A DNA stretch of 64,000 nt from Streptomyces sp. NWU339 (lineage in GTDB: Bacteria; Actinomycetota; Actinomycetes; Streptomycetales; Streptomycetaceae). The notes under the pieces are model-generated. The model did not search any database and was not told the origin of the DNA. It worked only from the letters and a program-made list of their open reading frames with translations. The position numbers were made by a program, and so were the translations under genes. Positions 1-64,000 of the stretch are shown in pieces. Location of the stretch: the NCBI RefSeq assembly GCF_003143855.1, contig NZ_QFRK01000003.1, positions 272,809-336,808 of the forward strand. The letters are read 5' to 3'. Position 1 is the first letter of the stretch. Every line of letters begins with the position of its first letter.

Positions 1-152
1 TCGGCGGCCTGAAGCGGGTGCGTGCCCATGAGGGCTCGCTCCGCCTGGTCTGCAACCAGGAGCGCATTCTCAAGATCTTCCGTATCACCGGCCTCACCAA
101 GGTGTTCCCGATTCACACCTCGGTCGAGGAAGCGGTGGCGGCCACCGACTGA
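1..152 (+). CDS. bldG: BldG anti-sigma factor antagonist (3' end only)
   Basis: The left edge cuts this gene. The frame beginning at base 3 gives the last 49 residues, ending in EEAVAATD. They fit the C-terminal part of a STAS-domain anti-sigma factor antagonist, and I recognise the sequence as Streptomyces BldG. Family members bind and release anti-sigma factors depending on phosphorylation of a serine that lies outside the window. BldG is needed for aerial mycelium and antibiotic production in S. coelicolor. The next gene, 111 bases downstream on the same strand, is an anti-sigma-type protein, which is the known bldG arrangement. Confidence 0.85.
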
Positions 153-263
153 TCATCGGGCCCGGGCGTCCGCGTCCGGGCAGAGCAGTGAAGTACCAGG
201 AGGACCGGGCTCTTCGACAGCCCGGCCTCTCCACCGCACGCCCGAAGTCTGCGAGGGGGATGC

Positions 264-701
264 ATGGCCACCGTTGAGCTCCGCTTCAGCGCGCTGCCCG
301 AGCATGTCAGGACCGCCCGGCTGGTGGCGGCGGCGGTGGCGCGCAGGGCCGGAGTGGACGAGACGGTCCTCGACGAGGTCCGGCTCGCCGTCGGGGAGGC
401 GTGCACCAGGGCCGTCGGGCTCCACCAGAACGGTGGAATCCCGGCCCCCGTGAAGGTGCTGCTGACCGAGGAGGAGAAGCAGTTCTCCATCGAGGTCGGT
501 GATGAGGCGCCCCATCCGGCTCCCGGCGGGCGGACGCCCGGCGACGGGCCGGGAGGCGCCGAGGCCGAGATCGAGGAGGACGAGATGGGCCTCGCGGTCA
601 TCAGCGGACTCGTCGACGACGTCGAGGTCAGTTCCGGGGAACACGGCGGAACGATCCGCATGAGGTGGTCCACCACGCCGCCGGCCACCTTCCACGGCTG
701 A
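264..701 (+). CDS. RsbW/SpoIIAB-like anti-sigma factor, partner of BldG
   Basis: 145 residues, ATG start with GAGGGGG a few bases upstream. The fold is HATPase_c of the RsbW/SpoIIAB type, which binds sigma factors and usually phosphorylates its antagonist. The N-box region reads GEACTRAV, where family members normally have an asparagine (ACTNAV) that holds Mg-ATP. Here it is arginine, so ATP binding and kinase activity may be lost. The stretch after the N box contains an acidic, glycine-rich insertion (about residues 85-105). A later DEMGLAVI segment sits where the G1 box is expected. The position directly after bldG matches the S. coelicolor SCO3548 locus, as recalled. Assignment to the family is firm; the biochemical activity is uncertain. 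Confidence 0.8.
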   Translation: MATVELRFSALPEHVRTARLVAAAVARRAGVDETVLDEVRLAVGEACTRAVGLHQNGGIPAPVKVLLTEEEKQFSIEVGDEAPHPAPGGRTPGDGPGGAEAEIEEDEMGLAVISGLVDDVEVSSGEHGGTIRMRWSTTPPATFHG

Positions 702-772
702 TCCGCCCGACCGCTCGCCCCGGCCGGTCACCCGGCCGCCCGACCCGAGTCACCCGAACAGCGACTTCTTTT

Positions 773-802
773 CCGAAGGGCCCCACCCGTGGGGCCCTTC
801 GG
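773..802. terminator. Perfect 14-bp hairpin after the bldG locus
   Basis: CCGAAGGGCCCCAC at 773-786 is exactly complementary to GTGGGGCCCTTCGG at 789-802, leaving a two-base centre. It lies 70 bases after the anti-sigma gene stop and well before hppA, so it most likely ends the bldG transcript. There is no T run after it, as is usual for streptomycete terminators. Confidence 0.75.
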
Positions 803-1046
803 CATGTGCGGGTGTCACCGCCCGCGCTTACTGTGGTTTCTGTTCCGCCGTTCCCGTGCGGTTCACCGCGTGAATTCATTCACGATCCATCGGGCGATCG
901 GTGAATGCTCCAGAGGCATTACAGGTGATCATGGCGTGAAGAGTATGTGCGGCGATTTACATTTAACGCGCTCTGTTTCGATCAGGTTCCGGGTACCTAG
1001 AATCCCGTCCACATCTTGAGCTCAGCCCAAGCGTCAAGGAGGACGA
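803..1046 (+). promoter_or_regulatory. hppA upstream region with an inverted repeat
   Basis: This 244-base gap carries GTGAAT-TC-ATTCAC at 870-883, an inverted repeat with 6-bp arms, and a second GTGAAT at 901. A TAGAAT hexamer at 998-1003 is a possible -10 element; no clear -35 sits 17-18 bases before it. AAGGAGG just before the ATG at 1047 is the ribosome binding site. The repeat could be a regulator site; nothing identifies the regulator. Confidence 0.35.
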
Positions 1047-3452
1047 ATGGCGGGGCTTTCCATCTCACATCAGCCGGGCCAACCCATCTCTCTCGCAGCA
1101 GCCGTGCTGACCGACGAAAACCGTGTGCTCGTGGTGGTCATCGGGGTCGTGGCACTGGCGGCACTGGTGGTCGCGGGCGTCCTGGTGCGCCAGGTACTCG
1201 CGGCCGGCGAGGGCACCGACAGCATGAAGAAGATCGCCGCAGCGGTCCAGGAGGGCGCGAATGCCTACCTGGCCCGTCAGCTGCGCACACTCGGCGTTTT
1301 CGCCGTCGTCGTGTTCTTCCTGCTCATGCTGCTGCCCGCGGACGACTGGAATCAGCGTGCCGGACGATCGGTGTTCTTCTTGATCGGAGCGGCGTTCTCG
1401 GCGGCCACCGGATATATCGGCATGCGGCTCGCCGTGCGCACCAACGTGCGAGTCGCCGCGGCGGCCCGCGAGGCCACACCGGCTCAGGGCGAGCCGGAAA
1501 AGGATCTCACCGCCGTCTCGCACAAAGCGATGAAGATCGCTTTTCGCACGGGCGGCGTGGTCGGCATGTTCACCGTCGGGCTCGGCCTGCTGGGCGCCAC
1601 CTGCGTGGTGCTCGTGTACGCGGCCGACGCGCCGAAGGTGCTCGAGGGGTTCGGGCTCGGGGCCGCGCTGATCGCGATGTTCATGCGTGTCGGCGGCGGC
1701 ATCTTCACCAAGGCCGCCGACGTCGGCGCCGACCTGGTCGGCAAGGTCGAGAAGGGCATTCCGGAGGACGATCCGCGCAATGCCGCGACCATCGCCGACA
1801 ACGTGGGCGACAACGTCGGCGACTGCGCGGGCATGGCGGCCGACCTGTTCGAGTCGTACGCCGTGACGCTGGTGGCCGCGCTGATCCTGGGCTCGGCCGC
1901 CTTCGGCAACGCCGGACTGGCCTTCCCGCTGCTGGTGCCCGCGATCGGCGTCCTCACCGCGATGGTCGGCATCTTCGCGGTGTCCCCGAGACGCGCCGAC
2001 CGCAGCGGCATGAGCGCGATCAACCGCGGGTTCTTCATCTCCGCGGTGATCTCACTGGTCCTGGTCGCGATCGCCGTGTTCACCTATCTGCCGTCGTCGT
2101 ACGCCGACCTCGACGGCGTCACCGACGAGGCGATCCAGGGCATGGACGGCGACCCGCGGATCCTCGCACTGGTCGCGGTGGCCATCGGCATCGTGCTCGC
2201 CGCCCTGATCCAGCAGCTCACCGGTTACTTCACCGAGACCACCCGGCGTCCCGTCAAGGACATCGGCAAGACCTCGCTCACCGGCCCGGCCACCGTCGTC
2301 CTCGCCGGTATCTCCCTCGGTCTCGAATCGGCCGTCTACACCGCCCTGTTGATCGGCCTCGGCGTGTACGGGGCCTTCCTGCTCGGCGGCACGTCGATCA
2401 TGCTGGCGCTGTTCGCGGTGGCGCTGGCCGGCACCGGCCTGCTCACCACGGTCGGTGTGATCGTCGCGATGGACACCTTCGGACCGGTCTCCGACAACGC
2501 GCAGGGCATTGCCGAGATGTCCGGCGACGTCAAGGGCGCGGGCGCCCAGGTGCTCACCGACCTGGACGCCGTCGGCAACACCACCAAGGCCATCACCAAG
2601 GGCATCGCCATCGCCACGGCCGTGCTCGCGGCGGCGGCACTGTTCGGCTCGTACCGTGATGCCATCACCACCGGCGCGAGAGACGTGGGCGAACGGCTCA
2701 GCGGCGAGGGCGCGCCGATGAGCCTGATGATGGACATCTCGCAGCCCAACAACCTCGTCGGGCTCATCGCGGGCGCGGCGGTCGTCTTCCTCTTCTCGGG
2801 GTTGGCGATCAACGCGGTCTCGCGGTCGGCGGGTTCGGTGGTCTTCGAGGTGCGGCGACAGTTCCGCGAGAAGCCCGGGATCATGGATTACAGCGAGAAA
2901 CCGGAGTACGGCAAGGTCGTCGACATCTGCACCAGGGACGCCCTGCGCGAACTCGCCACACCCGGTCTGCTGGCCGTGATGGCACCCATCTTCATCGGGT
3001 TCACGCTCGGTGTCGGGGCGCTCGGCGCCTTCCTCGCGGGCGCGATCGGCGCGGGCACGCTGATGGCGGTGTTCCTCGCCAACTCCGGTGGCGCGTGGGA
3101 CAACGCGAAGAAGCTCGTCGAGGACGGCCACCACGGCGGCAAGGGCAGCGAGGCCCACGAGGCCACCGTCATCGGTGACACCGTCGGCGACCCCTTCAAG
3201 GACACCGCGGGGCCGGCCATCAACCCCCTGCTGAAGGTGATGAACCTGGTGGCGCTGCTCATCGCGCCCGCGGTCATCCAGTTCTCCTACGGCGCGGACA
3301 AGAGCGTCGCCGTGCGGATACTGATCGCGGTCCTGGCACTGGCCGTGATCGTCGGTTCGGTGTACGTGTCCAAACGGCGCGGTATAGCCATGGGTGACGA
3401 AGGCAACTCCGAACCTGATCACAAGTCGGTCGACCCGGCGGTGGTTTCGTAG
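1047..3452 (+). CDS. hppA: Membrane-bound proton-translocating pyrophosphatase
   Basis: 801 residues with about 16 hydrophobic segments. It hydrolyses pyrophosphate and pumps protons out of the cytoplasm. The signature ADNVGDNVGDCAGMAADL (around residues 250-267) carries the aspartates that bind Mg-pyrophosphate. The motif GNTTKAITKG puts lysine at residue 514; lysine here marks the K+-independent subclass, whereas the K+-dependent class has alanine. A second acidic motif, IGDTVGDPFKDTAG, near the C-terminus completes the active site. The start is fixed by AAGGAGG before ATG. The gene stands alone, with a strong hairpin after it. A soluble pyrophosphatase gene lies about 34 kb away at 37443. 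Confidence 0.97.
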   Translation: MAGLSISHQPGQPISLAAAVLTDENRVLVVVIGVVALAALVVAGVLVRQVLAAGEGTDSMKKIAAAVQEGANAYLARQLRTLGVFAVVVFFLLMLLPADDWNQRAGRSVFFLIGAAFSAATGYIGMRLAVRTNVRVAAAAREATPAQGEPEKDLTAVSHKAMKIAFRTGGVVGMFTVGLGLLGATCVVLVYAADAPKVLEGFGLGAALIAMFMRVGGGIFTKAADVGADLVGKVEKGIPEDDPRNAATIADNVGDNVGDCAGMAADLFESYAVTLVAALILGSAAFGNAGLAFPLLVPAIGVLTAMVGIFAVSPRRADRSGMSAINRGFFISAVISLVLVAIAVFTYLPSSYADLDGVTDEAIQGMDGDPRILALVAVAIGIVLAALIQQLTGYFTETTRRPVKDIGKTSLTGPATVVLAGISLGLESAVYTALLIGLGVYGAFLLGGTSIMLALFAVALAGTGLLTTVGVIVAMDTFGPVSDNAQGIAEMSGDVKGAGAQVLTDLDAVGNTTKAITKGIAIATAVLAAAALFGSYRDAITTGARDVGERLSGEGAPMSLMMDISQPNNLVGLIAGAAVVFLFSGLAINAVSRSAGSVVFEVRRQFREKPGIMDYSEKPEYGKVVDICTRDALRELATPGLLAVMAPIFIGFTLGVGALGAFLAGAIGAGTLMAVFLANSGGAWDNAKKLVEDGHHGGKGSEAHEATVIGDTVGDPFKDTAGPAINPLLKVMNLVALLIAPAVIQFSYGADKSVAVRILIAVLALAVIVGSVYVSKRRGIAMGDEGNSEPDHKSVDPAVVS

Positions 3453-3477
3453 GTCCAGTCACCGAAGGCCTGCTCAA

Positions 3478-3521
3478 GGCGCGGGCGGGCGACGCGAGTT
3501 GAGGCGTCGCCCGCCCGCGCC
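3478..3521. terminator. Perfect 18-bp hairpin after hppA
   Basis: An 18-base arm at 3478-3495 is exactly complementary to 3504-3521, with loop GAGTTGAG. It begins 26 bases after the hppA stop and should end that transcript. Confidence 0.85.
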
Positions 3522-3666
3522 GTGTGGTGCGCGCCCCCTTGCCGTGAGCCTTCTCTCGCTTGGTGCAAATGGCTTCAAAAATTGTCTTAGCGGACGTTCG
3601 GCGGGGGGATGTCGCCCATCTGGCGTGTATGTTCCGGGGCCGGGAGCCAAGGAAGGGGCCAATCCG

Positions 3667-4239
3667 GTGAACAAGAAGCTCGCGGCCGCACTGTCCGGCG
3701 GTGCGGTACTGGTACTGGCGCTGACGGGATGCGGCGGCGACGACAGCAACGAGAAGCTGGATTCCTGGGCGAACCAGGTCTGTGACGCGGTGCAGCCGCA
3801 GGCGAAGAAGATCGCGGCCGCCAACGCCGCGATCCAGAAGGAGACCTCGGACAACAGCACGCCGGAGGATGTCCAGAAGACCGACTCGAAGGCCTTCCAG
3901 GACATGTCCGACGCCTACAAGGCGATCGGCGCGGCCGTGAACAAGGCGGGGGCTCCGGACGTCGAGAACGGCGAGAAGAAGCAGGCGGACGCGGTCAAGG
4001 AGCTCAACGGCATCTCCGCGTCGTACGCCTCCCTGAAGAAGCAGGTTGACGAGCTCGACACGGACGACCAGGCGAAGTTCGCCGACGGCCTCAAGGACAT
4101 CGCCACCGAGCTGGACAAGCTCAGCAAGAGCGGCAACAACGCCCTCAAGACACTGGAGGAGGGCGAGGTCGGCAAGGCGATGGCCCGCCAGCCCAGCTGC
4201 AAGACGGCCACCGCTCCGGGGCAGGCCACGCAGAGCTGA
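3667..4239 (+). CDS. Small secreted lipoprotein, coiled-coil-rich
   Basis: 190 residues from GTG, with GGAAGGGGCC upstream. The N-terminus VNKKLAAALSGGAVLVLALTGC is a lipoprotein signal ending in the lipobox LTGC, so the mature protein should be anchored to the outer face of the membrane. The mature part is hydrophilic, rich in Ala, Lys, Asp and Glu and predicted to be mostly helical. It has one further cysteine pair (CDAV near the start, SCKT near the end) that could form a disulfide. I see no catalytic motif and cannot assign a function. The upstream hairpin separates it from hppA, so it probably has its own promoter. Confidence 0.85.
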   Translation: MNKKLAAALSGGAVLVLALTGCGGDDSNEKLDSWANQVCDAVQPQAKKIAAANAAIQKETSDNSTPEDVQKTDSKAFQDMSDAYKAIGAAVNKAGAPDVENGEKKQADAVKELNGISASYASLKKQVDELDTDDQAKFADGLKDIATELDKLSKSGNNALKTLEEGEVGKAMARQPSCKTATAPGQATQS

Positions 4240-4317
4240 CGGCGCGGCAGCCGAGGCCGTCGCGGCCGTGGGGGTCACGGCACGCGTGGGGCGAGGGCGG
4301 CGGCCACAATGGAGGGT

Positions 4318-5874
4318 GTGAGTAACACCGGTCTGCCGCCCTTGCCCCTGTCCCCCTCGGCTCCTTCGGCCCCCTCGGCTCCTCCGTCCGGCCGCTCCGA
4401 CACCGCCGCCCGTCTCCGCGACGCGCTGCTCGGAGCCTCCTTCACCGCCGACGGCCTGCTCGAACTGCTCGGCGCTCCCGCGTACGCGGCGCTGGCCCGC
4501 AGCGAGACCGTGCCCGCGTTCCGGGCGACTCGCGGGGACACGCCGCTGGAGACGCTCGTACGGCTGTTCCTGTTGCAGCAACCCGTGCCTCGCGCGCGCG
4601 TGGCGGACGTCCTGCCGGTCGACGCCTGCCTGGAGGACGGGTGGCTGGCGCGTGTCGGCGCGGACGAGCTCACCGCGACCGTGGACGTACGGCCGTACGG
4701 CGGGCCCGCGGGTGAGGACTGGTTCATCGTGTCCGACCTGGGGTGCGCGGTCGGCGGCGCCGGCGGCATCGGCAGCCGGGAGGAGGGAGTCGTCCTCGGC
4801 GTCGGCGGGGCGTCCATGACCCTGGCCGGGATCACCGTCCGCACGCCCGCCGCCTCCGCGCTCGACCTCGGCACCGGCTCCGGCATCCAGGCGCTGCACG
4901 CCACCCGGCACGCCACGCGCGTGACGGCGACGGACGTCAACCCGCGCGCGCTGCACATCACCGCGCTCACCCTGGCCCTCTCCGGGGCCCCGGCCGTCGA
5001 TCTGCGCGAGGGGTCGCTGTTCGCACCGGTCCGGGAGGGCGAGACGTACGACCTGATCGTGTCCAACCCGCCCTTCGTGATCTCGCCGGGCGCGCGGCTC
5101 ACCTACCGCGACGGCGGGATGGGCGGGGACGATCTGTGCCGCACGCTCGTTCAGGAGGCGGGGGACCGACTGCGTGAAGGCGGGTTCGCGCAGTTCCTCG
5201 CCAACTGGCAGCACGTCGAAGGGGAGGACTGGCAGGACAGGCTCAGGTCATGGGTGCCTCGCGGGTGCGATGCCTGGATCGTGCAGCGCGAGGTGCAGGA
5301 CGTCACTCAGTACGCCGAGCTGTGGCTGCGGGACGCCGGCGACCACCGCGGCGACGCGGCCGACTACCAGGCACGCTACGACGCCTGGCTGGACGAGTTC
5401 GAGGCGCGCGACGTGAAGGCCGTCGGCTTCGGCTGGATCACCCTGCGCAAGTCGGGCGCCGCCCTGCCGTCGGTCACGGTGGAGGAGTGGCCGCATCCGG
5501 TCGAGCAGCCGCTCGGGGACACGGTGCGGGCCCACTTCGAGCGGCTCGACTACCTCCGTACGCACGACGACGCGGCGCTGCTCGAGGCGAGCTTCCGGTT
5601 GGCCGACGAGGTCGTGCAGGAGCAGGTCGGGCTGCCCGGCGCGGAGGACCCGGAGCATGTGGTGCTGCGCCAGAACCGCGGAATGCGCCGGGCCACCAGG
5701 GTGGACACGATCGGCGCGGGCTTCGCGGGCGTGTGCGACGGCACGATGAGCGCGGGCCGCATCCTCGACGCCATCGCCCAGCTCCTCGGCGAGGACCCGG
5801 TGCTGCTGCGCGACCGCACGCCCGCCCAGATCCGGCTGCTGGTGGAACAGGGGTTCCTGGAACCGGTGGGGTGA
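4318..5874 (+). CDS. SAM-dependent methyltransferase (small-domain type, NPPF motif)
   Basis: About 518 residues. A helical N-terminal region (1-150) precedes a class I methyltransferase domain with the SAM-binding motif LDLGTGSGIQ and the catalytic-type motif SNPPFV. SNPPF is typical of enzymes that methylate nitrogen in nucleic acid bases or glutamine side chains. A C-terminal domain of about 170 residues follows. Target unknown. An in-frame ATG lies at 4309, but the GTG at 4318 follows the hexamer CACAAT (4305-4310) by seven bases, the spacing of a leaderless promoter, so I prefer GTG. The N-terminus is Pro/Ser-rich. Confidence 0.85.
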   Translation: MSNTGLPPLPLSPSAPSAPSAPPSGRSDTAARLRDALLGASFTADGLLELLGAPAYAALARSETVPAFRATRGDTPLETLVRLFLLQQPVPRARVADVLPVDACLEDGWLARVGADELTATVDVRPYGGPAGEDWFIVSDLGCAVGGAGGIGSREEGVVLGVGGASMTLAGITVRTPAASALDLGTGSGIQALHATRHATRVTATDVNPRALHITALTLALSGAPAVDLREGSLFAPVREGETYDLIVSNPPFVISPGARLTYRDGGMGGDDLCRTLVQEAGDRLREGGFAQFLANWQHVEGEDWQDRLRSWVPRGCDAWIVQREVQDVTQYAELWLRDAGDHRGDAADYQARYDAWLDEFEARDVKAVGFGWITLRKSGAALPSVTVEEWPHPVEQPLGDTVRAHFERLDYLRTHDDAALLEASFRLADEVVQEQVGLPGAEDPEHVVLRQNRGMRRATRVDTIGAGFAGVCDGTMSAGRILDAIAQLLGEDPVLLRDRTPAQIRLLVEQGFLEPVG

Positions 5875-6172
5875 CGGGGCGCGGCCGCGAGGACGGGCGG
5901 GTGCCGTGACGCGGTAGCGAGGGCGGCGGGTGCCGGTGGTGCGGCGCGCGCGGTGCTGGGAACGCACCCGGCAGGTGCTCGGAAGAGTGTTCGGTTCGCC
6001 AACTTTCGAGTCGTTCCGGACACCCCCACCGGGAGCCGGGCCGCACCCGGCCGCCGTCCCACCCGCCCCCGTCGTCCCTGCGTTCACCTTCGGTTCGCCT
6101 GCGCGCCGCTCGCGCGTGCCAGCCTCATCCCCGGGCCGGCGTCAGCGGCCGGGGGAAGGGGTTCAGGGAACC
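5875..6172. other. 298-base non-coding gap
   Basis: Nothing convincing is encoded here. The stretch is very GC-rich. Near its end, CCGGGCC and GGCCGG around 6131-6152 can form a hairpin, just before the GGGGGAAGGGG that serves the small downstream gene. Confidence 0.4.
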
Positions 6173-6370
6173 ATGGAGAGCGGACCGGCGATCTTCGCGG
6201 GGCTGGTGTTCTGCCTGTTCGGGGGCGGGTTGCTGGCCTGGACCGTGACGCGCGTCCGCCTGCGTCGCCCCGTGACCCAGGGTGTGAACCCCGTCGCATC
6301 GGCCGGCGTCGCGAGCCTCGTCTCGTTGATCTCTCTCGTCCTCGGCGTGTGGTGTCTCATCCGCTTCTGA
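6173..6370 (+). CDS. Small two-helix membrane protein
   Basis: 65 residues beginning MESGPAIFAG. Two hydrophobic segments (about residues 5-24 and 42-62) flank a basic loop, TRVRLRRP, so it is likely a hairpin-like inner-membrane protein with the loop in the cytoplasm. The ATG has purine-rich GGGGGAAGGGG and CAGGGAA upstream. It sits between the methyltransferase gene and topA on the same strand. Codon use is normal for the region (strong G/C at third positions). I do not recognise a named family. Confidence 0.65.
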   Translation: MESGPAIFAGLVFCLFGGGLLAWTVTRVRLRRPVTQGVNPVASAGVASLVSLISLVLGVWCLIRF

Positions 6371-6508
6371 GGACCGCGGGCGAACTGGGGGTTCGAGTAA
6401 TCGAGAGGTCGCGCTCCGCAGGGGAGCGGGCCGGGTCTGGACAGTCCGGGCGGCAGGAACGGTGCAAGTCGGGTTACCGTTCGAGTGGCCGTTGCGGGCT
6501 TTTCCCGT

Positions 6509-6539
6509 TTGACACGGGGGCGGGAGGTACCGTCACACT
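6509..6539 (+). promoter_or_regulatory. Candidate topA promoter
   Basis: TTGACA at 6509-6514 is a consensus -35. Possible -10 hexamers are TACCGT (6528-6533, short 13-base spacing) and CACACT (6534-6539, 19-base spacing). The region 6371-6626 before topA contains no gene. topA promoters in Streptomyces are known to respond to supercoiling; nothing in the sequence alone proves it here. Confidence 0.35.
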
Positions 6540-6626
6540 CCGCAGCGTCACGAGCCGTGAATGCAGACCCGACCCCGGGACGAGAGCCCGGGGAGGCCCC
6601 AGTGTCGACCGGAGAGAAGAGCGAAG

Positions 6627-9494
6627 TTGTCCCCGACCAGCGAGACCGCGAAGGGCGGCCGCCGACTCGTCATCGTCGAGTCGCCTGCCAAGGCGAAGAC
6701 GATCAAGGGCTATCTCGGCCCTGGCTACATCGTCGAGGCGAGCGTCGGGCATATTCGCGACCTTCCCAGTGGCGCCGCGGAGGTGCCCGAGAAGTACACC
6801 GGTGAGGTCCGCCGTCTCGGTGTGGACGTCGAACACGACTTCCAGCCGATCTATGTGGTCAACGCCGACAAAAGGGCCCAGGTCAAGAAGCTCAAGGACT
6901 TGTTGAAGGAGTCCGACGAACTCTTCCTCGCCACCGATGAGGACCGCGAGGGCGAGGCCATCGCCTGGCACCTCCAGGAAGTCCTCAAGCCGAAGATCCC
7001 GGTCAAGCGGATGGTCTTCCACGAGATCACCAAGGACGCGATCCGCGAGGCCGTGGCCAACCCGCGCCAGCTCAACCAGAAGCTGGTCGACGCCCAGGAG
7101 ACCCGCCGCATCCTCGACCGTCTCTACGGCTACGAGGTCTCGCCGGTCCTGTGGAAGAAGGTCATGCCCCGGCTGTCCGCCGGCCGTGTCCAGTCCGTCG
7201 CCACCCGGCTCGTGGTCGAGCGGGAACGCGAGCGCATCGCGTTCCGTTCCGCCGAGTACTGGGACCTGACGGGCACCTTCTCCACGGGCCGGGCGGGGGA
7301 GGTCTCCGACCCGTCGTCGCTGGTCGCCCGCCTCCAGAGCGTCGACGGCAGGCGCGTCGCGCAGGGCCGCGACTTCGACTCCCTGGGACAGCTCAAGAGC
7401 GCGAACACCCTCCACCTCGACGAGGCGAACGCCCGCGCCCTGGCCGCCGCCCTGGAGAACACGCGGTTCTCCGTGCGCTCCGTCGAGTCCAAGCCGTACC
7501 GCCGCTCGCCGTACGCCCCGTTCCGTACGACGACGCTGCAGCAGGAGGCGAGCCGCAAGCTCGGCTACGGCGCGAAGGCCACCATGCAGATCGCGCAGAA
7601 GCTGTACGAGAACGGCTACATCACCTACATGCGTACGGACTCGACGACGCTGAGCGACACGGCGGTCGCCGCCGCCCGCGCCCAGGTCACGCAGCTGTAC
7701 GGCGCCGACTACCTGCCGCCGCAGCCGCGCACCTACGCCGCGAAGGTGAAGAACGCCCAGGAGGCGCACGAGGCGATCCGGCCCTCGGGCGACCGTTTCC
7801 GCACCCCTGCCGAGACCGGCCTGACCGGCGACCAGTTCCGGCTCTACGAGCTGATCTGGAAGCGGACCGTCGCCTCCCAGATGAAGGACGCCACCGGCAA
7901 CTCCGTCACCGTGAAGATCGGTGGCACCGCGTCCGACGGCCGGGACGTCGAGTTCACCGCGTCCGGCAAGACCATCACCTTCCACGGCTTCCTGAAGGCG
8001 TACGTCGAGGGCGCGGACGACCCGAACGCCGAGCTCGACGACCGCGAGCGCCGGCTGCCGCAGGTCGCCGAGGGCGACGCCCTCACCGCCGAGGAGATCT
8101 CGGTCGACGGCCACGCCACCAAGCCGCCGGCCCGCTACACCGAGGCGTCGCTGGTCAAGGAGCTGGAGGAGCGGGAGATCGGCCGCCCGTCGACGTACGC
8201 GTCGATCATCGGCACGATCCTCGACCGAGGCTATGTGTTCAAGAAGGGCACGGCCCTCGTGCCGTCCTTCCTCTCCTTCGCCGTGGTCAACCTGCTGGAG
8301 AAGCACTTCGGCCGGCTCGTCGACTACGGCTTCACCGCCAAGATGGAGGACGACCTCGACCGCATCGCGCGCGGTGAGGCGCAGTCCGTGCCGTGGCTGA
8401 AGCGGTTCTACTTCGGCGAGGGCACCGGCACCGGCACCGGCAACGGCGACGCGGCCGAGGCGGGCAACGGCGACGGGGACCACCTCGGCGGCCTCAAGGA
8501 GCTGGTGACCGACCTGGGCGCGATCGACGCGCGCGAGGTGTCGTCGTTCCCGGTGGGCAACGGCATCGTGCTGCGGGTCGGGCGCTACGGTCCGTACATC
8601 GAGCGCGGTGAGAAGGACGCGGAGGGCCACCAGCGGGCCGACGTCCCCGAGGACCTGGCGCCCGACGAGCTGAGTGTGGAGTTCGCCGAGGAACTGCTCG
8701 CCAAGCCGAGCGGCGACTTCGAGCTGGGCACCGACCCGGCGACCGGCCGCCCGATCGTCGCCAAGGACGGCCGCTACGGGCCGTACGTCACGGAGATCCT
8801 CCCCGAGGGCACGCCGAAGACCGGCAAGAACGCGGTCAAGCCGCGCACGGCCTCCCTCTTCAAGTCGATGTCCCTGGACACGGTGACGCTCGACGACGCG
8901 CTGAAGCTGATGTCGCTGCCGCGCGTGGTCGGCGCCGACGCCGAGGGCGTGGAGATCACCGCACAGAACGGCCGCTACGGGCCGTATCTGAAGAAGGGCA
9001 CCGACTCGCGGTCGCTGCAGTCCGAGGAGCAGCTCTTCACGATCACGCTGGAGGAGGCACTGGCGATCTACGCCCAGCCCAAGCAGCGTGGCCGGGCCGC
9101 GGCCAAGCCGCCGCTGAAGGAGCTGGGTGAGGACCCGGTCAGCGGGAAGCCGGTCGTGGTGAAGGACGGCCGCTTCGGTCCGTACGTCACCGACGGCGAG
9201 ACCAACGCGACCCTACGCTCCGGTGACAGCGTCGAGACGATCACCCAGGAGCGCGGGTTCGAGCTGCTGGCCGAGAAGCGCGCCAAGGGGCCCGCCAAGA
9301 AGACGGCGAAGACGGCCGCCAAGAAGGCCCCGGCCAAGAAGACGGCCGCCAAGAAGGCTCCGGCGAAGAAGACGGCGGCAGCCAAGAAGACCGCGGCGAA
9401 GACCACGACCGCGCAGAAGGCGACGGCGACCAGGACCGCCGCGGCCAAGACCGCCGCGAAGAAGGCGACTGCCTCGAACGGCGCTGAGGACTGA
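6627..9494 (+). CDS. topA: DNA topoisomerase I (type IA) with lysine-rich tail
   Basis: 955 residues. It relaxes negative supercoils by cutting one strand. The start is the rare codon TTG at 6627, placed seven bases after GGAGAGAAG; the product then begins SPTSETAKGGRRLVIVESPA, as expected for streptomycete TopA. The Toprim domain covers about residues 10-140 (VESPAKAKTI, DEDREGEAIAW). The catalytic tyrosine is Y334 in ITYMRTDS. The C-terminal half has repeated GRYGPY/GRFGPYV modules instead of zinc-finger cysteines. The last 70 or so residues are AAKK/APAKK repeats. This basic tail is a known actinobacterial feature that helps the enzyme stay on DNA. The in-frame ATG at 6561 lacks a binding site. 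Confidence 0.97.
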   Translation: MSPTSETAKGGRRLVIVESPAKAKTIKGYLGPGYIVEASVGHIRDLPSGAAEVPEKYTGEVRRLGVDVEHDFQPIYVVNADKRAQVKKLKDLLKESDELFLATDEDREGEAIAWHLQEVLKPKIPVKRMVFHEITKDAIREAVANPRQLNQKLVDAQETRRILDRLYGYEVSPVLWKKVMPRLSAGRVQSVATRLVVERERERIAFRSAEYWDLTGTFSTGRAGEVSDPSSLVARLQSVDGRRVAQGRDFDSLGQLKSANTLHLDEANARALAAALENTRFSVRSVESKPYRRSPYAPFRTTTLQQEASRKLGYGAKATMQIAQKLYENGYITYMRTDSTTLSDTAVAAARAQVTQLYGADYLPPQPRTYAAKVKNAQEAHEAIRPSGDRFRTPAETGLTGDQFRLYELIWKRTVASQMKDATGNSVTVKIGGTASDGRDVEFTASGKTITFHGFLKAYVEGADDPNAELDDRERRLPQVAEGDALTAEEISVDGHATKPPARYTEASLVKELEEREIGRPSTYASIIGTILDRGYVFKKGTALVPSFLSFAVVNLLEKHFGRLVDYGFTAKMEDDLDRIARGEAQSVPWLKRFYFGEGTGTGTGNGDAAEAGNGDGDHLGGLKELVTDLGAIDAREVSSFPVGNGIVLRVGRYGPYIERGEKDAEGHQRADVPEDLAPDELSVEFAEELLAKPSGDFELGTDPATGRPIVAKDGRYGPYVTEILPEGTPKTGKNAVKPRTASLFKSMSLDTVTLDDALKLMSLPRVVGADAEGVEITAQNGRYGPYLKKGTDSRSLQSEEQLFTITLEEALAIYAQPKQRGRAAAKPPLKELGEDPVSGKPVVVKDGRFGPYVTDGETNATLRSGDSVETITQERGFELLAEKRAKGPAKKTAKTAAKKAPAKKTAAKKAPAKKTAAAKKTAAKTTTAQKATATRTAAAKTAAKKATASNGAED

Positions 9495-9584
9495 GAGGAC
9501 TGAGGCGCCCTCAGGACCCTGTGCGTCACGGCGGTCCGTCGGCCGCTCCCAGGTGCGGATCTTCGCCAAGGGTTCGGAATGCGA

Positions 9585-9615
9585 ACGCCCCGGCAACACT
9601 TCGGTGTCGGGGCGT
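9585..9615. terminator. Hairpin with TTCG tetraloop after topA
   Basis: ACGCCCCG (9585-9592) pairs with CGGGGCGT (9608-9615). Inside it ACAC pairs with GTGT around the stable tetraloop TTCG (9600-9603). A three-base bulge GCA separates the two stems. It lies 90 bases after the topA stop. Confidence 0.7.
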
Positions 9616-9669
9616 GCGCATGTCAGGGCGGAACGCCGGGGTGTCGGCGCGGGCCGATAGGCTGAACGC

Positions 9670-12600
9670 ATGATGCGAGCCGAACCGCCAGCGGCCCCTC
9701 AACCGGCCCCCGACGACGCACTGGTCGCGGACTCCCGCGAGCGCGCCGTCCGCGCCCTGCTGCGCCGACCGCAGCTGAAGCGGCTGTGGAGCGCGCAGTT
9801 CGTGGGTGGTGTCGGTGACATCCTCGCCCTCCTCGTGCTGGTCCTCCTCGCCCTCCAGGCGACGATCGCCGAAGGTTCGTTCGGCGGCGGCTCCCGGGGC
9901 GCCGCGTTCGCAGTGGCGACCGTTTTCGGGGTGCGGATTCTCGCGACGCTGCTGTTCGGCGCCGTGCTCCTCGGCCCGCTCACGGCGCTCACCTCGCCGG
10001 ACGGACCGCTGGACCGCCGCTGGACCATGGTCGGCGCGGACGGGCTGCGGGCGGCCCTGCTGATCGTCGCCCCGCTGTGGATCGACTGGACGCCCGGCGA
10101 CGCCCTGGCCGTCCTTCTCGTCACCGCCTTCGTGACATCGGTCGCCGAGCGGTTCTGGACGGTGTGCCGGGAGAGCGCGGCGCCCGCGCTGCTGCCCGCC
10201 CCGCCCCCGGAGGGCGCGACGGTGCGGCCGCTGCCGGACCACATGGACGCGCTGCGCCGCCTGTCGCTGCGCACGGCCTTCGTGGTGGTGCCGGTCGCGG
10301 CCCTCGTACTCGTCGTCGCCGGGCTGTTCAACAACCTGCTGGGCACGGGCCTCGACTGGTTCGCCCAGCACCAGGCGGCCCTCGCCTCGTATGTCGCGGC
10401 CGGACTGTTCGCCGCGTCGCTGTCGATACTGACCTTCCTCGAGCTGCCCGCCACGCGCACTCCGCGCCCGCGCTCGCCGCTGGAGGGGCTGCGCCGCCCG
10501 AAGAGCACCGCCGGTACCGGCCCCGACAAGGGCCGCACCGGTGTGATGCCGCTGCTGGTGCTGGCGTCCGCCCTGGTGGCCGCCGCGGTGTCGGCCGCCG
10601 TCGCGGTGTTCGTGCTGCACGCCAAGGACCTGGGCGGCGGGCCCGTGCTGTACGGCCTGCTGGTGGGCGCGCTGACCGGCGGTGTCGTCGTCGGTATACG
10701 GACGGCGCCCGCCCTGCTGCCGTCGCTGTCGCGGCGCCGCCTGCTCGCACTGGCGCTCGCCTTCACCGGCGTCGCGCTGCTGGCCGCCGGTCTGGTGCCG
10801 GACGTCACCAGCGTGCTGCTGATCGTCGCGCTGGCCGGCGTGGGCGCGGGCATCGCGGCCAACACCGGGCACACGCTGCTCGATCAGGAGACCGAGGACC
10901 AGCGGCGGGCCCGTACGACGGAGCACCTGCACGCGGTCGTCCGCGTCTTCGTGGCACTCGGCGCGGTGATCGCCCCGCTGGTGGCCGCGGCCATCGGGCC
11001 GCACCGGCTGGAGAGCGGCCGGTTCGTCTTCGCGCACGGTGGTGCCGCGTTCACGCTGATGCTGGTGGGCGCGCTGCTGCTGCCGGTGGCCGCGCTCGTG
11101 CTGGCCAAGGTCGACGACCGTTCCGGGGTGCCGCTGCGGCAGGACCTGCGGGACGCGCTGCTCGGCGGCGACGACCCGGCGCCGGTCCCGGCGGGCGCCG
11201 GCTTCTTCATCGCCCTGGAGGGCGGCGACGGGGCCGGGAAGTCCACGCAGGCCGAGGCGCTCGCCGAGTGGATCCGGACCAAGGGCCACGAGGTCGTCCT
11301 CACGCGCGAGCCGGGGGCGACACCCGTCGGCAAGCGGCTGCGGTCGATCCTGCTGGACGTCTCCAGCGCCGGACTGTCCCACCGCGCGGAGGCCCTGCTG
11401 TACGCGGCGGACCGGGCCGAGCACATCGACACGGTCGTACGGCCCGCACTGGAGCGCGGCGCCGTCGTCATCTCCGACCGCTACATCGACTCCTCGGTGG
11501 CCTACCAGGGCGCCGGGCGCGACCTGTCCCCGACCGAGATCGCCCGCATCAACCGCTGGGCGACCAACGGCCTGGTGCCGCACCTCACCGTGCTGCTGGA
11601 CGTGGCGCCGGAGACCGCGCGCGAGAGGTTCACCGAGGCACCGGACCGGCTGGAGTCGGAGCCCGCGGAGTTCCACGCGCGCGTGCGGGCCGGTTTCCTC
11701 ACCCTGGCCGCGGCCGACCCCGGCCGGTACCTGGTGGTCGACGCCGGTCAGGAGCCGGACGCGGTCGGCACCGTGATCCGGCACCGGCTCGACCAGGTGC
11801 TGCCGCTTTCCGAGGCCGAGATCCAGGCTCGTGAGGAGGCCCGGCGCAGGGCCGAGGAGGAGGCCCGCCGCAAGGCGGAGGAGGAAGCGGCGCGCAAGGC
11901 GGAGGAGGAGCGCCTGGAGCGCGAGCGCCAGGAGCTGATGGCGCGGCTGCGTGCCGAGGAGGAGGAGCGCAAGCGGCGCGAGCTGGAGGAGGCGCAGCGG
12001 CGCGAGGCCGAACGGCAGGCGGAGGAGGCCCGGCGGCGCGCCGAGGAGGCCGCCCGCCGAGCCGAGGAGGAGCGGCAGCGGCTCCTCGCCGAGGAGAAGG
12101 CGCGGGCGGAGGAGGAGGTCCGGCGCAGGGCGGAGCAAGAACGGCTCCGCAAGCAGGCCGAGGAGGAGGCGCGGCTGCGCGCCGAGGCCGAGGCGCTGCG
12201 CCTGGAGAAGCAGCGCAAGGCCGAGGACGCGCTGCGGCGGGCCGAGGAGGCCCGGCGCCTCGCGGAGCGGGCCGCGGCCGCGGCGGAGACGGGTCCCAAG
12301 GGGACGGACGGGGCCGGTTTCTCCAAGGCACCGGGCGCCACGGACGAGACGGCGGTGCTGCCGAGGGTGCCGGGCAAGGGCCGGCCCGACACAGGGCCTG
12401 CCGGGGCGTCCGGGTCGTCGGCGCCGTCAGCCTCGTTCGGGCCCTCCGAGGCCGAGGTGACGACCGAGCTGCCGCAGGTGTCGGTTCCGCCCGGGGCGGC
12501 CGACGAGACCGAGGTGCTGCCCGCCGTGCCGCCACGGGGTGACGCGGAGGAGACCGAGGTGCTGCCCGCGGTCGCGCCGGATGACAATGAGGCGAGCACA

Positions 12601-12789
12601 CGCGAGTTGCCCCAGGTCGACCTCGCGAACATGCCGGGCCGAAACAGACAGCGCCCGGACTGGGCCGAGGAGACCCCGCTGGACGACCTGCCGACGCTGG
12701 CGGACGAGCTGCTGGGCCCGCGCGACGCCGAGCGCGGCGACGGGCACGGCGAGCACGGCGACGAGGGCGGCCGGGGCCGCCGCCGCTGA
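9670..12789 (+). CDS. tmk: Transporter-like membrane domain fused to thymidylate kinase
   Basis: 1039 residues in four parts. Residues about 30-495 form a 12-helix MFS-like membrane region. Residues about 511-720 are thymidylate kinase, which makes dTDP from dTMP for DNA synthesis; the P-loop is GGDGAGKST at 518-526 and DRYIDSSVAYQG follows near 603. Residues about 720-880 are a continuous Glu/Arg/Ala-rich coiled coil. The tail repeats a short (E/T)xxLPxV motif five times. Most bacterial Tmk proteins are only about 210 residues. The ATG lies six bases after TAGGCT (9658-9663), the spacing of a leaderless promoter. It precedes holB, another replication gene. Kinase assignment is firm; transport activity is not shown. 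Confidence 0.9.
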   Translation: MMRAEPPAAPQPAPDDALVADSRERAVRALLRRPQLKRLWSAQFVGGVGDILALLVLVLLALQATIAEGSFGGGSRGAAFAVATVFGVRILATLLFGAVLLGPLTALTSPDGPLDRRWTMVGADGLRAALLIVAPLWIDWTPGDALAVLLVTAFVTSVAERFWTVCRESAAPALLPAPPPEGATVRPLPDHMDALRRLSLRTAFVVVPVAALVLVVAGLFNNLLGTGLDWFAQHQAALASYVAAGLFAASLSILTFLELPATRTPRPRSPLEGLRRPKSTAGTGPDKGRTGVMPLLVLASALVAAAVSAAVAVFVLHAKDLGGGPVLYGLLVGALTGGVVVGIRTAPALLPSLSRRRLLALALAFTGVALLAAGLVPDVTSVLLIVALAGVGAGIAANTGHTLLDQETEDQRRARTTEHLHAVVRVFVALGAVIAPLVAAAIGPHRLESGRFVFAHGGAAFTLMLVGALLLPVAALVLAKVDDRSGVPLRQDLRDALLGGDDPAPVPAGAGFFIALEGGDGAGKSTQAEALAEWIRTKGHEVVLTREPGATPVGKRLRSILLDVSSAGLSHRAEALLYAADRAEHIDTVVRPALERGAVVISDRYIDSSVAYQGAGRDLSPTEIARINRWATNGLVPHLTVLLDVAPETARERFTEAPDRLESEPAEFHARVRAGFLTLAAADPGRYLVVDAGQEPDAVGTVIRHRLDQVLPLSEAEIQAREEARRRAEEEARRKAEEEAARKAEEERLERERQELMARLRAEEEERKRRELEEAQRREAERQAEEARRRAEEAARRAEEERQRLLAEEKARAEEEVRRRAEQERLRKQAEEEARLRAEAEALRLEKQRKAEDALRRAEEARRLAERAAAAAETGPKGTDGAGFSKAPGATDETAVLPRVPGKGRPDTGPAGASGSSAPSASFGPSEAEVTTELPQVSVPPGAADETEVLPAVPPRGDAEETEVLPAVAPDDNEASTRELPQVDLANMPGRNRQRPDWAEETPLDDLPTLADELLGPRDAERGDGHGEHGDEGGRGRRR

Positions 12790-12832
12790 CATGAGCGGCG
12801 GTGCCTCGTACGCGGTGGACGTGACGGAGGCG

Positions 12833-12862
12833 CGGCGGATGGAAGGACGGCGGATGGAAGGG
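12833..12862. repeat. 13-bp direct repeat between tmk and holB
   Basis: GGCGGATGGAAGG occurs at about 12833-12845 and again at 12850-12862. The second copy supplies purines (GGAAGGG) about ten bases before the holB ATG and may act as its binding site. In frame it encodes two RRMEG units in a 28-codon reading frame (12791-12877) that overlaps the holB start. Confidence 0.5.
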
Positions 12863-12873
12863 CGGCGTGACCC

Positions 12874-14079
12874 ATGACCGTGTGGGACGACCTCGTCGGG
12901 CAGCAGCGGGTGAGCGAACAGCTCACCGCCGCCGCCCGGGACGCCGACGCCCTCGTCACCGCCGCGGCGACCGGCGCCCCCGCGCCGACGGCGTCGAAGA
13001 TGACCCACGCCTGGCTGTTCACGGGCCCGCCCGGCGCCGGACGCCACCAGGCGGCGCGTGCCTTCGCCGCCGCGTTGCAGTGCGTCAGCCCCGACCGTGC
13101 CCTCGGCGGGGCCCCGGGCTGCGGATTCTGCGACGGCTGCCACACCGCCCTGATCGGCACCCACGCCGACGTGAGCACGATCACCGCCGTCGGCGCGATG
13201 ATCCTGGTGCGCGACATGCGCGACACGGTCCGCAAGTCGTTCACCGCACCGGCGAACGGCCGCTGGCAGGTGATCCTCGTCGAGGACGCCGAGCGGCTGA
13301 ACGAGAGCTCCGCCAACGCCGTCCTCAAGGCCGTGGAGGAGCCCGCACCCCGCACGGTCTGGCTGCTCTGCGCCCCGTCCGTCGAGGACGTCCTGCCGAC
13401 GATCCGCTCCCGCTGCCGCCACCTCAACCTGAGCACGCCCTCCGTGGCCGCCGTCGCCGACCTGCTCGTACGACGCGAGGGCGTCGAGCCGGACGTGGCG
13501 GCGGCCGTCGCCCGCGCCACCCAGGGCCACGTCGACCGGGCCCGCCGCCTGGCCACCGACCCGGCGGCCCGCGAGCGCCGCGCCGCCGTGCTGAAGCTGC
13601 CGCTGCGGGTCGACGACGTCGGGAGTGCGCTCAAGGCGGCCCAGGAACTCGTCGACGCCGCCGCCGAGGACGCCAGACAACTGGCCGAGCAGATGGACAC
13701 CAAGGAGACCGACGAGCTGAAGGCGGCACTCGGCGCGGCCCAGGGCGGCCGGTTGCCGCGCGGTACGGCGAGCGTGGTCAAGGATCTGGAGGACATGCAG
13801 AAGCGCCGCCGAACGCGCACGCAGCGGGACAGCCTCGACGTGGCCCTGACCGACCTCACCAGCTTCTACCGCGACGTCCTCGCCCTCCAGCTCGGCTCCC
13901 GCGTCGCCCTCGCCAACACGGACGCCGAGGACACCCTGGAGCGCCTGGCACGCGGCAGTTCCCCCGAGTCCACACTCCGCCGCATCGAGTCGATCGCCGC
14001 CTGCCGCGACGCCCTCGACCGCAACGTGGCCCCGCTCCTGGCCGTGGAGGCGATGACCATGGCGCTCAGAGCGGGCTGA
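12874..14079 (+). CDS. holB: DNA polymerase III clamp-loader subunit delta-prime
   Basis: 401 residues. It belongs to the clamp loader that places the sliding clamp on primed DNA. The N-terminal AAA+ domain has a degenerate P-loop, GPPGAGRH (51-58), without the usual Lys-Thr, as expected for delta-prime, which does not hydrolyse ATP. Four cysteines around residues 77-95 (C...CGFCDGC) form the zinc site. A sensor region ESSANAVLKAVEEPAP and an SRC-type motif (IRSRCRHL) follow. The ATG overlaps the stop of a 28-codon frame (ATGA), so translation may be coupled to tmk 84 bases upstream. Confidence 0.93.
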   Translation: MTVWDDLVGQQRVSEQLTAAARDADALVTAAATGAPAPTASKMTHAWLFTGPPGAGRHQAARAFAAALQCVSPDRALGGAPGCGFCDGCHTALIGTHADVSTITAVGAMILVRDMRDTVRKSFTAPANGRWQVILVEDAERLNESSANAVLKAVEEPAPRTVWLLCAPSVEDVLPTIRSRCRHLNLSTPSVAAVADLLVRREGVEPDVAAAVARATQGHVDRARRLATDPAARERRAAVLKLPLRVDDVGSALKAAQELVDAAAEDARQLAEQMDTKETDELKAALGAAQGGRLPRGTASVVKDLEDMQKRRRTRTQRDSLDVALTDLTSFYRDVLALQLGSRVALANTDAEDTLERLARGSSPESTLRRIESIAACRDALDRNVAPLLAVEAMTMALRAG

Positions 14080-14159
14080 ACCCGCGCGTCCCGTAACTCG
14101 TACGAGGCACGGGGTGCACACAGGGCACCCGAATCGTCGCTCACAGTTACTCTCGCATC

Positions 14160-15755
14160 ATGCACACAAGGCGCACCCTCCACCGCAGGACCCGCACCGC
14201 AGCCACGCTGCTCGCCGCCGCCGCGCTCCTCGTCTCCGGCTGCTCCTTCGGGAACACGGCGGGCACCACGGGTTCCGCGAAATCGGCGGCGAGAGCGACG
14301 GAGGTACTGGCCGCGCTGCCCCGTGCCACGCCTGCGGCACTCACTCCGTACTACGAGCAGAAGCCGAAGTGGCGCGACTGCGGGGCGCCCGGCTTCCAGT
14401 GCGCCACGCTGAGGGCCCCGCTCGACTACGCCGACCCGTCCGCCGGTGACGTCCGCCTCGCCGTGTCCCGGAAGAAGGCCACAGGCCCGGGGGAGCGGCT
14501 GGGCTCGCTGCTGATCAACCCCGGTGGGCCGGGCGGTTCGGCGATCGGCTACCTCCAGGCGTACGCCGGTGTCGGCTACCCGGCCGAGGTGCGTGCCCAC
14601 TATGACATGGTCTCCGTCGACCCGCGGGGCGTGGCCCGCAGCGAACCCGTCGAGTGCCTGGACGGCCCCGAGATGGACGCGTACACGCAGACGGACGTCA
14701 CACCGGACGACGCGAAGGAGACCGACGCGCTGGTCGCCGCGTACCGGAGGTTCGCCGAGGGCTGCGGGGCGGACGAGCCGAAGCTGCTGCGCCATGTGTC
14801 GACCGTCGAGACGGCCCGGGACATGGACATCGTGCGGGCGGCGCTGGGCGACGAGAAGCTGAACTACGTGGGCGCCTCCTACGGCACCTTCCTCGGGGCG
14901 ACGTACGCGGGGCTGTTCCCGGACCGGACGGGCCGGCTGGTGCTGGACGGCGCGCTGGACCCCTCGTTGCCGGCGCGACGGCTCAACGTCGAGCAGACGG
15001 CGGGCTTCGACACGGCGTTCACGGCCTTCGCGAAGGACTGCGTACGGCAGAGCGACTGCCCCCTCGGCGGCCGGGGCACCAGTGTCGAACAGGTCGGCGT
15101 GAACCTGAAGGAGTTCTTCGCCGAACTCGACGCCCGGCCGATCCCCACCAAAGACGCCGCGGGCCGCAGGCTCACCGAGTCGCTGGCCACCACCGGCGTG
15201 ATCGCGGCCATGTACAACGAGGGCGCCTGGCCACGGCTGCGCGAGGCGCTGACGGCGGCGATGAAGAAGAACGACGGCGCCGGACTCCTGGCCCTTTCCG
15301 ACAGCTACTACGAGCGCGACGCCAAGGGCGACTACGCCAACCTGATGTTCGCCAACGCCGCCGTGAACTGCCTGGACCTCCCGCCCGCCTTCAACTCCCC
15401 GGAGCAGGTACGGGACGCCCTCCCCGACTTCGAGAAGGCCTCCCCGGTCTTCGGCGAGAGCTTCGCCTGGATGGCCCTGAACTGCGAGTACTGGCCGGTC
15501 GCCGCCACGGGCAAGCCCCGGCGCATCGAGGCGAAGGGCGCGGCCCCGATCGTCGTCGTCGGCACCACCCGCGACCCCGCGACCCCCTACCACTGGGCCG
15601 AGTCCCTCGCCGATCAGCTCTCCTCGGCCCGCCTCCTCACCTACGAGGGCGACGGCCACACCGCCTACGGCCGGGGCAGCGACTGCATCGACTCCGCGAT
15701 CAACACCTACCTCCTCCGCGGCACCCCGCCCACCAACGGAAAGCGCTGCTCATAG
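14160..15755 (+). CDS. Secreted alpha/beta-hydrolase lipoprotein, tripeptidyl-peptidase type
   Basis: 531 residues. The signal ends in lipobox LVSGC (cysteine about residue 28), so it is exported and lipid-anchored. The catalytic domain is an alpha/beta hydrolase of the Streptomyces Tap/SlpD/SlpE group: oxyanion motif NPGGPGGS, nucleophile S240 in GASYG, and a late aspartate and histidine (TRDPATP; DGHTAYG) in the TAP-like C-terminal domain. Enzymes of this group cut peptides from free N-termini outside the cell. The ATG lies six bases after TACTCT (14148-14153), suggesting a leaderless message. A hairpin follows the stop. Confidence 0.88.
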   Translation: MHTRRTLHRRTRTAATLLAAAALLVSGCSFGNTAGTTGSAKSAARATEVLAALPRATPAALTPYYEQKPKWRDCGAPGFQCATLRAPLDYADPSAGDVRLAVSRKKATGPGERLGSLLINPGGPGGSAIGYLQAYAGVGYPAEVRAHYDMVSVDPRGVARSEPVECLDGPEMDAYTQTDVTPDDAKETDALVAAYRRFAEGCGADEPKLLRHVSTVETARDMDIVRAALGDEKLNYVGASYGTFLGATYAGLFPDRTGRLVLDGALDPSLPARRLNVEQTAGFDTAFTAFAKDCVRQSDCPLGGRGTSVEQVGVNLKEFFAELDARPIPTKDAAGRRLTESLATTGVIAAMYNEGAWPRLREALTAAMKKNDGAGLLALSDSYYERDAKGDYANLMFANAAVNCLDLPPAFNSPEQVRDALPDFEKASPVFGESFAWMALNCEYWPVAATGKPRRIEAKGAAPIVVVGTTRDPATPYHWAESLADQLSSARLLTYEGDGHTAYGRGSDCIDSAINTYLLRGTPPTNGKRCS

Positions 15756-15767
15756 CAGGTGCGCCCA

Positions 15768-15801
15768 CCCCGGAGACAGGTCCCCCGGCCCGCCTCCGGG
15801 G
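15768..15801. terminator. Hairpin after the peptidase-like gene
   Basis: CCCCGGAG (15768-15775) is complementary to CTCCGGGG (15794-15801), with an 18-base loop. It lies 12 bases after the stop codon. Confidence 0.5.
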
Positions 15802-15875
15802 CAGGTACGAAGCACTATCCGAAACTGTGTAGACTTACCGACGTCGCTGATCGCACCATGGTGCCGACAGCGCAC

Positions 15876-15949
15876 GCCGCCTTAGCTCAGATGGCCAGAG
15901 CAACGCACTCGTAATGCGTAGGTCTCGGGTTCGAATCCCGAAGGCGGCT
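15876..15949 (+). tRNA. tRNA-Thr, anticodon CGT
   Basis: A 74-base cloverleaf. The acceptor arm GCCGCCT pairs with AGGCGGC, the D-arm begins TAGCTCAGATGG, and the anticodon loop CTCGTAA gives anticodon CGT, reading ACG threonine codons. The T-arm has GGTTCGAATCC. CCA is not encoded. TAGACT at 15830-15835 is a possible -10 element. No integrase gene or duplicated 3' end is visible nearby. Confidence 0.95.
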
Positions 15950-15955
15950 CTGCGG

Positions 15956-15994
15956 AAGCCCCGGGAATCACTCACCGTGACCTGGGGCTTTTCC
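15956..15994 (+). terminator. Terminator after tRNA-Thr
   Basis: AAGCCCC (15956-15962) pairs with GGGGCTT (15984-15990) and is followed by TTCC, giving four T residues. It begins seven bases after the tRNA and resembles a classic factor-independent terminator. Confidence 0.7.
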
Positions 15995-16199
15995 TTGCCC
16001 TTGGCCGTGTGGGTCAGGGCAGTGAGTGTTGCTTTTCCCCGGAAGACCAGCCGCGTCGTGCTGAGCGCGGTGCCCGTGGCGTGTTCTCGTTCGTCGCCTC
16101 GGCTTTCCCGATGGGGGCTGCGAGACTGGCGTCCGGTACACCGCACGATCTTCACCGCGTGCTCGAGAGCACCCGCCCGATCCCGAAAGGCAGCACGCC

Positions 16200-16634
16200 A
16201 TGCCCCCTTCCGAGACGGCAGCCCTCAGCCCCGCCGCCCTGCTGGCGGCCATGCCCTTCGCGACACGGCTGGGCATCGAGCTCCACGAGGCCGCCCCCGA
16301 CCGGACCACGGGCAGTCTGCCCTGGTCCCCGGAGGCCTGCACCGCGGGAGGGATCCTGCACGGCGGAGCCCTGATGGCGCTGGCCGACTCCGTCGGCGCG
16401 GTCTGCGCCTACCTCAACCTCCCGCCGGGCGCCGGGACGTCCACGGTCGAGTCCAAGACCAACTTCCTGCGGGGCGTGGCCGCCGGGCGGGTGCACGCCA
16501 CGGCCCGACCCCTGCACGTCGGCGGCACCCTCGTCGTCGTGCAGACCGACCTGCGGGACGACAGGGACCGACTGGTGGGACAGACCACCCAGACCCAGAT
16601 CGTGCTCGCAGCGAAGGACGGCGCCACGGGCTGA
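16200..16634 (+). CDS. PaaI-family hotdog thioesterase
   Basis: 144 residues, one hotdog domain. Such enzymes hydrolyse acyl- or aryl-CoA thioesters. The pattern GGILHGGALMALADSVGAV holds the catalytic-type HGG turn and the acidic residue on the central helix that activate water in PaaI-type enzymes. VESKTNFLR and TQTQIV mark the following strands. The ATG is preceded by GAAAGGCAGCACGCC. It is a single gene between tRNA-Thr and a glycosyltransferase gene; the substrate cannot be told from the sequence. Confidence 0.85.
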   Translation: MPPSETAALSPAALLAAMPFATRLGIELHEAAPDRTTGSLPWSPEACTAGGILHGGALMALADSVGAVCAYLNLPPGAGTSTVESKTNFLRGVAAGRVHATARPLHVGGTLVVVQTDLRDDRDRLVGQTTQTQIVLAAKDGATG

Positions 16635-16635
16635 C

Positions 16636-16665
16636 CCCGCCCGCCGGGCGGCCCGGCCGGGCGGG
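16636..16665. terminator. GC hairpin after the thioesterase gene
   Basis: CCCGCCCG (from 16636) pairs with CGGGCGGG (ending 16665), with a loop that is itself nearly self-complementary. It starts right after the stop codon. Confidence 0.6.
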
Positions 16666-16919
16666 ACGGTTGCCCTGCGGGGCATCGAGCGGCCGCCGCA
16701 CGACGGCGACAGACGACGGAGGGGGCCATGTCGCGGTAGGGCTTGCCGGGGCTGCGGCGTACGGGTTTCGCGCAACCGGTCCGTTCGATTCGGCGCTGGA
16801 CGGGGGCCTTGCAGGTCGTGCGGATGTGGTTGAGGAACCGCGTACGGGAAGGTGTACTCGACAAGTCCTTTCCGTGAACGGCTAGCATCGCGCGTCAGTC
16901 GTTCGGCCGGTCGTCGGCC

Positions 16920-17837
16920 GTGGGCGCTTGGGAGGTGGGGGACATCGGGACTCCGAGGATCGCTGTGGCCGTGGTGACGATGGGGAACCGGCCCGCGGAG
17001 GTGGACGCGCTGCTGGAGTCGGTGGCGAAGCAGGATGTGGCGCCCGCGCGGATCGTGATCGTGGGCAACGGGTGCCCGCTGCCCGAGTTCGCCCGGCGGT
17101 TGTCGCTGCCGGGCGAGGTGACGACCGTCGAGCTGGAGGAGAACCTCGGCTGCCCGGGCGGGCGGAACGCCGCGATCGCGCGGCTGCGGGAGTTCGGGGA
17201 CGTGGACGTCGTCGTCGAGCTGGACGACGACGGACTGCTCGTCGACGCCGATGTGCTGCGCCGGGTGAGGGAGTTGTACGCCGAGGACGAGCGGCTCGGG
17301 ATCGTCGGGTTCCGGATCGCCGACGAGTCGGGGGAGACGCAGCAGCGGCATGTGCCCCGGGTCGGAAAGTCGGACCCCATGAAGGGCGGGTACGTCACCG
17401 GGTTCCTCGGGGGCGGGCACGGGCTGCGGATGGCGATGCTCGACGAGATCGGTGACTGGCCCGCCGCGTTCTTCTTCGCGCACGAGGAGACCGACCTGGC
17501 CTGGCGCGCGGCCGACGCGGGCTGGCGGATCCTGTACGCGCCGGAGCTGTTGCTCCAGCACCCGAAGACCTCACCCGCCCGGCACGCCATCTACTACCGG
17601 GTGAACGCCCGGAACCGGGTGTGGCTCGCCCGTCGGCGGCTGCCCCTCCCGCTCATTCCCGTCCATCTCGGGGTGTGGGTGCTGCTCACCCTGCTCAGGA
17701 ACCGGTCGGTCGCCGGGCTGCGGGCGTGGTTCGGCGGGTTCGCCGAGGGCCTGCGGGAGCCGGCCGGTGAGCGGCACGCCATGCGCTGGCGGACGGTGTG
17801 GCGGCTGACGCGACTGGGGCGGCCGCCGGTCATCTGA
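16920..17837 (+). CDS. Family 2 glycosyltransferase
   Basis: 305 residues. It has a GT-A fold: N-terminal IAVAVVTMGNRP, then VVVELDDDGLLVDADVL with the metal-binding acidic cluster, and FFAHEETDLAWRAADAGWRI, a typical ED-type motif for the general base. The C-terminal part has a basic, amphipathic helix and a hydrophobic segment (PLIPVHLGVWVLLTLL), so it likely sits at the membrane. Donor and acceptor are unknown. GTG at 16920 gives the longest product; GTG at 16935 is an alternative right behind GGGAGG. TAGCAT at about 16883 could be a -10 element. Confidence 0.85.
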   Translation: MGAWEVGDIGTPRIAVAVVTMGNRPAEVDALLESVAKQDVAPARIVIVGNGCPLPEFARRLSLPGEVTTVELEENLGCPGGRNAAIARLREFGDVDVVVELDDDGLLVDADVLRRVRELYAEDERLGIVGFRIADESGETQQRHVPRVGKSDPMKGGYVTGFLGGGHGLRMAMLDEIGDWPAAFFFAHEETDLAWRAADAGWRILYAPELLLQHPKTSPARHAIYYRVNARNRVWLARRRLPLPLIPVHLGVWVLLTLLRNRSVAGLRAWFGGFAEGLREPAGERHAMRWRTVWRLTRLGRPPVI

Positions 17838-17843
17838 GCGGTG

Positions 17844-17865
17844 GGGCGCAGCCCGCCGTGCGCCC
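17844..17865. terminator. Hairpin between convergent genes
   Basis: GGGCGCA (17844-17850) pairs with TGCGCCC (17859-17865). It lies between the glycosyltransferase and polymerase genes, which converge here, and could serve both. Confidence 0.5.
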
Positions 17866-17897
17866 GGGCGCCCTCACCTCCCACCTTCCCCGAGGCC

Positions 17898-19604
17898 TCA
17901 CTTGGCGTCCGCGTAGCACTCCACCACCGCCGTAGTGAACGGGAACCGCACCGGTGTCCGCCCGAACGTCAGCCGGCCCGCCAGGGCCGCGGCGTCGCGG
18001 ATCGCCGCCGCCACCGCCTGCGCCTCCTGCTCGGGGCAGTGCACGATCACCTCGTCGTGCTGGAAGAAGACCAGTTCGGCGGCCATGTCCGTCAAGGCCT
18101 GCCGCAGTGCGGCGAGCAGCAGCAGGGTCCAGTCGGCGGCGCTGCCCTGGACGACGAAGTTGCGGGTGAAGCGGCCCCGCGCGCGGGCGTCGGTCGAGGC
18201 GTAACCCGGTACCCACTGCCGGGTGGCGTCGGGTTCCTCCTCCGCGACCGGGGCGCCCGCCGCGACCGGGATGCCCGCCTCCTCCACCGCGTCCTCCGTC
18301 GCACGGGCCGCGGGCGGGCAGGTGCGGCCCAGCCAGGTCCGTACGAGTCTGCCCTCCTCGCCCGCGCGGGCGGCCTCGTCGACGTAGGCGACCGCCTTGG
18401 GGAAGCGGCGTCGGAGGGCGGCGAGGTTCTTCAGGCCGTCGCCGGAGGTCTGGCCGTAGACCGCGCCGAGGACGGCGAGCTTCGCCTGCGCGCGGTCGCC
18501 GGAGAAGACGCGGTCGGACACCGACTGGTAGAGGTCGGTCTCCCGGCCGGCCACCTCCATCAGCCCGGGATCGCGGGAGATCGCCGCCAGGACCCGTGGC
18601 TCCATCTGGGCGGCGTCGGCGACGACCAGCCGCCAGCCCGGGTCGGCGACCACCGCGCGGCGGATCACCTTGGGGATCTGCAGCGCGCCCCCGCCGTTGG
18701 TCACCCAACGGCCCGTCACCGTCCCGCCTGCCAGAAACTCGGGCCGGAAGCGGCCGTCGCGCACCCAGTCCTGGAGCCAGGACCAGCCGTGGGCGACCCG
18801 GATGCGGTACAGCTTCTTGTACTCGATCAGCGGCTCGACCGCCGGATGGTCGATGGACTCGAGCTCCCACCGGCGGGTCGAGGAGACCTTGATCCCGGCC
18901 TGCGCGAACGCCTTGACGACGTCGGCGGGCAGGTCGGGCCGCACCCGGCGGCCGAAGGCGGCGGACACCTCGTCGGCGAGTTCGGCGAGTCTGCGCGGTT
19001 CGCCGCCGCCCGCGTACCGCTCGCCGAGGAGGTCGTGCAGGACCGCGCGGTGCACGTCCGCCCGCCAGGGCACCCCCGCGCGGTTCATCTCGGCGGCGAC
19101 GAGCATCCCCGCCGACTCCGCGGCCACGAGCAGCCGCATTCTGTCCGGATGCGCGGTCGCCCCGATCCGGCGCTGCTGCTCGGCGTAGACCGCGACGAGG
19201 TCCTCCAGCGGTACGTGCGCGTCCCGGGGTTCGAAGAGGGACGGCTGCGCGCCCGGCTCGGCCGGGCGCTGCGGCGGATCGGGCGGTACGGGGCCGCCGC
19301 GCAGCCGGGCCAGGGCGGCCGCGGCCGAACGGGGCTCCCCGTACCGCCCCTCGTGGCCGAGCAGGAGCGTCTCGGCGGCCTCGACGTCGTAGCACCGCGC
19401 CACTCGCACCCCCGCGGCGAGCAGGCGCGGATGGACCTCGGAGGTGGACCGCCACACCCACCGCGTGACGCCGGGCCGGCTCCGCACGGCCTCGGCGGGA
19501 TCCGCCTCCCGCCGCACCGGAGCGGCGGGCAGCCCGTCCGGGCCGAGGGGGGCGACGTCCACGCCACCTTCCTCGGCTGGAGCGAGCGCCCACCGGTCGG
19601 CCAT
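17898..19604 (-). CDS. Family A DNA polymerase (second PolA-like enzyme)
   Basis: 568 residues, much shorter than PolA (about 900). The polymerase motifs are complete: motif A VVADAAQMEPRVLAAIS, motif B with AKLAVLGAVYGQTSG, and motif C FFQHDEVIVHC. The N-terminal 170 residues occupy the place of the 3'-5' exonuclease domain; I cannot identify its full set of metal-binding acidic residues, so proofreading is uncertain. There is no 5' nuclease domain. Likely a repair or accessory polymerase. The ATG follows CACACT by six bases (leaderless pattern). Actinobacteria commonly carry this gene besides polA. Confidence 0.85.
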   Translation of the reverse strand: MADRWALAPAEEGGVDVAPLGPDGLPAAPVRREADPAEAVRSRPGVTRWVWRSTSEVHPRLLAAGVRVARCYDVEAAETLLLGHEGRYGEPRSAAAALARLRGGPVPPDPPQRPAEPGAQPSLFEPRDAHVPLEDLVAVYAEQQRRIGATAHPDRMRLLVAAESAGMLVAAEMNRAGVPWRADVHRAVLHDLLGERYAGGGEPRRLAELADEVSAAFGRRVRPDLPADVVKAFAQAGIKVSSTRRWELESIDHPAVEPLIEYKKLYRIRVAHGWSWLQDWVRDGRFRPEFLAGGTVTGRWVTNGGGALQIPKVIRRAVVADPGWRLVVADAAQMEPRVLAAISRDPGLMEVAGRETDLYQSVSDRVFSGDRAQAKLAVLGAVYGQTSGDGLKNLAALRRRFPKAVAYVDEAARAGEEGRLVRTWLGRTCPPAARATEDAVEEAGIPVAAGAPVAEEEPDATRQWVPGYASTDARARGRFTRNFVVQGSAADWTLLLLAALRQALTDMAAELVFFQHDEVIVHCPEQEAQAVAAAIRDAAALAGRLTFGRTPVRFPFTTAVVECYADAK

Positions 19605-19689
19605 GGTGTGAGTGTGGCAGGGGGGTCTGACAACATCCCTGTGCCCGGGTGCCTCTGCGCCCGGATGCCCGGACGCCTGGATGCCCGGG

Positions 19690-20463
19690 TCAGCCCTGCC
19701 CGGGCTCGGGCTTCGTGGGCTGTCCGTCCGCCGCCTCCGGTTCCTGGGTCTCCAGGAACTGCGCCAGCATCTCGGTGACGTACCGCTCGGTGGTGGTCTT
19801 GTCGATGCCGAGGCCGCTGAGGACGCCCTCGCCGTTCTCGTGCTCCAGCAGGGCGAGCAGGAGGTGTTCGGTGCCGACGTAGTTGTGGCCGAGGCGGAGG
19901 GCCTCGCGGAAGGTGAGTTCCAGGACCTTCTTGGCCGCCGCGCCGTACGGCACCAGCTCGGGGGCCTCTTCGACGGGCGGCGGGAGCAGCGCGGCCGCGG
20001 CCTCGCGGACCGCCTCCAGGGTGGTGCCCTGCTCGGTGATCGCCTTCGCGGCCAGGCTGCCCGGCTCGGCCAGCAGGCCGAGGACCAGGTGCTCGGGCAG
20101 GCCCTCGGCGTTGCGCGCGGCCTTGGCCTCGTTGTGCGAGGCCATCACCACGTTGCGGGCGCGGGGCGTGTAGCGGTGGAAGCCCTCGTTCGGGTCGAGC
20201 GGGGCCGAGTCCTTCGTCACGAAACGCTTCTGGGCCGCCTGCCGGGTGACGCCCATGCTCTTGCCGATGTCCGTCCAGGAGGCGCCCGAGCGCCGGGCCT
20301 GGTCCACGAAGTGGCCGATCAGGTGGTCCGCCACGTCGCCGAGGTGCTCTCCCGCGAGCACCGCGTCCTGAAGCTGCCGGAGGGGCTCCTCGTGGACCTT
20401 CTTGATGGCCTCGATGAGGTCGTCGAGGCGTACGGATGACTTGATGCCGGGGTTCGTCGTCAT
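19690..20463 (-). CDS. HTH/Clp-N domain regulator-like protein
   Basis: 257 residues. Residues about 45-72 hold a helix-turn-helix, SWTDIGKSMGVTRQAAQ. They are followed by two Clp N-terminal repeats (about 75-145 and 165-240), with RARNVVMASHNEA and GTEHLLLALLEHE as typical segments. There is no AAA+ ATPase domain, so this is not a Clp chaperone. Clp N-domains bind substrates, adaptors or phosphoarginine in ClpC; here one may act as the sensor of a DNA-binding protein. The promoter (20470-20498) is covered by two palindromes, suggesting self-regulation. The message should be leaderless. The gene diverges from a DUF2786 gene. Confidence 0.85.
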   Translation of the reverse strand: MTTNPGIKSSVRLDDLIEAIKKVHEEPLRQLQDAVLAGEHLGDVADHLIGHFVDQARRSGASWTDIGKSMGVTRQAAQKRFVTKDSAPLDPNEGFHRYTPRARNVVMASHNEAKAARNAEGLPEHLVLGLLAEPGSLAAKAITEQGTTLEAVREAAAALLPPPVEEAPELVPYGAAAKKVLELTFREALRLGHNYVGTEHLLLALLEHENGEGVLSGLGIDKTTTERYVTEMLAQFLETQEPEAADGQPTKPEPGQG

Positions 20464-20464
20464 G

Positions 20465-20511
20465 TGTCAACCGTAGGTTGACAGTAAGGGGGTGTCAACC
20501 ATGAGTTGACA
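20465..20511. promoter_or_regulatory. Two 19-bp palindromic operators
   Basis: Site 1, TGTCAACCGTAGGTTGACA at 20465-20483, has perfect 8-bp arms around GTA and covers the -10 element. Site 2, TGTCAACCATGAGTTGACA at 20493-20511, has 7-bp arms and covers the -35. The centres are 28 bp apart. A bound protein would block the HTH/Clp-N promoter; the gene's own product is the natural candidate. The divergent DUF2786 gene starts 58 bases beyond site 2. Confidence 0.75.
20470..20498 (-). promoter_or_regulatory. Leaderless promoter of the HTH/Clp-N gene
   Basis: On the minus strand TTGACA (20498-20493) is followed by a 17-base spacer and TACGGT (20475-20470). Six bases later comes the ATG at 20463. 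This is a near-ideal housekeeping promoter with transcription starting at the start codon. Confidence 0.75.
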
Positions 20512-20568
20512 GACGGATGCGTCAGGTCAGGGGTCCGGCGGGGAGAGGGGGCATGGCACGATCGACCC

Positions 20569-21750
20569 GTGAGCACGTCCAGTACCGTCGACCGCGCCTT
20601 CCGGGCAGCCCTGTACGCCACCACCGACGACGCCCTCGACACCGGCGCGTCCCTGCTCGCCTCCGATCCGGCGGCGGACGCCGAACTCGCGGGGCGGGGC
20701 GAGGAGTTCGTGGCGACGGCCTGGCGGCGCGGCTGGCAGCCCGCCGACGTCGTACGGATCGTCCGGCGCGAACTGGACGACGTGCACGTACGGCTGGCCT
20801 CGGAGCTGATCCGCGCGCAGGCGCCGCACGACCGGCCCCGCGGCCCCCGCTGGCACGCCCAGCTCGGCGATCTCGGCGGTCGTCTCGGCGACCGCGAGGC
20901 CGCTGCCGCGCGGCGCGCCGACCGCTTCTCGCACGCCACCGCCGTACTGGAGCTGTACCGGCTGCTGCTGCGCCTGCCCGCCCTCGAACCCCTCGACGAG
21001 CCCGACGGGGGCGCGGCGGGAAGCGAAAGAGCCGGGGGTGCGGGCTCACCCGCGCGGGAACGGCACCCGGAGTCCCGCATGCTGGGCCGCATCCGCGCCC
21101 TGCTGGCCAAGGCGGAGGCGACCGGGTTCCCGGAGGAGGCGGAGGCCCTCACCGCCAAGGCGCAGGAGCTGATGGCACGGCACAGTGTCGACGAGGCGCT
21201 GCTCGCGGTGCGGGCCCCCTCGGCGACGGCTCCGGGAGCGTGCCGGATCGGGGTGGAGCCGCCGTACGAGCAGACCAAGGCCGTGCTGCTGGACGCGATC
21301 GCCACCGCGAATCACTGCCGGGCCGTGTGGAACGAGGCCCTCGGCTTCTCCACGGTGGTCGGCTTCGCCTCCGACCTGGAGGCGGTCGAACTCCTCCACA
21401 CCTCACTGCTCGTGCAGGCCGGTACGGCCATGGCGAAGGCGGAGGCGGCTCAGCGGGCCGGGGGACGCAAGCGGACCAAGACCTTCCGGCAGTCCTTCCT
21501 CGCGGCGTACGTCCACCGTGTGGGCGCGCGTCTCGCGGCTGCCGCCGAGAGCCAGCTGACGGACGACTCGCTCCCGGTGCTCGCCTCCCGCGACGTCGCG
21601 GTCACCGAGCGGCTGGACCGCCTGTTCCCGGAGACGACGACCACCCGGCTGCGCGGGGTGAGCGACGCGGCGGGGTGGGAGGAGGGCGCGCGGGCGGCGG
21701 ACGACGCCCAGGTCGAAGCGCGCGGACGGCTTCCCGGCCGGCGTCCCTGA
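20569..21750 (+). CDS. DUF2786 domain protein
   Basis: 393 residues from GTG. The recognisable part is DUF2786 (about residues 165-210), with MLGRIRALLAKAEATGFPEE and LTAKAQELMARHSVDEALL. This domain occurs with putative metallopeptidase or nucleic-acid-related proteins, but its role is unknown. The N-terminal 120 residues and C-terminal 170 are mostly helical and lack an obvious catalytic motif. The GTG follows CACGAT (20557-20562) by six bases, so the message is probably leaderless. It diverges from the HTH/Clp-N gene and may share its operators. Confidence 0.75.
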   Translation: MSTSSTVDRAFRAALYATTDDALDTGASLLASDPAADAELAGRGEEFVATAWRRGWQPADVVRIVRRELDDVHVRLASELIRAQAPHDRPRGPRWHAQLGDLGGRLGDREAAAARRADRFSHATAVLELYRLLLRLPALEPLDEPDGGAAGSERAGGAGSPARERHPESRMLGRIRALLAKAEATGFPEEAEALTAKAQELMARHSVDEALLAVRAPSATAPGACRIGVEPPYEQTKAVLLDAIATANHCRAVWNEALGFSTVVGFASDLEAVELLHTSLLVQAGTAMAKAEAAQRAGGRKRTKTFRQSFLAAYVHRVGARLAAAAESQLTDDSLPVLASRDVAVTERLDRLFPETTTTRLRGVSDAAGWEEGARAADDAQVEARGRLPGRRP

Positions 21751-21753
21751 AGT

Positions 21754-21786
21754 GGTGCCCGATCGGTCACCGGCCGATCGGGCACC
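21754..21786. terminator. Perfect 13-bp hairpin between convergent genes
   Basis: GGTGCCCGATCGG (21754-21766) is exactly complementary to CCGATCGGGCACC (21774-21786), with a seven-base loop. It lies between the converging DUF2786 and lipoprotein genes and can work on both strands. Confidence 0.8.
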
Positions 21787-21792
21787 GCCCGC

Positions 21793-22347
21793 TCAGTCAC
21801 CCGACCGCTGGAAGGCGCTCACGGTCGCGTCGGCCGTGCCCGTCCCCGTCGCCGTGCCCTCACCCTCGCCCTGGTTCGCCACCGGGCCGTACGACCAGGG
21901 GAAGTCGCGGGTGGCGGAGTCGCCGGGGAGGCCGATCTCCAGGGTCTTCGCGTCCAGGCTCCGGCCGGCGTCCTCCGGCCCGCGCACGTAGGTGATCGTG
22001 AAGGAGGCGGACCCGCCCTCGGGCAGAGTCAGCTTCTGGGCCGTGGCGCCGTCCGTCGGCGCCAGAGCGACGGGCTCGCCCCCCGCCGCCACCAGGCTCG
22101 CCCCGGGGAAGCCGTCCAGGACGCAGGAGGGGCCCTGGTTGACGAGGTTCACGGGGACCTCGCCGTTGTCACCGGCGGCCGGGGCCTCGCTCGCGGGGCC
22201 GACTTCCACGCTCACCGTCGCGGTCGAACAGGCCCCGCTCTCCTGCTTCGCGTCGTCCTTCGCCCCGTCACCACCGTTCTCGCCGCCGCAGGCGGTCAGC
22301 AGGAGGAGGGCGGTGACGGCGGTGACGGTGGTCGGCATGGCGCGCAT
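21793..22347 (-). CDS. DUF4232-type lipoprotein
   Basis: 184 residues beginning MRAMPTTVTAVTALLLL and ending its signal in lipobox LTAC. The mature part starts with a charged linker (GGENGGDGAKDDAKQES). A beta-sandwich-like domain of the DUF4232 pattern follows: VPVNLVNQGPSCVLDGFPGASL, then a late FTITYVRGPE. Function unknown; such proteins are common secreted actinobacterial lipoproteins. The ATG at 22347 has AGGGGA about seven bases upstream. A similar lipoprotein gene lies upstream on the same strand, with a hairpin between them. Confidence 0.82.
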   Translation of the reverse strand: MRAMPTTVTAVTALLLLTACGGENGGDGAKDDAKQESGACSTATVSVEVGPASEAPAAGDNGEVPVNLVNQGPSCVLDGFPGASLVAAGGEPVALAPTDGATAQKLTLPEGGSASFTITYVRGPEDAGRSLDAKTLEIGLPGDSATRDFPWSYGPVANQGEGEGTATGTGTADATVSAFQRSGD

Positions 22348-22399
22348 GAGGATTCCCCTGGGGTCGTGGAGCAGCCCCCAGATCATCACACCCCGGGGA

Positions 22400-22423
22400 G
22401 CCCTCCCGGCGCATCCGGAGGGC
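22400..22423. terminator. Hairpin between two lipoprotein genes
   Basis: GCCCTCC (22400-22406) pairs with GGAGGGC (22417-22423). It lies 20 bases past the stop of the upstream minus-strand lipoprotein gene. Confidence 0.5.
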
Positions 22424-22442
22424 AGAGTCCGCACAGCGGCTC

Positions 22443-23003
22443 CTACGACCCCGGCCCCGCGGTCGGCAGCTCCTGCGGCAGTCGGCCGCCCTCGGCCTTG
22501 GTGAACGTCTCGGTGCCGAGGGAGCTCTCCCAGGTGACCTTCAGGGTGGACCCGCTCACGGAGTCGACCGTGCCGCTCGCCCGGTCCGCCTTGCCGTCCG
22601 CGCACTTCAGGCTGATCGTCGAGGCCCCGGCGTCCTCCCGCGCGGTGCCACTGCACACGGTGCCGCCCATGGCGAAGAGGGCCGCCTGGTCGCCGGTGAA
22701 CACCAGGGCCACGGCCTTGCCCCCGGCCGTGGTGAGCCAGCTGCCCTCCAGTTTGCCCGCGGGGGCGCCGGTCGCGTCCGAACCGCCGGACCCGGACCCG
22801 GTGCCGCCGCCGAACTCGGGGGCGGTCGTGGTGGCCGGCGTGGACGGGGTGGCGCCGGTCGCGGAGTCGTCGCGGGAGTCGCCGTCACCGCCGCACCCGG
22901 CGAGCACCAGCGCGCCGGCCAGGCCCATGGCCGCGTACGCGATCCGCGTGCGCCGGCCCGCCGCGGTGCACGCCCCCGCGATCCCCTGATCCACCGATGT
23001 CAC
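22443..23003 (-). CDS. Lipoprotein of unknown function
   Basis: 186 residues. The N-terminus ends in lipobox LAGC after a basic region, GRRTRIAYAAMG, and a hydrophobic core. A Thr/Ser/Gly-rich linker precedes a compact domain containing GSWLTTAGGKAVALVFTG and two cysteines (GTVCSG and LKCADG) that could form a disulfide. No known catalytic motif is visible. The GTG at 23003 has AGGGGG seven bases upstream; GTG at 22994 is possible. TTAGCT around 23053 on this strand could be part of the promoter. Confidence 0.75.
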   Translation of the reverse strand: MTSVDQGIAGACTAAGRRTRIAYAAMGLAGALVLAGCGGDGDSRDDSATGATPSTPATTTAPEFGGGTGSGSGGSDATGAPAGKLEGSWLTTAGGKAVALVFTGDQAALFAMGGTVCSGTAREDAGASTISLKCADGKADRASGTVDSVSGSTLKVTWESSLGTETFTKAEGGRLPQELPTAGPGS

Positions 23004-23253
23004 CGCAAGCCCCCTAGCTGTGGTCGGCCCCGTCGGCCGGAACGGCCGGAGCCAGCTAACAGGACGTACCCGGCGCCCCACCAGCCCGGTGACACCGCAC
23101 ACCGAAAAAAGAGACCGCTTGCAGGACTGAGCAGAGAACTGAAGGACACACGAAGGCACACGAGGGAACAGGAGAGCCCTCGTACGCGTCTCACTTCCAG
23201 ACGGGGGACTGGCAGGCCCGGCGGCAGGGTTGTAATTGCAGGAGCACCCCGCG

Positions 23254-23280
23254 TGCACGTGCATCTGCCCATGCATTTGC
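23254..23280 (+). repeat. 27-bp shared element, copy 1
   Basis: Begins with the palindrome TGCACGTGCA and continues through ATCTGCCC to TGCATTTGC. It matches the reverse complement of 24358-24384 at 25 of 27 bases, while the flanks do not match. It lies 14 bases before a TATGAT hexamer (23294-23299) upstream of the DUF397 gene. In one frame it reads HVHLPMHL and could belong to a 19-codon frame starting with GTG at 23253 behind AGGAG. Confidence 0.8.
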
Positions 23281-23360
23281 ACATGAACAAAGCTATGATC
23301 CGGATCAGTTGACCACTGCATCAATGGCCACACCAGCCAGTGCACACCGGGGAGCGACCT

Positions 23361-23675
23361 GTGGACCACGACGTGTACGACGGCGACGTGTACGAGGGGG
23401 ACGTGTACGAGGGGGACGTGTACGACGGCGCCGGCGCGTCCCGCGTGTACAACGGCATGGCGGCCACCGGGCTGGACGGCGTGGCCTGGCAGAAGAGCCG
23501 GCACAGCAACTCGCAGGGATCCTGCGTGGAGTTCGCCCGGCTGCCCGGGGGTGAGGTGGCGGTGCGCAACTCCCGCTTTCCCGAGGGGCCCGCGCTCGTC
23601 TACACCCGCGCGGAGATCGAGGCGATGCTGCTCGGCGTCAAGGACGGCGAGTTCGACCACCTCGTCGCCGGCTGA
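23361..23675 (+). CDS. DUF397 protein (BldB/WhiJ-cluster type)
   Basis: 104 residues. The C-terminal 60 residues are a DUF397 domain: WQKSRHSNSQGSCVEFA, then VAVRNSRFPEGPALVYT. DUF397 proteins, including the developmental regulator BldB, are very common in Streptomyces and usually lie beside an XRE regulator and an ATPase-fold protein, as here. The N-terminus is unusual: four tandem DVY(D/E)G units from 15-bp repeats. GTG at 23361 follows GGGGAGCG at good spacing; GTG at 23340 is a less likely start. A long hairpin follows. It probably acts with the XRE protein encoded at 24603. Confidence 0.85.
   Translation: MDHDVYDGDVYEGDVYEGDVYDGAGASRVYNGMAATGLDGVAWQKSRHSNSQGSCVEFARLPGGEVAVRNSRFPEGPALVYTRAEIEAMLLGVKDGEFDHLVAG
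23370..23429. repeat. Four tandem 15-bp repeats in the DUF397 gene
   Basis: Four units of GACGTGTACGASGGS run without interruption, encoding DVYDG, DVYEG, DVYEG and DVYDG. Units 1 and 4 are identical, as are units 2 and 3. Copy number can change without a frameshift. Confidence 0.85.
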
Positions 23676-23708
23676 CCCGGCGGTCTCCCGCCCCCGGGCC
23701 CCGGGGTG

Positions 23709-23761
23709 GTGACGCGCGTAGAGGGGACACGGTGCCCGCGGGCGGCGCCGTGCCGCGTCAC
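23709..23761. terminator. Nested hairpin between convergent genes
   Basis: The outer stem GTGACGCG (23709-23716) pairs with CGCGTCAC (23754-23761). Inside it CACGG (23728-23732) pairs with CCGTG (23748-23752). It separates the DUF397 gene from the converging ATPase-fold gene. Confidence 0.6.
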
Positions 23762-23774
23762 GTCATGCGTCATG

Positions 23775-24284
23775 TCACGTCATGTCATACGACGGACCGC
23801 GGAGCCGGAACAAGGCCCAGACCACCTTGCCGCCGAGTGCCCCCCTCATCGGCTGCCAGCCCCAGCTGTCGCTGAACGATTCGACCAGCAGCAGTCCGCG
23901 GCCCGACTCGGCGGAGAAGTCGCCCGCCTCACCGGTCACGGGACTGTCGTGGCTGGGGTCGCGCACCGCGCACACCAGCCGCCCGGTCCACCGCATCAGA
24001 TGCAGCCGCACCGGCGGTTCCTGTCCCGTCAGCCGGGGCGCTTCGGCCGGCAGGCCGTGCCGCAGGGCGTTGGTCACCAGCTCGGAGACGACCAGGCACA
24101 CATCGTCGAAACGGTTGCCCACGTCCCACTGGTCACAGGTCTTCCGGGTGAACCGGCGGGCCTCGCGCACCGCTTCGTGGCGGGCCGGGAGAGAGCAGGA
24201 AGCGGCGTCGGACACGGCCGCGGGGTCCAGCGGCGGAAGGCCCTGCCGTAACGGCTCGAGCATGGTCGATCCATTCGTCCCCAT
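23775..24284 (-). CDS. HATPase-fold regulatory protein of the DUF397/XRE cluster
   Basis: 169 residues with a single GHKL/HATPase domain. The N box is VVSELVTNALRHG, and the later ESGRGLLLVESFSDSWGW holds the G1/G2 glycines, so ATP binding is likely, unlike the protein at 264. Family members (AbaA/WhiJ cluster proteins, RsbW-like) regulate by protein binding or phosphorylation. ATG at 24284 has GGGAG eight bases upstream and is preferred over GTG at 24293. A 47-residue gene ends 32 bases upstream on the same strand and may be co-transcribed. Confidence 0.85.
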   Translation of the reverse strand: MGTNGSTMLEPLRQGLPPLDPAAVSDAASCSLPARHEAVREARRFTRKTCDQWDVGNRFDDVCLVVSELVTNALRHGLPAEAPRLTGQEPPVRLHLMRWTGRLVCAVRDPSHDSPVTGEAGDFSAESGRGLLLVESFSDSWGWQPMRGALGGKVVWALFRLRGPSYDMT

Positions 24285-24316
24285 GCGAGGCACTCCCGGA
24301 ATTCGCGGTCGTAGCG

Positions 24317-24460
24317 CTACGGCGGTGGTGCGAAGGCCATGGTTTCCGATGCGCAGAGCAGATGCAAGGGCAGATGCACGTGCAGCTGACCGAAATCGTC
24401 CTGCCCGTACCGCTTGTTGGTCAATTTTTCCGTCACCTTTTCCTTGTCTTTCCGCCCCAT
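24317..24460 (-). CDS. 47-residue small protein
   Basis: Begins MGRKDKEKVTEKLTNKRYG and ends MAFAPPP. AGGAGAGG lies three to ten bases before the ATG, a strong binding site. The N-terminal half is basic and probably helical. The middle, LHVHLPLHLL, is encoded by copy 2 of the 27-bp shared element. It sits between the XRE gene (divergent) and the ATPase-fold gene (same strand, 32 bases on), inside the developmental-type cluster. Codon use is less GC-biased than its neighbours. I know no family for it; a real gene is likely from the binding site, length and placement. Confidence 0.55.
   Translation of the reverse strand: MGRKDKEKVTEKLTNKRYGQDDFGQLHVHLPLHLLCASETMAFAPPP
24358..24384 (-). repeat. 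27-bp shared element, copy 2
   Basis: On the minus strand it starts with TGCACGTGCA and ends TGCATCTGC. It differs from copy 1 (23254-23280) at two positions only. It is in reverse orientation relative to copy 1 and lies inside the coding sequence of the 47-residue gene. Confidence 0.8.
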
Positions 24461-24602
24461 CAGCCTCTCCTGTTGTCTGAACCGTGCTCCTTCCCGAGCG
24501 AAACCCCTGGCTCGATCCCGTTTCCGTAACCGGTCGAGTACTGCTCGGAGTGTTTTAGTGGCAGACTTCGGGCCCTGGCAGACGTTGGGGAGGCTGGCGA
24601 AC

Positions 24603-25463
24603 GTGAGCGCGGGAGAGCCGGGATCGGTGGTGCGGCGCATGCTGCTCGGATCACAACTCAGGCGACTGCGTGAGGCTCGGGGGATCACGCGAGAGGCAGC
24701 GGGTTATTCGATCCGCGCCTCCGAATCGAAGATCAGCCGGATGGAGCTGGGCCGGGTGAGCTTCAAGACCAGGGACGTGGAGGACCTGCTGACGCTGTAC
24801 GGCATCGCGGACGAGCAGGAGCGCGCCTCGCTCCTCTCCCTGGCCCGGGAGGCCAATGTCGCGGGCTGGTGGCACAGTTACTCGGACGTGCTGCCCAGCT
24901 GGTTCCCCACCTACGTGGGCCTCGAGGGCGCCGCCGCGCTGATCAGGGCGTACGAAGTGCAGTTCGTGCACGGCCTGTTGCAGACCGAGGAATACGCACG
25001 CGCGGTGGTCCGGCGCGGCATGCAGGGCGCGAGCGAGGCCGACGTCGAACGGCGGGTGGCGCTGCGCCTGGAGCGGCAGAAGTACCTGGTCTCCGAGAAC
25101 GCCCCCGAGTTCCACGTCATCCTCGACGAGGCCGCGCTGCGCCGCCCGTACGGTGACCGCGGGGTGATGCGGGGTCAACTCCAGCATCTGATCGAGGTGT
25201 CCGAACGGCCCAATGTCCGGCTGCAGGTCGTGCCGTTCGGCCTCGGCGGCCACTCCGGCGAGTCCGGCGCGTTCACCATCCTCAGCTTTCCCGAGTCCGA
25301 TCTGTCGGACGTCGTCTACCTGGAGCAGCTGACGAGCGCGCTGTACCTCGACAAGGCCGAGGACGTCGCCCAGTACGAGAAGGCGCTCAAGGAGCTCCAG
25401 CAGGACAGTCCGGGGCCGTCGGAGAGCCGGGACCTTCTCCGAGGTCTCCTTCAACTCTCTTGA
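24603..25463 (+). CDS. XRE-family regulator with DUF5753 domain (WhiJ-like)
   Basis: 286 residues. An N-terminal helix-turn-helix (about residues 14-70: LGSQLRRLREARGITREAAG, SESKISRMELGR) is followed by a DUF5753 domain (about 95-275, with a FVHGLLQTEEYARAV segment). This architecture defines the WhiJ-type regulators that occur beside DUF397 genes in Streptomyces and repress developmental genes. GTG at 24603 follows GGGGAGG by nine bases. It diverges from the 47-residue gene; the shared promoter region is 24461-24602. Its DNA targets may include the 27-bp elements, but this is inference. Confidence 0.88.
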   Translation: MSAGEPGSVVRRMLLGSQLRRLREARGITREAAGYSIRASESKISRMELGRVSFKTRDVEDLLTLYGIADEQERASLLSLAREANVAGWWHSYSDVLPSWFPTYVGLEGAAALIRAYEVQFVHGLLQTEEYARAVVRRGMQGASEADVERRVALRLERQKYLVSENAPEFHVILDEAALRRPYGDRGVMRGQLQHLIEVSERPNVRLQVVPFGLGGHSGESGAFTILSFPESDLSDVVYLEQLTSALYLDKAEDVAQYEKALKELQQDSPGPSESRDLLRGLLQLS

Positions 25464-25554
25464 AACACAAGTACGATGACGCTCGATCAGGACCGTGGGG
25501 CCGGTCGGGGCGGGCCCGATCCGGCAGCGAGGGATCGAGGGGTTGAGGGATCAC

Positions 25555-27015
25555 ATGTCGTCGTACTTCACCGACCTGGCCCAGCAGTACATCGACGGTG
25601 AGTGGCGCCCGGGAACCGGTTCCTGGGACATCATCGACTTCAATCCGTACGACGACGAGAAGCTGGCGTCGATCACGATAGCCACCGTCGACGAGGTCGA
25701 CGAGGCGTACCGCGCGGCGGCCCGCGCGCAGAAGCAGTGGGCGGCGACCAACCCCTACGCCCGCCGTGCGGTGTTCGAGAAGGCGCTCAGACTGGTCGAG
25801 GAGCGCGAGGAGGAGATCTCCGACGCGATCGTCGCCGAACTCGGCGGTACGCGCCTGAAGGCCGCCTTCGAGCTGCACCTCGCCAAGGAGTTCCTGCGCG
25901 AGGCGGTGCACCTGGCGCTGCGCCCGGAGGGCCGGATCATCCCCTCGCCGGTGGACGGCAAGGAGAACCGTGTCTATCGCGTGCCCGTCGGCGTCGTGGG
26001 CGTGATCAGCCCCTTCAACTTCCCGTTCCTGCTGTCGCTTAAGTCGGTCGCCCCGGCACTGGCGCTCGGCAACGGCGTGGTGCTCAAGCCGCACCAGAAC
26101 ACCCCGATCGTCGGCGGCTCGCTGATCGCCAAGATCTTCGAGGACGCCGGCCTGCCGGGCGGCCTGCTGAACGTGGTGATCACGGACATCGCGGAGATCG
26201 GCGACGCCTTCCTGGAGCACCCGGTCCCGAAGGTCATCTCCTTCACCGGCTCCGACAAGGTCGGCCGTCACGTCGCCACTGTCTGCGCCTCCCTGTTCAA
26301 GCGCTCGGTCCTCGAACTCGGCGGCAACAGCGCGCTCGTGGTCCTCGACGACGCGGACGTCGACTACGCCGTCGACGCGGCTGTCTTCAGCCGGTACGTC
26401 CACCAGGGACAGGTCTGCATGGCCGCCAACCGGGTGCTGGTGGACCGTTCGGTGGCCGACGAGTTCACCGAGAAGTTCGTCGCCAAGGTCAAGTCCCTCA
26501 AGGTCGGCGACCCGCGCGACCCCGAGACCGTCATCGGCCCGGTGATCAACTCGCAGCAGGCGGACGCCCTGGCCGGTGCCGTCGAGCAGGCGCTCGCCGA
26601 GGGCGCGACCGCGCTGGCGCACGGCACGCGGACCGACAACCTGCTCGAGCCGTCCGTGCTCACCGGTGTCCCCGCCGACTCGGCCCTGCTCCAGCAGGAG
26701 GTGTTCGGCCCGGTCGTCTTCCTGGTCCCCTTCGACGGGGAGGAGGAGGCCGTCCGCCTCGTCAACGACACCCCGTACGGCCTGAGCGGGGCCGTGCACA
26801 CCGGTGACATCGAGCGCGGGGTGAACTTCGCCAAGCAGATCGACACCGGCATGTTCCACGTGAACGACGGCACCGTGCACGACGAGCCGATCGTCCCCTT
26901 CGGGGGCGAGAAGCACTCGGGCATCGGCCGGCTGAACGGCGACACGATGCTGGACGCGTTCACCACGACGAAGTGGATCTCGGTGCAGCACGGCCGCAGC
27001 GGGTTCCCGTTCTGA
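25555..27015 (+). CDS. Aldehyde dehydrogenase family protein
   Basis: 486 residues, one ALDH domain. It oxidises aldehydes to acids with NAD(P)+. The catalytic cysteine is C288 in GQVCMAANR and the general base is E254 in LELGGNSALV, with the normal 34-residue spacing. PFNFPFLLSLKSVAPALALG forms the cofactor site. The sequence most resembles benzaldehyde or vanillin-type dehydrogenases, but the substrate is not certain. ATG at 25555 follows GAGGGA at good spacing. It stands alone, with a perfect hairpin after it; the preceding XRE gene belongs to another unit. Confidence 0.92.
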   Translation: MSSYFTDLAQQYIDGEWRPGTGSWDIIDFNPYDDEKLASITIATVDEVDEAYRAAARAQKQWAATNPYARRAVFEKALRLVEEREEEISDAIVAELGGTRLKAAFELHLAKEFLREAVHLALRPEGRIIPSPVDGKENRVYRVPVGVVGVISPFNFPFLLSLKSVAPALALGNGVVLKPHQNTPIVGGSLIAKIFEDAGLPGGLLNVVITDIAEIGDAFLEHPVPKVISFTGSDKVGRHVATVCASLFKRSVLELGGNSALVVLDDADVDYAVDAAVFSRYVHQGQVCMAANRVLVDRSVADEFTEKFVAKVKSLKVGDPRDPETVIGPVINSQQADALAGAVEQALAEGATALAHGTRTDNLLEPSVLTGVPADSALLQQEVFGPVVFLVPFDGEEEAVRLVNDTPYGLSGAVHTGDIERGVNFAKQIDTGMFHVNDGTVHDEPIVPFGGEKHSGIGRLNGDTMLDAFTTTKWISVQHGRSGFPF

Positions 27016-27034
27016 CTCCCTTTCCTCTCCCGCC

Positions 27035-27071
27035 CGGGCCAACGAGGACAGTTTCTGCCCTCGTTGGCCCG
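27035..27071. terminator. Perfect 13-bp hairpin after the dehydrogenase gene
   Basis: CGGGCCAACGAGG (27035-27047) is exactly complementary to CCTCGTTGGCCCG (27059-27071), with an 11-base loop. It begins 20 bases after the stop. Confidence 0.82.
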
Positions 27072-27141
27072 TAGCGTCGTCGGTGTCAGCCGGCAGGGGC
27101 CACCTGCGGCGGAACGACGGAACGACGAAAGGCAGACGGTC

Positions 27142-27690
27142 GTGGTCACTCACGTGGGTCCCGAGGAGCGGGGCGACGAGCGCGGAGCGCTCCTGGCCTT
27201 CATCGCCGAGCAGCGCGGTGGCATCCGGCGGGCGCTGCTCGGCCTCACGGAGGAGCAGGCGTCCTCCCGCCCCAGTGCCAGCGAGCTGTCCCTGGCCGGA
27301 CTGCTCAAGCACGTCGCCGAGGTCGAGCAGGGCTGGATCGCCCGGGCCAAGGGTGAGCCGCCGGCCGTTCACCGGGACGAGTCGAACTGGCACGAGTGCT
27401 TCGTGCTGGTCGGCGACGAGACCGTGGAGTCCGTTCTCGCGTCCTACGAGGAGGTGGCCGCCGAGACGGAGTCGTTCATCCGCTCGGTGCCCAGCCTCGA
27501 CGACACCTTCCTGCTGGCGAAGACGTCCTGGAACCCGAAGGACGAGTGGCTCTCTATGCGCTGGCTGTGCCTGCACCTGATCCGCGAGACCGCCCGGCAC
27601 GCCGGCCACGCCGACATCATCCGCGAATCCCTGGACGGGGCCACGGCCTTCGAACTGGTCGCCAAGGAGCAGGGCAGCTCCTGGGAGTGA
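27142..27690 (+). CDS. DinB/DUF664 family protein
   Basis: 182 residues, a four-helix bundle of the DinB superfamily (DUF664). LAGLLKHVAEVEQGW supplies the first metal-binding histidine; HLIRETARHAGHADIIRE supplies two more, matching the usual three-histidine site. Actinobacterial members are often thiol-dependent transferases using mycothiol, but no substrate can be named. The start is GTG at 27142, after GAAAGG. The PadR gene follows 25 bases later but appears to have its own promoter. Confidence 0.85.
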   Translation: MVTHVGPEERGDERGALLAFIAEQRGGIRRALLGLTEEQASSRPSASELSLAGLLKHVAEVEQGWIARAKGEPPAVHRDESNWHECFVLVGDETVESVLASYEEVAAETESFIRSVPSLDDTFLLAKTSWNPKDEWLSMRWLCLHLIRETARHAGHADIIRESLDGATAFELVAKEQGSSWE

Positions 27691-27715
27691 GCCGCGGCGT
27701 CCTACGCTGGACCGC

Positions 27716-28357
27716 ATGTCAGCGATCCGTCTCCTCGTGCTCGGCGCGGTGCGCCAGCACGGGCGGGCCCACGGCTACCAGGTGCGCAACGACCTGGAGT
27801 ACTGGGGCGCGCACGAGTGGTCCAACGCCAAGCCCGGCTCGATCTACCACGCCCTGAAGCAGATGGCGAAGCAAGGACTGCTGCACGCGCACGAGATCGC
27901 GCCCTCGACGGCCGGCGGCCCCCCGCGCACCGAGTACGAGATCACCCCGGCGGGTGACGAGGAGTACTTCACGCTGCTGCGGGAGGCCCTCGTCGCCTAC
28001 GACCAGAAGATGGACGTGAAGTCGGCGGCCATCGGCTTCGTCGTCGACCTGCCGAGGCAGGAGGCGACGGCGCTGCTCGAGGAGCGGACCCGGCGCATCG
28101 AGGAGTGGCGGGCCGCCGTCCTCGAGCACTACGTGCCCGAGGACGGCCCCGAGCAGCTGGGGCACATCGGCGAGATCATGAACCTGTGGGTGCACACGGC
28201 CGACGCCGAGGCCGAGTGGACCAGGGGGCTGATCGGGCGGATCGAGGCCGGGGCCTACACCTTCGCCGGGGAGGGCGAGCCGTTCGTCGGCGTCCTGGCC
28301 GAGGACCAGGAGAACCCGTACGCGACGGGGGAGCGGCACCCGGGGGACGAGCGCTGA
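27716..28357 (+). CDS. PadR-family transcriptional regulator
   Basis: 213 residues. The N-terminal winged helix (about 1-85) has the PadR pattern: LLVLGAVRQHGRAHGYQVRN, then KPGSIYHALKQMAKQGLL. The C-terminal helical domain mediates dimerisation. PadR proteins usually repress a nearby transporter and respond to small molecules. Here an ABC transporter operon follows at 28466, with two matching palindromes between. ATG at 27716 lies seven bases after TACGCT (27703-27708), a leaderless pattern. The transporter it would control is broken. Confidence 0.88.
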   Translation: MSAIRLLVLGAVRQHGRAHGYQVRNDLEYWGAHEWSNAKPGSIYHALKQMAKQGLLHAHEIAPSTAGGPPRTEYEITPAGDEEYFTLLREALVAYDQKMDVKSAAIGFVVDLPRQEATALLEERTRRIEEWRAAVLEHYVPEDGPEQLGHIGEIMNLWVHTADAEAEWTRGLIGRIEAGAYTFAGEGEPFVGVLAEDQENPYATGERHPGDER

Positions 28358-28387
28358 GGCGTCCGCCCGTGCGGTGATCCGCGCAGT

Positions 28388-28453
28388 AATCAAGTTTGAC
28401 TAGCGGGCTTGACGGCGCCTACCTTCGAAAGTGTGTAGTCAAGTTTGACTAGC
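28388..28453 (+). promoter_or_regulatory. ABC operon promoter with two palindromic operators
   Basis: TCAAGTTTGACTAGC occurs exactly at 28390-28404 and 28439-28453. The second copy lies in the palindrome TAGTCAA-GT-TTGACTA; the first has one mismatch (TAATCAA). TTGACT (28396-28401) and TACCTT (28420-28425), 18 bases apart, form a promoter between and overlapping them. They are likely binding sites of the adjacent PadR protein. Confidence 0.7.
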
Positions 28454-28465
28454 AAGGGAGTCCCA

Positions 28466-29510
28466 GTGGCCGACGCGGCGATCACCGTCGAGGAAGCACG
28501 CAAGACGTACGGCGGGAAGAGCGCGAGGAACCCGAAGAACGGCGGAACGAGCACGACGAACGGCAGGCCCGCGCTGGACGGGCTCGACCTCACGGTCGCG
28601 CGCGGCACGGTGCACGGAGTGCTCGGCCCGAACGGCGCGGGCAAGACCACCCTGGTCCGGATCCTGGCCACCCTGCTGCGGCCCGACGCGGGCCGGATCG
28701 AGGTGGCGGGCCACGACGTGGTGCGCGAGGCGTACGCGGTACGCCTGCGCATCGGCCTGCTCGGCCAGCACGCGGCACTCGACGAGGAACTCGGCGGCCG
28801 GCAGAACCTCGAACTGTTCGGCCGCCTGCACCACCTGGGCGCGCGACGCGCACGCGCGCGTGCCGACGAACTCCTGGCGCGCTTCGACCTCGCCGACACC
28901 GGCCGCAAGGCGGTACGGCAGTACAGCGGAGGCATGCGGCGCCGCCTGGACCTCGCCGCCTCCCTGATCACCGAACCGGAGGTGCTCTTCCTGGACGAAC
29001 CGACCACGGGCCTGGATCCTCCCCCAAGCTCTCGGCTTCGCTCGAGCAGGGGGTACCCCCATGGCCGAGCGGAGGTGTGGGACTCCGTCCGCTCCCTGGT
29101 CGACGGCGGCACGACAGTCCTGCTCACCACTCCAGTACCTGGAGGAGGCCGACCAACTCGCCGACCGCGTCTCCCTGGTGGACGCCGGCCGGGTCGTCGC
29201 CGACGGCACACCGGACGAGCTCAAGGCCGCCCTCGGCGGCGACCGCGTCGACGTCGTCCTGCGCGACGCCGGGCAGCTGGGCGCGGCCGTCGCCCTGCTG
29301 CCGGTACCGAAGGGCGCGGTCACCGTGGACACCGACCGGCGGCTGCTGAGCGCACCGGTCACCGACCGCGTGGCGGCTTTGGCCGGAGTGGTCCGCGCAC
29401 TGGAGGAGGCAGGCGTCGAGGCCGAGGACATCGCCCTGCGCAGGCCCACGCTCGACGAGGTGTTCCTGCGCCTGACCGGGTGCGACGACCGGGTGAAGGA
29501 GGCCGCGTGA
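28466..29510 (+). pseudogene. ABC transporter ATPase, broken
   Basis: Daunorubicin-resistance-type (DrrA-like) ATPase. Walker A is [11 protein letters not shown], the signature is [10 protein letters not shown] and Walker B is [13 protein letters not shown], all intact. Two lesions follow. A GC-rich palindromic repeat (about 29018-29066) replaces the short segment after GLDP, keeping the frame. Then an extra T near 29131 shifts the frame: the expected [17 protein letters not shown] is split between two frames. GTG at 28466 has AAGGGAG upstream. The last bases overlap the permease GTG (GTGA). Either a sequencing error or a real frameshift explains the extra base; the repeat insertion is independent evidence of decay. 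Confidence 0.8.
29018..29066. repeat. Dispersed palindromic repeat inserted in the ATPase gene
   Basis: Begins CCTCCCCCAAGCTCTCGG and contains GGGGGTACCCCC at 29049-29060. CCCCC at 29021 pairs with GGGGG at 29049-29053. I recall near-identical sequences as common intergenic repeats in Streptomyces genomes. Here it interrupts coding sequence right after the Walker B region. Exact borders are uncertain by a few bases. Confidence 0.6.
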
Positions 29511-30290
29511 CCACCACGACGTACGCCCTGACCGACTCCTGGACCATGACCCGCCGTGAACTCGCCCGCTGGGGGCGCCAGCCGGTGGCGGTGGTGGTGA
29601 ACCTGGTCTTCCCCGTGATGCTGCTGCTGATGTTCGGCTACCTGATCGGCGGCGGTCGGGGCGTGAGTGGCGACTACCTCGACTACCTGCTCCCCGGCAT
29701 GCTCGCGCTCACCATGGCCTTCGGCCTGGAGGGCACGATGGTCGCCGTCACCCAGGACCTCAACAAGGGCGTCGTCGACCGCTTCCGCTCGATGCCCATG
29801 GCCAACGGCGCGGTCCTGGTGGGCCGGTCCGCCGCCGACATGCTGCAGTCGGCGATCGGCCTGGCGGTGCTCCTCGCCGTCGCCGCCGGGCTCGGCTGGC
29901 GCGCCCACGGCGGCGCAGCCGGTTTCCTGGGCGCCGTGGGACTGCTCCTGCTGTTCCGGTTCGCGATGCTGTGGATCGGCATCCACCTGGCACTGGTGGC
30001 GGGGAAGCCCGAACTGGTGCTGGCGGTGCAGATCCTGGTCTGGCCGGTCGGTTTCCTGTCCAACGCCATCGCCATGCCCGAGTCCATGCCTGCCTGCCTG
30101 CCTGCCTGCCTGGCTCGGCACGGTCGTCCAGCGGAACCCGATGTCCCACACCGCCACGGCCGTACGCGACCTGCTCGGCAACCCCGACGGCGAGCCGGGG
30201 CACGTGTGGGCGGCCGTCGCCTGGCCCCTGGCCCTGCTCGCCGTGTTCTTCCCGCTGGCGGTACGCAGGTTCGCACGGCTCAGCCGCTAG
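29507..30290 (+). pseudogene. ABC transporter permease (ABC-2 type), frameshifted
   Basis: About 260 residues if repaired, six membrane segments, DrrB-like ([21 protein letters not shown], then [20 protein letters not shown]). It should export with the upstream ATPase. At 30087-30110 six TGCC units occur where two would restore the expected MPAWLG reading. The four extra units (16 bases) shift the frame. Sequence after the repeat ([18 protein letters not shown] to ARLSR) is intact in the next frame. Five or eight units would also be in frame. Its stop overlaps the convergent gad stop by four bases. Confidence 0.8.
30087..30110. repeat. TGCC microsatellite, six units
   Basis: Six perfect tandem TGCC units inside the permease gene, followed by TGG. 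A tetranucleotide tract shifts the reading frame whenever its copy number changes by anything but three. Confidence 0.92.
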
Positions 30291-31696
30291 TGGTGGAAGC
30301 CGGTGGCCGCGTTCCTGTCGTGGGTGAGGGGGTGCGGCTGCCGGCGCAGGTCCGGGAGGAGCCGGGACAGGTCCTCGGAGAACACGTCGGCGAGGTCCTC
30401 GGAGAAGCCGTTGCGGCACACCACCCGCAGCACCGAAAGGTCCTGACGGTTCGCCGGGAAGGTGTACGCGGGCACCAGCCAGCCGTTCTCCCGCATCCGC
30501 CGGGACACGTCGAAGACGTCGAACGCCGTCACCTCCGGCGCGGTCGTGAACGCGAACACCGGCAGCTCGTCGCCCCGGGTCAGCAGCCGGAAGTCGCCGA
30601 GTGCCCCGACCCGCTCGGCGAGGGAGCGGGCCACGTCCCGCGCGGCCTGCTGCACGGCCCGGTAGCCGTCGCGGCCCAGCCGCAGGAAGGTGTAGTACTG
30701 CGCGACGACCTGGGCGCCCGGCCGGGAGAAGTTCAGCGCGAACGTCGGCATGTCGCCGCCCAGGTAGTTCACCCGGAAGACCAGTTCCTCGGGCAGTGCG
30801 TCCGCGTCCCGCCAGAGCGCCCAGCCGACACCCGGGTAGACCAGCCCGTACTTGTGCCCCGAGGTGTTGATCGACGTCACGCGCGGGAGGCGGAAGTCCC
30901 ACACCAGGTCCTCGTCGAGGAAGGGCGCGACCATCGCGCCGGACGCCCCGTCGACGTGCACCGGGACGTCGAGGCCGGTGCGCTCCTGGAGTTCGTCCAG
31001 CGCCGCGCACAGGTCCGCGATCGGCTCGTAGGAGCCGTCGAAGGTGGAGCCCAGGACGCCGACGACGCCGATGGTGTTCTCGTCGCACAGTTCGGCGGCG
31101 GCCCGCGGGTCGAGGTGGAACCGGTCGCCCTCCATGGGCACCTGACGGGCCTCCACCTCCCAGAAGGCGCAGAACTTCTCCCAGCAGACCTGGACGTTGA
31201 CGCCCATGACGAGGTTCGGCCGGGCGTCCTTCGACGGGTACCGGTCGGCGTTGTTCCGCGCCCAGCGGCGCTTGAGCGCCATCCCGGCGAGCATGCACGC
31301 CTCGCTCGAACCGGTCGTCGAACAACCCACGGCGGCCGCCGGGTCGGGCGCGTGCCACAGGTCCGCGAGCATCGACACACAGCGCCGCTCCAGTTCGGCG
31401 GTGCGCGGGTACTCGTCCTTGTCGATCATGTTCTTGTCCCGGCACTCCGCCATCAGGGCGCCGGCCTCCGGCTCCATCCAGGTGGTGACGAAGGTGGCCA
31501 GGTTCAGCCGTGCGTTGCCGTCCAGCATCAGCTCGTCGTGCACCAGCTGGTACGCCGTCGAGGGCGCCATCGGCGCGTCGGGCATCCGGTGCTTGGGCGG
31601 CGCCTCGGTCATGTCCCCGACGGGGTTCGCCTCCCCCAGGAAGGGGTTGACGGACAAGGGGCGCTCGTCGCGCCGGGGTGCGGTGTGCAGCGGCAT
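30287..31696 (-). CDS. gadB: Glutamate decarboxylase
   Basis: 469 residues, fold-type I PLP enzyme. It converts glutamate to GABA and CO2, consuming a proton. The PLP lysine is K282 in [13 protein letters not shown], matching K276 of E. coli Gad[14 protein letters not shown] carries the PLP aspartate, and [14 protein letters not shown] begins the cofactor pocket. ATG at 31696 follows GGAGG by five bases. A ClC-type channel gene lies upstream on the same strand, with an AT-rich 9-bp repeat tract between. No glutamate/GABA antiporter gene is seen in the window. Confidence 0.95.
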
Positions 31697-31721
31697 GGAT
31701 GCCTCCGGGGGTTCGTGCGGT

Positions 31722-31784
31722 GGGGGATGCGGGAAACACTGGGAACACTGGGAATGCAGAAAATGCAAAAAATGCGGGAAATGC
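31722..31784. repeat. Seven degenerate 9-bp repeats upstream of gad
   Basis: Units read GGGGGATGC, GGGAAACAC, TGGGAACAC, TGGGAATGC, AGAAAATGC, AAAAAATGC and GGGAAATGC with no gaps. The tract is far more AT-rich than its surroundings. It lies just upstream of the gad binding site, where its promoter or leader should be. Confidence 0.8.
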
Positions 31785-31795
31785 GGTGAGCGGGG

Positions 31796-33082
31796 TCATC
31801 GGACCGAGGTCCCGTCCGTCCGCAGCTGCATCAGGGGGCGTCCCGTCACCAGCAGCCAGGCCGGGAGCGACGCGATGCACAGGAGGGCGAGGATGCCCGG
31901 CGAGGCGACCAGGAGGGCGGCGACGAACAGGCTCACCCAGCCCTGACGGGTGACGGCCAGCAGAACCCCCAGCACCCCCGCCGACACGCCGACCGCCGGA
32001 TGCACACCGGGCACCAGGGCGTGTGCGCACAGCCCGAGCGCGGTGCCGACGAACACGGACGGGAAGACCCGCCCGCCCCGGAACCCGCAGGACGTGGCGA
32101 CGAGCAGGGCGGCCAGCTTCACCACCGTCATGGTGGCGAACTGGCCCGCCGACCAGCCCCCGGGGTCGGCCGCCAGCTCGGCGAGCTCGTCGAGCCCCTT
32201 GAACAGCGTCAGATGCCCGCCCAGGGCCGCCAGCGCGCCCAGCACCACCCCACCGGCCGGAAGCATCAGCAGGGGATGCCGCAGCCGCCGGAACGCCCCG
32301 TGGACGTACGGGAGGGCGTGGACGGCGCACATGCCGAGCAGCGCGCCCACCGAGGCGACGACGAGCGACGACAACAGGTCCGCCCAGCCGGGTCGGCCGA
32401 GCGGCGGCAGGTGCAGGTCGAAGCTCGGCCGCGACACCAGGGTGACGGTGAGCGCACCGGCCCCCGCGGCGACCAGCGGCGCGAAGAGACTGTCCCAGAG
32501 CCGTCCCTTGATCCGCTGACCCGCCAGCGCCTCGGAGACGACGAGCGCCGCGGCCACCGGCGTACCGAACAGCGCGCCGATCGTCGCCGCCTCCGCCAAC
32601 CCCACCCAGCCGCGCTCCGGGGTCCGGGGGAACGCCCTGGTGCCCAGCAGGACCGCCAGGGAGACGTTCACGGCGATGATCGGGTTCTCGGGCCCGAGGC
32701 TCGGCCCGCCGGCCAGCATCAGGGCGGTGGCCAGCAGCAGCCCCGGCAGCACCACGGGCGGCAGCACGGGGGCGTCGAGGCCGGTGGTCGCCGGATCGGG
32801 GCCGGCGTGGCCCGGCACCTTCCACACCACCAAACCGACCGCGATCCCGGTGGCGACGAGCACGGTGAACATCCACAGCACGGAGTACCTGCCGACTCCG
32901 AGCGCGTCCGGCAGGTCCTGCCACAGCACGTCCTGGAGCTGCCCGGCCGCCGAGCTCACGCCCACCAGCAGCAGGCTCGCCACCACCCCCACGATCAGCG
33001 CGGGCACGACGGACAGCAGCAGGGTGCGTGCCCGGGTCGCCGGGGCGGCGGAGGGTTCCTGCTGCGCGCTGTCCTGGGCCAC
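31796..33082 (-). CDS. ClC-type channel, YfeO-like
   Basis: 428 residues with about 10-11 membrane helices. The region AGGPSLGPENPI aligns with the ClC filter motif GREGP but has Leu where exchangers carry the gating glutamate. The form SLGPE.PI is that of the YfeO branch of the ClC superfamily. SCGFRGGRVFPSVFVG matches the later GGxFxP motif. It may therefore be a passive anion or fluoride pathway rather than a Cl-/H+ exchanger. GTG at 33082 follows TATCGT by six bases (leaderless); GTG at 33088 is an alternative. gad follows on the same strand. Confidence 0.85.
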   Translation of the reverse strand: MAQDSAQQEPSAAPATRARTLLLSVVPALIVGVVASLLLVGVSSAAGQLQDVLWQDLPDALGVGRYSVLWMFTVLVATGIAVGLVVWKVPGHAGPDPATTGLDAPVLPPVVLPGLLLATALMLAGGPSLGPENPIIAVNVSLAVLLGTRAFPRTPERGWVGLAEAATIGALFGTPVAAALVVSEALAGQRIKGRLWDSLFAPLVAAGAGALTVTLVSRPSFDLHLPPLGRPGWADLLSSLVVASVGALLGMCAVHALPYVHGAFRRLRHPLLMLPAGGVVLGALAALGGHLTLFKGLDELAELAADPGGWSAGQFATMTVVKLAALLVATSCGFRGGRVFPSVFVGTALGLCAHALVPGVHPAVGVSAGVLGVLLAVTRQGWVSLFVAALLVASPGILALLCIASLPAWLLVTGRPLMQLRTDGTSVR

Positions 33083-33164
33083 GCGCACACGATAGTCGGA
33101 TAAAGCAGACCAATGTAGACCAATATGGACAAAGCGGTTGTGACGCCGGAAGTGGGAAACCGGC

Positions 33165-33195
33165 TTGCACCTCACGTGGCGTGAGGTCCCAGGGT
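33165..33195 (+). promoter_or_regulatory. tipA promoter with MerR-type 19-bp spacer
   Basis: TTGCAC (-35, 33165-33170), a 19-base spacer and CAGGGT (-10, 33190-33195). The spacer holds the inverted repeat CCTCACG-TGG-CGTGAGG (33170-33186). This is the layout of the known thiostrepton-inducible tipA promoter, in which MerR-type activation untwists the over-long spacer. Confidence 0.88.
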
Positions 33196-33222
33196 GGAGT
33201 GCGTACCGAGAAGGGAGCGGAA

Positions 33223-33993
33223 GTGAGCTACTCCGTGGGACAGGTCGCCGGTTTCGCCGGGGTCACGGTGCGTGCCCTGCACCACTACGACGGCATCGGC
33301 CTGCTCACCCCGAGCGAGCGCAACCGCGCGGGGCACCGGCGCTACAGCGACGCCGACCTCGACCGGCTGCAGCAGATCCTGTTCTACCGGGAGCTCGGCT
33401 TCCCGCTCGACGAGGTCGCCGCCCTGCTCGACGATCAGGCCACCGGAAAAGCAGACCCGCGCGCACACCTGCGCCGGCAGCACGACCTGCTGACCGCCCG
33501 GATCGAGAGGCTGCGGAAGATGGCGGCGGCCGTGGAGCACGCCATGGAGGCACGCGACATGGGCATCGATCTCACGCCCGAGGAGAAGTTCGAGGTGTTC
33601 GGGGACTTCGACCCGGACCAGTACGAGGACGAGGTGCGGGAGCGCTGGGGCGACACCGACGCCTACCGGCAGTCCCGGCAGCGGACCGCGTCCTACACCA
33701 AGGACGACTGGAAACGCGTCACCGAGGAGTTGAACGCCATCCATCTGCGCATGGCCGACCTGATGTCGGCCGGGGTGCCGGCCGACGCCGAGGAGGCGAT
33801 GGGCACGGCGGAGGAGCACCGGCGGTTCATCACGCGCGCGTACTACGACTGCGGGCACGAGATGCACACCTGTCTGGGCGAGATGTACGTCGCCGACCCG
33901 CGCTTCACCCGGACGTACGAGGACATCCGGCCCGGTCTGGCGGTCTACCTGCGCGACGCGATCGTCGCGAACGCGGCCCGGCACGGCGGCTGA
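33223..33993 (+). CDS. tipA: TipA thiopeptide-responsive MerR regulator
   Basis: 256 residues. A MerR helix-turn-helix (1-70), a coiled-coil linker, and a TipAS antibiotic-binding domain (113-256). C217 in HTCLGEMY corresponds to the cysteine that bonds thiopeptides covalently in S. lividans TipAL. GTG at 33223 follows AAGGGAGCGGA. An internal ATG at 33559, eight bases after GGAGG, gives MGIDLTPEEKFEVFG, the start of TipAS, so the small form (144 residues) is made from the same message. Its own promoter lies just upstream. Confidence 0.95.
   Translation: MSYSVGQVAGFAGVTVRALHHYDGIGLLTPSERNRAGHRRYSDADLDRLQQILFYRELGFPLDEVAALLDDQATGKADPRAHLRRQHDLLTARIERLRKMAAAVEHAMEARDMGIDLTPEEKFEVFGDFDPDQYEDEVRERWGDTDAYRQSRQRTASYTKDDWKRVTEELNAIHLRMADLMSAGVPADAEEAMGTAEEHRRFITRAYYDCGHEMHTCLGEMYVADPRFTRTYEDIRPGLAVYLRDAIVANAARHGG
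33559..33993 (+). CDS. tipA: TipAS, internal-start form of tipA
   Basis: In-frame internal product of 144 residues, starting at ATG 33559 with GGAGG at 33546-33550. In S. lividans this short form is made in excess and sequesters thiopeptide antibiotics. The binding site and start are visible here; expression is inferred from that precedent. Confidence 0.7.
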   Translation: MGIDLTPEEKFEVFGDFDPDQYEDEVRERWGDTDAYRQSRQRTASYTKDDWKRVTEELNAIHLRMADLMSAGVPADAEEAMGTAEEHRRFITRAYYDCGHEMHTCLGEMYVADPRFTRTYEDIRPGLAVYLRDAIVANAARHGG

Positions 33994-34053
33994 GCCCGTA
34001 CGAATGCGGAGCACCGTCCGCCCCTGCCGGGGTGCGGGCGGTGCACCGCGCGG

Positions 34054-34419
34054 TCACTCGCGGACGAGCACCACCGCGGTGCCGTACGCGCACACCTCGG
34101 TGCCCACGTCCGCCGCGTCCGTGACGTCGAAACGGAACGCCAGCACACCGTTGGCGCCCCGCGCGCGGGCCTGCTCGATCAGGCGCTCCATGGCCTGGTT
34201 GCGGGTCTGCACGAGCGTCTTGGTCAGCCCCTTGAGCTCGCCGCCGATCATCGACTTCAGGCCGGCGCCGATCTGGCTGCCGATGTGCCGGGACCTGACG
34301 GTCAGGCCGAAGACCTCACCGATGACCTCCTGCACCCGGTGCCCCGGCACGTCGTTCGTCGTGACCACCAGGACGTCGGGCCCGGGGCCCTGCCCACCGC
34401 CGTACTCTTCGATGCCCAT
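34054..34419 (-). CDS. YbjQ/UPF0145 family protein
   Basis: 121 residues, one YbjQ-type domain: VLVVTTNDVPGHRVQEVIGEV, later GANGVLAFRFDVTD and EVCAYGTAVVL. The family forms pentamers and is sometimes described as heavy-metal-binding, without a proven function. ATG at 34419 follows TGGGGGCC. It diverges from the DedA gene and follows tipA in convergent orientation. Confidence 0.85.
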   Translation of the reverse strand: MGIEEYGGGQGPGPDVLVVTTNDVPGHRVQEVIGEVFGLTVRSRHIGSQIGAGLKSMIGGELKGLTKTLVQTRNQAMERLIEQARARGANGVLAFRFDVTDAADVGTEVCAYGTAVVLVRE

Positions 34420-34556
34420 GGCCCCCAGCTTCGCCGGGGAGGAGGCACGGTGCAATCCTGGATACGCCCCGTGGAACCTGGGCCGGGACGACTGCGTTGA
34501 TAAGTTTTGGCAGCCAGCCTCGCCCGTCCCCCTCAAGCAGCAGGAGCCACAATCCC

Positions 34557-35528
34557 GTGACCACCCTTGCGCTCGGCCCCGAGTGGCTGAGCCCGGACTA
34601 TCTGATCGAGACCTTCAGCCTTCCCGGCATCCTGCTGATCGTCTTCGCCGAGTCCGGATTCTTCGCGTTCCTGCCCGGTGACTCCCTGCTGTTCACGGCG
34701 GGCCTCTTCGTGGCCGAGGGCAGCTACATCAGCCAGCCGCTGTGGCTGGTGTGCACGCTGATCGTGCTCGCCGCCGTCCTGGGCGACCAGGTCGGCTACA
34801 TGATCGGCAAGTTCTTCGGGCCGAAGCTCTTCAGCCGTCCCAACTCCAAGCTCTTCAAACAGGAGAACCTGGAGAAGGCCCACGAGTTCATGGAGAAGTA
34901 CGGCCCCAAGGCGATCGTCCTGGCCCGCTTCGTGCCGATCGTGCGCACCTTCGCTCCCATCACGGCCGGCGCCGGCCGCATGAAGTACCGCACGTTCCTC
35001 ACGTACAACGTCATCGGCGGCGTCGCCTGGGGCGTGGGCATCACGGTCGCCGGCTACTGGCTGGGCCAGATCTCCTTCATCAAGAACAACGTCGAGTCGA
35101 TCCTCATCCTGATCGTCTTCCTCTCGGTGGTCCCGATCATCGTCGAGTACCTGCGGGAACGCGGCAAGAAGAAGCGCGCCGCCGCGGAGGACCCGGCCGC
35201 CCCGCAGCACGACCAGTACGACCGGCAGACCCCGTACGCCCAGCCGCCGGTCATGGACGACGCCACGGCCCAGCTGCGTCGCATCACCCCGACCGGTCAG
35301 CCGCCGCAGCGACCCCAGCAGCCCCAGCAGCCCTACGGCAACCAGGGCTACCCGCAGCAGCAGAACCCGCAGCCCCAGCGCCCCCAGCCGCCGTACGGCA
35401 ACGGCCAGGGCGGCTACGACCCGTACTTCGACCAGCAGTACCCCCAGAGTCAGGGCCAGGGTCAGGGGCACCCCCAGGGCCACGGTCCGGACCACAACCA
35501 GCAGCAGCCCTACAACCGGGGCTACTGA
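34557..35528 (+). CDS. DedA-family membrane protein with Gln/Pro-rich tail
   Basis: 323 residues. The DedA/SNARE-associated domain (about 1-205) has FFAFLPGDSLLFTAG and FVPIVRTFAPITAGAGRM, including the arginine and proline pattern needed by DedA flippases, which recycle polyprenyl phosphate or phospholipids. The last 115 residues are low-complexity, rich in Gln, Pro, Gly and Tyr (QPQRPQPPYGNGQGGYDPY), and probably disordered in the cytoplasm; E. coli homologues lack this. The start is GTG at 34557, after CAGGAG. Confidence 0.88.
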   Translation: MTTLALGPEWLSPDYLIETFSLPGILLIVFAESGFFAFLPGDSLLFTAGLFVAEGSYISQPLWLVCTLIVLAAVLGDQVGYMIGKFFGPKLFSRPNSKLFKQENLEKAHEFMEKYGPKAIVLARFVPIVRTFAPITAGAGRMKYRTFLTYNVIGGVAWGVGITVAGYWLGQISFIKNNVESILILIVFLSVVPIIVEYLRERGKKKRAAAEDPAAPQHDQYDRQTPYAQPPVMDDATAQLRRITPTGQPPQRPQQPQQPYGNQGYPQQQNPQPQRPQPPYGNGQGGYDPYFDQQYPQSQGQGQGHPQGHGPDHNQQQPYNRGY

Positions 35529-35548
35529 GCCGCCCCGCCGAGCAGTAC

Positions 35549-35587
35549 CGCCGGATGCCCGGGTCCCGAGGACCCGGGCATCCGGCG
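35549..35587. terminator. Perfect 18-bp hairpin between convergent genes
   Basis: The arm at 35549-35566 is exactly complementary to 35570-35587, with loop CGA. It ends one base before the exporter stop codon and separates it from the DedA gene. Confidence 0.85.
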
Positions 35588-37282
35588 TCAGAAGCCGCGG
35601 GTCCGCTTCGCCGCCCTGCGCTTCTCGGCGGAGCCGATCCGCAGGAACAGCCGGGAGATCTCCGAACCGAGGTTCACCCCGATCGCGATGGCCAGCGCGA
35701 GCGCCACCGCTTTCGAGAGGGACACCAGCCCCGCGTCCACCTTGTTCTGAGCGATCGCCAGCAGACCGAAGTACGTGGCGGAACCGGGCAGCAGGGGCCC
35801 GATGGCCGCCGTGGTGTAGGGCAGCGCCGAAGCGAACTGGTACCGGGCCATCAACTGCCCGAACAGCCCCACGAGCCCCGCCGCCACGGCCGTGGAGGCC
35901 ACCGGTGAGATGTCGCCCACGTAGTACATCGCGCCGTACACCACCCAGGCGACCCCGCCGTTGAGGGTGACCATCAGCACCGTGGACCGCTCCTGCTGGA
36001 GCAGCACCGCGAAGGCCAGCGACAGCCCGAGCGACGCGGCGATCTGCCACAGCGGCCGCTCGGTGAGGACGAGTGCCGCGTCGGGGCTCAGCTGGGCGCC
36101 CAGCTGAACCCCGAAGTAGAGCACCACCAGCACGCCGGTCACGATGCCCACGAAGAAGTACAGGACCTCCAGGAGCCGCGCGGAGGCGGTGATGTAGAAG
36201 CCGGTCAGACCGTCCTGCACACCCGCCACGAGGGCCCGTCCGGGCAGCAGGGCGAACAGCCCACCCGTGATCACCGCCGAGGCCCTCACGTCCGCGTGGG
36301 CCAGGGTCAGCGCGACACCCATCGCGGCCGGCGGCATCGCGGCCGCCGTGAACTGGTAGAACTCCGGCAGCCCGCGCTCGGCGAACAGCCAGGCCAGCCG
36401 GTCGCCGAGCATCGCGCCGACCGCGGCGGCGACGAACACCAGGAACCCACCGCCCACCAGCATCGAGGCCGAGCCCGCCAGCAGCCCGCTCGCCGCGTTC
36501 AGCACCCAGACGGGGTAGGGGTGCCGGTTGCGGCGTATCTCCGCGAGGCGCCGGTAGGCCTCCTCCAGGGAGATGTGCGTCTCGTCGTCACTGAGGTCGT
36601 CCACCAGCTGGTACACGGCCGCGAGGCGGGTGTAGTCGGTGCCGCGACGGCGCACCGTGCGCGACGCGGTCACCGGGTCCTCCACCAGGGACGGCTGATG
36701 GGAGATCGACAGCAGGGTGAAGGTGACGGTCGGTTCGCAGCGGTCCAGGCCGTAGGAGCGGCAGACGGCGAACATCGCCGCCTCCACGTCCTCCGCGCCC
36801 TCGCCGCCCGCCAGCAGCAACTCCCCGATACGCAGCGTCAGGTCGAGTACGCGCGGCACGGCCGGCCCCGTGTCGTCGTGCCGCTGCACCTGCTCCGGTG
36901 CCGGCCGCTCGGTCACCGGCATGCGCAGCATCGTGCGCATCCGGTCCTGCCAGGGCACGTCCCGGTGCAGGGCGAAGGGCGGCATCCCGCTGGGCGGGGT
37001 GAACGCCGCCCGCCCCTGCTGGGCGCTGTACGTGCTCGGCGGGTTGAACGCCGACCCCTCCACCTCGGTCGGCTGCGGGGCGGTTTCCAGCCCTTCCGGG
37101 AGGGCGAACTCGGAGGTCGTCTCGGCCTCCGTGCCGACCGGGGAGAACTCCAGTCCCTCCGGAACGGCGAACTCCGACGTCGCCGCCGACTCCGTGTCGG
37201 CCGGAGCCGCCAGCCCGGCGGGAGCGCTGAAGGCACTCCTCGCCTCGTCCGACTGCGGCTTGCGCTCCTCCGTGTCCCTCAC
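35588..37282 (-). CDS. ThrE-type threonine/serine exporter
   Basis: 564 residues. The N-terminal 130 are hydrophilic and repeat TSEFA(V/L)PEGLE twice. Then a DUF1212 domain (about 150-390: LLAGGEGAEDVEAAMFAVCRSYGLD, the active-site-like segment of ThrE) and a DUF3815 domain (about 410-560), with ten membrane segments in total. Such proteins export threonine and serine in Corynebacterium. Substrate here is inferred. GTG at 37282 follows GGGAG by ten bases; the upstream ATG at 37363 lacks support. It ends in the hairpin shared with the DedA gene. Confidence 0.85.
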   Translation of the reverse strand: MRDTEERKPQSDEARSAFSAPAGLAAPADTESAATSEFAVPEGLEFSPVGTEAETTSEFALPEGLETAPQPTEVEGSAFNPPSTYSAQQGRAAFTPPSGMPPFALHRDVPWQDRMRTMLRMPVTERPAPEQVQRHDDTGPAVPRVLDLTLRIGELLLAGGEGAEDVEAAMFAVCRSYGLDRCEPTVTFTLLSISHQPSLVEDPVTASRTVRRRGTDYTRLAAVYQLVDDLSDDETHISLEEAYRRLAEIRRNRHPYPVWVLNAASGLLAGSASMLVGGGFLVFVAAAVGAMLGDRLAWLFAERGLPEFYQFTAAAMPPAAMGVALTLAHADVRASAVITGGLFALLPGRALVAGVQDGLTGFYITASARLLEVLYFFVGIVTGVLVVLYFGVQLGAQLSPDAALVLTERPLWQIAASLGLSLAFAVLLQQERSTVLMVTLNGGVAWVVYGAMYYVGDISPVASTAVAAGLVGLFGQLMARYQFASALPYTTAAIGPLLPGSATYFGLLAIAQNKVDAGLVSLSKAVALALAIAIGVNLGSEISRLFLRIGSAEKRRAAKRTRGF

Positions 37283-37380
37283 CTGCGCTGTGCTCCCTGT
37301 ACGACGCCGTCCGTGGGCCTTGCCTCCCCGTCGGGGCCCGGTGCACATACCCACATACCCCAAAGGCCAGTATGCGCACG

Positions 37381-37430
37381 GAGACGCGCGACGGGGCGCA
37401 CGCGTCCGCGTGCGCCCCGTCGCGCGTCTC
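37381..37430. terminator. Perfect 24-bp hairpin after ppa
   Basis: The arm at 37381-37404 is exactly complementary to 37407-37430, leaving only TC between them. It starts 12 bases past the ppa stop on the minus strand. It is one of the longest perfect stems in the window. Confidence 0.85.
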
Positions 37431-37442
37431 GTGGGAACGGGC

Positions 37443-37934
37443 TCAGTGGCCGCCCTGCTCCTTGAAGCGCTTGTAGGACCGCTCGATCTCGATCTCGGCG
37501 TCGGTCCGGCCGACCCAGTTGGCGCCCTCCACCGACTTGCCCGGCTCCAGGTCCTTGTAGACCTCGAAGAAGTGCTGGATCTCCAGACGGTCGAACTCCG
37601 ACACGTGGTGGATGTCGCGCAGGTGCTCCACGCGCGGGTCCGTCGACGGGACGCACAGCAGCTTGTCGTCGCCGCCGGCCTCGTCGGTCATCCGGAACAT
37701 ACCGATCGCGCGGCAGCGGATCAGGCAGCCGGGGAACGTCGGTTCGTCGAGAATGACCAGCGCGTCCAGCGGGTCGCCGTCCTCGCCGAGGGTGTTCTCG
37801 ACGAAGCCGTAGTCGGTCGGGTAGGCGGTCGAGGTGAAGAGGCGACGGTCCAGGCGGATCCGACCCGTCTCGTGGTCCACCTCGTACTTGTTCCGCGAAC
37901 CCTTCGGGATCTCGATCGTGACGTCGAACTCCAC
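37443..37934 (-). CDS. ppa: Soluble inorganic pyrophosphatase
   Basis: 163 residues, family I. It hydrolyses pyrophosphate to phosphate in the cytoplasm. The motif GDPLDALVI holds the metal-binding aspartates; [12 protein letters not shown] and [18 protein letters not shown] line the active site. GTG at 37934 has GGAGGAG six bases upstream and gives the usual length; the ATG at 37958 overlaps this binding site and is less likely. It diverges from the carboxypeptidase gene at 38020. Confidence 0.95.
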
Positions 37935-38019
37935 CGGTGGCTCCTCCATGATCAGCACATAGTTCTGGTGGTTAAGTGTCCCTCACGCAGGTGTGTGATC
38001 GCGAAAGGGGCTGGTGGTC

Positions 38020-39624
38020 GTGCCAGAGCTGAGGCCTTGGCGGGCCGCGAGACCGCATGTCGTGCGGGTCGCGGACGCCGTACGACCGCGTCTCGCACGG
38101 GCCGCGGCGACCGTACGGCCGCGCCTGGCGCGTGTCGCCGCGGCCGCCGGACCACGGATCGCGCGGCCGGTGGCCCGGCCGGGCACCTGGTCGAAGACCT
38201 GGCGGTTCACCGTGGTCGCGGCCGCCACCGGGATGGCACTGGCCGCCGGTGCGGTGACCGCCGCGGGTCCCTGGGACCCCACAGGTCAGCGTACGGCCGA
38301 GCGGGACCGGGCCGTGGCCATGGAGACCGCGCGTGGCACAGATCACGGCGGCACCCGCGGCAACGCCGGCACGCCGCCCCGTGGCCCCCGGGCGGCTCCC
38401 AGCGCCCCCTCCGTGCTCACCGGTCTCGGCGACGGCGCCACCACCGTGCGGTCGGCGCCCGGCGGCAAGGCCCTCGCCGGCACCCTCACCCCGCTGCTGA
38501 AGGCCCCGGAGCTCGGCCGCCACTCCGCCGCCGTGGTCGACGTGTCCACCGGCAGAAAGCTGTACGCCCACGGCTCCGGCGACGCGCTCACCCCCGCCTC
38601 CACCACGAAGATCGTCACCGCCGCGGCTGTACTCACCACCCTGGGCCCCGACCACCGCCTGACCACCCGCACCACCTTCGAACCCGACACGAAAGAGGTC
38701 ATCCTCGTCGGCGGCGGCGACCCCACCCTCACCGCCCGGAAGAAGAACGACACGGGCTCGGCGAGCCTGCGCGACCTCGCCGAGCGGACCGCCGCCGCCC
38801 TGGCCGAACGCGGCGTACGCGAGGTGACCCTGTCCTACGACACCACCCTCTACGCGGGCGGCGACAGGCACCCGATCGGGGTCAACCCCAACCTCGCCGC
38901 CGTCGTCCCCCTGATGGCCGACGAGGCCCGTGCCGACGACTCCGACAGCGGCCCCGCGGACCGCGTCGCCGACCCCGCGGCCGACGCCGCGCGGAAGTTC
39001 GGCGAGTTCCTGAAGGAACGCGGCATCAAGGCCACGCCGCCCGGCCCGTCGAAGTCCACGACCCGCGCCGGCACCCTCGCCACGGTGTCCTCGCCCCCGC
39101 TCGCCGCCCTGGTCGAACGGATGCTCACCAACAGCGACAACGACCTCGCCGAGGCCCTCGCCCGCCAGACCGCGATCGCGACCGGCGAACGCGCCGACTT
39201 CGCGGGCGCCGCCGCCGCCCTCCGCACCCAGCTCGAGAAGCTCCGGGTCCCCCTGGAAGGGGCCGTGCTCAAGGACGGCAGCGGACTCAGCCGCGACAAC
39301 CGGCTCACCGTCGACCTCCTCACCGCGCTGCTGGTGAAGTCCGGCGACCCCGCCCATCCCGAGCTGCGGTCCGTCCTCACCGGCCTGCCCGTCGCGGGCT
39401 TCACCGGCACCCTCACCGGCCGCTACGCCGACGGCGCGGCCGGCCTCGTCCGCGCCAAGACGGGCACCCTCACCGGCGTCAACGCCCTGGCGGGCACCGT
39501 CGTCGACAAAGAGGACCGACTGCTCGCCTTCGCCTTCCTGGCGACCGGCACCAGCAGCCCCACGGCGGCCCAGACGGCCCTGGACAAGGCGGCCACGGCC
39601 CTGGCGGCGTGCGGCTGCCGGTGA
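38020..39624 (+). CDS. dacB: D-alanyl-D-alanine carboxypeptidase (PBP4/DacB type)
   Basis: 534 residues, peptidase family S13. It trims or cleaves peptidoglycan cross-bridges outside the membrane. The nucleophile is S194 in PASTTKIVT (SxxK); the SxN motif is in MLTNSDNDLAEAL and the KTG motif in RAKTGTLTG. One membrane anchor (about 60-80: FTVVAAATGMALAAGAV) follows a long, arginine-rich cytoplasmic start with imperfect VRPRLARAAA repeats. GTG at 38020 lies nine bases after AAAGGGG; GTG at 38014 is close. A hairpin follows the stop. Confidence 0.93.
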   Translation: MPELRPWRAARPHVVRVADAVRPRLARAAATVRPRLARVAAAAGPRIARPVARPGTWSKTWRFTVVAAATGMALAAGAVTAAGPWDPTGQRTAERDRAVAMETARGTDHGGTRGNAGTPPRGPRAAPSAPSVLTGLGDGATTVRSAPGGKALAGTLTPLLKAPELGRHSAAVVDVSTGRKLYAHGSGDALTPASTTKIVTAAAVLTTLGPDHRLTTRTTFEPDTKEVILVGGGDPTLTARKKNDTGSASLRDLAERTAAALAERGVREVTLSYDTTLYAGGDRHPIGVNPNLAAVVPLMADEARADDSDSGPADRVADPAADAARKFGEFLKERGIKATPPGPSKSTTRAGTLATVSSPPLAALVERMLTNSDNDLAEALARQTAIATGERADFAGAAAALRTQLEKLRVPLEGAVLKDGSGLSRDNRLTVDLLTALLVKSGDPAHPELRSVLTGLPVAGFTGTLTGRYADGAAGLVRAKTGTLTGVNALAGTVVDKEDRLLAFAFLATGTSSPTAAQTALDKAATALAACGCR

Positions 39625-39628
39625 CCCG

Positions 39629-39653
39629 CGGGGCGGCCGGAACGGCCGCCCCG
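39629..39653. terminator. 10-bp hairpin after dacB
   Basis: CGGGGCGGCC (39629-39638) pairs with GGCCGCCCCG (39644-39653), with loop GGAAC. It starts four bases past the stop. Confidence 0.7.
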
Positions 39654-39694
39654 TCGCCCTGCCCCGCACCGCCGTACTCACGTACCGTTGCAAC

Positions 39695-40852
39695 ATGACG
39701 AGTTTCGGTGGTGCTGCCTCTTCCGGGATGGTCGACTGGGATCTCGCGGTCGCGACCGCGACCCGGCTCATGCGGCCGGGCCCCGATGTGAGCCGGGACG
39801 ACGCCAGGGCCGTCGTCTCGGAACTGCGCCGGCACGCGAAGACGTCCGAGGAACACGTCCGGGGCTTCACCCGGCTGGGCACCGAGGAGATCCACGACAC
39901 CCCGGTCCTCGTCGTCGACCGCCCGGGCTGGGTGCGGGCCAACGTCGCCGGTTTCCGCGAACTCCTCAAACCGCTGCTCGACAAGATGCAGGAGCGGCGT
40001 GGCAGTTCCCCCGGAGGGGCGCTCCTGGGCACCGTCGGCGGCAAGGTCACCGGCGTCGAACTGGGCATGCTGCTGTCCTTCCTGGCCTCACGCGTCCTCG
40101 GCCAGTACGAGACCTTCGCCCCCGCCACCCGCGACCTGCCGGCCGGTGGCCCCGCCGACGCCCCGAACGGCGGCGGCCGGCTGCTGCTCGTAGCCCCCAA
40201 CATCGTCCACGTCGAACGCGAGCTCGACGTGCACCCGCACGACTTCCGGCTGTGGGTGTGCCTGCACGAGGAGACGCACCGCACCCAGTTCTCCGCCGTG
40301 CCCTGGCTGCGCGACCATCTCGAGGGCGAGATCCAGTCGTTCCTGGCGGAGACCGACGTCGACCCGATGACCGTTCTGGAGCGCGTCCGCCAGGCCGTCC
40401 AGTCCTTCGCCGGCGGCCGGCCCGAGGGCGAGGAGGGCGAGGCGGCCGACGAGGGACGCTCCCTGGTCGAACTCGTGCAGACCCCCGCCCAGCGGGAGAT
40501 CCTCGGCCGCCTCACGGCGGTGATGTCCCTGCTGGAGGGGCACGCCGACTTCGTGATGGACGGCGTCGGCCCCGAGGTCGTGCCGAGCGTCGCCGAGATC
40601 CGCGAGAAGTTCCAGCAGCGCCGCGCGAAGGGCGCCTCCCGCCTGGACCTGGCGCTGCGCAAACTGCTCGGCCTGGACGCCAAACTCCGCCAGTACCGCG
40701 ACGGCGAACGTTTCGTCCGCGCGGTCGTCGACGAGGTCGGCATGGACGGCTTCAACCGGGTGTGGACCTCGCCCAACACCCTCCCCACCAAGGCGGAGAT
40801 CGCCAAACCAGCGGAATGGATCACGCGTGTGCACCGCAAGCCCGAGTCCTGA
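39695..40852 (+). CDS. DUF2342-type zinc metalloprotease-like protein
   Basis: 385 residues. H191-E192-E-T-H195 in CLHEETHRTQF is a zinc-binding HExxH motif. Later LLEGHADFVMD can provide the third ligand. The family (DUF2342, once called F420-biosynthesis associated) is widespread in actinobacteria, with no proven substrate. The ATG follows TACCGT (39683-39688) by six bases, suggesting a leaderless message. It precedes tilS on the same strand across a 240-base gap with repeats. Confidence 0.88.
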   Translation: MTSFGGAASSGMVDWDLAVATATRLMRPGPDVSRDDARAVVSELRRHAKTSEEHVRGFTRLGTEEIHDTPVLVVDRPGWVRANVAGFRELLKPLLDKMQERRGSSPGGALLGTVGGKVTGVELGMLLSFLASRVLGQYETFAPATRDLPAGGPADAPNGGGRLLLVAPNIVHVERELDVHPHDFRLWVCLHEETHRTQFSAVPWLRDHLEGEIQSFLAETDVDPMTVLERVRQAVQSFAGGRPEGEEGEAADEGRSLVELVQTPAQREILGRLTAVMSLLEGHADFVMDGVGPEVVPSVAEIREKFQQRRAKGASRLDLALRKLLGLDAKLRQYRDGERFVRAVVDEVGMDGFNRVWTSPNTLPTKAEIAKPAEWITRVHRKPES

Positions 40853-40911
40853 ACCCGGCGCGCGCCCAGCGTGAACCCGGCGCGCGTCCGGCACCGTGAA
40901 GTCGGTGCGCG
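40850..40911. repeat. Three imperfect 15-bp repeats before tilS
   Basis: TGAACCCGGCGCGCG occurs exactly at 40850-40864 and 40872-40886; TGAAGTCGGTGCGCG follows at 40897-40911. The first overlaps the stop of the metalloprotease gene. The rest of the gap to 41094 shows no gene. Confidence 0.7.
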
Positions 40912-41094
40912 TCCATCATGAAGCCGATCCGGCCGACGGCAGGCGGATGACCCTGTAATCACCCGTCCGAGGGACCGTGAGCGAAGAGTAGGCGTGCAAT
41001 GCTCGGGTAATGGCCCGGCTCTGTCACCATTTACACACTCTGAGTGACCGACTCGAGCCCACGCCCCCTGACAACTTCATGAAGGGAACCGGAC

Positions 41095-42153
41095 ATGGGT
41101 CCCCATCCTGCGGTCGCGGCGATACGCCTGGCAGTCCGCCGCGTACTCCACGACATCCTCGACGAACACAGCCGAATCCCCGACGAAGCCGGCCGCACCC
41201 CCGGCCGGTCCCCGCACGACCCCCCGCACGACCGAGAGGCGTCCCCCCTCGTGCTCGTGGCCTGCTCCGGCGGCGCCGACTCCATGGCCCTCGCCTCCGC
41301 CCTCGCCTTCGAGGCCCCACGGCTGGGCCTGCGGGCCGGCGGCGTCACCGTCGACCACGGCCTCCAGGCCGACTCCGATCTGCGCGCCGCCGAAGTGGTC
41401 CTGCGCCTGCGCGAACTGGGCCTCGCACCCGTGGAGTCCGTCGCCGTCAGCGTCGGCCGCGAGGGCGGCCCCGAGGCCGCCGCCCGCGACGCCCGCTACG
41501 CCGCCCTCGACGCCGCGGCCGAACGACACGGGGCCGCCGCCGTCCTGCTCGGACACACCCGCGACGACCAGGCGGAAACCGTCCTGCTGGGCCTCGCCCG
41601 CGGCTCCGGCATCCGCTCCCTGTCCGGAATGGCCGCGGTCTCGGGGGCCGCGGGCCGTTACCGCAGGCCGTTCCTCCGGCTCGACCGGCAGACGGCCCGC
41701 AAGGCCTGCCTGGTCCAGTCCCTCCCCGTCTGGGACGACCCGCACAACACCGACCCCACCTACACCCGTTCCCGGCTGCGCCACGAGGGCCTGCCCGCCC
41801 TGGAGAAGGCGCTCGGCAAGGGCGTCGTCGAGGCGCTCGCCCGGACGGCCCAGCTCTCCCGCGACGACGCCGACGCCCTCGACGCCTGGGCCGGCCGGGC
41901 CGAGGCCGGCGTCCGCGACGCGGACGGCCGCCTGGAGTGCGCCGGGCTCCACGCCCTTCCGCCCGCCGTGCGCCGCCGTGTGCTGCGCCGCGCCGCCATC
42001 GACGCGGGAGCCCCGGCCGGTTCGCTGTTCGCCCGGCACATCGAGGAGGTCGACCGGCTGATCACCGGCTGGCGCGGCCAGGGGGCCATCAATCTGCCCG
42101 GTCGGGTCGTCGCCCGTCGCCAGGGTGGCAGACTGGTGATTCGGCAAGGCTGA
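41095..42153 (+). CDS. tilS: tRNA(Ile)-lysidine synthetase
   Basis: 352 residues. It adds lysine to C34 of the tRNA-Ile that reads AUA codons, an essential step. The PP-loop ATP motif is [11 protein letters not shown] (about residues 57-67); [13 protein letters not shown] and [21 protein letters not shown] are the family's other motifs. The C-terminal part is short, as in other actinobacteria. ATG at 41095 follows GAAGGGA. hpt follows after 61 bases, and then ftsH, a common order in Gram-positive bacteria. Confidence 0.95.
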
Positions 42154-42214
42154 AAAGCGTGCCCTCGGCAGCGCCGCGGAGGGTACGGGACAGCCGCTGG
42201 GACGACCGAAAGTG

Positions 42215-42775
42215 ATGCGGGTGGACGCGAAAGACATGGGTGCCGACCTCGAGAAGGTGCTCATCAACAAGGAAGAGATCGACGCCAAGCTGGCTGAGCT
42301 GGCCGCGAAGATCGACGCGGAGTACGCGGGCAAGGAACTGCTGATCGTCGGAGTCCTCAAGGGCGCCGTGATGGTCATGGCCGACCTCGCCCGAGCGCTG
42401 TCCACCCCCGTCACCATGGACTGGATGGCCGTATCCTCGTACGGGGCGGGCACCCAGTCCTCCGGTGTGGTGCGGATCCTCAAGGATCTCGACACCGACA
42501 TCAAGGGCAAGCACGTCCTGATCGTCGAGGACATCATCGACTCCGGTCTGACCCTGTCGTGGCTGATCTCGAACCTCGGCTCGCGCGAGCCCGCCTCCCT
42601 CAAGGTGTGCACACTGCTGCGCAAGCCCGAGGCCGCCAAGGTCAACATCGATGTGGAATGGGTCGGTTTCGACATTCCCAACGAGTTCGTCGTCGGATAT
42701 GGCCTCGACTACGCCGAGAAGTACCGCAACCTCCCGTTCGTCGGTACGCTCGCGCCTCACGTCTACGGCGGCTGA
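42215..42775 (+). CDS. hpt: Hypoxanthine phosphoribosyltransferase
   Basis: 186 residues. It salvages hypoxanthine (and usually guanine) with PRPP to give nucleotides. The PRPP motif [14 protein letters not shown] and the flexible-loop SSYG segment are present, and [20 protein letters not shown] forms the base pocket. ATG at 42215 is chosen; GTG at 42212 directly before it is possible. It sits between tilS and ftsH on the same strand. Confidence 0.95.
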
Positions 42776-42962
42776 GTCACCCGGCCCGGAGCGCCGTATG
42801 TGATCGGGAACCCCGGCGGGTCCCGCTCCGTTGGAGCATGCGTGGACGCGATTGCCAGCAGTCCCACGCAGCTTCGGCGGGCGATGCTGGGGTACCGTCC
42901 GAAGAACAGTCTTTATCAAACTCACTATGGCAGGAGGGACGGGGCGGCACCGCTCCGTATGG

Positions 42963-45002
42963 ATGGACGTGAAGCGATACTTCCGTGGGCCGGTCATGTG
43001 GATCGTGCTGGCCGTCCTCGCCGTGGTCGTGTTGATGCAGGTCGTCGGCTCGTCCGGCGGCTACAAGACGGTGGACACCGGCCAGGTGGTCCAGGCGATC
43101 AACCAGAACAAAGTCGAGTCGGCCAAGCTGACCACCGGCGACGAGCAGATCATCAAGGTCGAGCTCAAGCCCGGTGAGAAGATCAAGGACAGCTCGAAGA
43201 TCCAGGCGAGCTACATCGGTGACCAGGGCGTCACCATCGCCAACACGCTGCAGGACAAGTACCAGAACAAGCAGATTCCGGACGGTTACACGGTTTCGCC
43301 GTCCAAGCAGAACCCGTTCGTGAGCATTCTGCTGTCGCTGCTGCCCTTCGTCCTCATCGTCGTGGTCTTCCTGTTCCTGATGAATCAGATGCAGGGCGGC
43401 GGCTCCCGCGTCATGAACTTCGGCAAGTCCAAGGCGAAGCTCATTACCAAGGACACCCCGAAGACGACGTTCGCCGACGTCGCGGGATCGGACGAGGCGG
43501 TCGAGGAACTCCACGAGATCAAGGAGTTCCTGCAGGAGCCGGCGAAGTTCCAGGCCGTCGGGGCGAAGATCCCCAAGGGCGTGCTGCTGTACGGCCCGCC
43601 CGGAACCGGCAAGACCCTGCTCGCGCGTGCCGTCGCGGGCGAGGCCGGAGTCCCCTTCTACTCGATCTCCGGTTCCGACTTCGTCGAGATGTTCGTCGGT
43701 GTCGGTGCCTCCCGGGTCCGTGACCTGTTCGAGCAGGCCAAGGCCAACGCCCCGGCGATCGTCTTCGTCGACGAGATCGACGCGGTCGGCCGCCACCGCG
43801 GCGCCGGCCTCGGCGGTGGTCACGACGAGCGCGAGCAGACCCTGAACCAGCTCCTCGTCGAGATGGACGGCTTCGACGTCAAGGGCGGCGTGATCCTCAT
43901 CGCCGCCACGAACCGCCCGGACATCCTCGACCCGGCCCTCCTGCGCCCCGGCCGCTTCGACCGCCAGATCGCGGTCGACCGCCCGGACATGCAGGGCCGG
44001 CTGGAGATCCTCAAGGTCCACCAGAAGGGCAAGCCGGTCGCCCCGGACGTCGACCTGGCGGCCGTCGCCCGCCGTACCCCCGGCATGACCGGTGCCGACC
44101 TGGCCAACGTGCTGAACGAGGCCGCGCTGCTGACCGCGCGCAGCGATCAGAAGCTGGTCGACAACCACATGCTGGACGAGGCGATCGACCGTGTGGTCGC
44201 GGGCCCGCAGAAGCGGAGCCGGATCATGTCGGACAAGGAGAAGAAGATCACCGCGTACCACGAGGGCGGACACGCCCTGGTCGCGGCGGCCTCACCGAAC
44301 TCCGATCCCGTCCACAAGATCACGATCCTGTCCAGAGGCCGTGCCCTCGGCTACACGATGGTGCTGCCGGACGAGGACAAGTACTCGACCACGCGCAACG
44401 AGATGCTGGACCAGCTGGCCTACATGCTGGGTGGCCGGGCGGCCGAGGAGCTCGTCTTCCACGACCCGACCACCGGTGCGGCCAACGACATCGAGAAGGC
44501 CACCGGCCTGGCCCGCGCGATGGTCACGCAGTACGGCATGACCGAGCGTCTCGGCGCGATCAAGTTCGGCGGCGACAACTCCGAACCGTTCCTCGGACGT
44601 GAGATGGCTCACCAGCGCGACTACTCGGAGGAGATCGCCGCGCTGGTCGACGAAGAGGTCAAGAAGCTCATCGAGACCGCGCACAACGAGGCGTGGGAGA
44701 TCCTGGTCGAGAACCGCGACGTGCTCGACAACCTGGTCCTCGCCCTCCTGGAGCGGGAGACGCTGGGCAAGGAGGAGATCGCCGAGATCTTCGCGCCGAT
44801 CGTCAAGCGCCCGCCCAGGCCCGCCTGGACCGGTTCCTCCCGCCGTACGCCGTCCACCCGCCCGCCGGTGCTCTCCCCCAAGGAGCTGGCACTGACGAAC
44901 GGGGCGAACGGCGCGACGCCGGCCATCTCCACCGTGAAGAGCACCGCCGCGGAACCCGCGCCGGCGCCCGAGCGGACCCCGGAGGACCGCCCCGAGAGCT
45001 GA
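42963..45002 (+). CDS. ftsH: ATP-dependent zinc metalloprotease FtsH
   Basis: 679 residues. A membrane-anchored AAA+ protease that removes damaged or regulatory membrane proteins. Two membrane segments (about 9-27 and 118-140) flank an outer domain. Walker A is GPPGTGKT (211-218), Walker B is IVFVDEID and the SRH is [18 protein letters not shown]. The zinc site is H433-EGG-H437. The C-terminal 70 residues are Pro/Thr-rich. ATG at 42963 begins [10 protein letters not shown] as in homologues; an in-frame ATG at 42927, before AGGAGGG, would add 12 residues. TACCGT at 42893-42898 may be its -10 element. Confidence 0.95.
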
Positions 45003-45040
45003 CCGGCTCTCCCGGCGGCCCCGCCGGGCCCGGAATGAAC

Positions 45041-45080
45041 GCCGCGCCCCCCAGGTTCTAGCCTGGGGGGCGCGGCTTTT
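45041..45080 (+). terminator. 15-bp hairpin with T run after ftsH
   Basis: The arm at 45041-45055 is fully complementary to 45062-45076, with loop TTCTAG and TTTT following. It is the most classical terminator in the window and separates ftsH from folE. Confidence 0.9.
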
Positions 45081-45139
45081 GTGTATCCGCAGTCGGACGC
45101 GCACCCCTGACGCGCGCAGGCACAGGAACGAGGCACCAC

Positions 45140-45745
45140 ATGACCGACCCCGTGACGCTGGACGGCGATTTCACCTTCGGCGAGTTCGACGAGAAGCGAG
45201 CCGAGAACGCCGTACGCGAGCTGCTGATCGCGGTCGGTGAGGACCCCGACCGGGAGGGGCTGCAGGAGACACCGGCCCGGGTGGCACGGGCGTACAAGGA
45301 GATATTCGCCGGCCTGTGGCAGAAGCCCGAGGACGTGTTGACGACCACGTTCGACATCGGGCACGACGAGATGGTGCTCGTGAAGGACATCGAGGTGTAC
45401 TCGACGTGTGAGCACCATCTGGTGCCGTTCCGCGGCGTGGCCCACGTCGGCTACATCCCGGCCACCAGCGGCAAGATCACGGGGCTGTCGAAGCTGGCCC
45501 GGCTCGTGGACGTCTACGCCCGGCGACCGCAGGTGCAGGAACGGCTCACCACCCAGATCGCGGACTCCCTGATGGAGATATTGGAGCCGCGCGGAGTGAT
45601 CGTGGTCGTGGAGTGCGAGCACATGTGCATGTCGATGCGGGGCATCCGCAAGCCCGGCGCGAAGACCCTCACGTCGGCCGTGCGCGGCCAGCTGCGGGAC
45701 GCGGCGACGCGCAACGAGGCGATGAGCCTGATCATGGCGCGCTGA
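45140..45745 (+). CDS. folE: GTP cyclohydrolase I
   Basis: 201 residues. First step of folate synthesis: GTP to dihydroneopterin triphosphate. Zinc ligands are the cysteine and histidine of [10 protein letters not shown] and the cysteine of [31 protein letters not shown] is the conserved core. ATG at 45140 follows AACGAGG. The other folate genes (folP, folB, folK) lie downstream on the opposite strand and converge toward folE, with a DUF3180 gene between. Confidence 0.96.
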
Positions 45746-45768
45746 CCGGGGACGGACCCGCGCGGGAA

Positions 45769-45789
45769 CGGTCCCGGCTCCCGGGACCG
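45769..45789. terminator. 9-bp hairpin between folE and the DUF3180 gene
   Basis: CGGTCCCGG (45769-45777) pairs with CCGGGACCG (45781-45789), with loop CTC. It lies between converging genes. Confidence 0.65.
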
Positions 45790-45820
45790 CGGTCCCCGGA
45801 ACCGGACCCTGGAATGCGTC

Positions 45821-46315
45821 TCAGGCCGCCGGGGCCGTGCCCCTGCCGTTGTGGTGGTCGTCGTCGTCCTCCGGGAGCTTGCAGACCCGCTCCAGGAAGA
45901 GGGCGGCCGCTATGACGGCGATCCCCGCCAGGACCGAGGCGCCGGCGTAGATGGCCTGGTCGCGGCGGGCCGGGATGTCGAGGGACTCCAGGAGGAAGAC
46001 GCCGGTGCCGCCGTACATCCCGGCGACCAGGGCGGCGACCAGAGCGCTGGCCTGGCCGAAGACGACCGCGCGGGCCGCCATCATGGGGTCGACGCCCTTC
46101 GCTTCGGGACGGCGCTCGCGCTGGGCCTTGAGACGGGCGCGGAGAGAGAGCGCCGTGGCCGTGAGGACCACGGCGATCAGGGCGAGGACGATGGGCGCGG
46201 CCACCGGGACGCTCGGCAGCGTGTCGAAGGAGTTCCAGAGGCGGGCGACGGCCCAGGACAGGATCCCGGCCACGACGAAGACGCCGGCCAGCACCCTGAT
46301 GCGCAGCTCTCTCAC
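45821..46315 (-). CDS. DUF3180 membrane protein
   Basis: 164 residues with four membrane helices (about 8-28, 38-58, 83-103 and 123-143) and a His/Asp-rich tail, EDDDDHHNGRG. It belongs to DUF3180, a family regularly encoded right after folK in actinobacteria; its role is unknown. GTG at 46315 follows AAGGGA. It starts 55 bases after the folK stop, so it is likely in the folB-folK transcript. Confidence 0.82.
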   Translation of the reverse strand: MRELRIRVLAGVFVVAGILSWAVARLWNSFDTLPSVPVAAPIVLALIAVVLTATALSLRARLKAQRERRPEAKGVDPMMAARAVVFGQASALVAALVAGMYGGTGVFLLESLDIPARRDQAIYAGASVLAGIAVIAAALFLERVCKLPEDDDDHHNGRGTAPAA

Positions 46316-46370
46316 GGTGTCCCTTCGGTTCCCCCGGTGCCCCGGAATGCGGTCGTGTCGACCTTAACGG

Positions 46371-46982
46371 CTATTCGGGCAGCCGAAGTTCCAGGTCGGC
46401 CCGGGGCAGGACGCCTTCTCGGCCGACCGCGCCCAGCAGGGCGGCGACGGGGCCGCGTCCGGGGAGAACGGCCTCGGGGTCGACGTCGAGCCAGGGGGCC
46501 AGCACGAAGGCGCGCTCGTGGGCGCGGGGGTGCGGAAGGGTCAGCCGCGGGTCGTCGGACAGGAGGTCCGCGTAGGCGACGATGTCCACGTCCAGGGTGC
46601 GCGGACCCCAGCGCTCGTCGCGGACCCGGTGGAAGGCCTCCTCGATCGCGTGCGCCCGCTCCAGCAGGGAGGACGGGGGGAGGGTGGTCCTCAGGGCCAC
46701 GACCGCGTTGAAGTACGAGGGCTGGCTGCCGGGCTCGACGCCCCACGGCTCCGTCTCGTACACGGGGGACACCGCTTTGACGCGGATGCCCGGGGTGTCC
46801 TCCAGGGCGTCGACGGCCCCCTGGAGGGTCTCCAGCCGGTTGCCGAGGTTGGCGCCGAGGGCGATCACGGCCTGCTTCGGGTTCTGCAGGGTGCTGTCGG
46901 CGGCGTCGACCCGCTCCGTCACGGAGGCGGGGACCGGCTGAACGGTCGGGTCGGTGTGGCCCTGGGCGGAAGGCCTGGTCAT
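46371..46982 (-). CDS. folK: HPPK, 6-hydroxymethyl-dihydropterin pyrophosphokinase
   Basis: 203 residues. It transfers pyrophosphate from ATP to hydroxymethyl-dihydropterin in folate synthesis. Motifs are VIALGANLGNRLETLQGAV, VSPVYETEPWG and RWGPRTLDVDIVAYADLL, holding the two Mg-binding aspartates (DVD). The N-terminal 35 residues are a variable extension. The ATG overlaps the folB stop (ATGA), so the two are translationally coupled. Confidence 0.95.
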   Translation of the reverse strand: MTRPSAQGHTDPTVQPVPASVTERVDAADSTLQNPKQAVIALGANLGNRLETLQGAVDALEDTPGIRVKAVSPVYETEPWGVEPGSQPSYFNAVVALRTTLPPSSLLERAHAIEEAFHRVRDERWGPRTLDVDIVAYADLLSDDPRLTLPHPRAHERAFVLAPWLDVDPEAVLPGRGPVAALLGAVGREGVLPRADLELRLPE

Positions 46983-47338
46983 ACGCGGCTCCGGGTGATG
47001 GTGATGGTCACGTCGTCGAAGGGCACGGTGATCGGCGCGTCCGGCTTGTGGACGCGGACCTCGACCTCCTGGACCACGTCGTGCTCGAGGCAGACCCGGG
47101 CGATGCGCTCGGCGAGCGTCTCGATGAGGTTCACCGGCTCGCCCTCGACGACCGCCACGACCTCCTCCGCCACGATCCCGTAGTGCACGGTCTTCGCCAG
47201 GTCGTCGTCGGTCGCGGCCGGTCGGGTGTCCAGGCCGAGGACGAGGTCGACGACGAAGGTCTGGCCTTCCTCGCGTTCCTTGGGGAACACACCGTGGTGC
47301 CCACGGGCCTTCAGGCCGTGCAGCGCGACACGATCCAC
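46979..47338 (-). CDS. folB: Dihydroneopterin aldolase
   Basis: 119 residues. It splits dihydroneopterin to hydroxymethyl-dihydropterin. The N-terminal LHGLKARGHHGVFPKEREEG and the segment VNLIETLAERIARVCLE are typical; the glutamate of the first motif and a lysine near HKPDAPI are the expected catalytic residues. GTG at 47338 follows AGGAG by nine bases. Its stop overlaps folK. Seven octamer repeats lie just upstream. Confidence 0.94.
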   Translation of the reverse strand: MDRVALHGLKARGHHGVFPKEREEGQTFVVDLVLGLDTRPAATDDDLAKTVHYGIVAEEVVAVVEGEPVNLIETLAERIARVCLEHDVVQEVEVRVHKPDAPITVPFDDVTITITRSRV

Positions 47339-47355
47339 GCGAATCCACTCCTGTA

Positions 47356-47411
47356 GTCGGTCAGTCGGTCAGTCGGTCAGTCGGTCAGTCGGTCAGTCGG
47401 TCAGTCGGTCA
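47356..47411. repeat. Seven perfect octamer repeats upstream of folB
   Basis: GTCGGTCA occurs seven times head to tail with no mismatch (TGACCGAC on the folB strand). The tract ends about 18 bases from the folB start and lies in its leader or promoter. Confidence 0.95.
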
Positions 47412-47538
47412 GTTCGCCGGTCCGCCGGCCGATGCCGTGCGAGCGGCACACCTGCCCCGGTCGAATCTACCCGCGGGCACCGGCAGGACCGGCCCCGAGG
47501 GGGCGCCGGTCCGGACCGGTACCAGGAGGATTCACCCT

Positions 47539-47661
47539 GTGTTCTCCCGGGAGGCCCGGGGCTCACGGGTCGGTGGCGGCCCCTACCCGCACGGCCGTGA
47601 TTCCGACCACTTTCCGGTGGCCCCGGTCGTGAGTGGTGACCGGCTGCCGGACGGATCCTAG
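47539..47661 (+). CDS. Possible 40-codon small gene
   Basis: GTG at 47539 has AGGAGGA nine bases upstream and opens a 40-codon frame beginning VFSREARGSRVGGG, ending in TAG that overlaps the stop of the NTF2-like gene on the other strand. A perfect palindrome, CCGGTCCGGACCGG (47506-47519), lies upstream. The product is Gly/Pro/Arg-rich and has no recognisable family. The strong binding site is the only good argument, so this is tentative. Otherwise 47412-47657 holds nothing else. Confidence 0.25.
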   Translation: MFSREARGSRVGGGPYPHGRDSDHFPVAPVVSGDRLPDGS

Positions 47662-48188
47662 GCGGGGGAGTCGGTGTCGTCCGGGGTGTCGGTGTCGTCG
47701 GGGGGTTCGTCCTCACCGTTCTCGGCGAGGACGGGGGAGGCGTGGTGGGACCAGAGCTTCCAGCCCGCGGGGGTACGCCGGTAGATGTTGGTGGCGACGA
47801 CCAGCTGGCCGACCAGGGGGCCGAGCTCCTCGCCCGCCTTCGGCGCGGGACCGCCGCTGAGGATGTTCTCGGTGCAGGTCACCAGGGCGGTGTCGCCGGT
47901 GACGGAGACGTGCACGTCGGTGAGGAAGAACTGGATGTAGTCGGTGTTCGCCATGATCAGGGCGTACGACCGGAGCACCTCGCCGCGGCCCGTGAGCACC
48001 GGCCAGCCGGGGTGCACGCAGGAGACCACTCCGGTGTCCGCCGGGTCGTGGTAAGTCTCGTCGACGCCCAGGTCGGCCGGGGTGAGCCAGAGCGACGACA
48101 CCTCCTCGAAGTCACCCTGCTCGAGTGCCTCGTAGAAGGCGGCGTTGGTGGCCTCGACCTGCTCGACGTCGGTGTGAGGCGCGCTCAC
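47658..48188 (-). CDS. NTF2/SnoaL-like protein coupled to folP
   Basis: 176 residues, one NTF2-like domain: VEATNAAFYEALEQGDFEEV, then WKLWSHHASPV. These folds bind small molecules and sometimes catalyse simple reactions; the function here is unknown. The C-terminus is an acidic Asp/Pro/Thr tail with DDTD repeats. The GTG overlaps the folP stop (GTGA), so production is tied to dihydropteroate synthase, as in many streptomycetes. Confidence 0.85.
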   Translation of the reverse strand: MSAPHTDVEQVEATNAAFYEALEQGDFEEVSSLWLTPADLGVDETYHDPADTGVVSCVHPGWPVLTGRGEVLRSYALIMANTDYIQFFLTDVHVSVTGDTALVTCTENILSGGPAPKAGEELGPLVGQLVVATNIYRRTPAGWKLWSHHASPVLAENGEDEPPDDTDTPDDTDSPA

Positions 48189-49099
48189 CGGGTTCCTTCC
48201 GCACCGTGCGGGGCGGGCTCGGGGCGCGTGCCGTCCGGGGTGCGCGCCTGTTCGACGGCGCGTACGACCCGTACGGCGTCCGCGGTGGCGCGCACCTCGT
48301 GCACGCGGACCGCCCAGGCGCCGCCCTGCGCGGCGAGGGCGGAGACGGCGGCGGTGGCCGCGTCACGTTCCCGGGCGGGCGGGGGCGTGCCGTCGGGCCC
48401 GGCCAGGACCTGGCCGAGGAACCGCTTGCGGGACGCGGCCACGAGCAGCGGGTGACCGAGTGCCCGGAGGCGGTCGAGCCGGGCGAGGAGGGCGAGGTCG
48501 TGGCCGGTGTCCTTGGAGAAGCCGAGTCCGGGGTCGACGATCACGCGGTCGGCCGCGACGCCGCTCTCCAGCACCGCCGCCACGCGCGCGTGGAGCTCGT
48601 CGACGACCTCGGTGACGATGTCGTCGTACGCGCCCCTGATGTTGCCGCCCTCCAGCAGGCCGCGCCAGTGCATGACGACGAAGGGGGCGCCGGCGGCGGC
48701 GACGACGCGGAGCATGTCGGGGTCGGCGAGACCGCCGCTCACGTCGTTGACGAGCGCGGCGCCGGCCGTGAGGGACTGTTCGGCGACCGAGGCGCGCATG
48801 GTGTCGACGGAGATCGTGACGCCCTCGGCGGCGAGGCCGCGGACCACGGGGATGACGCGCTTGAGTTCCTCGGCCTCGTCGACGCGGGTGGCGCCGGGGC
48901 GGGTGGACTCGCCGCCGACGTCTATCAGGTCGGCGCCCTGGGCAACCAGGTCGAGGCCGCGCTTGACGGCGGTCGTCGTGTCGAACCAGCGGCCACCGTC
49001 GGAGAAGGAGTCGGGGGTCACGTTCACCACGCCCATGACCGCGCAGCGGTCCCAGTGGGGAAGGCCCGCGACGTGGAGATGTCCGCTGCTGCTGCTCAT
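48185..49099 (-). CDS. folP: Dihydropteroate synthase
   Basis: 304 residues, TIM barrel. It joins p-aminobenzoate to the pterin pyrophosphate and is the sulfonamide target. Motifs: MGVVNVTPDSFSDGG, DVGGESTRPGA and ASRKRFLG. A central GGNIRGAYDD segment is also usual. The ATG at 49099 follows TACGCT (49111-49106) by six bases, a leaderless promoter. It heads the folP-NTF2 unit; folB starts a separate unit further on. Confidence 0.95.
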   Translation of the reverse strand: MSSSSGHLHVAGLPHWDRCAVMGVVNVTPDSFSDGGRWFDTTTAVKRGLDLVAQGADLIDVGGESTRPGATRVDEAEELKRVIPVVRGLAAEGVTISVDTMRASVAEQSLTAGAALVNDVSGGLADPDMLRVVAAAGAPFVVMHWRGLLEGGNIRGAYDDIVTEVVDELHARVAAVLESGVAADRVIVDPGLGFSKDTGHDLALLARLDRLRALGHPLLVAASRKRFLGQVLAGPDGTPPPARERDAATAAVSALAAQGGAWAVRVHEVRATADAVRVVRAVEQARTPDGTRPEPAPHGAEGTR

Positions 49100-49426
49100 A
49101 TGTTCAGCGTATGCCCCGGGCGCGGCCCGGGAGACCCGGACCCTGGGGACCTGGATCCGGAAGACCCGGAAGACCCGGAAGATCTGGAGGGGAGCGGGGT
49201 CCGTGCCCCCGTCCGAACCTCCGGCCGGTATTTCCTCAGCGGATCTCGTCGGTCTTCCCGGAAAGTGGTGACCCGCCCCTTCTCGCGAAAATGATCTTGC
49301 ATATTCGCATGCCGGACCTATTCACGGTTCGGCGGAGTTCCCTGACGCCCTGTGAAAGCCTCGGTGTGGCTTTGTTTTTACGGGGCGGGGCTCCATCATT
49401 CGCCTACGCGCGGTAAGTTTCTGGCC
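49100..49426. other. Divergent intergenic region, folP / membrane protein
   Basis: 327 bases. It contains the folP -10 (49106-49111), three tandem 9-bp units GGAAGACCC/GGAAGATCT (49159-49185) and, at the far end, TAAGTT (49414-49419), seven bases before the next start. No gene is supported here. Confidence 0.5.
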
Positions 49427-50755
49427 ATGCCACGTGGACGTCACCGCCATTCCCCGCCCCTGCACAGGATGCTGCCCCCGTCGGCGATCGCAGGCGTCTC
49501 CCTCGTCTGCGCCCTGGGGCCCTGGGTGTTCACACAACCGATGGCGCTCCGCCTCCTGGCCGCCGCCGCGGCGGCCACGGCGATCATCGGTGCGGTCGTC
49601 ATGCGGCACTGGGACACCCAGGCCGGCAAGCAGGTCGCCGACCTCACGCGCGCGCGGGCCGGTGACGAGTGGCGGTTCGAGGAGCGGATCGCCGAACTGG
49701 AGGCCGACCTCGACGAGTCGCGCGAACTGCGCGTCAAGCTGGAGCAGCGGCTACGCGCCAAGCGCGCGGAGCTGGCCGGGCTGCGCAACGAGCACGCGGC
49801 ACTGCTCCGGCGGTACGCCGCCGCGGAGACCGAGCGGGCGAGCGTTCTGGAGGAGCGCCGGGTGCTCGAGATCGAGGCGGCGGTACCGGCCCGTGCGCTG
49901 CCGGCGGGGCCTTCGGCGCGGTCCGGTGACGAGACCGCCGGGACGGTCTCCGTGCCGGCGGCCAGGAGCGAGGACGGAACCGCGGGCGGGGCCGCGGTGG
50001 AGGAAACGACCGGGGCGGAAGCGGTCGGGGCGGAGCCGACGGCTCCCGCGGTCTTCTCGCCCGAGGGCTCCAAGCTGTTCCTGCGGGCCGAGGCGGCGCT
50101 GACCCGGCTCGGCGACGACGCGCGGGAGGAGCACCACGACACTCCCGAGGGTGACGCCTCCGAGGACGACTCCCCCGAGGGCGACGGCCCCGAGCCCGCG
50201 AAGAAGCGGAAGTCGGAGCAGCCGCGGAAGGACGGGACGGAGGGGCAGCCGGGGGCGGTCGGCGAGCACGAGCGCGCGGCTTCCTCCGGCCCGGGCATCG
50301 ACGCCGACACCGGCACCGGCACCGAGCCCGAGGAGCCGTCCCAGCCCGAGCAGTCGGCCCCGCCGGTCCCGCCCGGCCGTTCGGTGCAGCCCTCCGGGCA
50401 CTTCACCGTGCCGACCGCGGTCGCGGTCGTACCGCCGACGGAGCCCGTCCGGCGTCCGGTGACCGACGGCGGGTTCGACTTCTTCGGTACGCAGAAGGAC
50501 GAGGGGCCCGACCGGGAGGGCGTCCAGAACGAGGACCTCGCCGATGTCGTCGGCCAGGAGGCCCTGGCCCTGCACAAGCCCGAGGACGACGGCGAGTTCA
50601 AGCCGGCCGATGAGGACGCACGGGCCGTCGGCCAGGTCATCGATCTGACGGCGCACGAGGAGCCGGAAGAGGTCGGCACGGCCGGCCCGGACGGCCCGGA
50701 CGGCACAGCCGACGCGGCGGTCGACACCGAGGGACTGCGCAGCGCGGTCTCCTGA
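49427..50755 (+). CDS. Membrane protein with coiled coil and acidic tail
   Basis: 442 residues. Two membrane segments (about 20-60), then a coiled coil (about 75-145: RFEERIAELEADLDESRELR), followed by a long acidic, Pro/Glu-rich tail with little predicted structure. The very end, QVIDLTAHEEPEE, looks like a short conserved motif. It has no catalytic residues I can name; a scaffold or cell-envelope role is possible. The ATG lies seven bases after TAAGTT (leaderless pattern). It converges with the PH-domain genes. Confidence 0.75.
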   Translation: MPRGRHRHSPPLHRMLPPSAIAGVSLVCALGPWVFTQPMALRLLAAAAAATAIIGAVVMRHWDTQAGKQVADLTRARAGDEWRFEERIAELEADLDESRELRVKLEQRLRAKRAELAGLRNEHAALLRRYAAAETERASVLEERRVLEIEAAVPARALPAGPSARSGDETAGTVSVPAARSEDGTAGGAAVEETTGAEAVGAEPTAPAVFSPEGSKLFLRAEAALTRLGDDAREEHHDTPEGDASEDDSPEGDGPEPAKKRKSEQPRKDGTEGQPGAVGEHERAASSGPGIDADTGTGTEPEEPSQPEQSAPPVPPGRSVQPSGHFTVPTAVAVVPPTEPVRRPVTDGGFDFFGTQKDEGPDREGVQNEDLADVVGQEALALHKPEDDGEFKPADEDARAVGQVIDLTAHEEPEEVGTAGPDGPDGTADAAVDTEGLRSAVS

Positions 50756-50776
50756 AGCACCGCACGCGTTTTCGGG

Positions 50777-50804
50777 GGTTCCGGGGTCCGGGTTCCGGGG
50801 TCCG
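50777..50804. repeat. 14-bp direct repeat
   Basis: GGTTCCGGGGTCCG occurs twice in tandem between the coiled-coil gene and the converging PH-domain gene. The function is unknown. Confidence 0.7.
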
Positions 50805-50807
50805 GAG

Positions 50808-52142
50808 TCAGGCCATCCAGCGGTCCGGGCGGGCGTCCCTGCGGCCGGTCCGGGAACGTTCCGCCTGGGCCCGCAGCAGCTCCGCAGCCTCGTCGGCGTC
50901 CCGGAGCCGGGCCGTCACGGACTTGTCGGCCCCGGTGTCCACATGGACGTCCGCGACACCCCGGGCGCGCTGCCAGGGCCCCTGGGCCAGCCGTACGCTC
51001 TGCACCTTGGCGTGCGGCACCAGGGCGACGGTCCGGCTCAGCAGGCCGTGCCGCGCGGCGAACACGGCGTCGGTGACGGCGAGCCCGTAGCCGCGCCACC
51101 ACACCGGCACGCACCACCGGGCGCGCCGCGGCGGCCGGGACAGTTCCGCGTGCGACGGCACGTGGACGCCGGGGAGCACGCGCGCGACGACGGACTCGGC
51201 GATCTCGCGCGGAGCGACCGGCAGCAGCAGGGAGTTGGACGAGCCGGCCACGTCGAGTTCGACCCGTACCCAGCCCCGGCGCCGCCACAGCAGCGGCTCC
51301 ACGAGCCGCACGGTCTGCACCCGTCCCGGCGGCACCGTCTCGTGCGCCCGGTCCAGCAGCCCGTGGTCGATCCGCAGTCCGTCGGGCGACTCGCCCAGGG
51401 TCCAGTCGTACTCGGTGACGAACCGGCCGACGCTGCTCGCACCCGCCGCGCCGAACAGCGGTACCACGGCGGCGAGGACCGTCCACAGGCTGTGGGTGGC
51501 CATCCACAGCAGCGGCACCACGACGAGGGCGGCGATCAGCCAGACCCAGGTCGAGGCGGTCAGCACGAGGGAGAGGGCGAGGACGCCGGGCGGCACGCGC
51601 AACAGCTGCCGGGACGGCGCCTCGCCGACCTCGTGCGCCGTCTCGGGTGCGAAACCCGCCGCCCGCGCGAGCAGCTCGGCGCGCAGTGCGCGGGCGTGAT
51701 CGGCACCCAGGAAAGCGAGTTCGTCCTTCTTGTCGGTGCCGATGACGTCGAGTCTGAGTTTCGACACGCCCGCGATCCGCGCGAGCAGCGGCTGGGTGAC
51801 GTCGATGGCCTGGATCCGCTCCAGCCGGATGTGCGCGGTGCGGCGGAACAACAGCCCGGTACGGATGCGCAGTTCGCTGTCGGTCACCGCGAAATGGGTG
51901 AACCACCAGGTCAGGAAGCCGTAGAGGGCGGCGGCCGGGATGAGGACGCCGAGACCGATCAGCAGGGTCGTCGTGGTCAGCCGGGTCAGCTGACGCTGCG
52001 CCTGGTCCGGGTCGTGCAGCGCCCACCCGATGACGACCGCTATGGGCGCCCACGCCCGCCTGAGCGGCGTGACGGGGTGCAGCCGGCGCTCGATCACCGG
52101 GCGTCGCCCGCGTACGTCCTCGTGGACCTCCGGGGCCGTCAC
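50808..52142 (-). CDS. PH-domain membrane protein, YdbT-like
   Basis: 444 residues. Membrane pairs alternate with bacterial PH (bPH2) domains. The first, [32 protein letters not shown], is typical; a second starts near [21 protein letters not shown] and a third near [18 protein letters not shown]. The role is unknown; Bacillus YdbT is linked to antimicrobial peptide resistance. The GTG overlaps the stop of the upstream PH gene (GTGA), so the two are coupled and probably form a complex. Confidence 0.88.
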
Positions 52143-52660
52143 AGCCCCGCCGATCGGGCCTCGCCCAGCTCCGTGAGCCGGTCGCGCAGCCGTTCGGCCT
52201 CGGCCGGGACGAGACCGGGGATGGTGGCGTCGGTCGCCGCGGCCGCCGTGTGCAGCTGCACGCTGGCCAGCCCGAAGTGCCGTTCGACGGGACCGGAGGT
52301 GACCTCCACCAGCTGCATCCGCCCGTACGGCACGACCGTCTCCTCGCGCCACAGGACGCCCCGGCTGATCAGCAGGTCGTCGGCGCGCTCGGCGTACCGC
52401 CAGGAGCGCCAGTTGCGCTCCAGCATCACCCAGCCCCAGGCCAGCACGGCCAGCGGCAGCACGGCGAAGCCGGCCCAGCCGGGTCCGGCCAGCAGTCCCG
52501 GGACCAGCCCGGCGGCCAGGGCGAGCGACCCCAGCCACACCACGAGCATCAGCCGGCGCAGCTTCAACAGCCCCGGTGGCAGCGCGATCCACTGCGGTCC
52601 GTCGCCGGGGCTCACCGGCTCCACCGCTGTCCCCGTGTCGTGCGGGTTCCCCGTCTCCAT
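52139..52660 (-). CDS. PH-domain membrane protein, YdbS-like
   Basis: 173 residues. Two membrane segments (about 35-75), then one bPH2 domain with [21 protein letters not shown] and [20 protein letters not shown]. It is the partner of the YdbT-like protein. The ATG at 52660 follows TACGCT (52672-52667) by six bases, a leaderless promoter. It diverges from the nuoD-like gene at 52724. Confidence 0.88.
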
Positions 52661-52723
52661 GGGCCCAGCGTACGTAGGCCCCGGCGTGCGCAGGCCCCCG
52701 CGTGCGTGGGGGAGACTGGGGTC

Positions 52724-53875
52724 ATGACTCCTACGACGGAGACCACGGTCGGCATCGGCGGCGCCGCGGAGAGCACCGACATGGTGCTCAACATCGGGCC
52801 CCAGCATCCGTCCACACACGGCGTGCTGCGGCTGAAGCTCGTCCTGGACGGCGAGCTCATCAACCGCGCGGAGCCCGTGATCGGCTACATGCACCGGGGC
52901 GCGGAGAAGCTGTTCGAGGCGCGTGACTACCGCCAGATCATCATGCTGGCCAACCGTCACGACTGGCTGTCGGCGTTCTCCAACGAGCTGGGCGTGGTCC
53001 TCGGGGTGGAGCGGATGCTCGGCATGGAGGTCCCCGAACGCGCGGTGTGGCTGCGCACGCTGCTCGCGGAGCTGAACCGGGTGCTCAACCACCTGATGTT
53101 CCTCGGTTCCTATCCGCTGGAGCTCGGTGGCATCACGCCGATCTTCTACGCCTTCCACGAGCGCGAGGAGCTCCAGCACGTCATGGAGGAGGTCTCCGGC
53201 GGCCGCATGCACTACATGTTCAACCGCGTGGGCGGCCTCAAGGAGGACCTTCCGGCGGGATGGACCACACGCGCGCGCGCCGCGGTCGCCGACGTGCGCT
53301 CCCGCATGGACCGCTTCGACGACCTGGTGCTCGGCAACGAGATCTTCCGGGGCCGCACCCGCGGGGTGGGCGTCCTCTCCGCGGACGTCGTGCACGCGTA
53401 CGGCGTGAGCGGGCCGATCGCCCGTGCCTCGGGCGTCGACTTCGACCTGCGCCGCGACGAGCCGTATCTCGCCTACGGCGAACTGGGTGACGTCCTGAAG
53501 GTCGTGACCCGTGAGGAGGGCGACTGCCTCGCCCGCTTCGAGTGCCTCCTGGAGCAGACCTACAACTCCCTCGACCTCGCCGACGCCTGCCTCGACCGGC
53601 TCGCCGACCTGCCGCCGGGACCGGTCAACCAGCGGCTCCCGAAGGTCCTCAAGGCGCCCGAGGGGCACACCTACGCGTGGACCGAGAACCCGCTCGGCAT
53701 CAACGGGTACTACCTGGTCAGCAAGGGCGAGAAGACGCCGTACCGGCTGAAGCTGCGCTCGGCGTCGTACAACAACATCCAGGCGCTCACCGAACTGCTG
53801 CCGGGGACGCTGGTCTCGGACATGGTGGCGATCCTGGGGTCGATGTTCTTCGTGGTGGGAGACATCGACAAATAA
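52724..53875 (+). CDS. nuoD2: NADH dehydrogenase subunit D paralogue
   Basis: 383 residues. The 49-kDa/NuoD quinone-site subunit of complex [36 protein letters not shown], ending VVGDIDK. R58 in MHRGAEKL corresponds to the arginine that is dimethylated in mitochondrial NDUFS2 (Arg85). No other nuo genes lie nearby, so this is an orphan paralogue of the main nuo operon copy. The ATG follows GAGACT by six bases (leaderless). It converges with a MidA-type methyltransferase gene. Confidence 0.9.
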
Positions 53876-53911
53876 TCGACAAAATCGACGAACAGGTGTC
53901 GGTCCGCGGGG

Positions 53912-54913
53912 TCACTCCGCGAGGACGTCCGGGATTCCCACGGGCTGCAGCAGCCACCCGAAGTCGCCGAGTCCGCCCGTCGCGATGAGTTCGGCGGCCT
54001 GGGAGGCGCCCGCGAGGGCGCGTACATAGCCGGCGGGGTCGGCGGACGCCAGCGTGAGCGGGGGGCGCGCGCCCGTGAGGCCCAGGGAGCGCAGGGCCGC
54101 CCGCTGGGTGAACAGGCGGGCGCCGGGGAGCGCGCAGGCCGCCGCGCAGGAGTCGAGGGCGACGTGCGCGGTGATGTCGCACGACCCGTCCGGTACGGGC
54201 GTCGTCTCCCGCCCTTCCCGGAAACCCGTGAGGGTCCCGAACGGCGGGCGCGCGTCCGCCGAGTGCGCGTAGTCCACGGCGACGGCGAGCCCCCGCTCGA
54301 GCGTCCCGACCGCCGACGCCCACGCCACGTCCCGGGACAGCCCGATCTCCGCCCGCAGCCCCTCCCCGGCCGGCAACGGCCACCACCGGGTCAGCCACTC
54401 GGCTTCCGGTCCCGTGACCGGCGCCCCGAGCCGTTCCGTGCCGTCCTCCCGGACCAGTACCAGGCGCGAGGCGCCCGCCGGGTCCACCTCGGCGACCTCC
54501 AGGGGCACGTTGTCCAGCCACTCGTTGGCGAACAGCAGTCCGGTGATCCGTTCCGGGGGCTCGGTCCGCCACTCGATCCCGCGGTCGAGCCCACCGGGAC
54601 GGCCGGCGAGTTCGACGGCGTACGCACGCACGCGCGCCGCCACCTCGGCGGGCAGTGCGGCGAGCACCCCCGTGACCAGTTCGCCCCGGCCCGCCCCCAT
54701 GTCCACGAAGTCGAGCACCGCGGGCCGCCCCAGCGCCTCGTCGACCCGGCACAGCAGCCGGGCCACGGCCTCCGCGAACAGCGGTGAGGCGTGCACCGAC
54801 GTACGGAAGTGCCCGGCGGGGCCCTCCGGTCGGCGGTAGAAGCCGTCCGGCCCGTACAGGGCGGTCCGGGCCGCCGCCCGCCAACCGCGCCACCCGCTCG
54901 TCGTCGCTGTCAC
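53912..54913 (-). CDS. MidA/NDUFAF7-type methyltransferase
   Basis: 333 residues, DUF185 family. [16 protein letters not shown] is the SAM-binding motif; [14 protein letters not shown] and [10 protein letters not shown] are family signatures. The mitochondrial homologue NDUFAF7 methylates the 49-kDa subunit of complex I. Here the gene lies 36 bases from a nuoD paralogue, in convergent orientation, which suggests the same partnership. GTG at 54913 follows TAACCT (54925-54920) by six bases. Confidence 0.88.
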
Positions 54914-55031
54914 GGGGCCAGGTTAAGGGCGCGGATATGCCGGGTCTCCACCTTGCGGAGTACGTGTGCCGACCGGGGATCGGCCCTCCGGTTGACCCCT
55001 GCACGCATTCTGCTTCCCTACGCTGGGTTGC

Positions 55032-56234
55032 GTGCAGCGCTTCTATGATTTTCTCCGCAGGCACCCGACAGGGGTCGACGGCTTCTGGGCCGTGGTCCTG
55101 TTCGGGATTTCGGTGCTGGGCGGAGCGAGCGCGCAGGAGACCGAGGGGACCGATCTGCCGGCCCTCACCGTGCCGGTCATGCTGCTGCTGTCGCTGGTCG
55201 TGGCGCTGCGTCGGCGGATGCCGGAGCGGATGCTGGTCCTGGCCGTCGTGGTGGGCGTGCTCCAGGTGGTCCTCGACGTGGCGACGATGCCCGCCGACTT
55301 CGCGCTGCTGGTGATCGTCTACACGGTCGCGACCGTCGGCGCCCGCTGGGCCTCCCGTCTGGCGCTGGCCGCCGGCCTGTGCGCGGCTCCCGTGGCGCAG
55401 GCGCGCTGGCCGTTCGAGGACGTGAGCGTGGCGGGCAACATCGCCATGGTGATATTCCAGACCGTGCCCTTCGCCCTCGCCTGGGTGCTCGGCGACTCCA
55501 TGCGCACCCGGCGTGCCTACTTCGCCCAGCTGGAGGAGCGCGCCGCCCGGCTGGAGAAGGAGCGCGAGGCGCAGGCCAAGGTCGCGGTCGCCGCCGAACG
55601 CGCCCGCATAGCGCGTGAACTGCACGACGTCGTCGCCCACAACGTGTCGGTGATGGTGGTCCAGGCCGACGGCGCCGCCTACGTCCTCGACGCCGCGCCC
55701 GACCAGGCGAAGAAGGCCCTGGAGACCATCTCCTCCACCGGCCGCCAGGCCCTCGCCGAGATGCGCCGCCTGCTCGGCGTGCTGCGCACCGGCGAGCACC
55801 AGGAGGCCGGCGAGTACGTGCCGCAGCCCGACGTGCAGCAGATCGAGGACCTCGTCGAGCAGTGCCGGGAGTCCGGACTGCCGGTGGACTTCAAGGTCGA
55901 GGGCACCCCGCGTCCGCTGCCCAGCGGCGTCGAACTCACCGCGTACCGCATCGTGCAGGAGGCGCTCACCAACACCCGCAAGCACGGCGGGCCCGACACG
56001 GGCGCCAGTGTGCGCCTGGTGTACTTCGACGACGGTCTCGGCCTGCTGGTCGAGGACGACGGCAAGGGCGCCCCGCACGAGCTGTACGAGGAGGGCGGGT
56101 TCGACGGCCAGGGCCACGGTCTGATCGGGATGCGCGAGCGGGTCGGGATGGTCGGCGGAACCCTGGACGCGGGTCCGCGGCCGGGCGGAGGATTCCGCAT
56201 CAGTGCCCTGCTGCCGCTCAAACCCGGCCCCTGA
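55032..56234 (+). CDS. Sensor histidine kinase (NarL/DesK type)
   Basis: 400 residues. Four to five membrane helices (about 15-150) form the sensor; there is no large outer domain. The HisKA_3 helix RARIARELHDVVAHNVSVM carries H198. The HATPase domain has ALTNTRKHGG (N box) and GHGLIGMRERVGM (G box). GTG at 55032 lies seven bases after TACGCT (55019-55024), a leaderless pattern. The response regulator gene follows 73 bases later. The signal is unknown; few outer residues suggest it senses something in the membrane. Confidence 0.92.
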   Translation: MQRFYDFLRRHPTGVDGFWAVVLFGISVLGGASAQETEGTDLPALTVPVMLLLSLVVALRRRMPERMLVLAVVVGVLQVVLDVATMPADFALLVIVYTVATVGARWASRLALAAGLCAAPVAQARWPFEDVSVAGNIAMVIFQTVPFALAWVLGDSMRTRRAYFAQLEERAARLEKEREAQAKVAVAAERARIARELHDVVAHNVSVMVVQADGAAYVLDAAPDQAKKALETISSTGRQALAEMRRLLGVLRTGEHQEAGEYVPQPDVQQIEDLVEQCRESGLPVDFKVEGTPRPLPSGVELTAYRIVQEALTNTRKHGGPDTGASVRLVYFDDGLGLLVEDDGKGAPHELYEEGGFDGQGHGLIGMRERVGMVGGTLDAGPRPGGGFRISALLPLKPGP

Positions 56235-56307
56235 CACCCGGACGCTTGGGCACGTCCATTGTTCACACCTGTAACACTGGCCTGGAACCGGACTGGAAGA
56301 GGACCCG

Positions 56308-56979
56308 ATGGCGATCCGCGTGATGCTCGTCGACGACCAGGCGCTGCTGCGCACCGGGTTCCGGATGGTGCTCGACGCCCAGCCGGACATGGAGGTCGTG
56401 GCGGAGGCGGGCGACGGCGTGGAGGCCCTCCAGGTGCTGCGCGCCACCGCCGTCGACGTGGTGCTCATGGACGTCCGGATGCCGAAGCTGGACGGGGTGG
56501 AGACGACCCGCCGGATCTGCGTGGACACCGACCCGCCGAAGGTGCTGATCCTGACCACCTTCGACCTCGACGAGTACGCCTTCTCCGGGCTGAAGGCCGG
56601 CGCCTCCGGCTTCATGCTCAAGGACGTGCCCCCCGGCGAACTGCTCGCCGCGATCCGCGCGGTGCACAGCGGTGACGCCGTGGTCGCGCCGTCCACCACC
56701 CGCCGGCTCCTGGACCGCTTCGCCCCCATGCTGCCGTCCACCGCCGAGCAGCCCCGGCACAAGGGGCTGGAGCGGCTCACCGAGCGGGAGCGGGAGGTCA
56801 TGGTGCTGGTCGCGCAGGGCCTGTCCAACGGCGAGATCGCGGCCCGGCTGGTGCTGTCGGAGGCGACGGTGAAGACGCACGTGGGCCGCATCCTGACCAA
56901 GCTGGGGCTGCGGGACCGGGTGCGGGTGGTGGTCCTCGCCTACGAGACGGGACTGGTGCGGGCCGGCGGACACGGCTGA
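56308..56979 (+). CDS. NarL/FixJ response regulator
   Basis: 223 residues. The receiver domain has acidic pocket D9-D10, phosphoacceptor D55 in VLMDVRMPKLDG and a lysine in FMLKDVPP. The LuxR-type HTH is at about 158-215: LTEREREVMVLVAQGLSNGE, ATVKTHVGRILTKLGL. The ATG follows GGAAGAGG. It forms a two-component system with the kinase at 55032. Confidence 0.93.
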   Translation: MAIRVMLVDDQALLRTGFRMVLDAQPDMEVVAEAGDGVEALQVLRATAVDVVLMDVRMPKLDGVETTRRICVDTDPPKVLILTTFDLDEYAFSGLKAGASGFMLKDVPPGELLAAIRAVHSGDAVVAPSTTRRLLDRFAPMLPSTAEQPRHKGLERLTEREREVMVLVAQGLSNGEIAARLVLSEATVKTHVGRILTKLGLRDRVRVVVLAYETGLVRAGGHG

Positions 56980-57010
56980 CCGTGGGCCCCGGCGTCGGTA
57001 GGGTCGGCGC

Positions 57011-57643
57011 ATGCTGCTGTGGATCAACGGCCCTTTCGGGGGCGGTAAGACACAAACCGCGTACGAGATACACCGTCGTCTCCCGGGCAGCGTCGTCTGT
57101 GACCCGGAGCACGCCGGATTCGGGCTGCGCCGCATGCTGCCGCCCGAACTGCGGGGAGACTTCCGAGATCTGACCTCCTGGCGGCAGGGCGTCGTCGAGG
57201 TCCTCGACCTCGCCCTGACCCGGCACGACGGCGTCGTGATCGCGCCGATGACGGTCACGGACTCCGGCCACTTCGCCGAGACGATCGGTCGGCTGCGCGA
57301 ACTCGGCCACGACGTACACCACTTCGCCCTCCTCGCCGAACGGGAGACGGTGCTGAGGCGGCTGCGCGAACGCGGCCTCGAACGCCTGCTGCGCTCCGCC
57401 ATCGGGAAGAACACCGTTCCGCACCGGGAGAGTTGGGCCGTTCAGCAGCTCGACCACTGTCTGGAGCGGCTCGCCGAGCCGGAGTTCGCCGAGCAGCTGT
57501 GGACGGACCACACCACCGTGCCGAAGACGGCGGACCGCATCGCCGTACTGGCGGGACTGGAACTGCGCCCCAACCGTGAGGGCCCGCTGCGCACCCGGCT
57601 GCGGCAGGCGCGCGTCGGACTCCGGCACATCCGCTTCGACTGA
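57011..57643 (+). CDS. TmrB-like P-loop protein
   Basis: 210 residues. INGPFGGGKTQTAYEIHRRL is a Walker A in the same position and wording as Bacillus TmrB, which protects cells from tunicamycin. VIAPMTVTDSGHFAETIGRL, HHFALLAERETVLRRLRER and RLRQARVGLRHIRFD continue the match. Function in tunicamycin resistance is inferred from similarity. The ATG follows TAGGGT (56999-57004) by six bases (leaderless). It converges with the threonine-aldolase-type gene. Confidence 0.82.
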   Translation: MLLWINGPFGGGKTQTAYEIHRRLPGSVVCDPEHAGFGLRRMLPPELRGDFRDLTSWRQGVVEVLDLALTRHDGVVIAPMTVTDSGHFAETIGRLRELGHDVHHFALLAERETVLRRLRERGLERLLRSAIGKNTVPHRESWAVQQLDHCLERLAEPEFAEQLWTDHTTVPKTADRIAVLAGLELRPNREGPLRTRLRQARVGLRHIRFD

Positions 57644-57665
57644 GGCCCCCGCTGACATCCGGGCC

Positions 57666-58894
57666 CTACCGCCCGGGCGTCCCCGTCCCCGTCCCCGTCC
57701 CCGTCGTCGTCGCCGTCAGCCGGTCCACGAAGTCCGCGGCCGCCGTCCGTACGTCGTCGGGGGTCCACTCCAGGCCGGCCGCCCGCACGTACACCTCGGT
57801 GAGCGCCAGGCCGGGGCCCTGTCGCTCCCAGCCGTTGGCGAACAGCATGGTTCCCGTCTCCTCGGCCGTGCGGATCGCCGCCTGGGTGAGGGCCTCCGCG
57901 TCGTACGGCAGCCACACCTGGAAGTCGTGGGTGTGCGGCACCTCGGGATGGACGCGGGCCCACGGCACCCCGGCCGCGGCCAGGCCCTCGCGCAGCGCGG
58001 CGGCCACCACGCGCGCGTGGGTGACGTACTCCGGCAGCCGGGGCAGCTCCCGCTCCAGGCCGATCAGGGCCGACAACGCGGTCGGGAACTGCTGGAAGGC
58101 GGTGCCGCCGTACCGGTGCCGCCAGGCCTTCGCCTCCGCCACCAGGGCCCCGGGACCGGCGAGGGCCGCGCCGCCGAAGCCGTCGAGCGACTTGTAGAAC
58201 GACACGTAGACGCTGTCCGCCAGGCCGGCGATCTCGTCCAGTGGCCGGCCGAAGTGGACGGCGCACTCCCACAGCCGGGCCCGTCGAAGTGCACCACGGC
58301 CTCGCGCTCCCGCGCGGCGTCCACCACCTCGGTGAGCTCCTCCCAGGTGGGCAGCAGGAAACCGGCGTCCCGGAGGGGAAGCTCCAGCATCAGCGCGCCG
58401 AAGGGCTCCTCGAAGTCCCGCACCTCGGCGGCGGTCGGCATCCTGGGCTCGCTCGTCACCCGCACCGGACGCAACCCGGCGACCCGGCTGAACGCGTTCC
58501 GCTCATGGACCTCGGGGTGGCTGAGCCCGTGCAGGGCGACGACGGGGTTGCCGGTACGGCCCGCCCAGCAGCGCAGAGCCACCTGCTGGGCCATCGTGCC
58601 GGTCGGGAAGAACGCGGCGGCCCCGGTGCCGAGGAGCCCGGCGACCCGCTCCTCCAGCGCCTCGACGACACCGTCGCCGTACAGGTCGGACGCCTCGTCC
58701 AGGTCGTACCGGCCGTCCGCCTCCGCCAGCAGCGCCAGCCGTTCCCGGAGCGTGCCCAGGAACCCGAGGCGGGCGAGGACGCGCGGAGCACCGCGGTAGG
58801 CGGCGACCCGCCGTGCGCGGAGCTCCCGGTGCCCCTCCTCGCCGGTGTGCTGCTCGTCCTGCCCCGCCGTGCCGTTCCCCGCCGTATCGCTCAT
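57666..58894 (-). pseudogene. Threonine-aldolase-family gene with a one-base frameshift
   Basis: About 409 residues if repaired, a PLP beta-eliminating lyase (L-threonine aldolase family). The N-terminal part (AAAFFPTGTMAQQVALRCW, ALHGLSHPEVHE, AVVHFDG) and the C-terminal part (VSFYKSLDGFGGAAL, with the PLP lysine) are intact but in different frames. The break lies at GGGCCC (58278-58283). One missing G/C there restores HFDGARLWECAVHFG. It may be a sequencing error in a homopolymer-rich site or a real mutation. The C-terminus encodes a GT repeat from CCCCGT units. ATG at 58894 begins MSDTAGNG. Confidence 0.8.
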
Positions 58895-58941
58895 GCCCGG
58901 GATCATCCCCCGCGCGGGGGAGCGAGGGCATCGGGGTTTTC

Positions 58942-58983
58942 GTTCTGCGTTCTGCGTTCCGCGTTCTGCGTTCTGCGTTCCGC
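58942..58983. repeat. Six tandem 7-bp repeats
   Basis: Units run GTTCTGC, GTTCTGC, GTTCCGC, then the same three again, so a 21-bp block is duplicated. They lie between the lyase gene and the divergent DUF2520 gene, in the shared upstream region. Confidence 0.9.
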
Positions 58984-59086
58984 GCACGGCGACGGCACGA
59001 CCGAACACCCGGGGAACCGATCGCGTTAACATGACGAGAAATCGTCCGGTACCCCGAGCGGACTGGAACGGGAAGGCCGCCGTCGC

Positions 59087-60058
59087 GTGAACACAGCCCC
59101 ACAGCCGGATCCCAGGGACCGCCCCGCGCGGCTCACCGTCGGCGTCGTCGGCGCCGGGCGCGTGGGCCCGGCCCTGGCCGCGTCCCTCCAACTCGCCGGA
59201 CACCGCCCGGTGGCCGTCTCCGCCGTCTCCGCCGCGTCCAGGAGGCGCGCCGAGCAGCTGCTCCCCGGCGTACCCGTGGTCCCGCCCGCCGAGGTGCTGG
59301 AGCGGGCCGAGCTGGTGCTGCTGACCGTCCCGGACGACGCGCTGCCCGAGCTGGTCTCCGGGCTCGCCGGGACGGGCGCGGTACGGCCGGGGCAACTCCT
59401 CGCGCACACCTCCGGGCGGTACGGCGCGAAGGTGCTGGACCCCGCCCTGCGGGCCGGGGCGCTGCCACTGGCCCTGCACCCGGCGATGACGTTCATCGGC
59501 ACCCCCGTGGACGTGCAGCGGCTCGCCGGGTGCTCCTTCGGCGTCACCGCGCCCGAGGAGCTGCGGCTGGCCGCCGAGGCGCTTGTGATCGAGATGGGCG
59601 GCGAGCCGGAGTGGATCGCCGAGGAGAACCGCCCGCTCTACCACGCGGCCCTCGCCCTGGGCGCCAACCACCTGGTCACCCTGGTCGCGCAGTCCCTGGA
59701 ACTGCTGCGCACCGCCGGGGTCGAGGCACCCGACCGGATGCTCGGCCCGCTGCTCGGCGCGGCCCTGGACAACGCCCTGCGCTCCGGCGACGCGGCCCTC
59801 ACCGGCCCCGTCGCGCGCGGTGACGCCGGCACCGTCTCCGCGCACGTCGCCGAGTTGCGCCGGCACGCCCCGCAGGCCGTCGCCGGCTACCTGGCGATGG
59901 CCCGCGCGACCGCGGACCGCGCCCTCGCCCACGGCCTGCTGAAGCCGGAGCTCGCCGAGGACCTGCTCGGGGTACTCGCCGACGGGACGACGGGCACCAC
60001 CGGCGAAACGGGCGCCCCCGACGAAGGTGAAGGCAAAGGCGAAGGGGAATCCCGATGA
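59087..60058 (+). CDS. DUF2520 Rossmann-fold oxidoreductase-like protein
   Basis: 323 residues. [17 protein letters not shown] is an NAD(P)-binding Rossmann motif; a DUF2520 helical domain (about 150-290) follows, like the dehydrogenase fold of ketopantoate and 6-phosphogluconate enzymes. It is first in the pantothenate/NAD operon and its stop overlaps the panC ATG (ATGA). A ketopantoate-reductase-like role is therefore plausible but unproven. GTG at 59087 overlaps the stop of a 19-codon frame (59031-59090), and GGGAAGG lies upstream. The tail is Gly/Thr/Glu-rich. Confidence 0.85.
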
Positions 60059-61050
60059 CCACCACCCTGCTGCGCACCGCCGGGGAACTGCACGCACGCG
60101 CGCGTACGGGCCGCCGCGCCGTGGTGATGACCATGGGCGCCCTGCACGAGGGCCACGCCACCCTGATCCGCGCCGCACGCGACATCGCGGGCGCCGACGG
60201 AGAGGTGGTGGTCACCGTCTTCGTCAACCCGCTGCAGTTCGGCGAGGGCGAGGACCTCGACCGGTACCCGCGCACCCTGGACGCCGATCTCGAGGTCGCC
60301 GGACAGGCGGGCGCCGACGCCGTCTTCGCCCCGTCGGCCGAGGAGGTCTACCCGGGCGGCGAACCCCAGGTCCGCATCAGCGCCGGCCCCATGGGCGAAC
60401 GCCTGGAGGGCGCCGCCCGCCCCGGTCACTTCGACGGCGTGCTCACCGTCGTCGCCAAACTGCTGCACCTCACGCGCCCCGACGTCGCCCTGTACGGCGA
60501 GAAGGACGCCCAGCAGCTCGCCCTGATCCGCCGCATGGTGCGCGACCTGAACTTCGGCGTCGACATCGTCGGTGTCCCCACCGTCCGCGAGGACGACGGA
60601 CTGGCCCTGTCCAGCCGCAACCGCTACCTCTCCGCCGCGGAGCGGCGCACCGCCCTCGCACTGTCCGGCGCGCTGTTCGCCGGCCGGGACCGGCACGCCG
60701 CGCAGGAGGCGCTGCGCGCGCGGGCCCGCGAGGTGCCCTCCACGCGCGCGCGTGCCGAGGCGCTCAGCGCGCTGGGCGAGTCCCGCGCGGCGGCCGACGC
60801 GCACGCCGTCGCCACGGCGGCCGGTCCGGCGGCCGTCCGTGCCGCCGCCCGCCAGGTCCTCGACGGGGCCGCCCGCCTCACCCCGCCGCTCGCCCTGGAC
60901 TACCTGGCCCTGGTCGACCCCTCGGACTTCACCGAGATCGGCGACGGCTTCACCGGCGAGGCCGTCCTCGCCGTGGCCGCCCGGATCGGGACGACCCGCC
61001 TGATCGACAACATCCCCCTGACCTTCGGCACCCTCGGAGCCGCCTCGTGA
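60055..61050 (+). CDS. panC: Pantothenate synthetase
   Basis: 331 residues. It condenses pantoate with beta-alanine using ATP. The motifs [14 protein letters not shown] and [10 protein letters not shown] bind [12 protein letters not shown] and [19 protein letters not shown] are also typical. It is longer than E. coli PanC (283), the extra part being an Ala-rich stretch in the C-terminal domain. Its ATG overlaps the DUF2520 stop and its stop overlaps the nadB GTG, so all are coupled. Confidence 0.95.
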
Positions 61051-62768
61051 CCAGCACAGGCATACGACTGCACGCGCCCGCGCCCGGGTGGTCCATCGAC
61101 GCGGACGTCGTGGTCGTCGGCTCCGGTGTCGCCGGACTGACCGCGGCGCTGCGCTGCGAGGCCGCCGGGCTGGCCACCGTCGTGGTCACCAAGGCCCGGC
61201 TCGACGACGGTTCCACCCGCTGGGCCCAGGGCGGCATCGCCGCGGCACTCGGCGAGGGCGACACCCCCGAGCAGCACCGGGACGACACCCTGGTGGCCGG
61301 CGCGGGCCTGTGCGACGAGGAAGCGGTCCGCCTCCTCGTCACCGAGGGCCCCGACGCCGTACGTCGTCTCATCGCCACCGGCGCCCACTTCGACGAGACC
61401 TCCGAGGGCGGCCTGGAACTGACCCGAGAGGGCGGTCACCACCGGCGGCGCATCGCGCACGCGGGCGGGGACGCCACCGGCGCGGAGATCTCCCGCGCGC
61501 TGGTGGAGGCCGTGCGTACGCGCGGGATGCGCACCATCGAGAACGCGCTCGTCCTGGACCTGCTGACGGACGCCGAGGGCCGCACCGCGGGTGTGACCCT
61601 GCACGTCATGGGGGAGGGCCAGCACGACGGCGTGGGGGCCGTGCACGCCCCCGCGGTGGTGCTCGCGACCGGCGGCATGGGCCAGGTGTTCAGCGCGACC
61701 ACGAACCCCTCCGTCTCCACCGGCGACGGTGTGGCGCTGGCCCTGCGCGCGGGCGCCGAGGTCAGCGACCTCGAGTTCGTCCAGTTCCACCCGACCGTCC
61801 TGTTCCTCGGCTCCGACGCGGAGGGCCAGCAGCCCCTGGTCTCCGAGGCGGTCCGCGGCGAGGGCGCCCACCTGGTCGACGCCGACGGCGTGCGCTTCAT
61901 GGTGGGGCAGCACGAGCTCGCCGAACTCGCCCCGCGCGACGTCGTCGCCAAGGGCATCATGCGCCGGATGCGGGAGCGGGACGCCGAGCACATGTACCTC
62001 GACGCCCGCCACTTCGGCGCCGAGATGTGGGAGCACCGCTTCCCGACGATCCTCGCGGCCTGCCGCGCCCACGGCATCGACCCGGTCACCGAGCCCGTGC
62101 CGGTCGCCCCGGCCGCCCACTACGCCTCCGGCGGCGTCCGCACCGACTCCCGGGGCCGCACCACCGTCCCCGGTCTGTACGCGTGCGGGGAGGTCGCCTG
62201 CACCGGCGTGCACGGCGCCAACCGGCTCGCCTCCAACTCCCTCCTGGAGGGCCTGGTCTACGCCGAGCGCATCGCCGCCGACATCGCCGCGAGCCGGACC
62301 GGGGACACCCTCCGCGCGCGCGTGCCGCAGCCCCTCCCGCAGGCCGATCGCCCCGGGCACCCCCTGCTCCCCCCGGAGGCCCGCTTCACCATCCAGCGGA
62401 TCATGACCCGGGGAGCCGGCGTGCTGCGCTCCGCCGACTCGCTCGCCCAGGCCGCCGACGGGCTCCAGCGGCTGCACGCCGACGCCCGCGACGCCCTCGA
62501 CGAGAACGGCAAGACCGCCGAGCCCGGCGTCGACACCTGGGAGACCACCAACCTCCTGTGCGTGGCCCGCGTCCTGGTCGCCGCCGCGCGGCAGCGCGAG
62601 GAGACCCGCGGCTGCCACTGGCGCGAGGACCGGCCCGAGCGCGACGACACCGCCTGGCGCCGGCACATCGTCGTACGGCTGAACCCGGACCGCACGCTGG
62701 CGGCGCACACCACCGACGCCACGGACTTCCCCCCGACCCTCCCCCTTCAGGCCCCCCAGGAGCAGTGA
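61047..62768 (+). CDS. nadB: L-aspartate oxidase
   Basis: 573 residues, FAD enzyme. It oxidises aspartate to iminoaspartate for NAD synthesis. [16 protein letters not shown] binds [25 protein letters not shown] and [20 protein letters not shown] are family motifs. The GTG overlaps the panC stop (GTGA). The C-terminal part is the usual helical domain. nadC follows; nadA is not in this window. Confidence 0.95.
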
Positions 62769-62773
62769 CTGCC

Positions 62774-63769
62774 GTGACCACCCCAGATCTTCCCCTCGCC
62801 CCGTCCGGTGGCTGCGGCGGCGGCTGCGCCTGCGGCGCGGACTCCGACGAGGCCCACGACGGATACGACGACTACACGGAGTGCGGCCTCGACCCCGCGC
62901 TCGCCCAGCTCCTGGCCGACGCCGGTCTGGACCCGGTGGAGGTCGAGGACATCGCCCAGGTCGCCATCCAGGAGGACCTGGCGGGCGGCGTGGACGTGAC
63001 GACGGTCGCGACCATCCCGGAGGACGCCGTCGCCACCGCCGACTTCAGCGCGCGGGAACCGGGCGTCGTGGCGGGCCTGAGGATCGCCGAGGCCGTCATG
63101 TCGGTGGTCTGCACGGCGGAGTTCGAGGTCGAACGACACGTGGAGGACGGCGACCGGGTGGAGGCCGGCGACAAGCTGCTCTCCGTCACCGCCCGCACCC
63201 GGGACCTCCTCACGGCGGAACGCAGCGCCCTGAACCTCCTGTGCCGTCTGTCGGGCATCGCGACGGCCACGCGCGCGTGGGCGGACGCCCTGGAAGGCAC
63301 CCGGGCCGAGGTCCGCGACACCCGCAAGACCACCCCGGGCCTGCGCTCCCTGGAGAAGTTCGCCGTGCGCTGCGGCGGCGGCGTCAACCACCGCATGTCG
63401 CTCTCCGACGCGGCCCTGGTCAAGGACAACCACGTCATCGCCGCGGGCGGTGTCGCCCAGGCCTTCCAGGCGGTCCGGGAACGCTTCCCCGACGTGCCGA
63501 TCGAGGTCGAGGTCGACACCCTGCACCAGCTCCGTGAGGTCGTGGACGCCGGTGCCGACCTGATCCTGCTGGACAACTTCACGCCCGGTGAGTGCGAGGA
63601 GGCCGTGGCCGTCGTCGCCGGCCGGGCCGCGCTGGAGGCGTCCGGCCGGCTCACCCTCGGCAACGCCAAGGCGTACGCCGACACGGGAGTCGACTACCTC
63701 GCCGTGGGAGCCCTGACCCACTCCTCGCCGATCCTGGACATCGGCCTGGACCTGCGGACAGCGGAGTAG
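62774..63769 (+). CDS. nadC: Quinolinate phosphoribosyltransferase
   Basis: 331 residues. It turns quinolinate and PRPP into nicotinate mononucleotide. TRKTTPGLRSLEKFAVRCGG and VKDNHVIAAGG are the active-site motifs; ILLDNFTPGECEEAV forms the barrel end. A 40-residue N-terminal extension holds cysteines at 14, 18, 20 and 37 (GGCGGGCACG), unusual for NadC. GTG at 62774 lies 11 bases after AGGAG; GTG at 62765 overlaps the nadB stop and would add three residues. Confidence 0.94.
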   Translation: MTTPDLPLAPSGGCGGGCACGADSDEAHDGYDDYTECGLDPALAQLLADAGLDPVEVEDIAQVAIQEDLAGGVDVTTVATIPEDAVATADFSAREPGVVAGLRIAEAVMSVVCTAEFEVERHVEDGDRVEAGDKLLSVTARTRDLLTAERSALNLLCRLSGIATATRAWADALEGTRAEVRDTRKTTPGLRSLEKFAVRCGGGVNHRMSLSDAALVKDNHVIAAGGVAQAFQAVRERFPDVPIEVEVDTLHQLREVVDAGADLILLDNFTPGECEEAVAVVAGRAALEASGRLTLGNAKAYADTGVDYLAVGALTHSSPILDIGLDLRTAE

Positions 63770-63778
63770 GGGCCGGCC

Positions 63779-64000
63779 ATGCTGCTGACGATCGACGTGG
63801 GCAACACGCACACCGTCCTGGGTCTGTTCGACGGCGAGGACATCGTCGAGCACTGGCGGATCTCCACCGACCCGCGGCGCACGGCCGACGAGTTCGCGGT
63901 CCTGCTCCAGGGCCTGATGGGCATGCACCCCCTGCTCGGCGACGAGCTGGGTGACGGCATCGACGGCATCGCCATCTGCGCGACGGTCCCCTCCGTCCTG
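63779..64000 (+). CDS. coaX: Type III pantothenate kinase (5' part)
   Basis: 74 residues are visible; the right edge cuts the gene. LLTIDVGNTHTVLGLFDGE is the ATP-binding motif of type III pantothenate kinase, the first step of coenzyme A synthesis. TADEFAVLL follows. ATG at 63779 lies nine bases after the nadC stop and completes the coupled panC-nadB-nadC-coaX row. Confidence 0.92.
   Translation, partial: MLLTIDVGNTHTVLGLFDGEDIVEHWRISTDPRRTADEFAVLLQGLMGMHPLLGDELGDGIDGIAICATVPSVL

Follow-up and report, generated by a model that had tools for sequence, protein, structure and literature searches.

The window (the whole 64,000-nt stretch of DNA that was analysed) carries a gene that looks like the streptomycete clpC2, judged by sequence to be the orthologue of mycobacterial clpC2. 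By analogy with mycobacteria, it very probably encodes an autorepressor that captures a ligand, is released from its own promoter and then serves as a decoy. Three ClpC2 structures jointly span nearly the whole window protein: 9p2p matches residues 86-245 (E 2e-68), 8ad9 matches at E 1.2e-40, and 8ada_A (N-terminal domain of Mtb Rv2667, residues 4-72) matches residues 10-72 (E 1.1e-27). In Pfam, Clp_N was the sole family found at E <= 0.1, in two stretches (E 1.7e-23). An AAA+ domain, two modules of which are typical of ClpC/ClpB unfoldases, was absent at the same threshold, and the NCBIfam matches fell far under their cut-offs. A decayed ClpC was ruled out as its identity because the protein is conserved across 58 aligned sequences.

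Pfam called no HTH in the 257-aa protein at E <= 0.1. AlphaFold models (mean pLDDT 90.8 and 84.4) were built from alignments of 58 sequences (the window and 57 of 80 relatives) and 48 sequences (the window and 47 of 80), hand-picked against redundancy. They predict helices 63-70 and 74-81 as an HTH, in which Q75, A76, Q78 and R80 are invariant in 58/58 aligned ClpC2 sequences. A profile of the ClpC2 N-domain matches a family of stand-alone HTH proteins (described below) over residues 41-82 with 97.4% probability and 45% identity; one relative in that family gives sub-threshold Pfam HTH matches. The RelI antitoxin matches ClpC2 residues 35-85 (E 7.6e-4). Searches with the N-domain model gave nothing significant in Foldseek (best E 0.57) and nothing over Z 4.3 in VIA-align. 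Their rows include many HTH DNA-binding proteins (Fis, Lrp-like, immunity repressor), which lend weak support to an HTH fold, and also unrelated ones (methyltransferases, a storage protein). The initial annotation, made from the sequence alone, had described an HTH protein with two Clp-N repeats and no ATPase; this architecture holds, with the HTH as a prediction from the models, the profile and the RelI match.

Table 1. Features of the clpC2 region (positions in the window; SEQ tokens stand for operator sequences)
Feature	Position	Strand	Basis
clpC2 orthologue (putative), 257 aa: N-terminal HTH and ClpC1-N-like double Clp-N, AAA+ module absent	19690..20463	-	ORF, Pfam, PDB matches
Double Clp-N, codons 95-236, ClpC1 N-domain-like; putative ligand sensor and decoy	19756..20181	-	Pfam, PDB matches
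Predicted HTH, codons 63-81 (helices 63-70, 74-81), putative DNA reader	20221..20277	-	AlphaFold, conservation, profile match
Proximal operator (predicted) TGTCAACCGTAGGTTGACA, 1 nt before ATG, covers -10	20465..20483		Exact motif match
-10 hexamer TACGGT, 6 nt ahead of A of ATG, leaderless (expected)	20470..20475	-	Read from sequence
-35 hexamer TTGACA	20493..20498	-	Read from sequence
Distal operator (predicted) TGTCAACCATGAGTTGACA, 28 nt upstream, contains -35	20493..20511		Exact motif match
Divergent DUF2786 gene, DUF7168 match too; start codon chosen by analyst	20569-21750	+	Pfam

Both palindromes are exact copies of YGTCAAC-N5-GTTGACR with a start-to-start distance of 28 nt, and the -35 and -10 hexamers are separated by 17 nt (20492-20476). 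Coordinates and sequence thus confirm the two 19-bp palindromes that had been noted over a leaderless promoter (TTGACA, 17, TACGGT). Since the -10 hexamer sits 6 nt from the ATG, the transcript is expected to be leaderless, and transcription should start at or adjoining the ATG at 20463. A consensus scan for promoters and terminators across 20380-20640 found none; it missed the clpC2 promoter because TACGGT fits TATAAT at 3/6 bases and the scan needs four. Within the window and the 9.4-Mb genome, the exact motif occurs at the two clpC2 palindromes and nowhere else, so release would mainly induce ClpC2 itself. With one mismatch allowed there are nine near-matches in the genome, and with up to two there are 124 places per strand, against 67 for a reversed control pattern. 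A wider regulon is unsupported, the exact motif being confined to two places at clpC2; weak further targets among the mismatched places are possible.

Operator conservation and the proposed mechanism

A search of genome contigs gave at least 571 relatives, of which the best 80 were analysed, so that counts out of 80 describe the closest relatives. They belong to Streptomyces, Kitasatospora, Saccharopolyspora, Actinomadura, Micromonospora, Mycobacterium, Nocardia, Amycolatopsis, Nonomuraea and other genera; the closest named ones are Streptomyces, at 86% identity and lower. With a threshold of 11 matching bases out of 14 per site, the operator pair stands ahead of clpC2 in 80/80 of these best relatives, and no orthologue lacking upstream palindromes, the observation that the initial annotation had named as counter-evidence, was met among them. 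The start-to-start spacing is 28 nt in 57, 29 nt in 21 and 30 nt in two, and the ATG lies 1 nt past the proximal site in 70/80 and 2 nt past it in 10/80. TAnnnT is found at the -10 place in 79/80 (L026 is the exception). Control segments from the loci of the same 80 relatives gave the pair in 0/3513 and a single site in 57; the operator pair at clpC2 loci is far beyond chance. It was also present at 29/29 more loci from the same genus (L100-L128, which may overlap the 80; L099 is the window).

Genomes counted here as same-genus were taken as Streptomyces from the closest named relatives. A search of streptomycetes for the motif beside Clp-N genes had been suggested at the outset. The exact double n5 motif occurs in 40/121 same-genus genomes, once in each, and all 40 copies adjoin a ClpC2 N-domain match (adjacency judged by eye); reversing the pattern as a control gave 0. 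The N-domain itself is matched at E <= 1.1e-34 in 97/121 genomes (counted by eye), the next E-values being 4e-13. Fourteen of the 57 genomes with an N-domain match and no exact double motif were looked at, and an imperfect operator pair was seen in 14/14. Among plasmids, 18/72,556 records match ClpC2, five of them across at least 80% of the protein. One of 50,697 phage records matches the ClpC2 HTH: a hypothetical protein of Arthrobacter phage PeggyLeg03 (OQ995425.1 25819-25914) aligns with HTH residues 52-83 (62.5%, E 2e-6).

Mycobacterial ClpC2 has been shown experimentally to repress its own promoter (Taylor et al., 2023; PMC10030653). Its operator, CGTCAAC-n5-GTTGACG, lies 1-2 nt ahead of the ORF, is repeated in many species and overlaps -35/-10, and the promoter position suggests leaderless transcripts (PMC10030653). 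Cyclomarin A releases ClpC2 from DNA and raises clpC2 mRNA 263-fold, and the released protein sequesters cyclomarin and shields ClpC1 (PMC10030653). The legend of Fig. 4b in that paper, which gives the operator species, names no Streptomyces. Self-regulation through both palindromes, as first proposed for the window gene, is strongly supported by this feature-for-feature match. Because Taylor et al. showed ClpC2 autorepression in mycobacteria, the main inference of the initial annotation (self-regulation with Clp-N sensing) is already published for the ClpC2 family.

We infer that the streptomycete ClpC2 acts like the mycobacterial one and that it reads the DNA sequence through its HTH; the natural ligand named for it below is likewise a proposal. 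A ClpC2 dimer would read TGTCAAC-N5-GTTGACA through the N-terminal HTH and, by occupying both operators over the leaderless promoter, would keep its own gene off. The Clp-N domain would capture a ligand that otherwise attacks ClpC1, such as a cyclomarin-like cyclic peptide or possibly an unfolded protein. Ligand-bound ClpC2 would then leave the DNA, be made in excess and act as a decoy for ClpC1. Two of the three cyclomarin-contact residues (Mtb F96, F172 and E181) are kept in the window protein as F95 and E182, and F172 is replaced by Y173; among 58 aligned sequences this position is F in 35 and Y in 23. The ClpC1 of the same genome has F80 where ClpC2 has Y173. Since both Mtb ClpC2 and the genome's own ClpC1 have F, the ligand preference may differ, and cyclomarin may not be the best ligand. 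According to a 2026 study (PMC12913811), binding of ClpC2 by an ilamycin and an ecumicin analogue does not trigger the response.

The ligand could instead signal proteotoxic stress, with unfolded or phosphoarginine-marked proteins rather than antibiotics occupying Clp-N and freeing ClpC2 from DNA. We regard this as unlikely to be the main role. Presence in 97 of the 121 genomes is wider than expected if the protein answered just one antibiotic, and in mycobacteria heat shock induces clpC2 about twofold and surplus ClpC2 slows casein degradation by ClpC1P (PMC10030653). Set against this, the response to heat is small beside the 263-fold effect of cyclomarin A, and self-induction is more in keeping with a sponge than with a stress regulon. 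The initial proposal that ClpC2 senses damaged or marked proteins therefore stands in part: ligand-driven release through Clp-N is known (cyclomarin A in mycobacteria), and damaged proteins are a possible signal. Phosphoarginine is unreported as a clpC2 inducer in the available text of PMC10030653. The preferred reading remains that of an antibiotic-responsive autorepressor and decoy.

Split operons and other relatives

Stand-alone HTH genes surfaced from the ClpC2 N-domain search. At L147 a palindrome pair lies directly ahead of the in-frame ATG of such a gene, and Clp-N is encoded by a separate gene behind it. With this HTH protein as query, a match (E <= 1e-8) was found in 163/199 same-genus genomes and none in the window's own genome. 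The best 30 split loci (L153-L182) consist of an HTH gene of 69-80 aa and then a gene for Clp-N only. Spacers of 3 to 6 were tried in scanning them for operators. The pair GTCAAY-N4-RTTGAC was found at 30/30, with 22 to 24 of 24 bases matched; the n5 motif gave no pairs at these loci, the spacer being n4. The pair spacing is 27 nt at 22 loci, 28 nt at six and 29 nt at two, and the HTH ATG lies 2-4 nt past the proximal site (4 nt at L159). In 29/30 loci the Clp-N frame begins at, or a few bases from, the HTH stop, often with a 1-base overlap (TGATG); L157 has no Clp-N frame, and one Clp-N frame is cut by a contig end. At the ClpC1 cyclomarin-contact positions, the split Clp-N proteins have F at F2 in 28/28, F at F80 in 27/28 and E at E89 in 21/28.

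The exact n4 double motif occurs in 88/121 same-genus genomes, with 0 for the reversed control. There are 91 such double sites in all; among the 75 listed, 72 adjoin a stand-alone HTH match. In genome G119 the site is followed by an HTH-like start together with a Clp-N open frame. Across these listings n5 is the spacer of the fused ClpC2 and n4 that of the split form. The other two listed sites are those of L183 and L184. At L183 (minus strand) an n4 pair lies 3 nt ahead of a 203-aa DUF998 gene (1163-555, E 1.4e-36) with no HTH gene; it is possibly a second target or the site of another regulator. At L184 a seemingly broken stand-alone HTH gene retains an exact n4 operator pair.

Other fused relatives show further operator variants. 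Family B (L129-L133) comprises five HTH/Clp-N proteins of 233-234 aa, with Pfam Clp_N in the three tested; each gene is preceded by a CGTCAAN-n5-NTTGACG pair, spaced 28 nt and lying 1 nt ahead of the ATG. Seven others were found (L134-L140), and the four of them run against Pfam gave Clp_N. Six (L135-L140, 232-246 aa) carry the pair GGCAAN-n5-NTTGAC / GTCAAN-n5-CTTGCY 2-3 nt ahead of the ATG, spaced 28 nt in five and 29 nt in one when the long inverted repeat is taken as two sites; L134 has no operator pair ahead of the gene. The fusion at L141 (1002-1910, plus strand, 302 aa) joins an HTH, a Clp-N stretch (1.1e-15) and a C4 zinc finger of the ClpX type (8.5e-15), with two GACAAC-n5-GTTGTC palindromes upstream. 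Among 199 same-genus genomes (E <= 1e-25) it was found in its own source alone, and in 0/396 genomes of a phylum sample (E <= 1e-20). In both searches 5-11 candidates were scored per genome where shown, and the empty answer from the phylum sample carries no weight, so the fusion need not be rare.

A tentative but serious possibility is that ClpC2 is one of a set of modular actinobacterial surveillance repressors. Each would combine an HTH with a Clp-unfoldase docking domain, either fused or in an operon, and the docking domain would be the ClpC N-domain, in one case together with a ClpX-type zinc finger. Variant double operators on leaderless promoters (GTCAAC-n5-GTTGAC, GTCAAY-n4-RTTGAC, GKCAAN-n5-NTTGMY and GACAAC-n5-GTTGTC) would be chosen by the HTH and its residue 74, and binding of a protease-targeting antibiotic would release the repressor as a decoy. 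In the literature on ClpC2 and Clp N-domains, of which few subscription journals were covered, no published account was found of the split operon, of the variant operators or of the covariation at residue 74.

The DNA-reading domain

Sequence comparison and the predicted structure point to the N-terminal HTH as the DNA reader of ClpC2. Taylor et al. propose instead that the C-terminal domain binds DNA through R185 and R189, the N-domain merely dimerising (PMC10030653). In mycobacteria R185A/R189A weakened binding in EMSA and raised clpC2 mRNA 2.0-fold (PMC10030653), and the equivalent residues, R186 and R190, are both kept in 57/58 aligned sequences. The C-terminal domain may therefore still contribute to DNA binding. 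That the R186/R190 helix of Clp-N mainly reads the operator is nevertheless quite improbable in our judgement. At 30/30 of the best split loci, the gene behind the same half-sites encodes an HTH protein that itself lacks Clp-N (a separate Clp-N protein adjoins 29 of them and could help). Family B keeps n5 operators and yet has D (four proteins) or E (one) at R190, as aligned by eye, and ClpC1 too has the first arginine. The Mtb ClpC2 crystal structures span residues 4-72 and 94-252 (PMC10030653), and the second helix of the predicted HTH (74-81) therefore falls outside both. R57A has been described as a dimer mutant of Mtb ClpC2 (Taylor et al., PMC10030653). This residue belongs to helix 44-58, adjacent to the HTH, so the substitution might affect DNA reading in addition to dimerisation.

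In the AlphaFold models the second HTH helix begins with residue 74, which varies with the outer operator base. The base was called as the majority of the four outer bases in each operator pair. In 108 fused proteins we counted 63 with R and T:A, 37 with K and C:G, six with R and mixed bases, two with R and C:G and 0 with K and T:A. The tree (the window, its 80 relatives and 27/29 of L100-L128) was a quick one made from the C-terminal part alone, and on it residue 74 changes 10 times. It gives one independent R/K74 pair on well-supported branches and nine on the best tree. With one well-supported independent pair, common descent may explain the covariation and a sign test cannot reach significance. 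The paralogues agree: K goes with C:G in all five of L129-L133, and in the six proteins L135-L140 R goes with T:A beside the inner half-sites. The split HTH proteins have R at the equivalent position in 20/20 aligned (hand-picked from the 30) and mixed outer operator bases, and thus do not fit a strict residue-74 rule.

Neighbouring genes and known systems

Homologues of the neighbouring genes were searched in flanks of about 3 kb (3/80 were shorter than 2.9 kb). DUF2786 has a homologue at 19/80 loci of the best relatives (tblastn E <= 1e-10, fetched flanks), more than 600 nt from clpC2 at six of those 19. For the gene downstream of clpC2, which encodes a bifunctional exonuclease/DNA polymerase (NF011538), a homologue was found at 21/80. 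Neither gene tracks the operators. The palindromes are very improbably shared with the divergent DUF2786 gene as a two-gene regulon: its start lies just 57 nt past the distal operator, but in the fetched flanks the homologue was found at a minority of operator loci and at some of these lies far from clpC2, and no promoter-like site for it was seen in 20380-20640 (by the scan that also missed the clpC2 promoter). The initial suggestion of co-control is thus unsupported, and it was dropped from the finding on the 19/80 count. Beyond the window, the same genome has a full-length ClpC1-like gene (contig C52, 341293; 869-aa frame) about 48 kb from clpC2.

Tuberculosis drugs are directed at ClpC1, and against at least one class of them ClpC2 provides an inducible shield. 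Some streptomycetes produce ClpC1-targeting peptides. The streptomycete circuit and the split operon with its shifted operator offer a direct way of searching for natural Clp N-domain ligands with promoter reporters. The DNA-reading domain of ClpC2 can now be put to the test, as the published C-terminal proposal and the comparative evidence given here disagree.

Mycobacterial ClpC2 (Rv2667; 8ADA, 8AD9; PMC10030653) is one of the closest known systems. It has the same two domains with the ATPase absent, and the same double n5 operator over -35/-10 of a leaderless promoter, with the ATG 1-2 nt past the proximal site. The two differ in the outer operator base (T:A in the window, C:G in mycobacteria), in residue 74 (R in the window, K in the mycobacterial relatives compared) and in the window's Y173 for the cyclomarin-contact F172 of Mtb; function is predicted for the window protein. 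The N-terminal domain of ClpC1 is likewise a Clp-N double repeat; chains of Mtb ClpC1 match the window protein with E-values of about 1e-23 to 1e-26, and the equivalents of ClpC1 F2 and E89 are kept. Unlike ClpC1, the window protein lacks AAA+ modules and has an HTH in front. The RelI antitoxin (Rv2664; PMC13284704) shares the HTH that matches window residues 35-85. Using HHpred, its authors noted that RelI partly resembles ClpC2 in an HTH region, so the naming of that region as HTH already precedes this analysis. In contrast to ClpC2, RelI is a toxin-antitoxin partner with no Clp-N domain, for which the available text of PMC13284704 reports no evidence of DNA binding and no upstream inverted repeats.

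Two unlike Streptomyces proteins are called ClpC2, and the common name may mislead. The other one, a Clp-ATPase, has a Clp N-domain. It shares the name with the protein described here and drives degradation together with ClpP1P2, according to the available text of PMC9765437.
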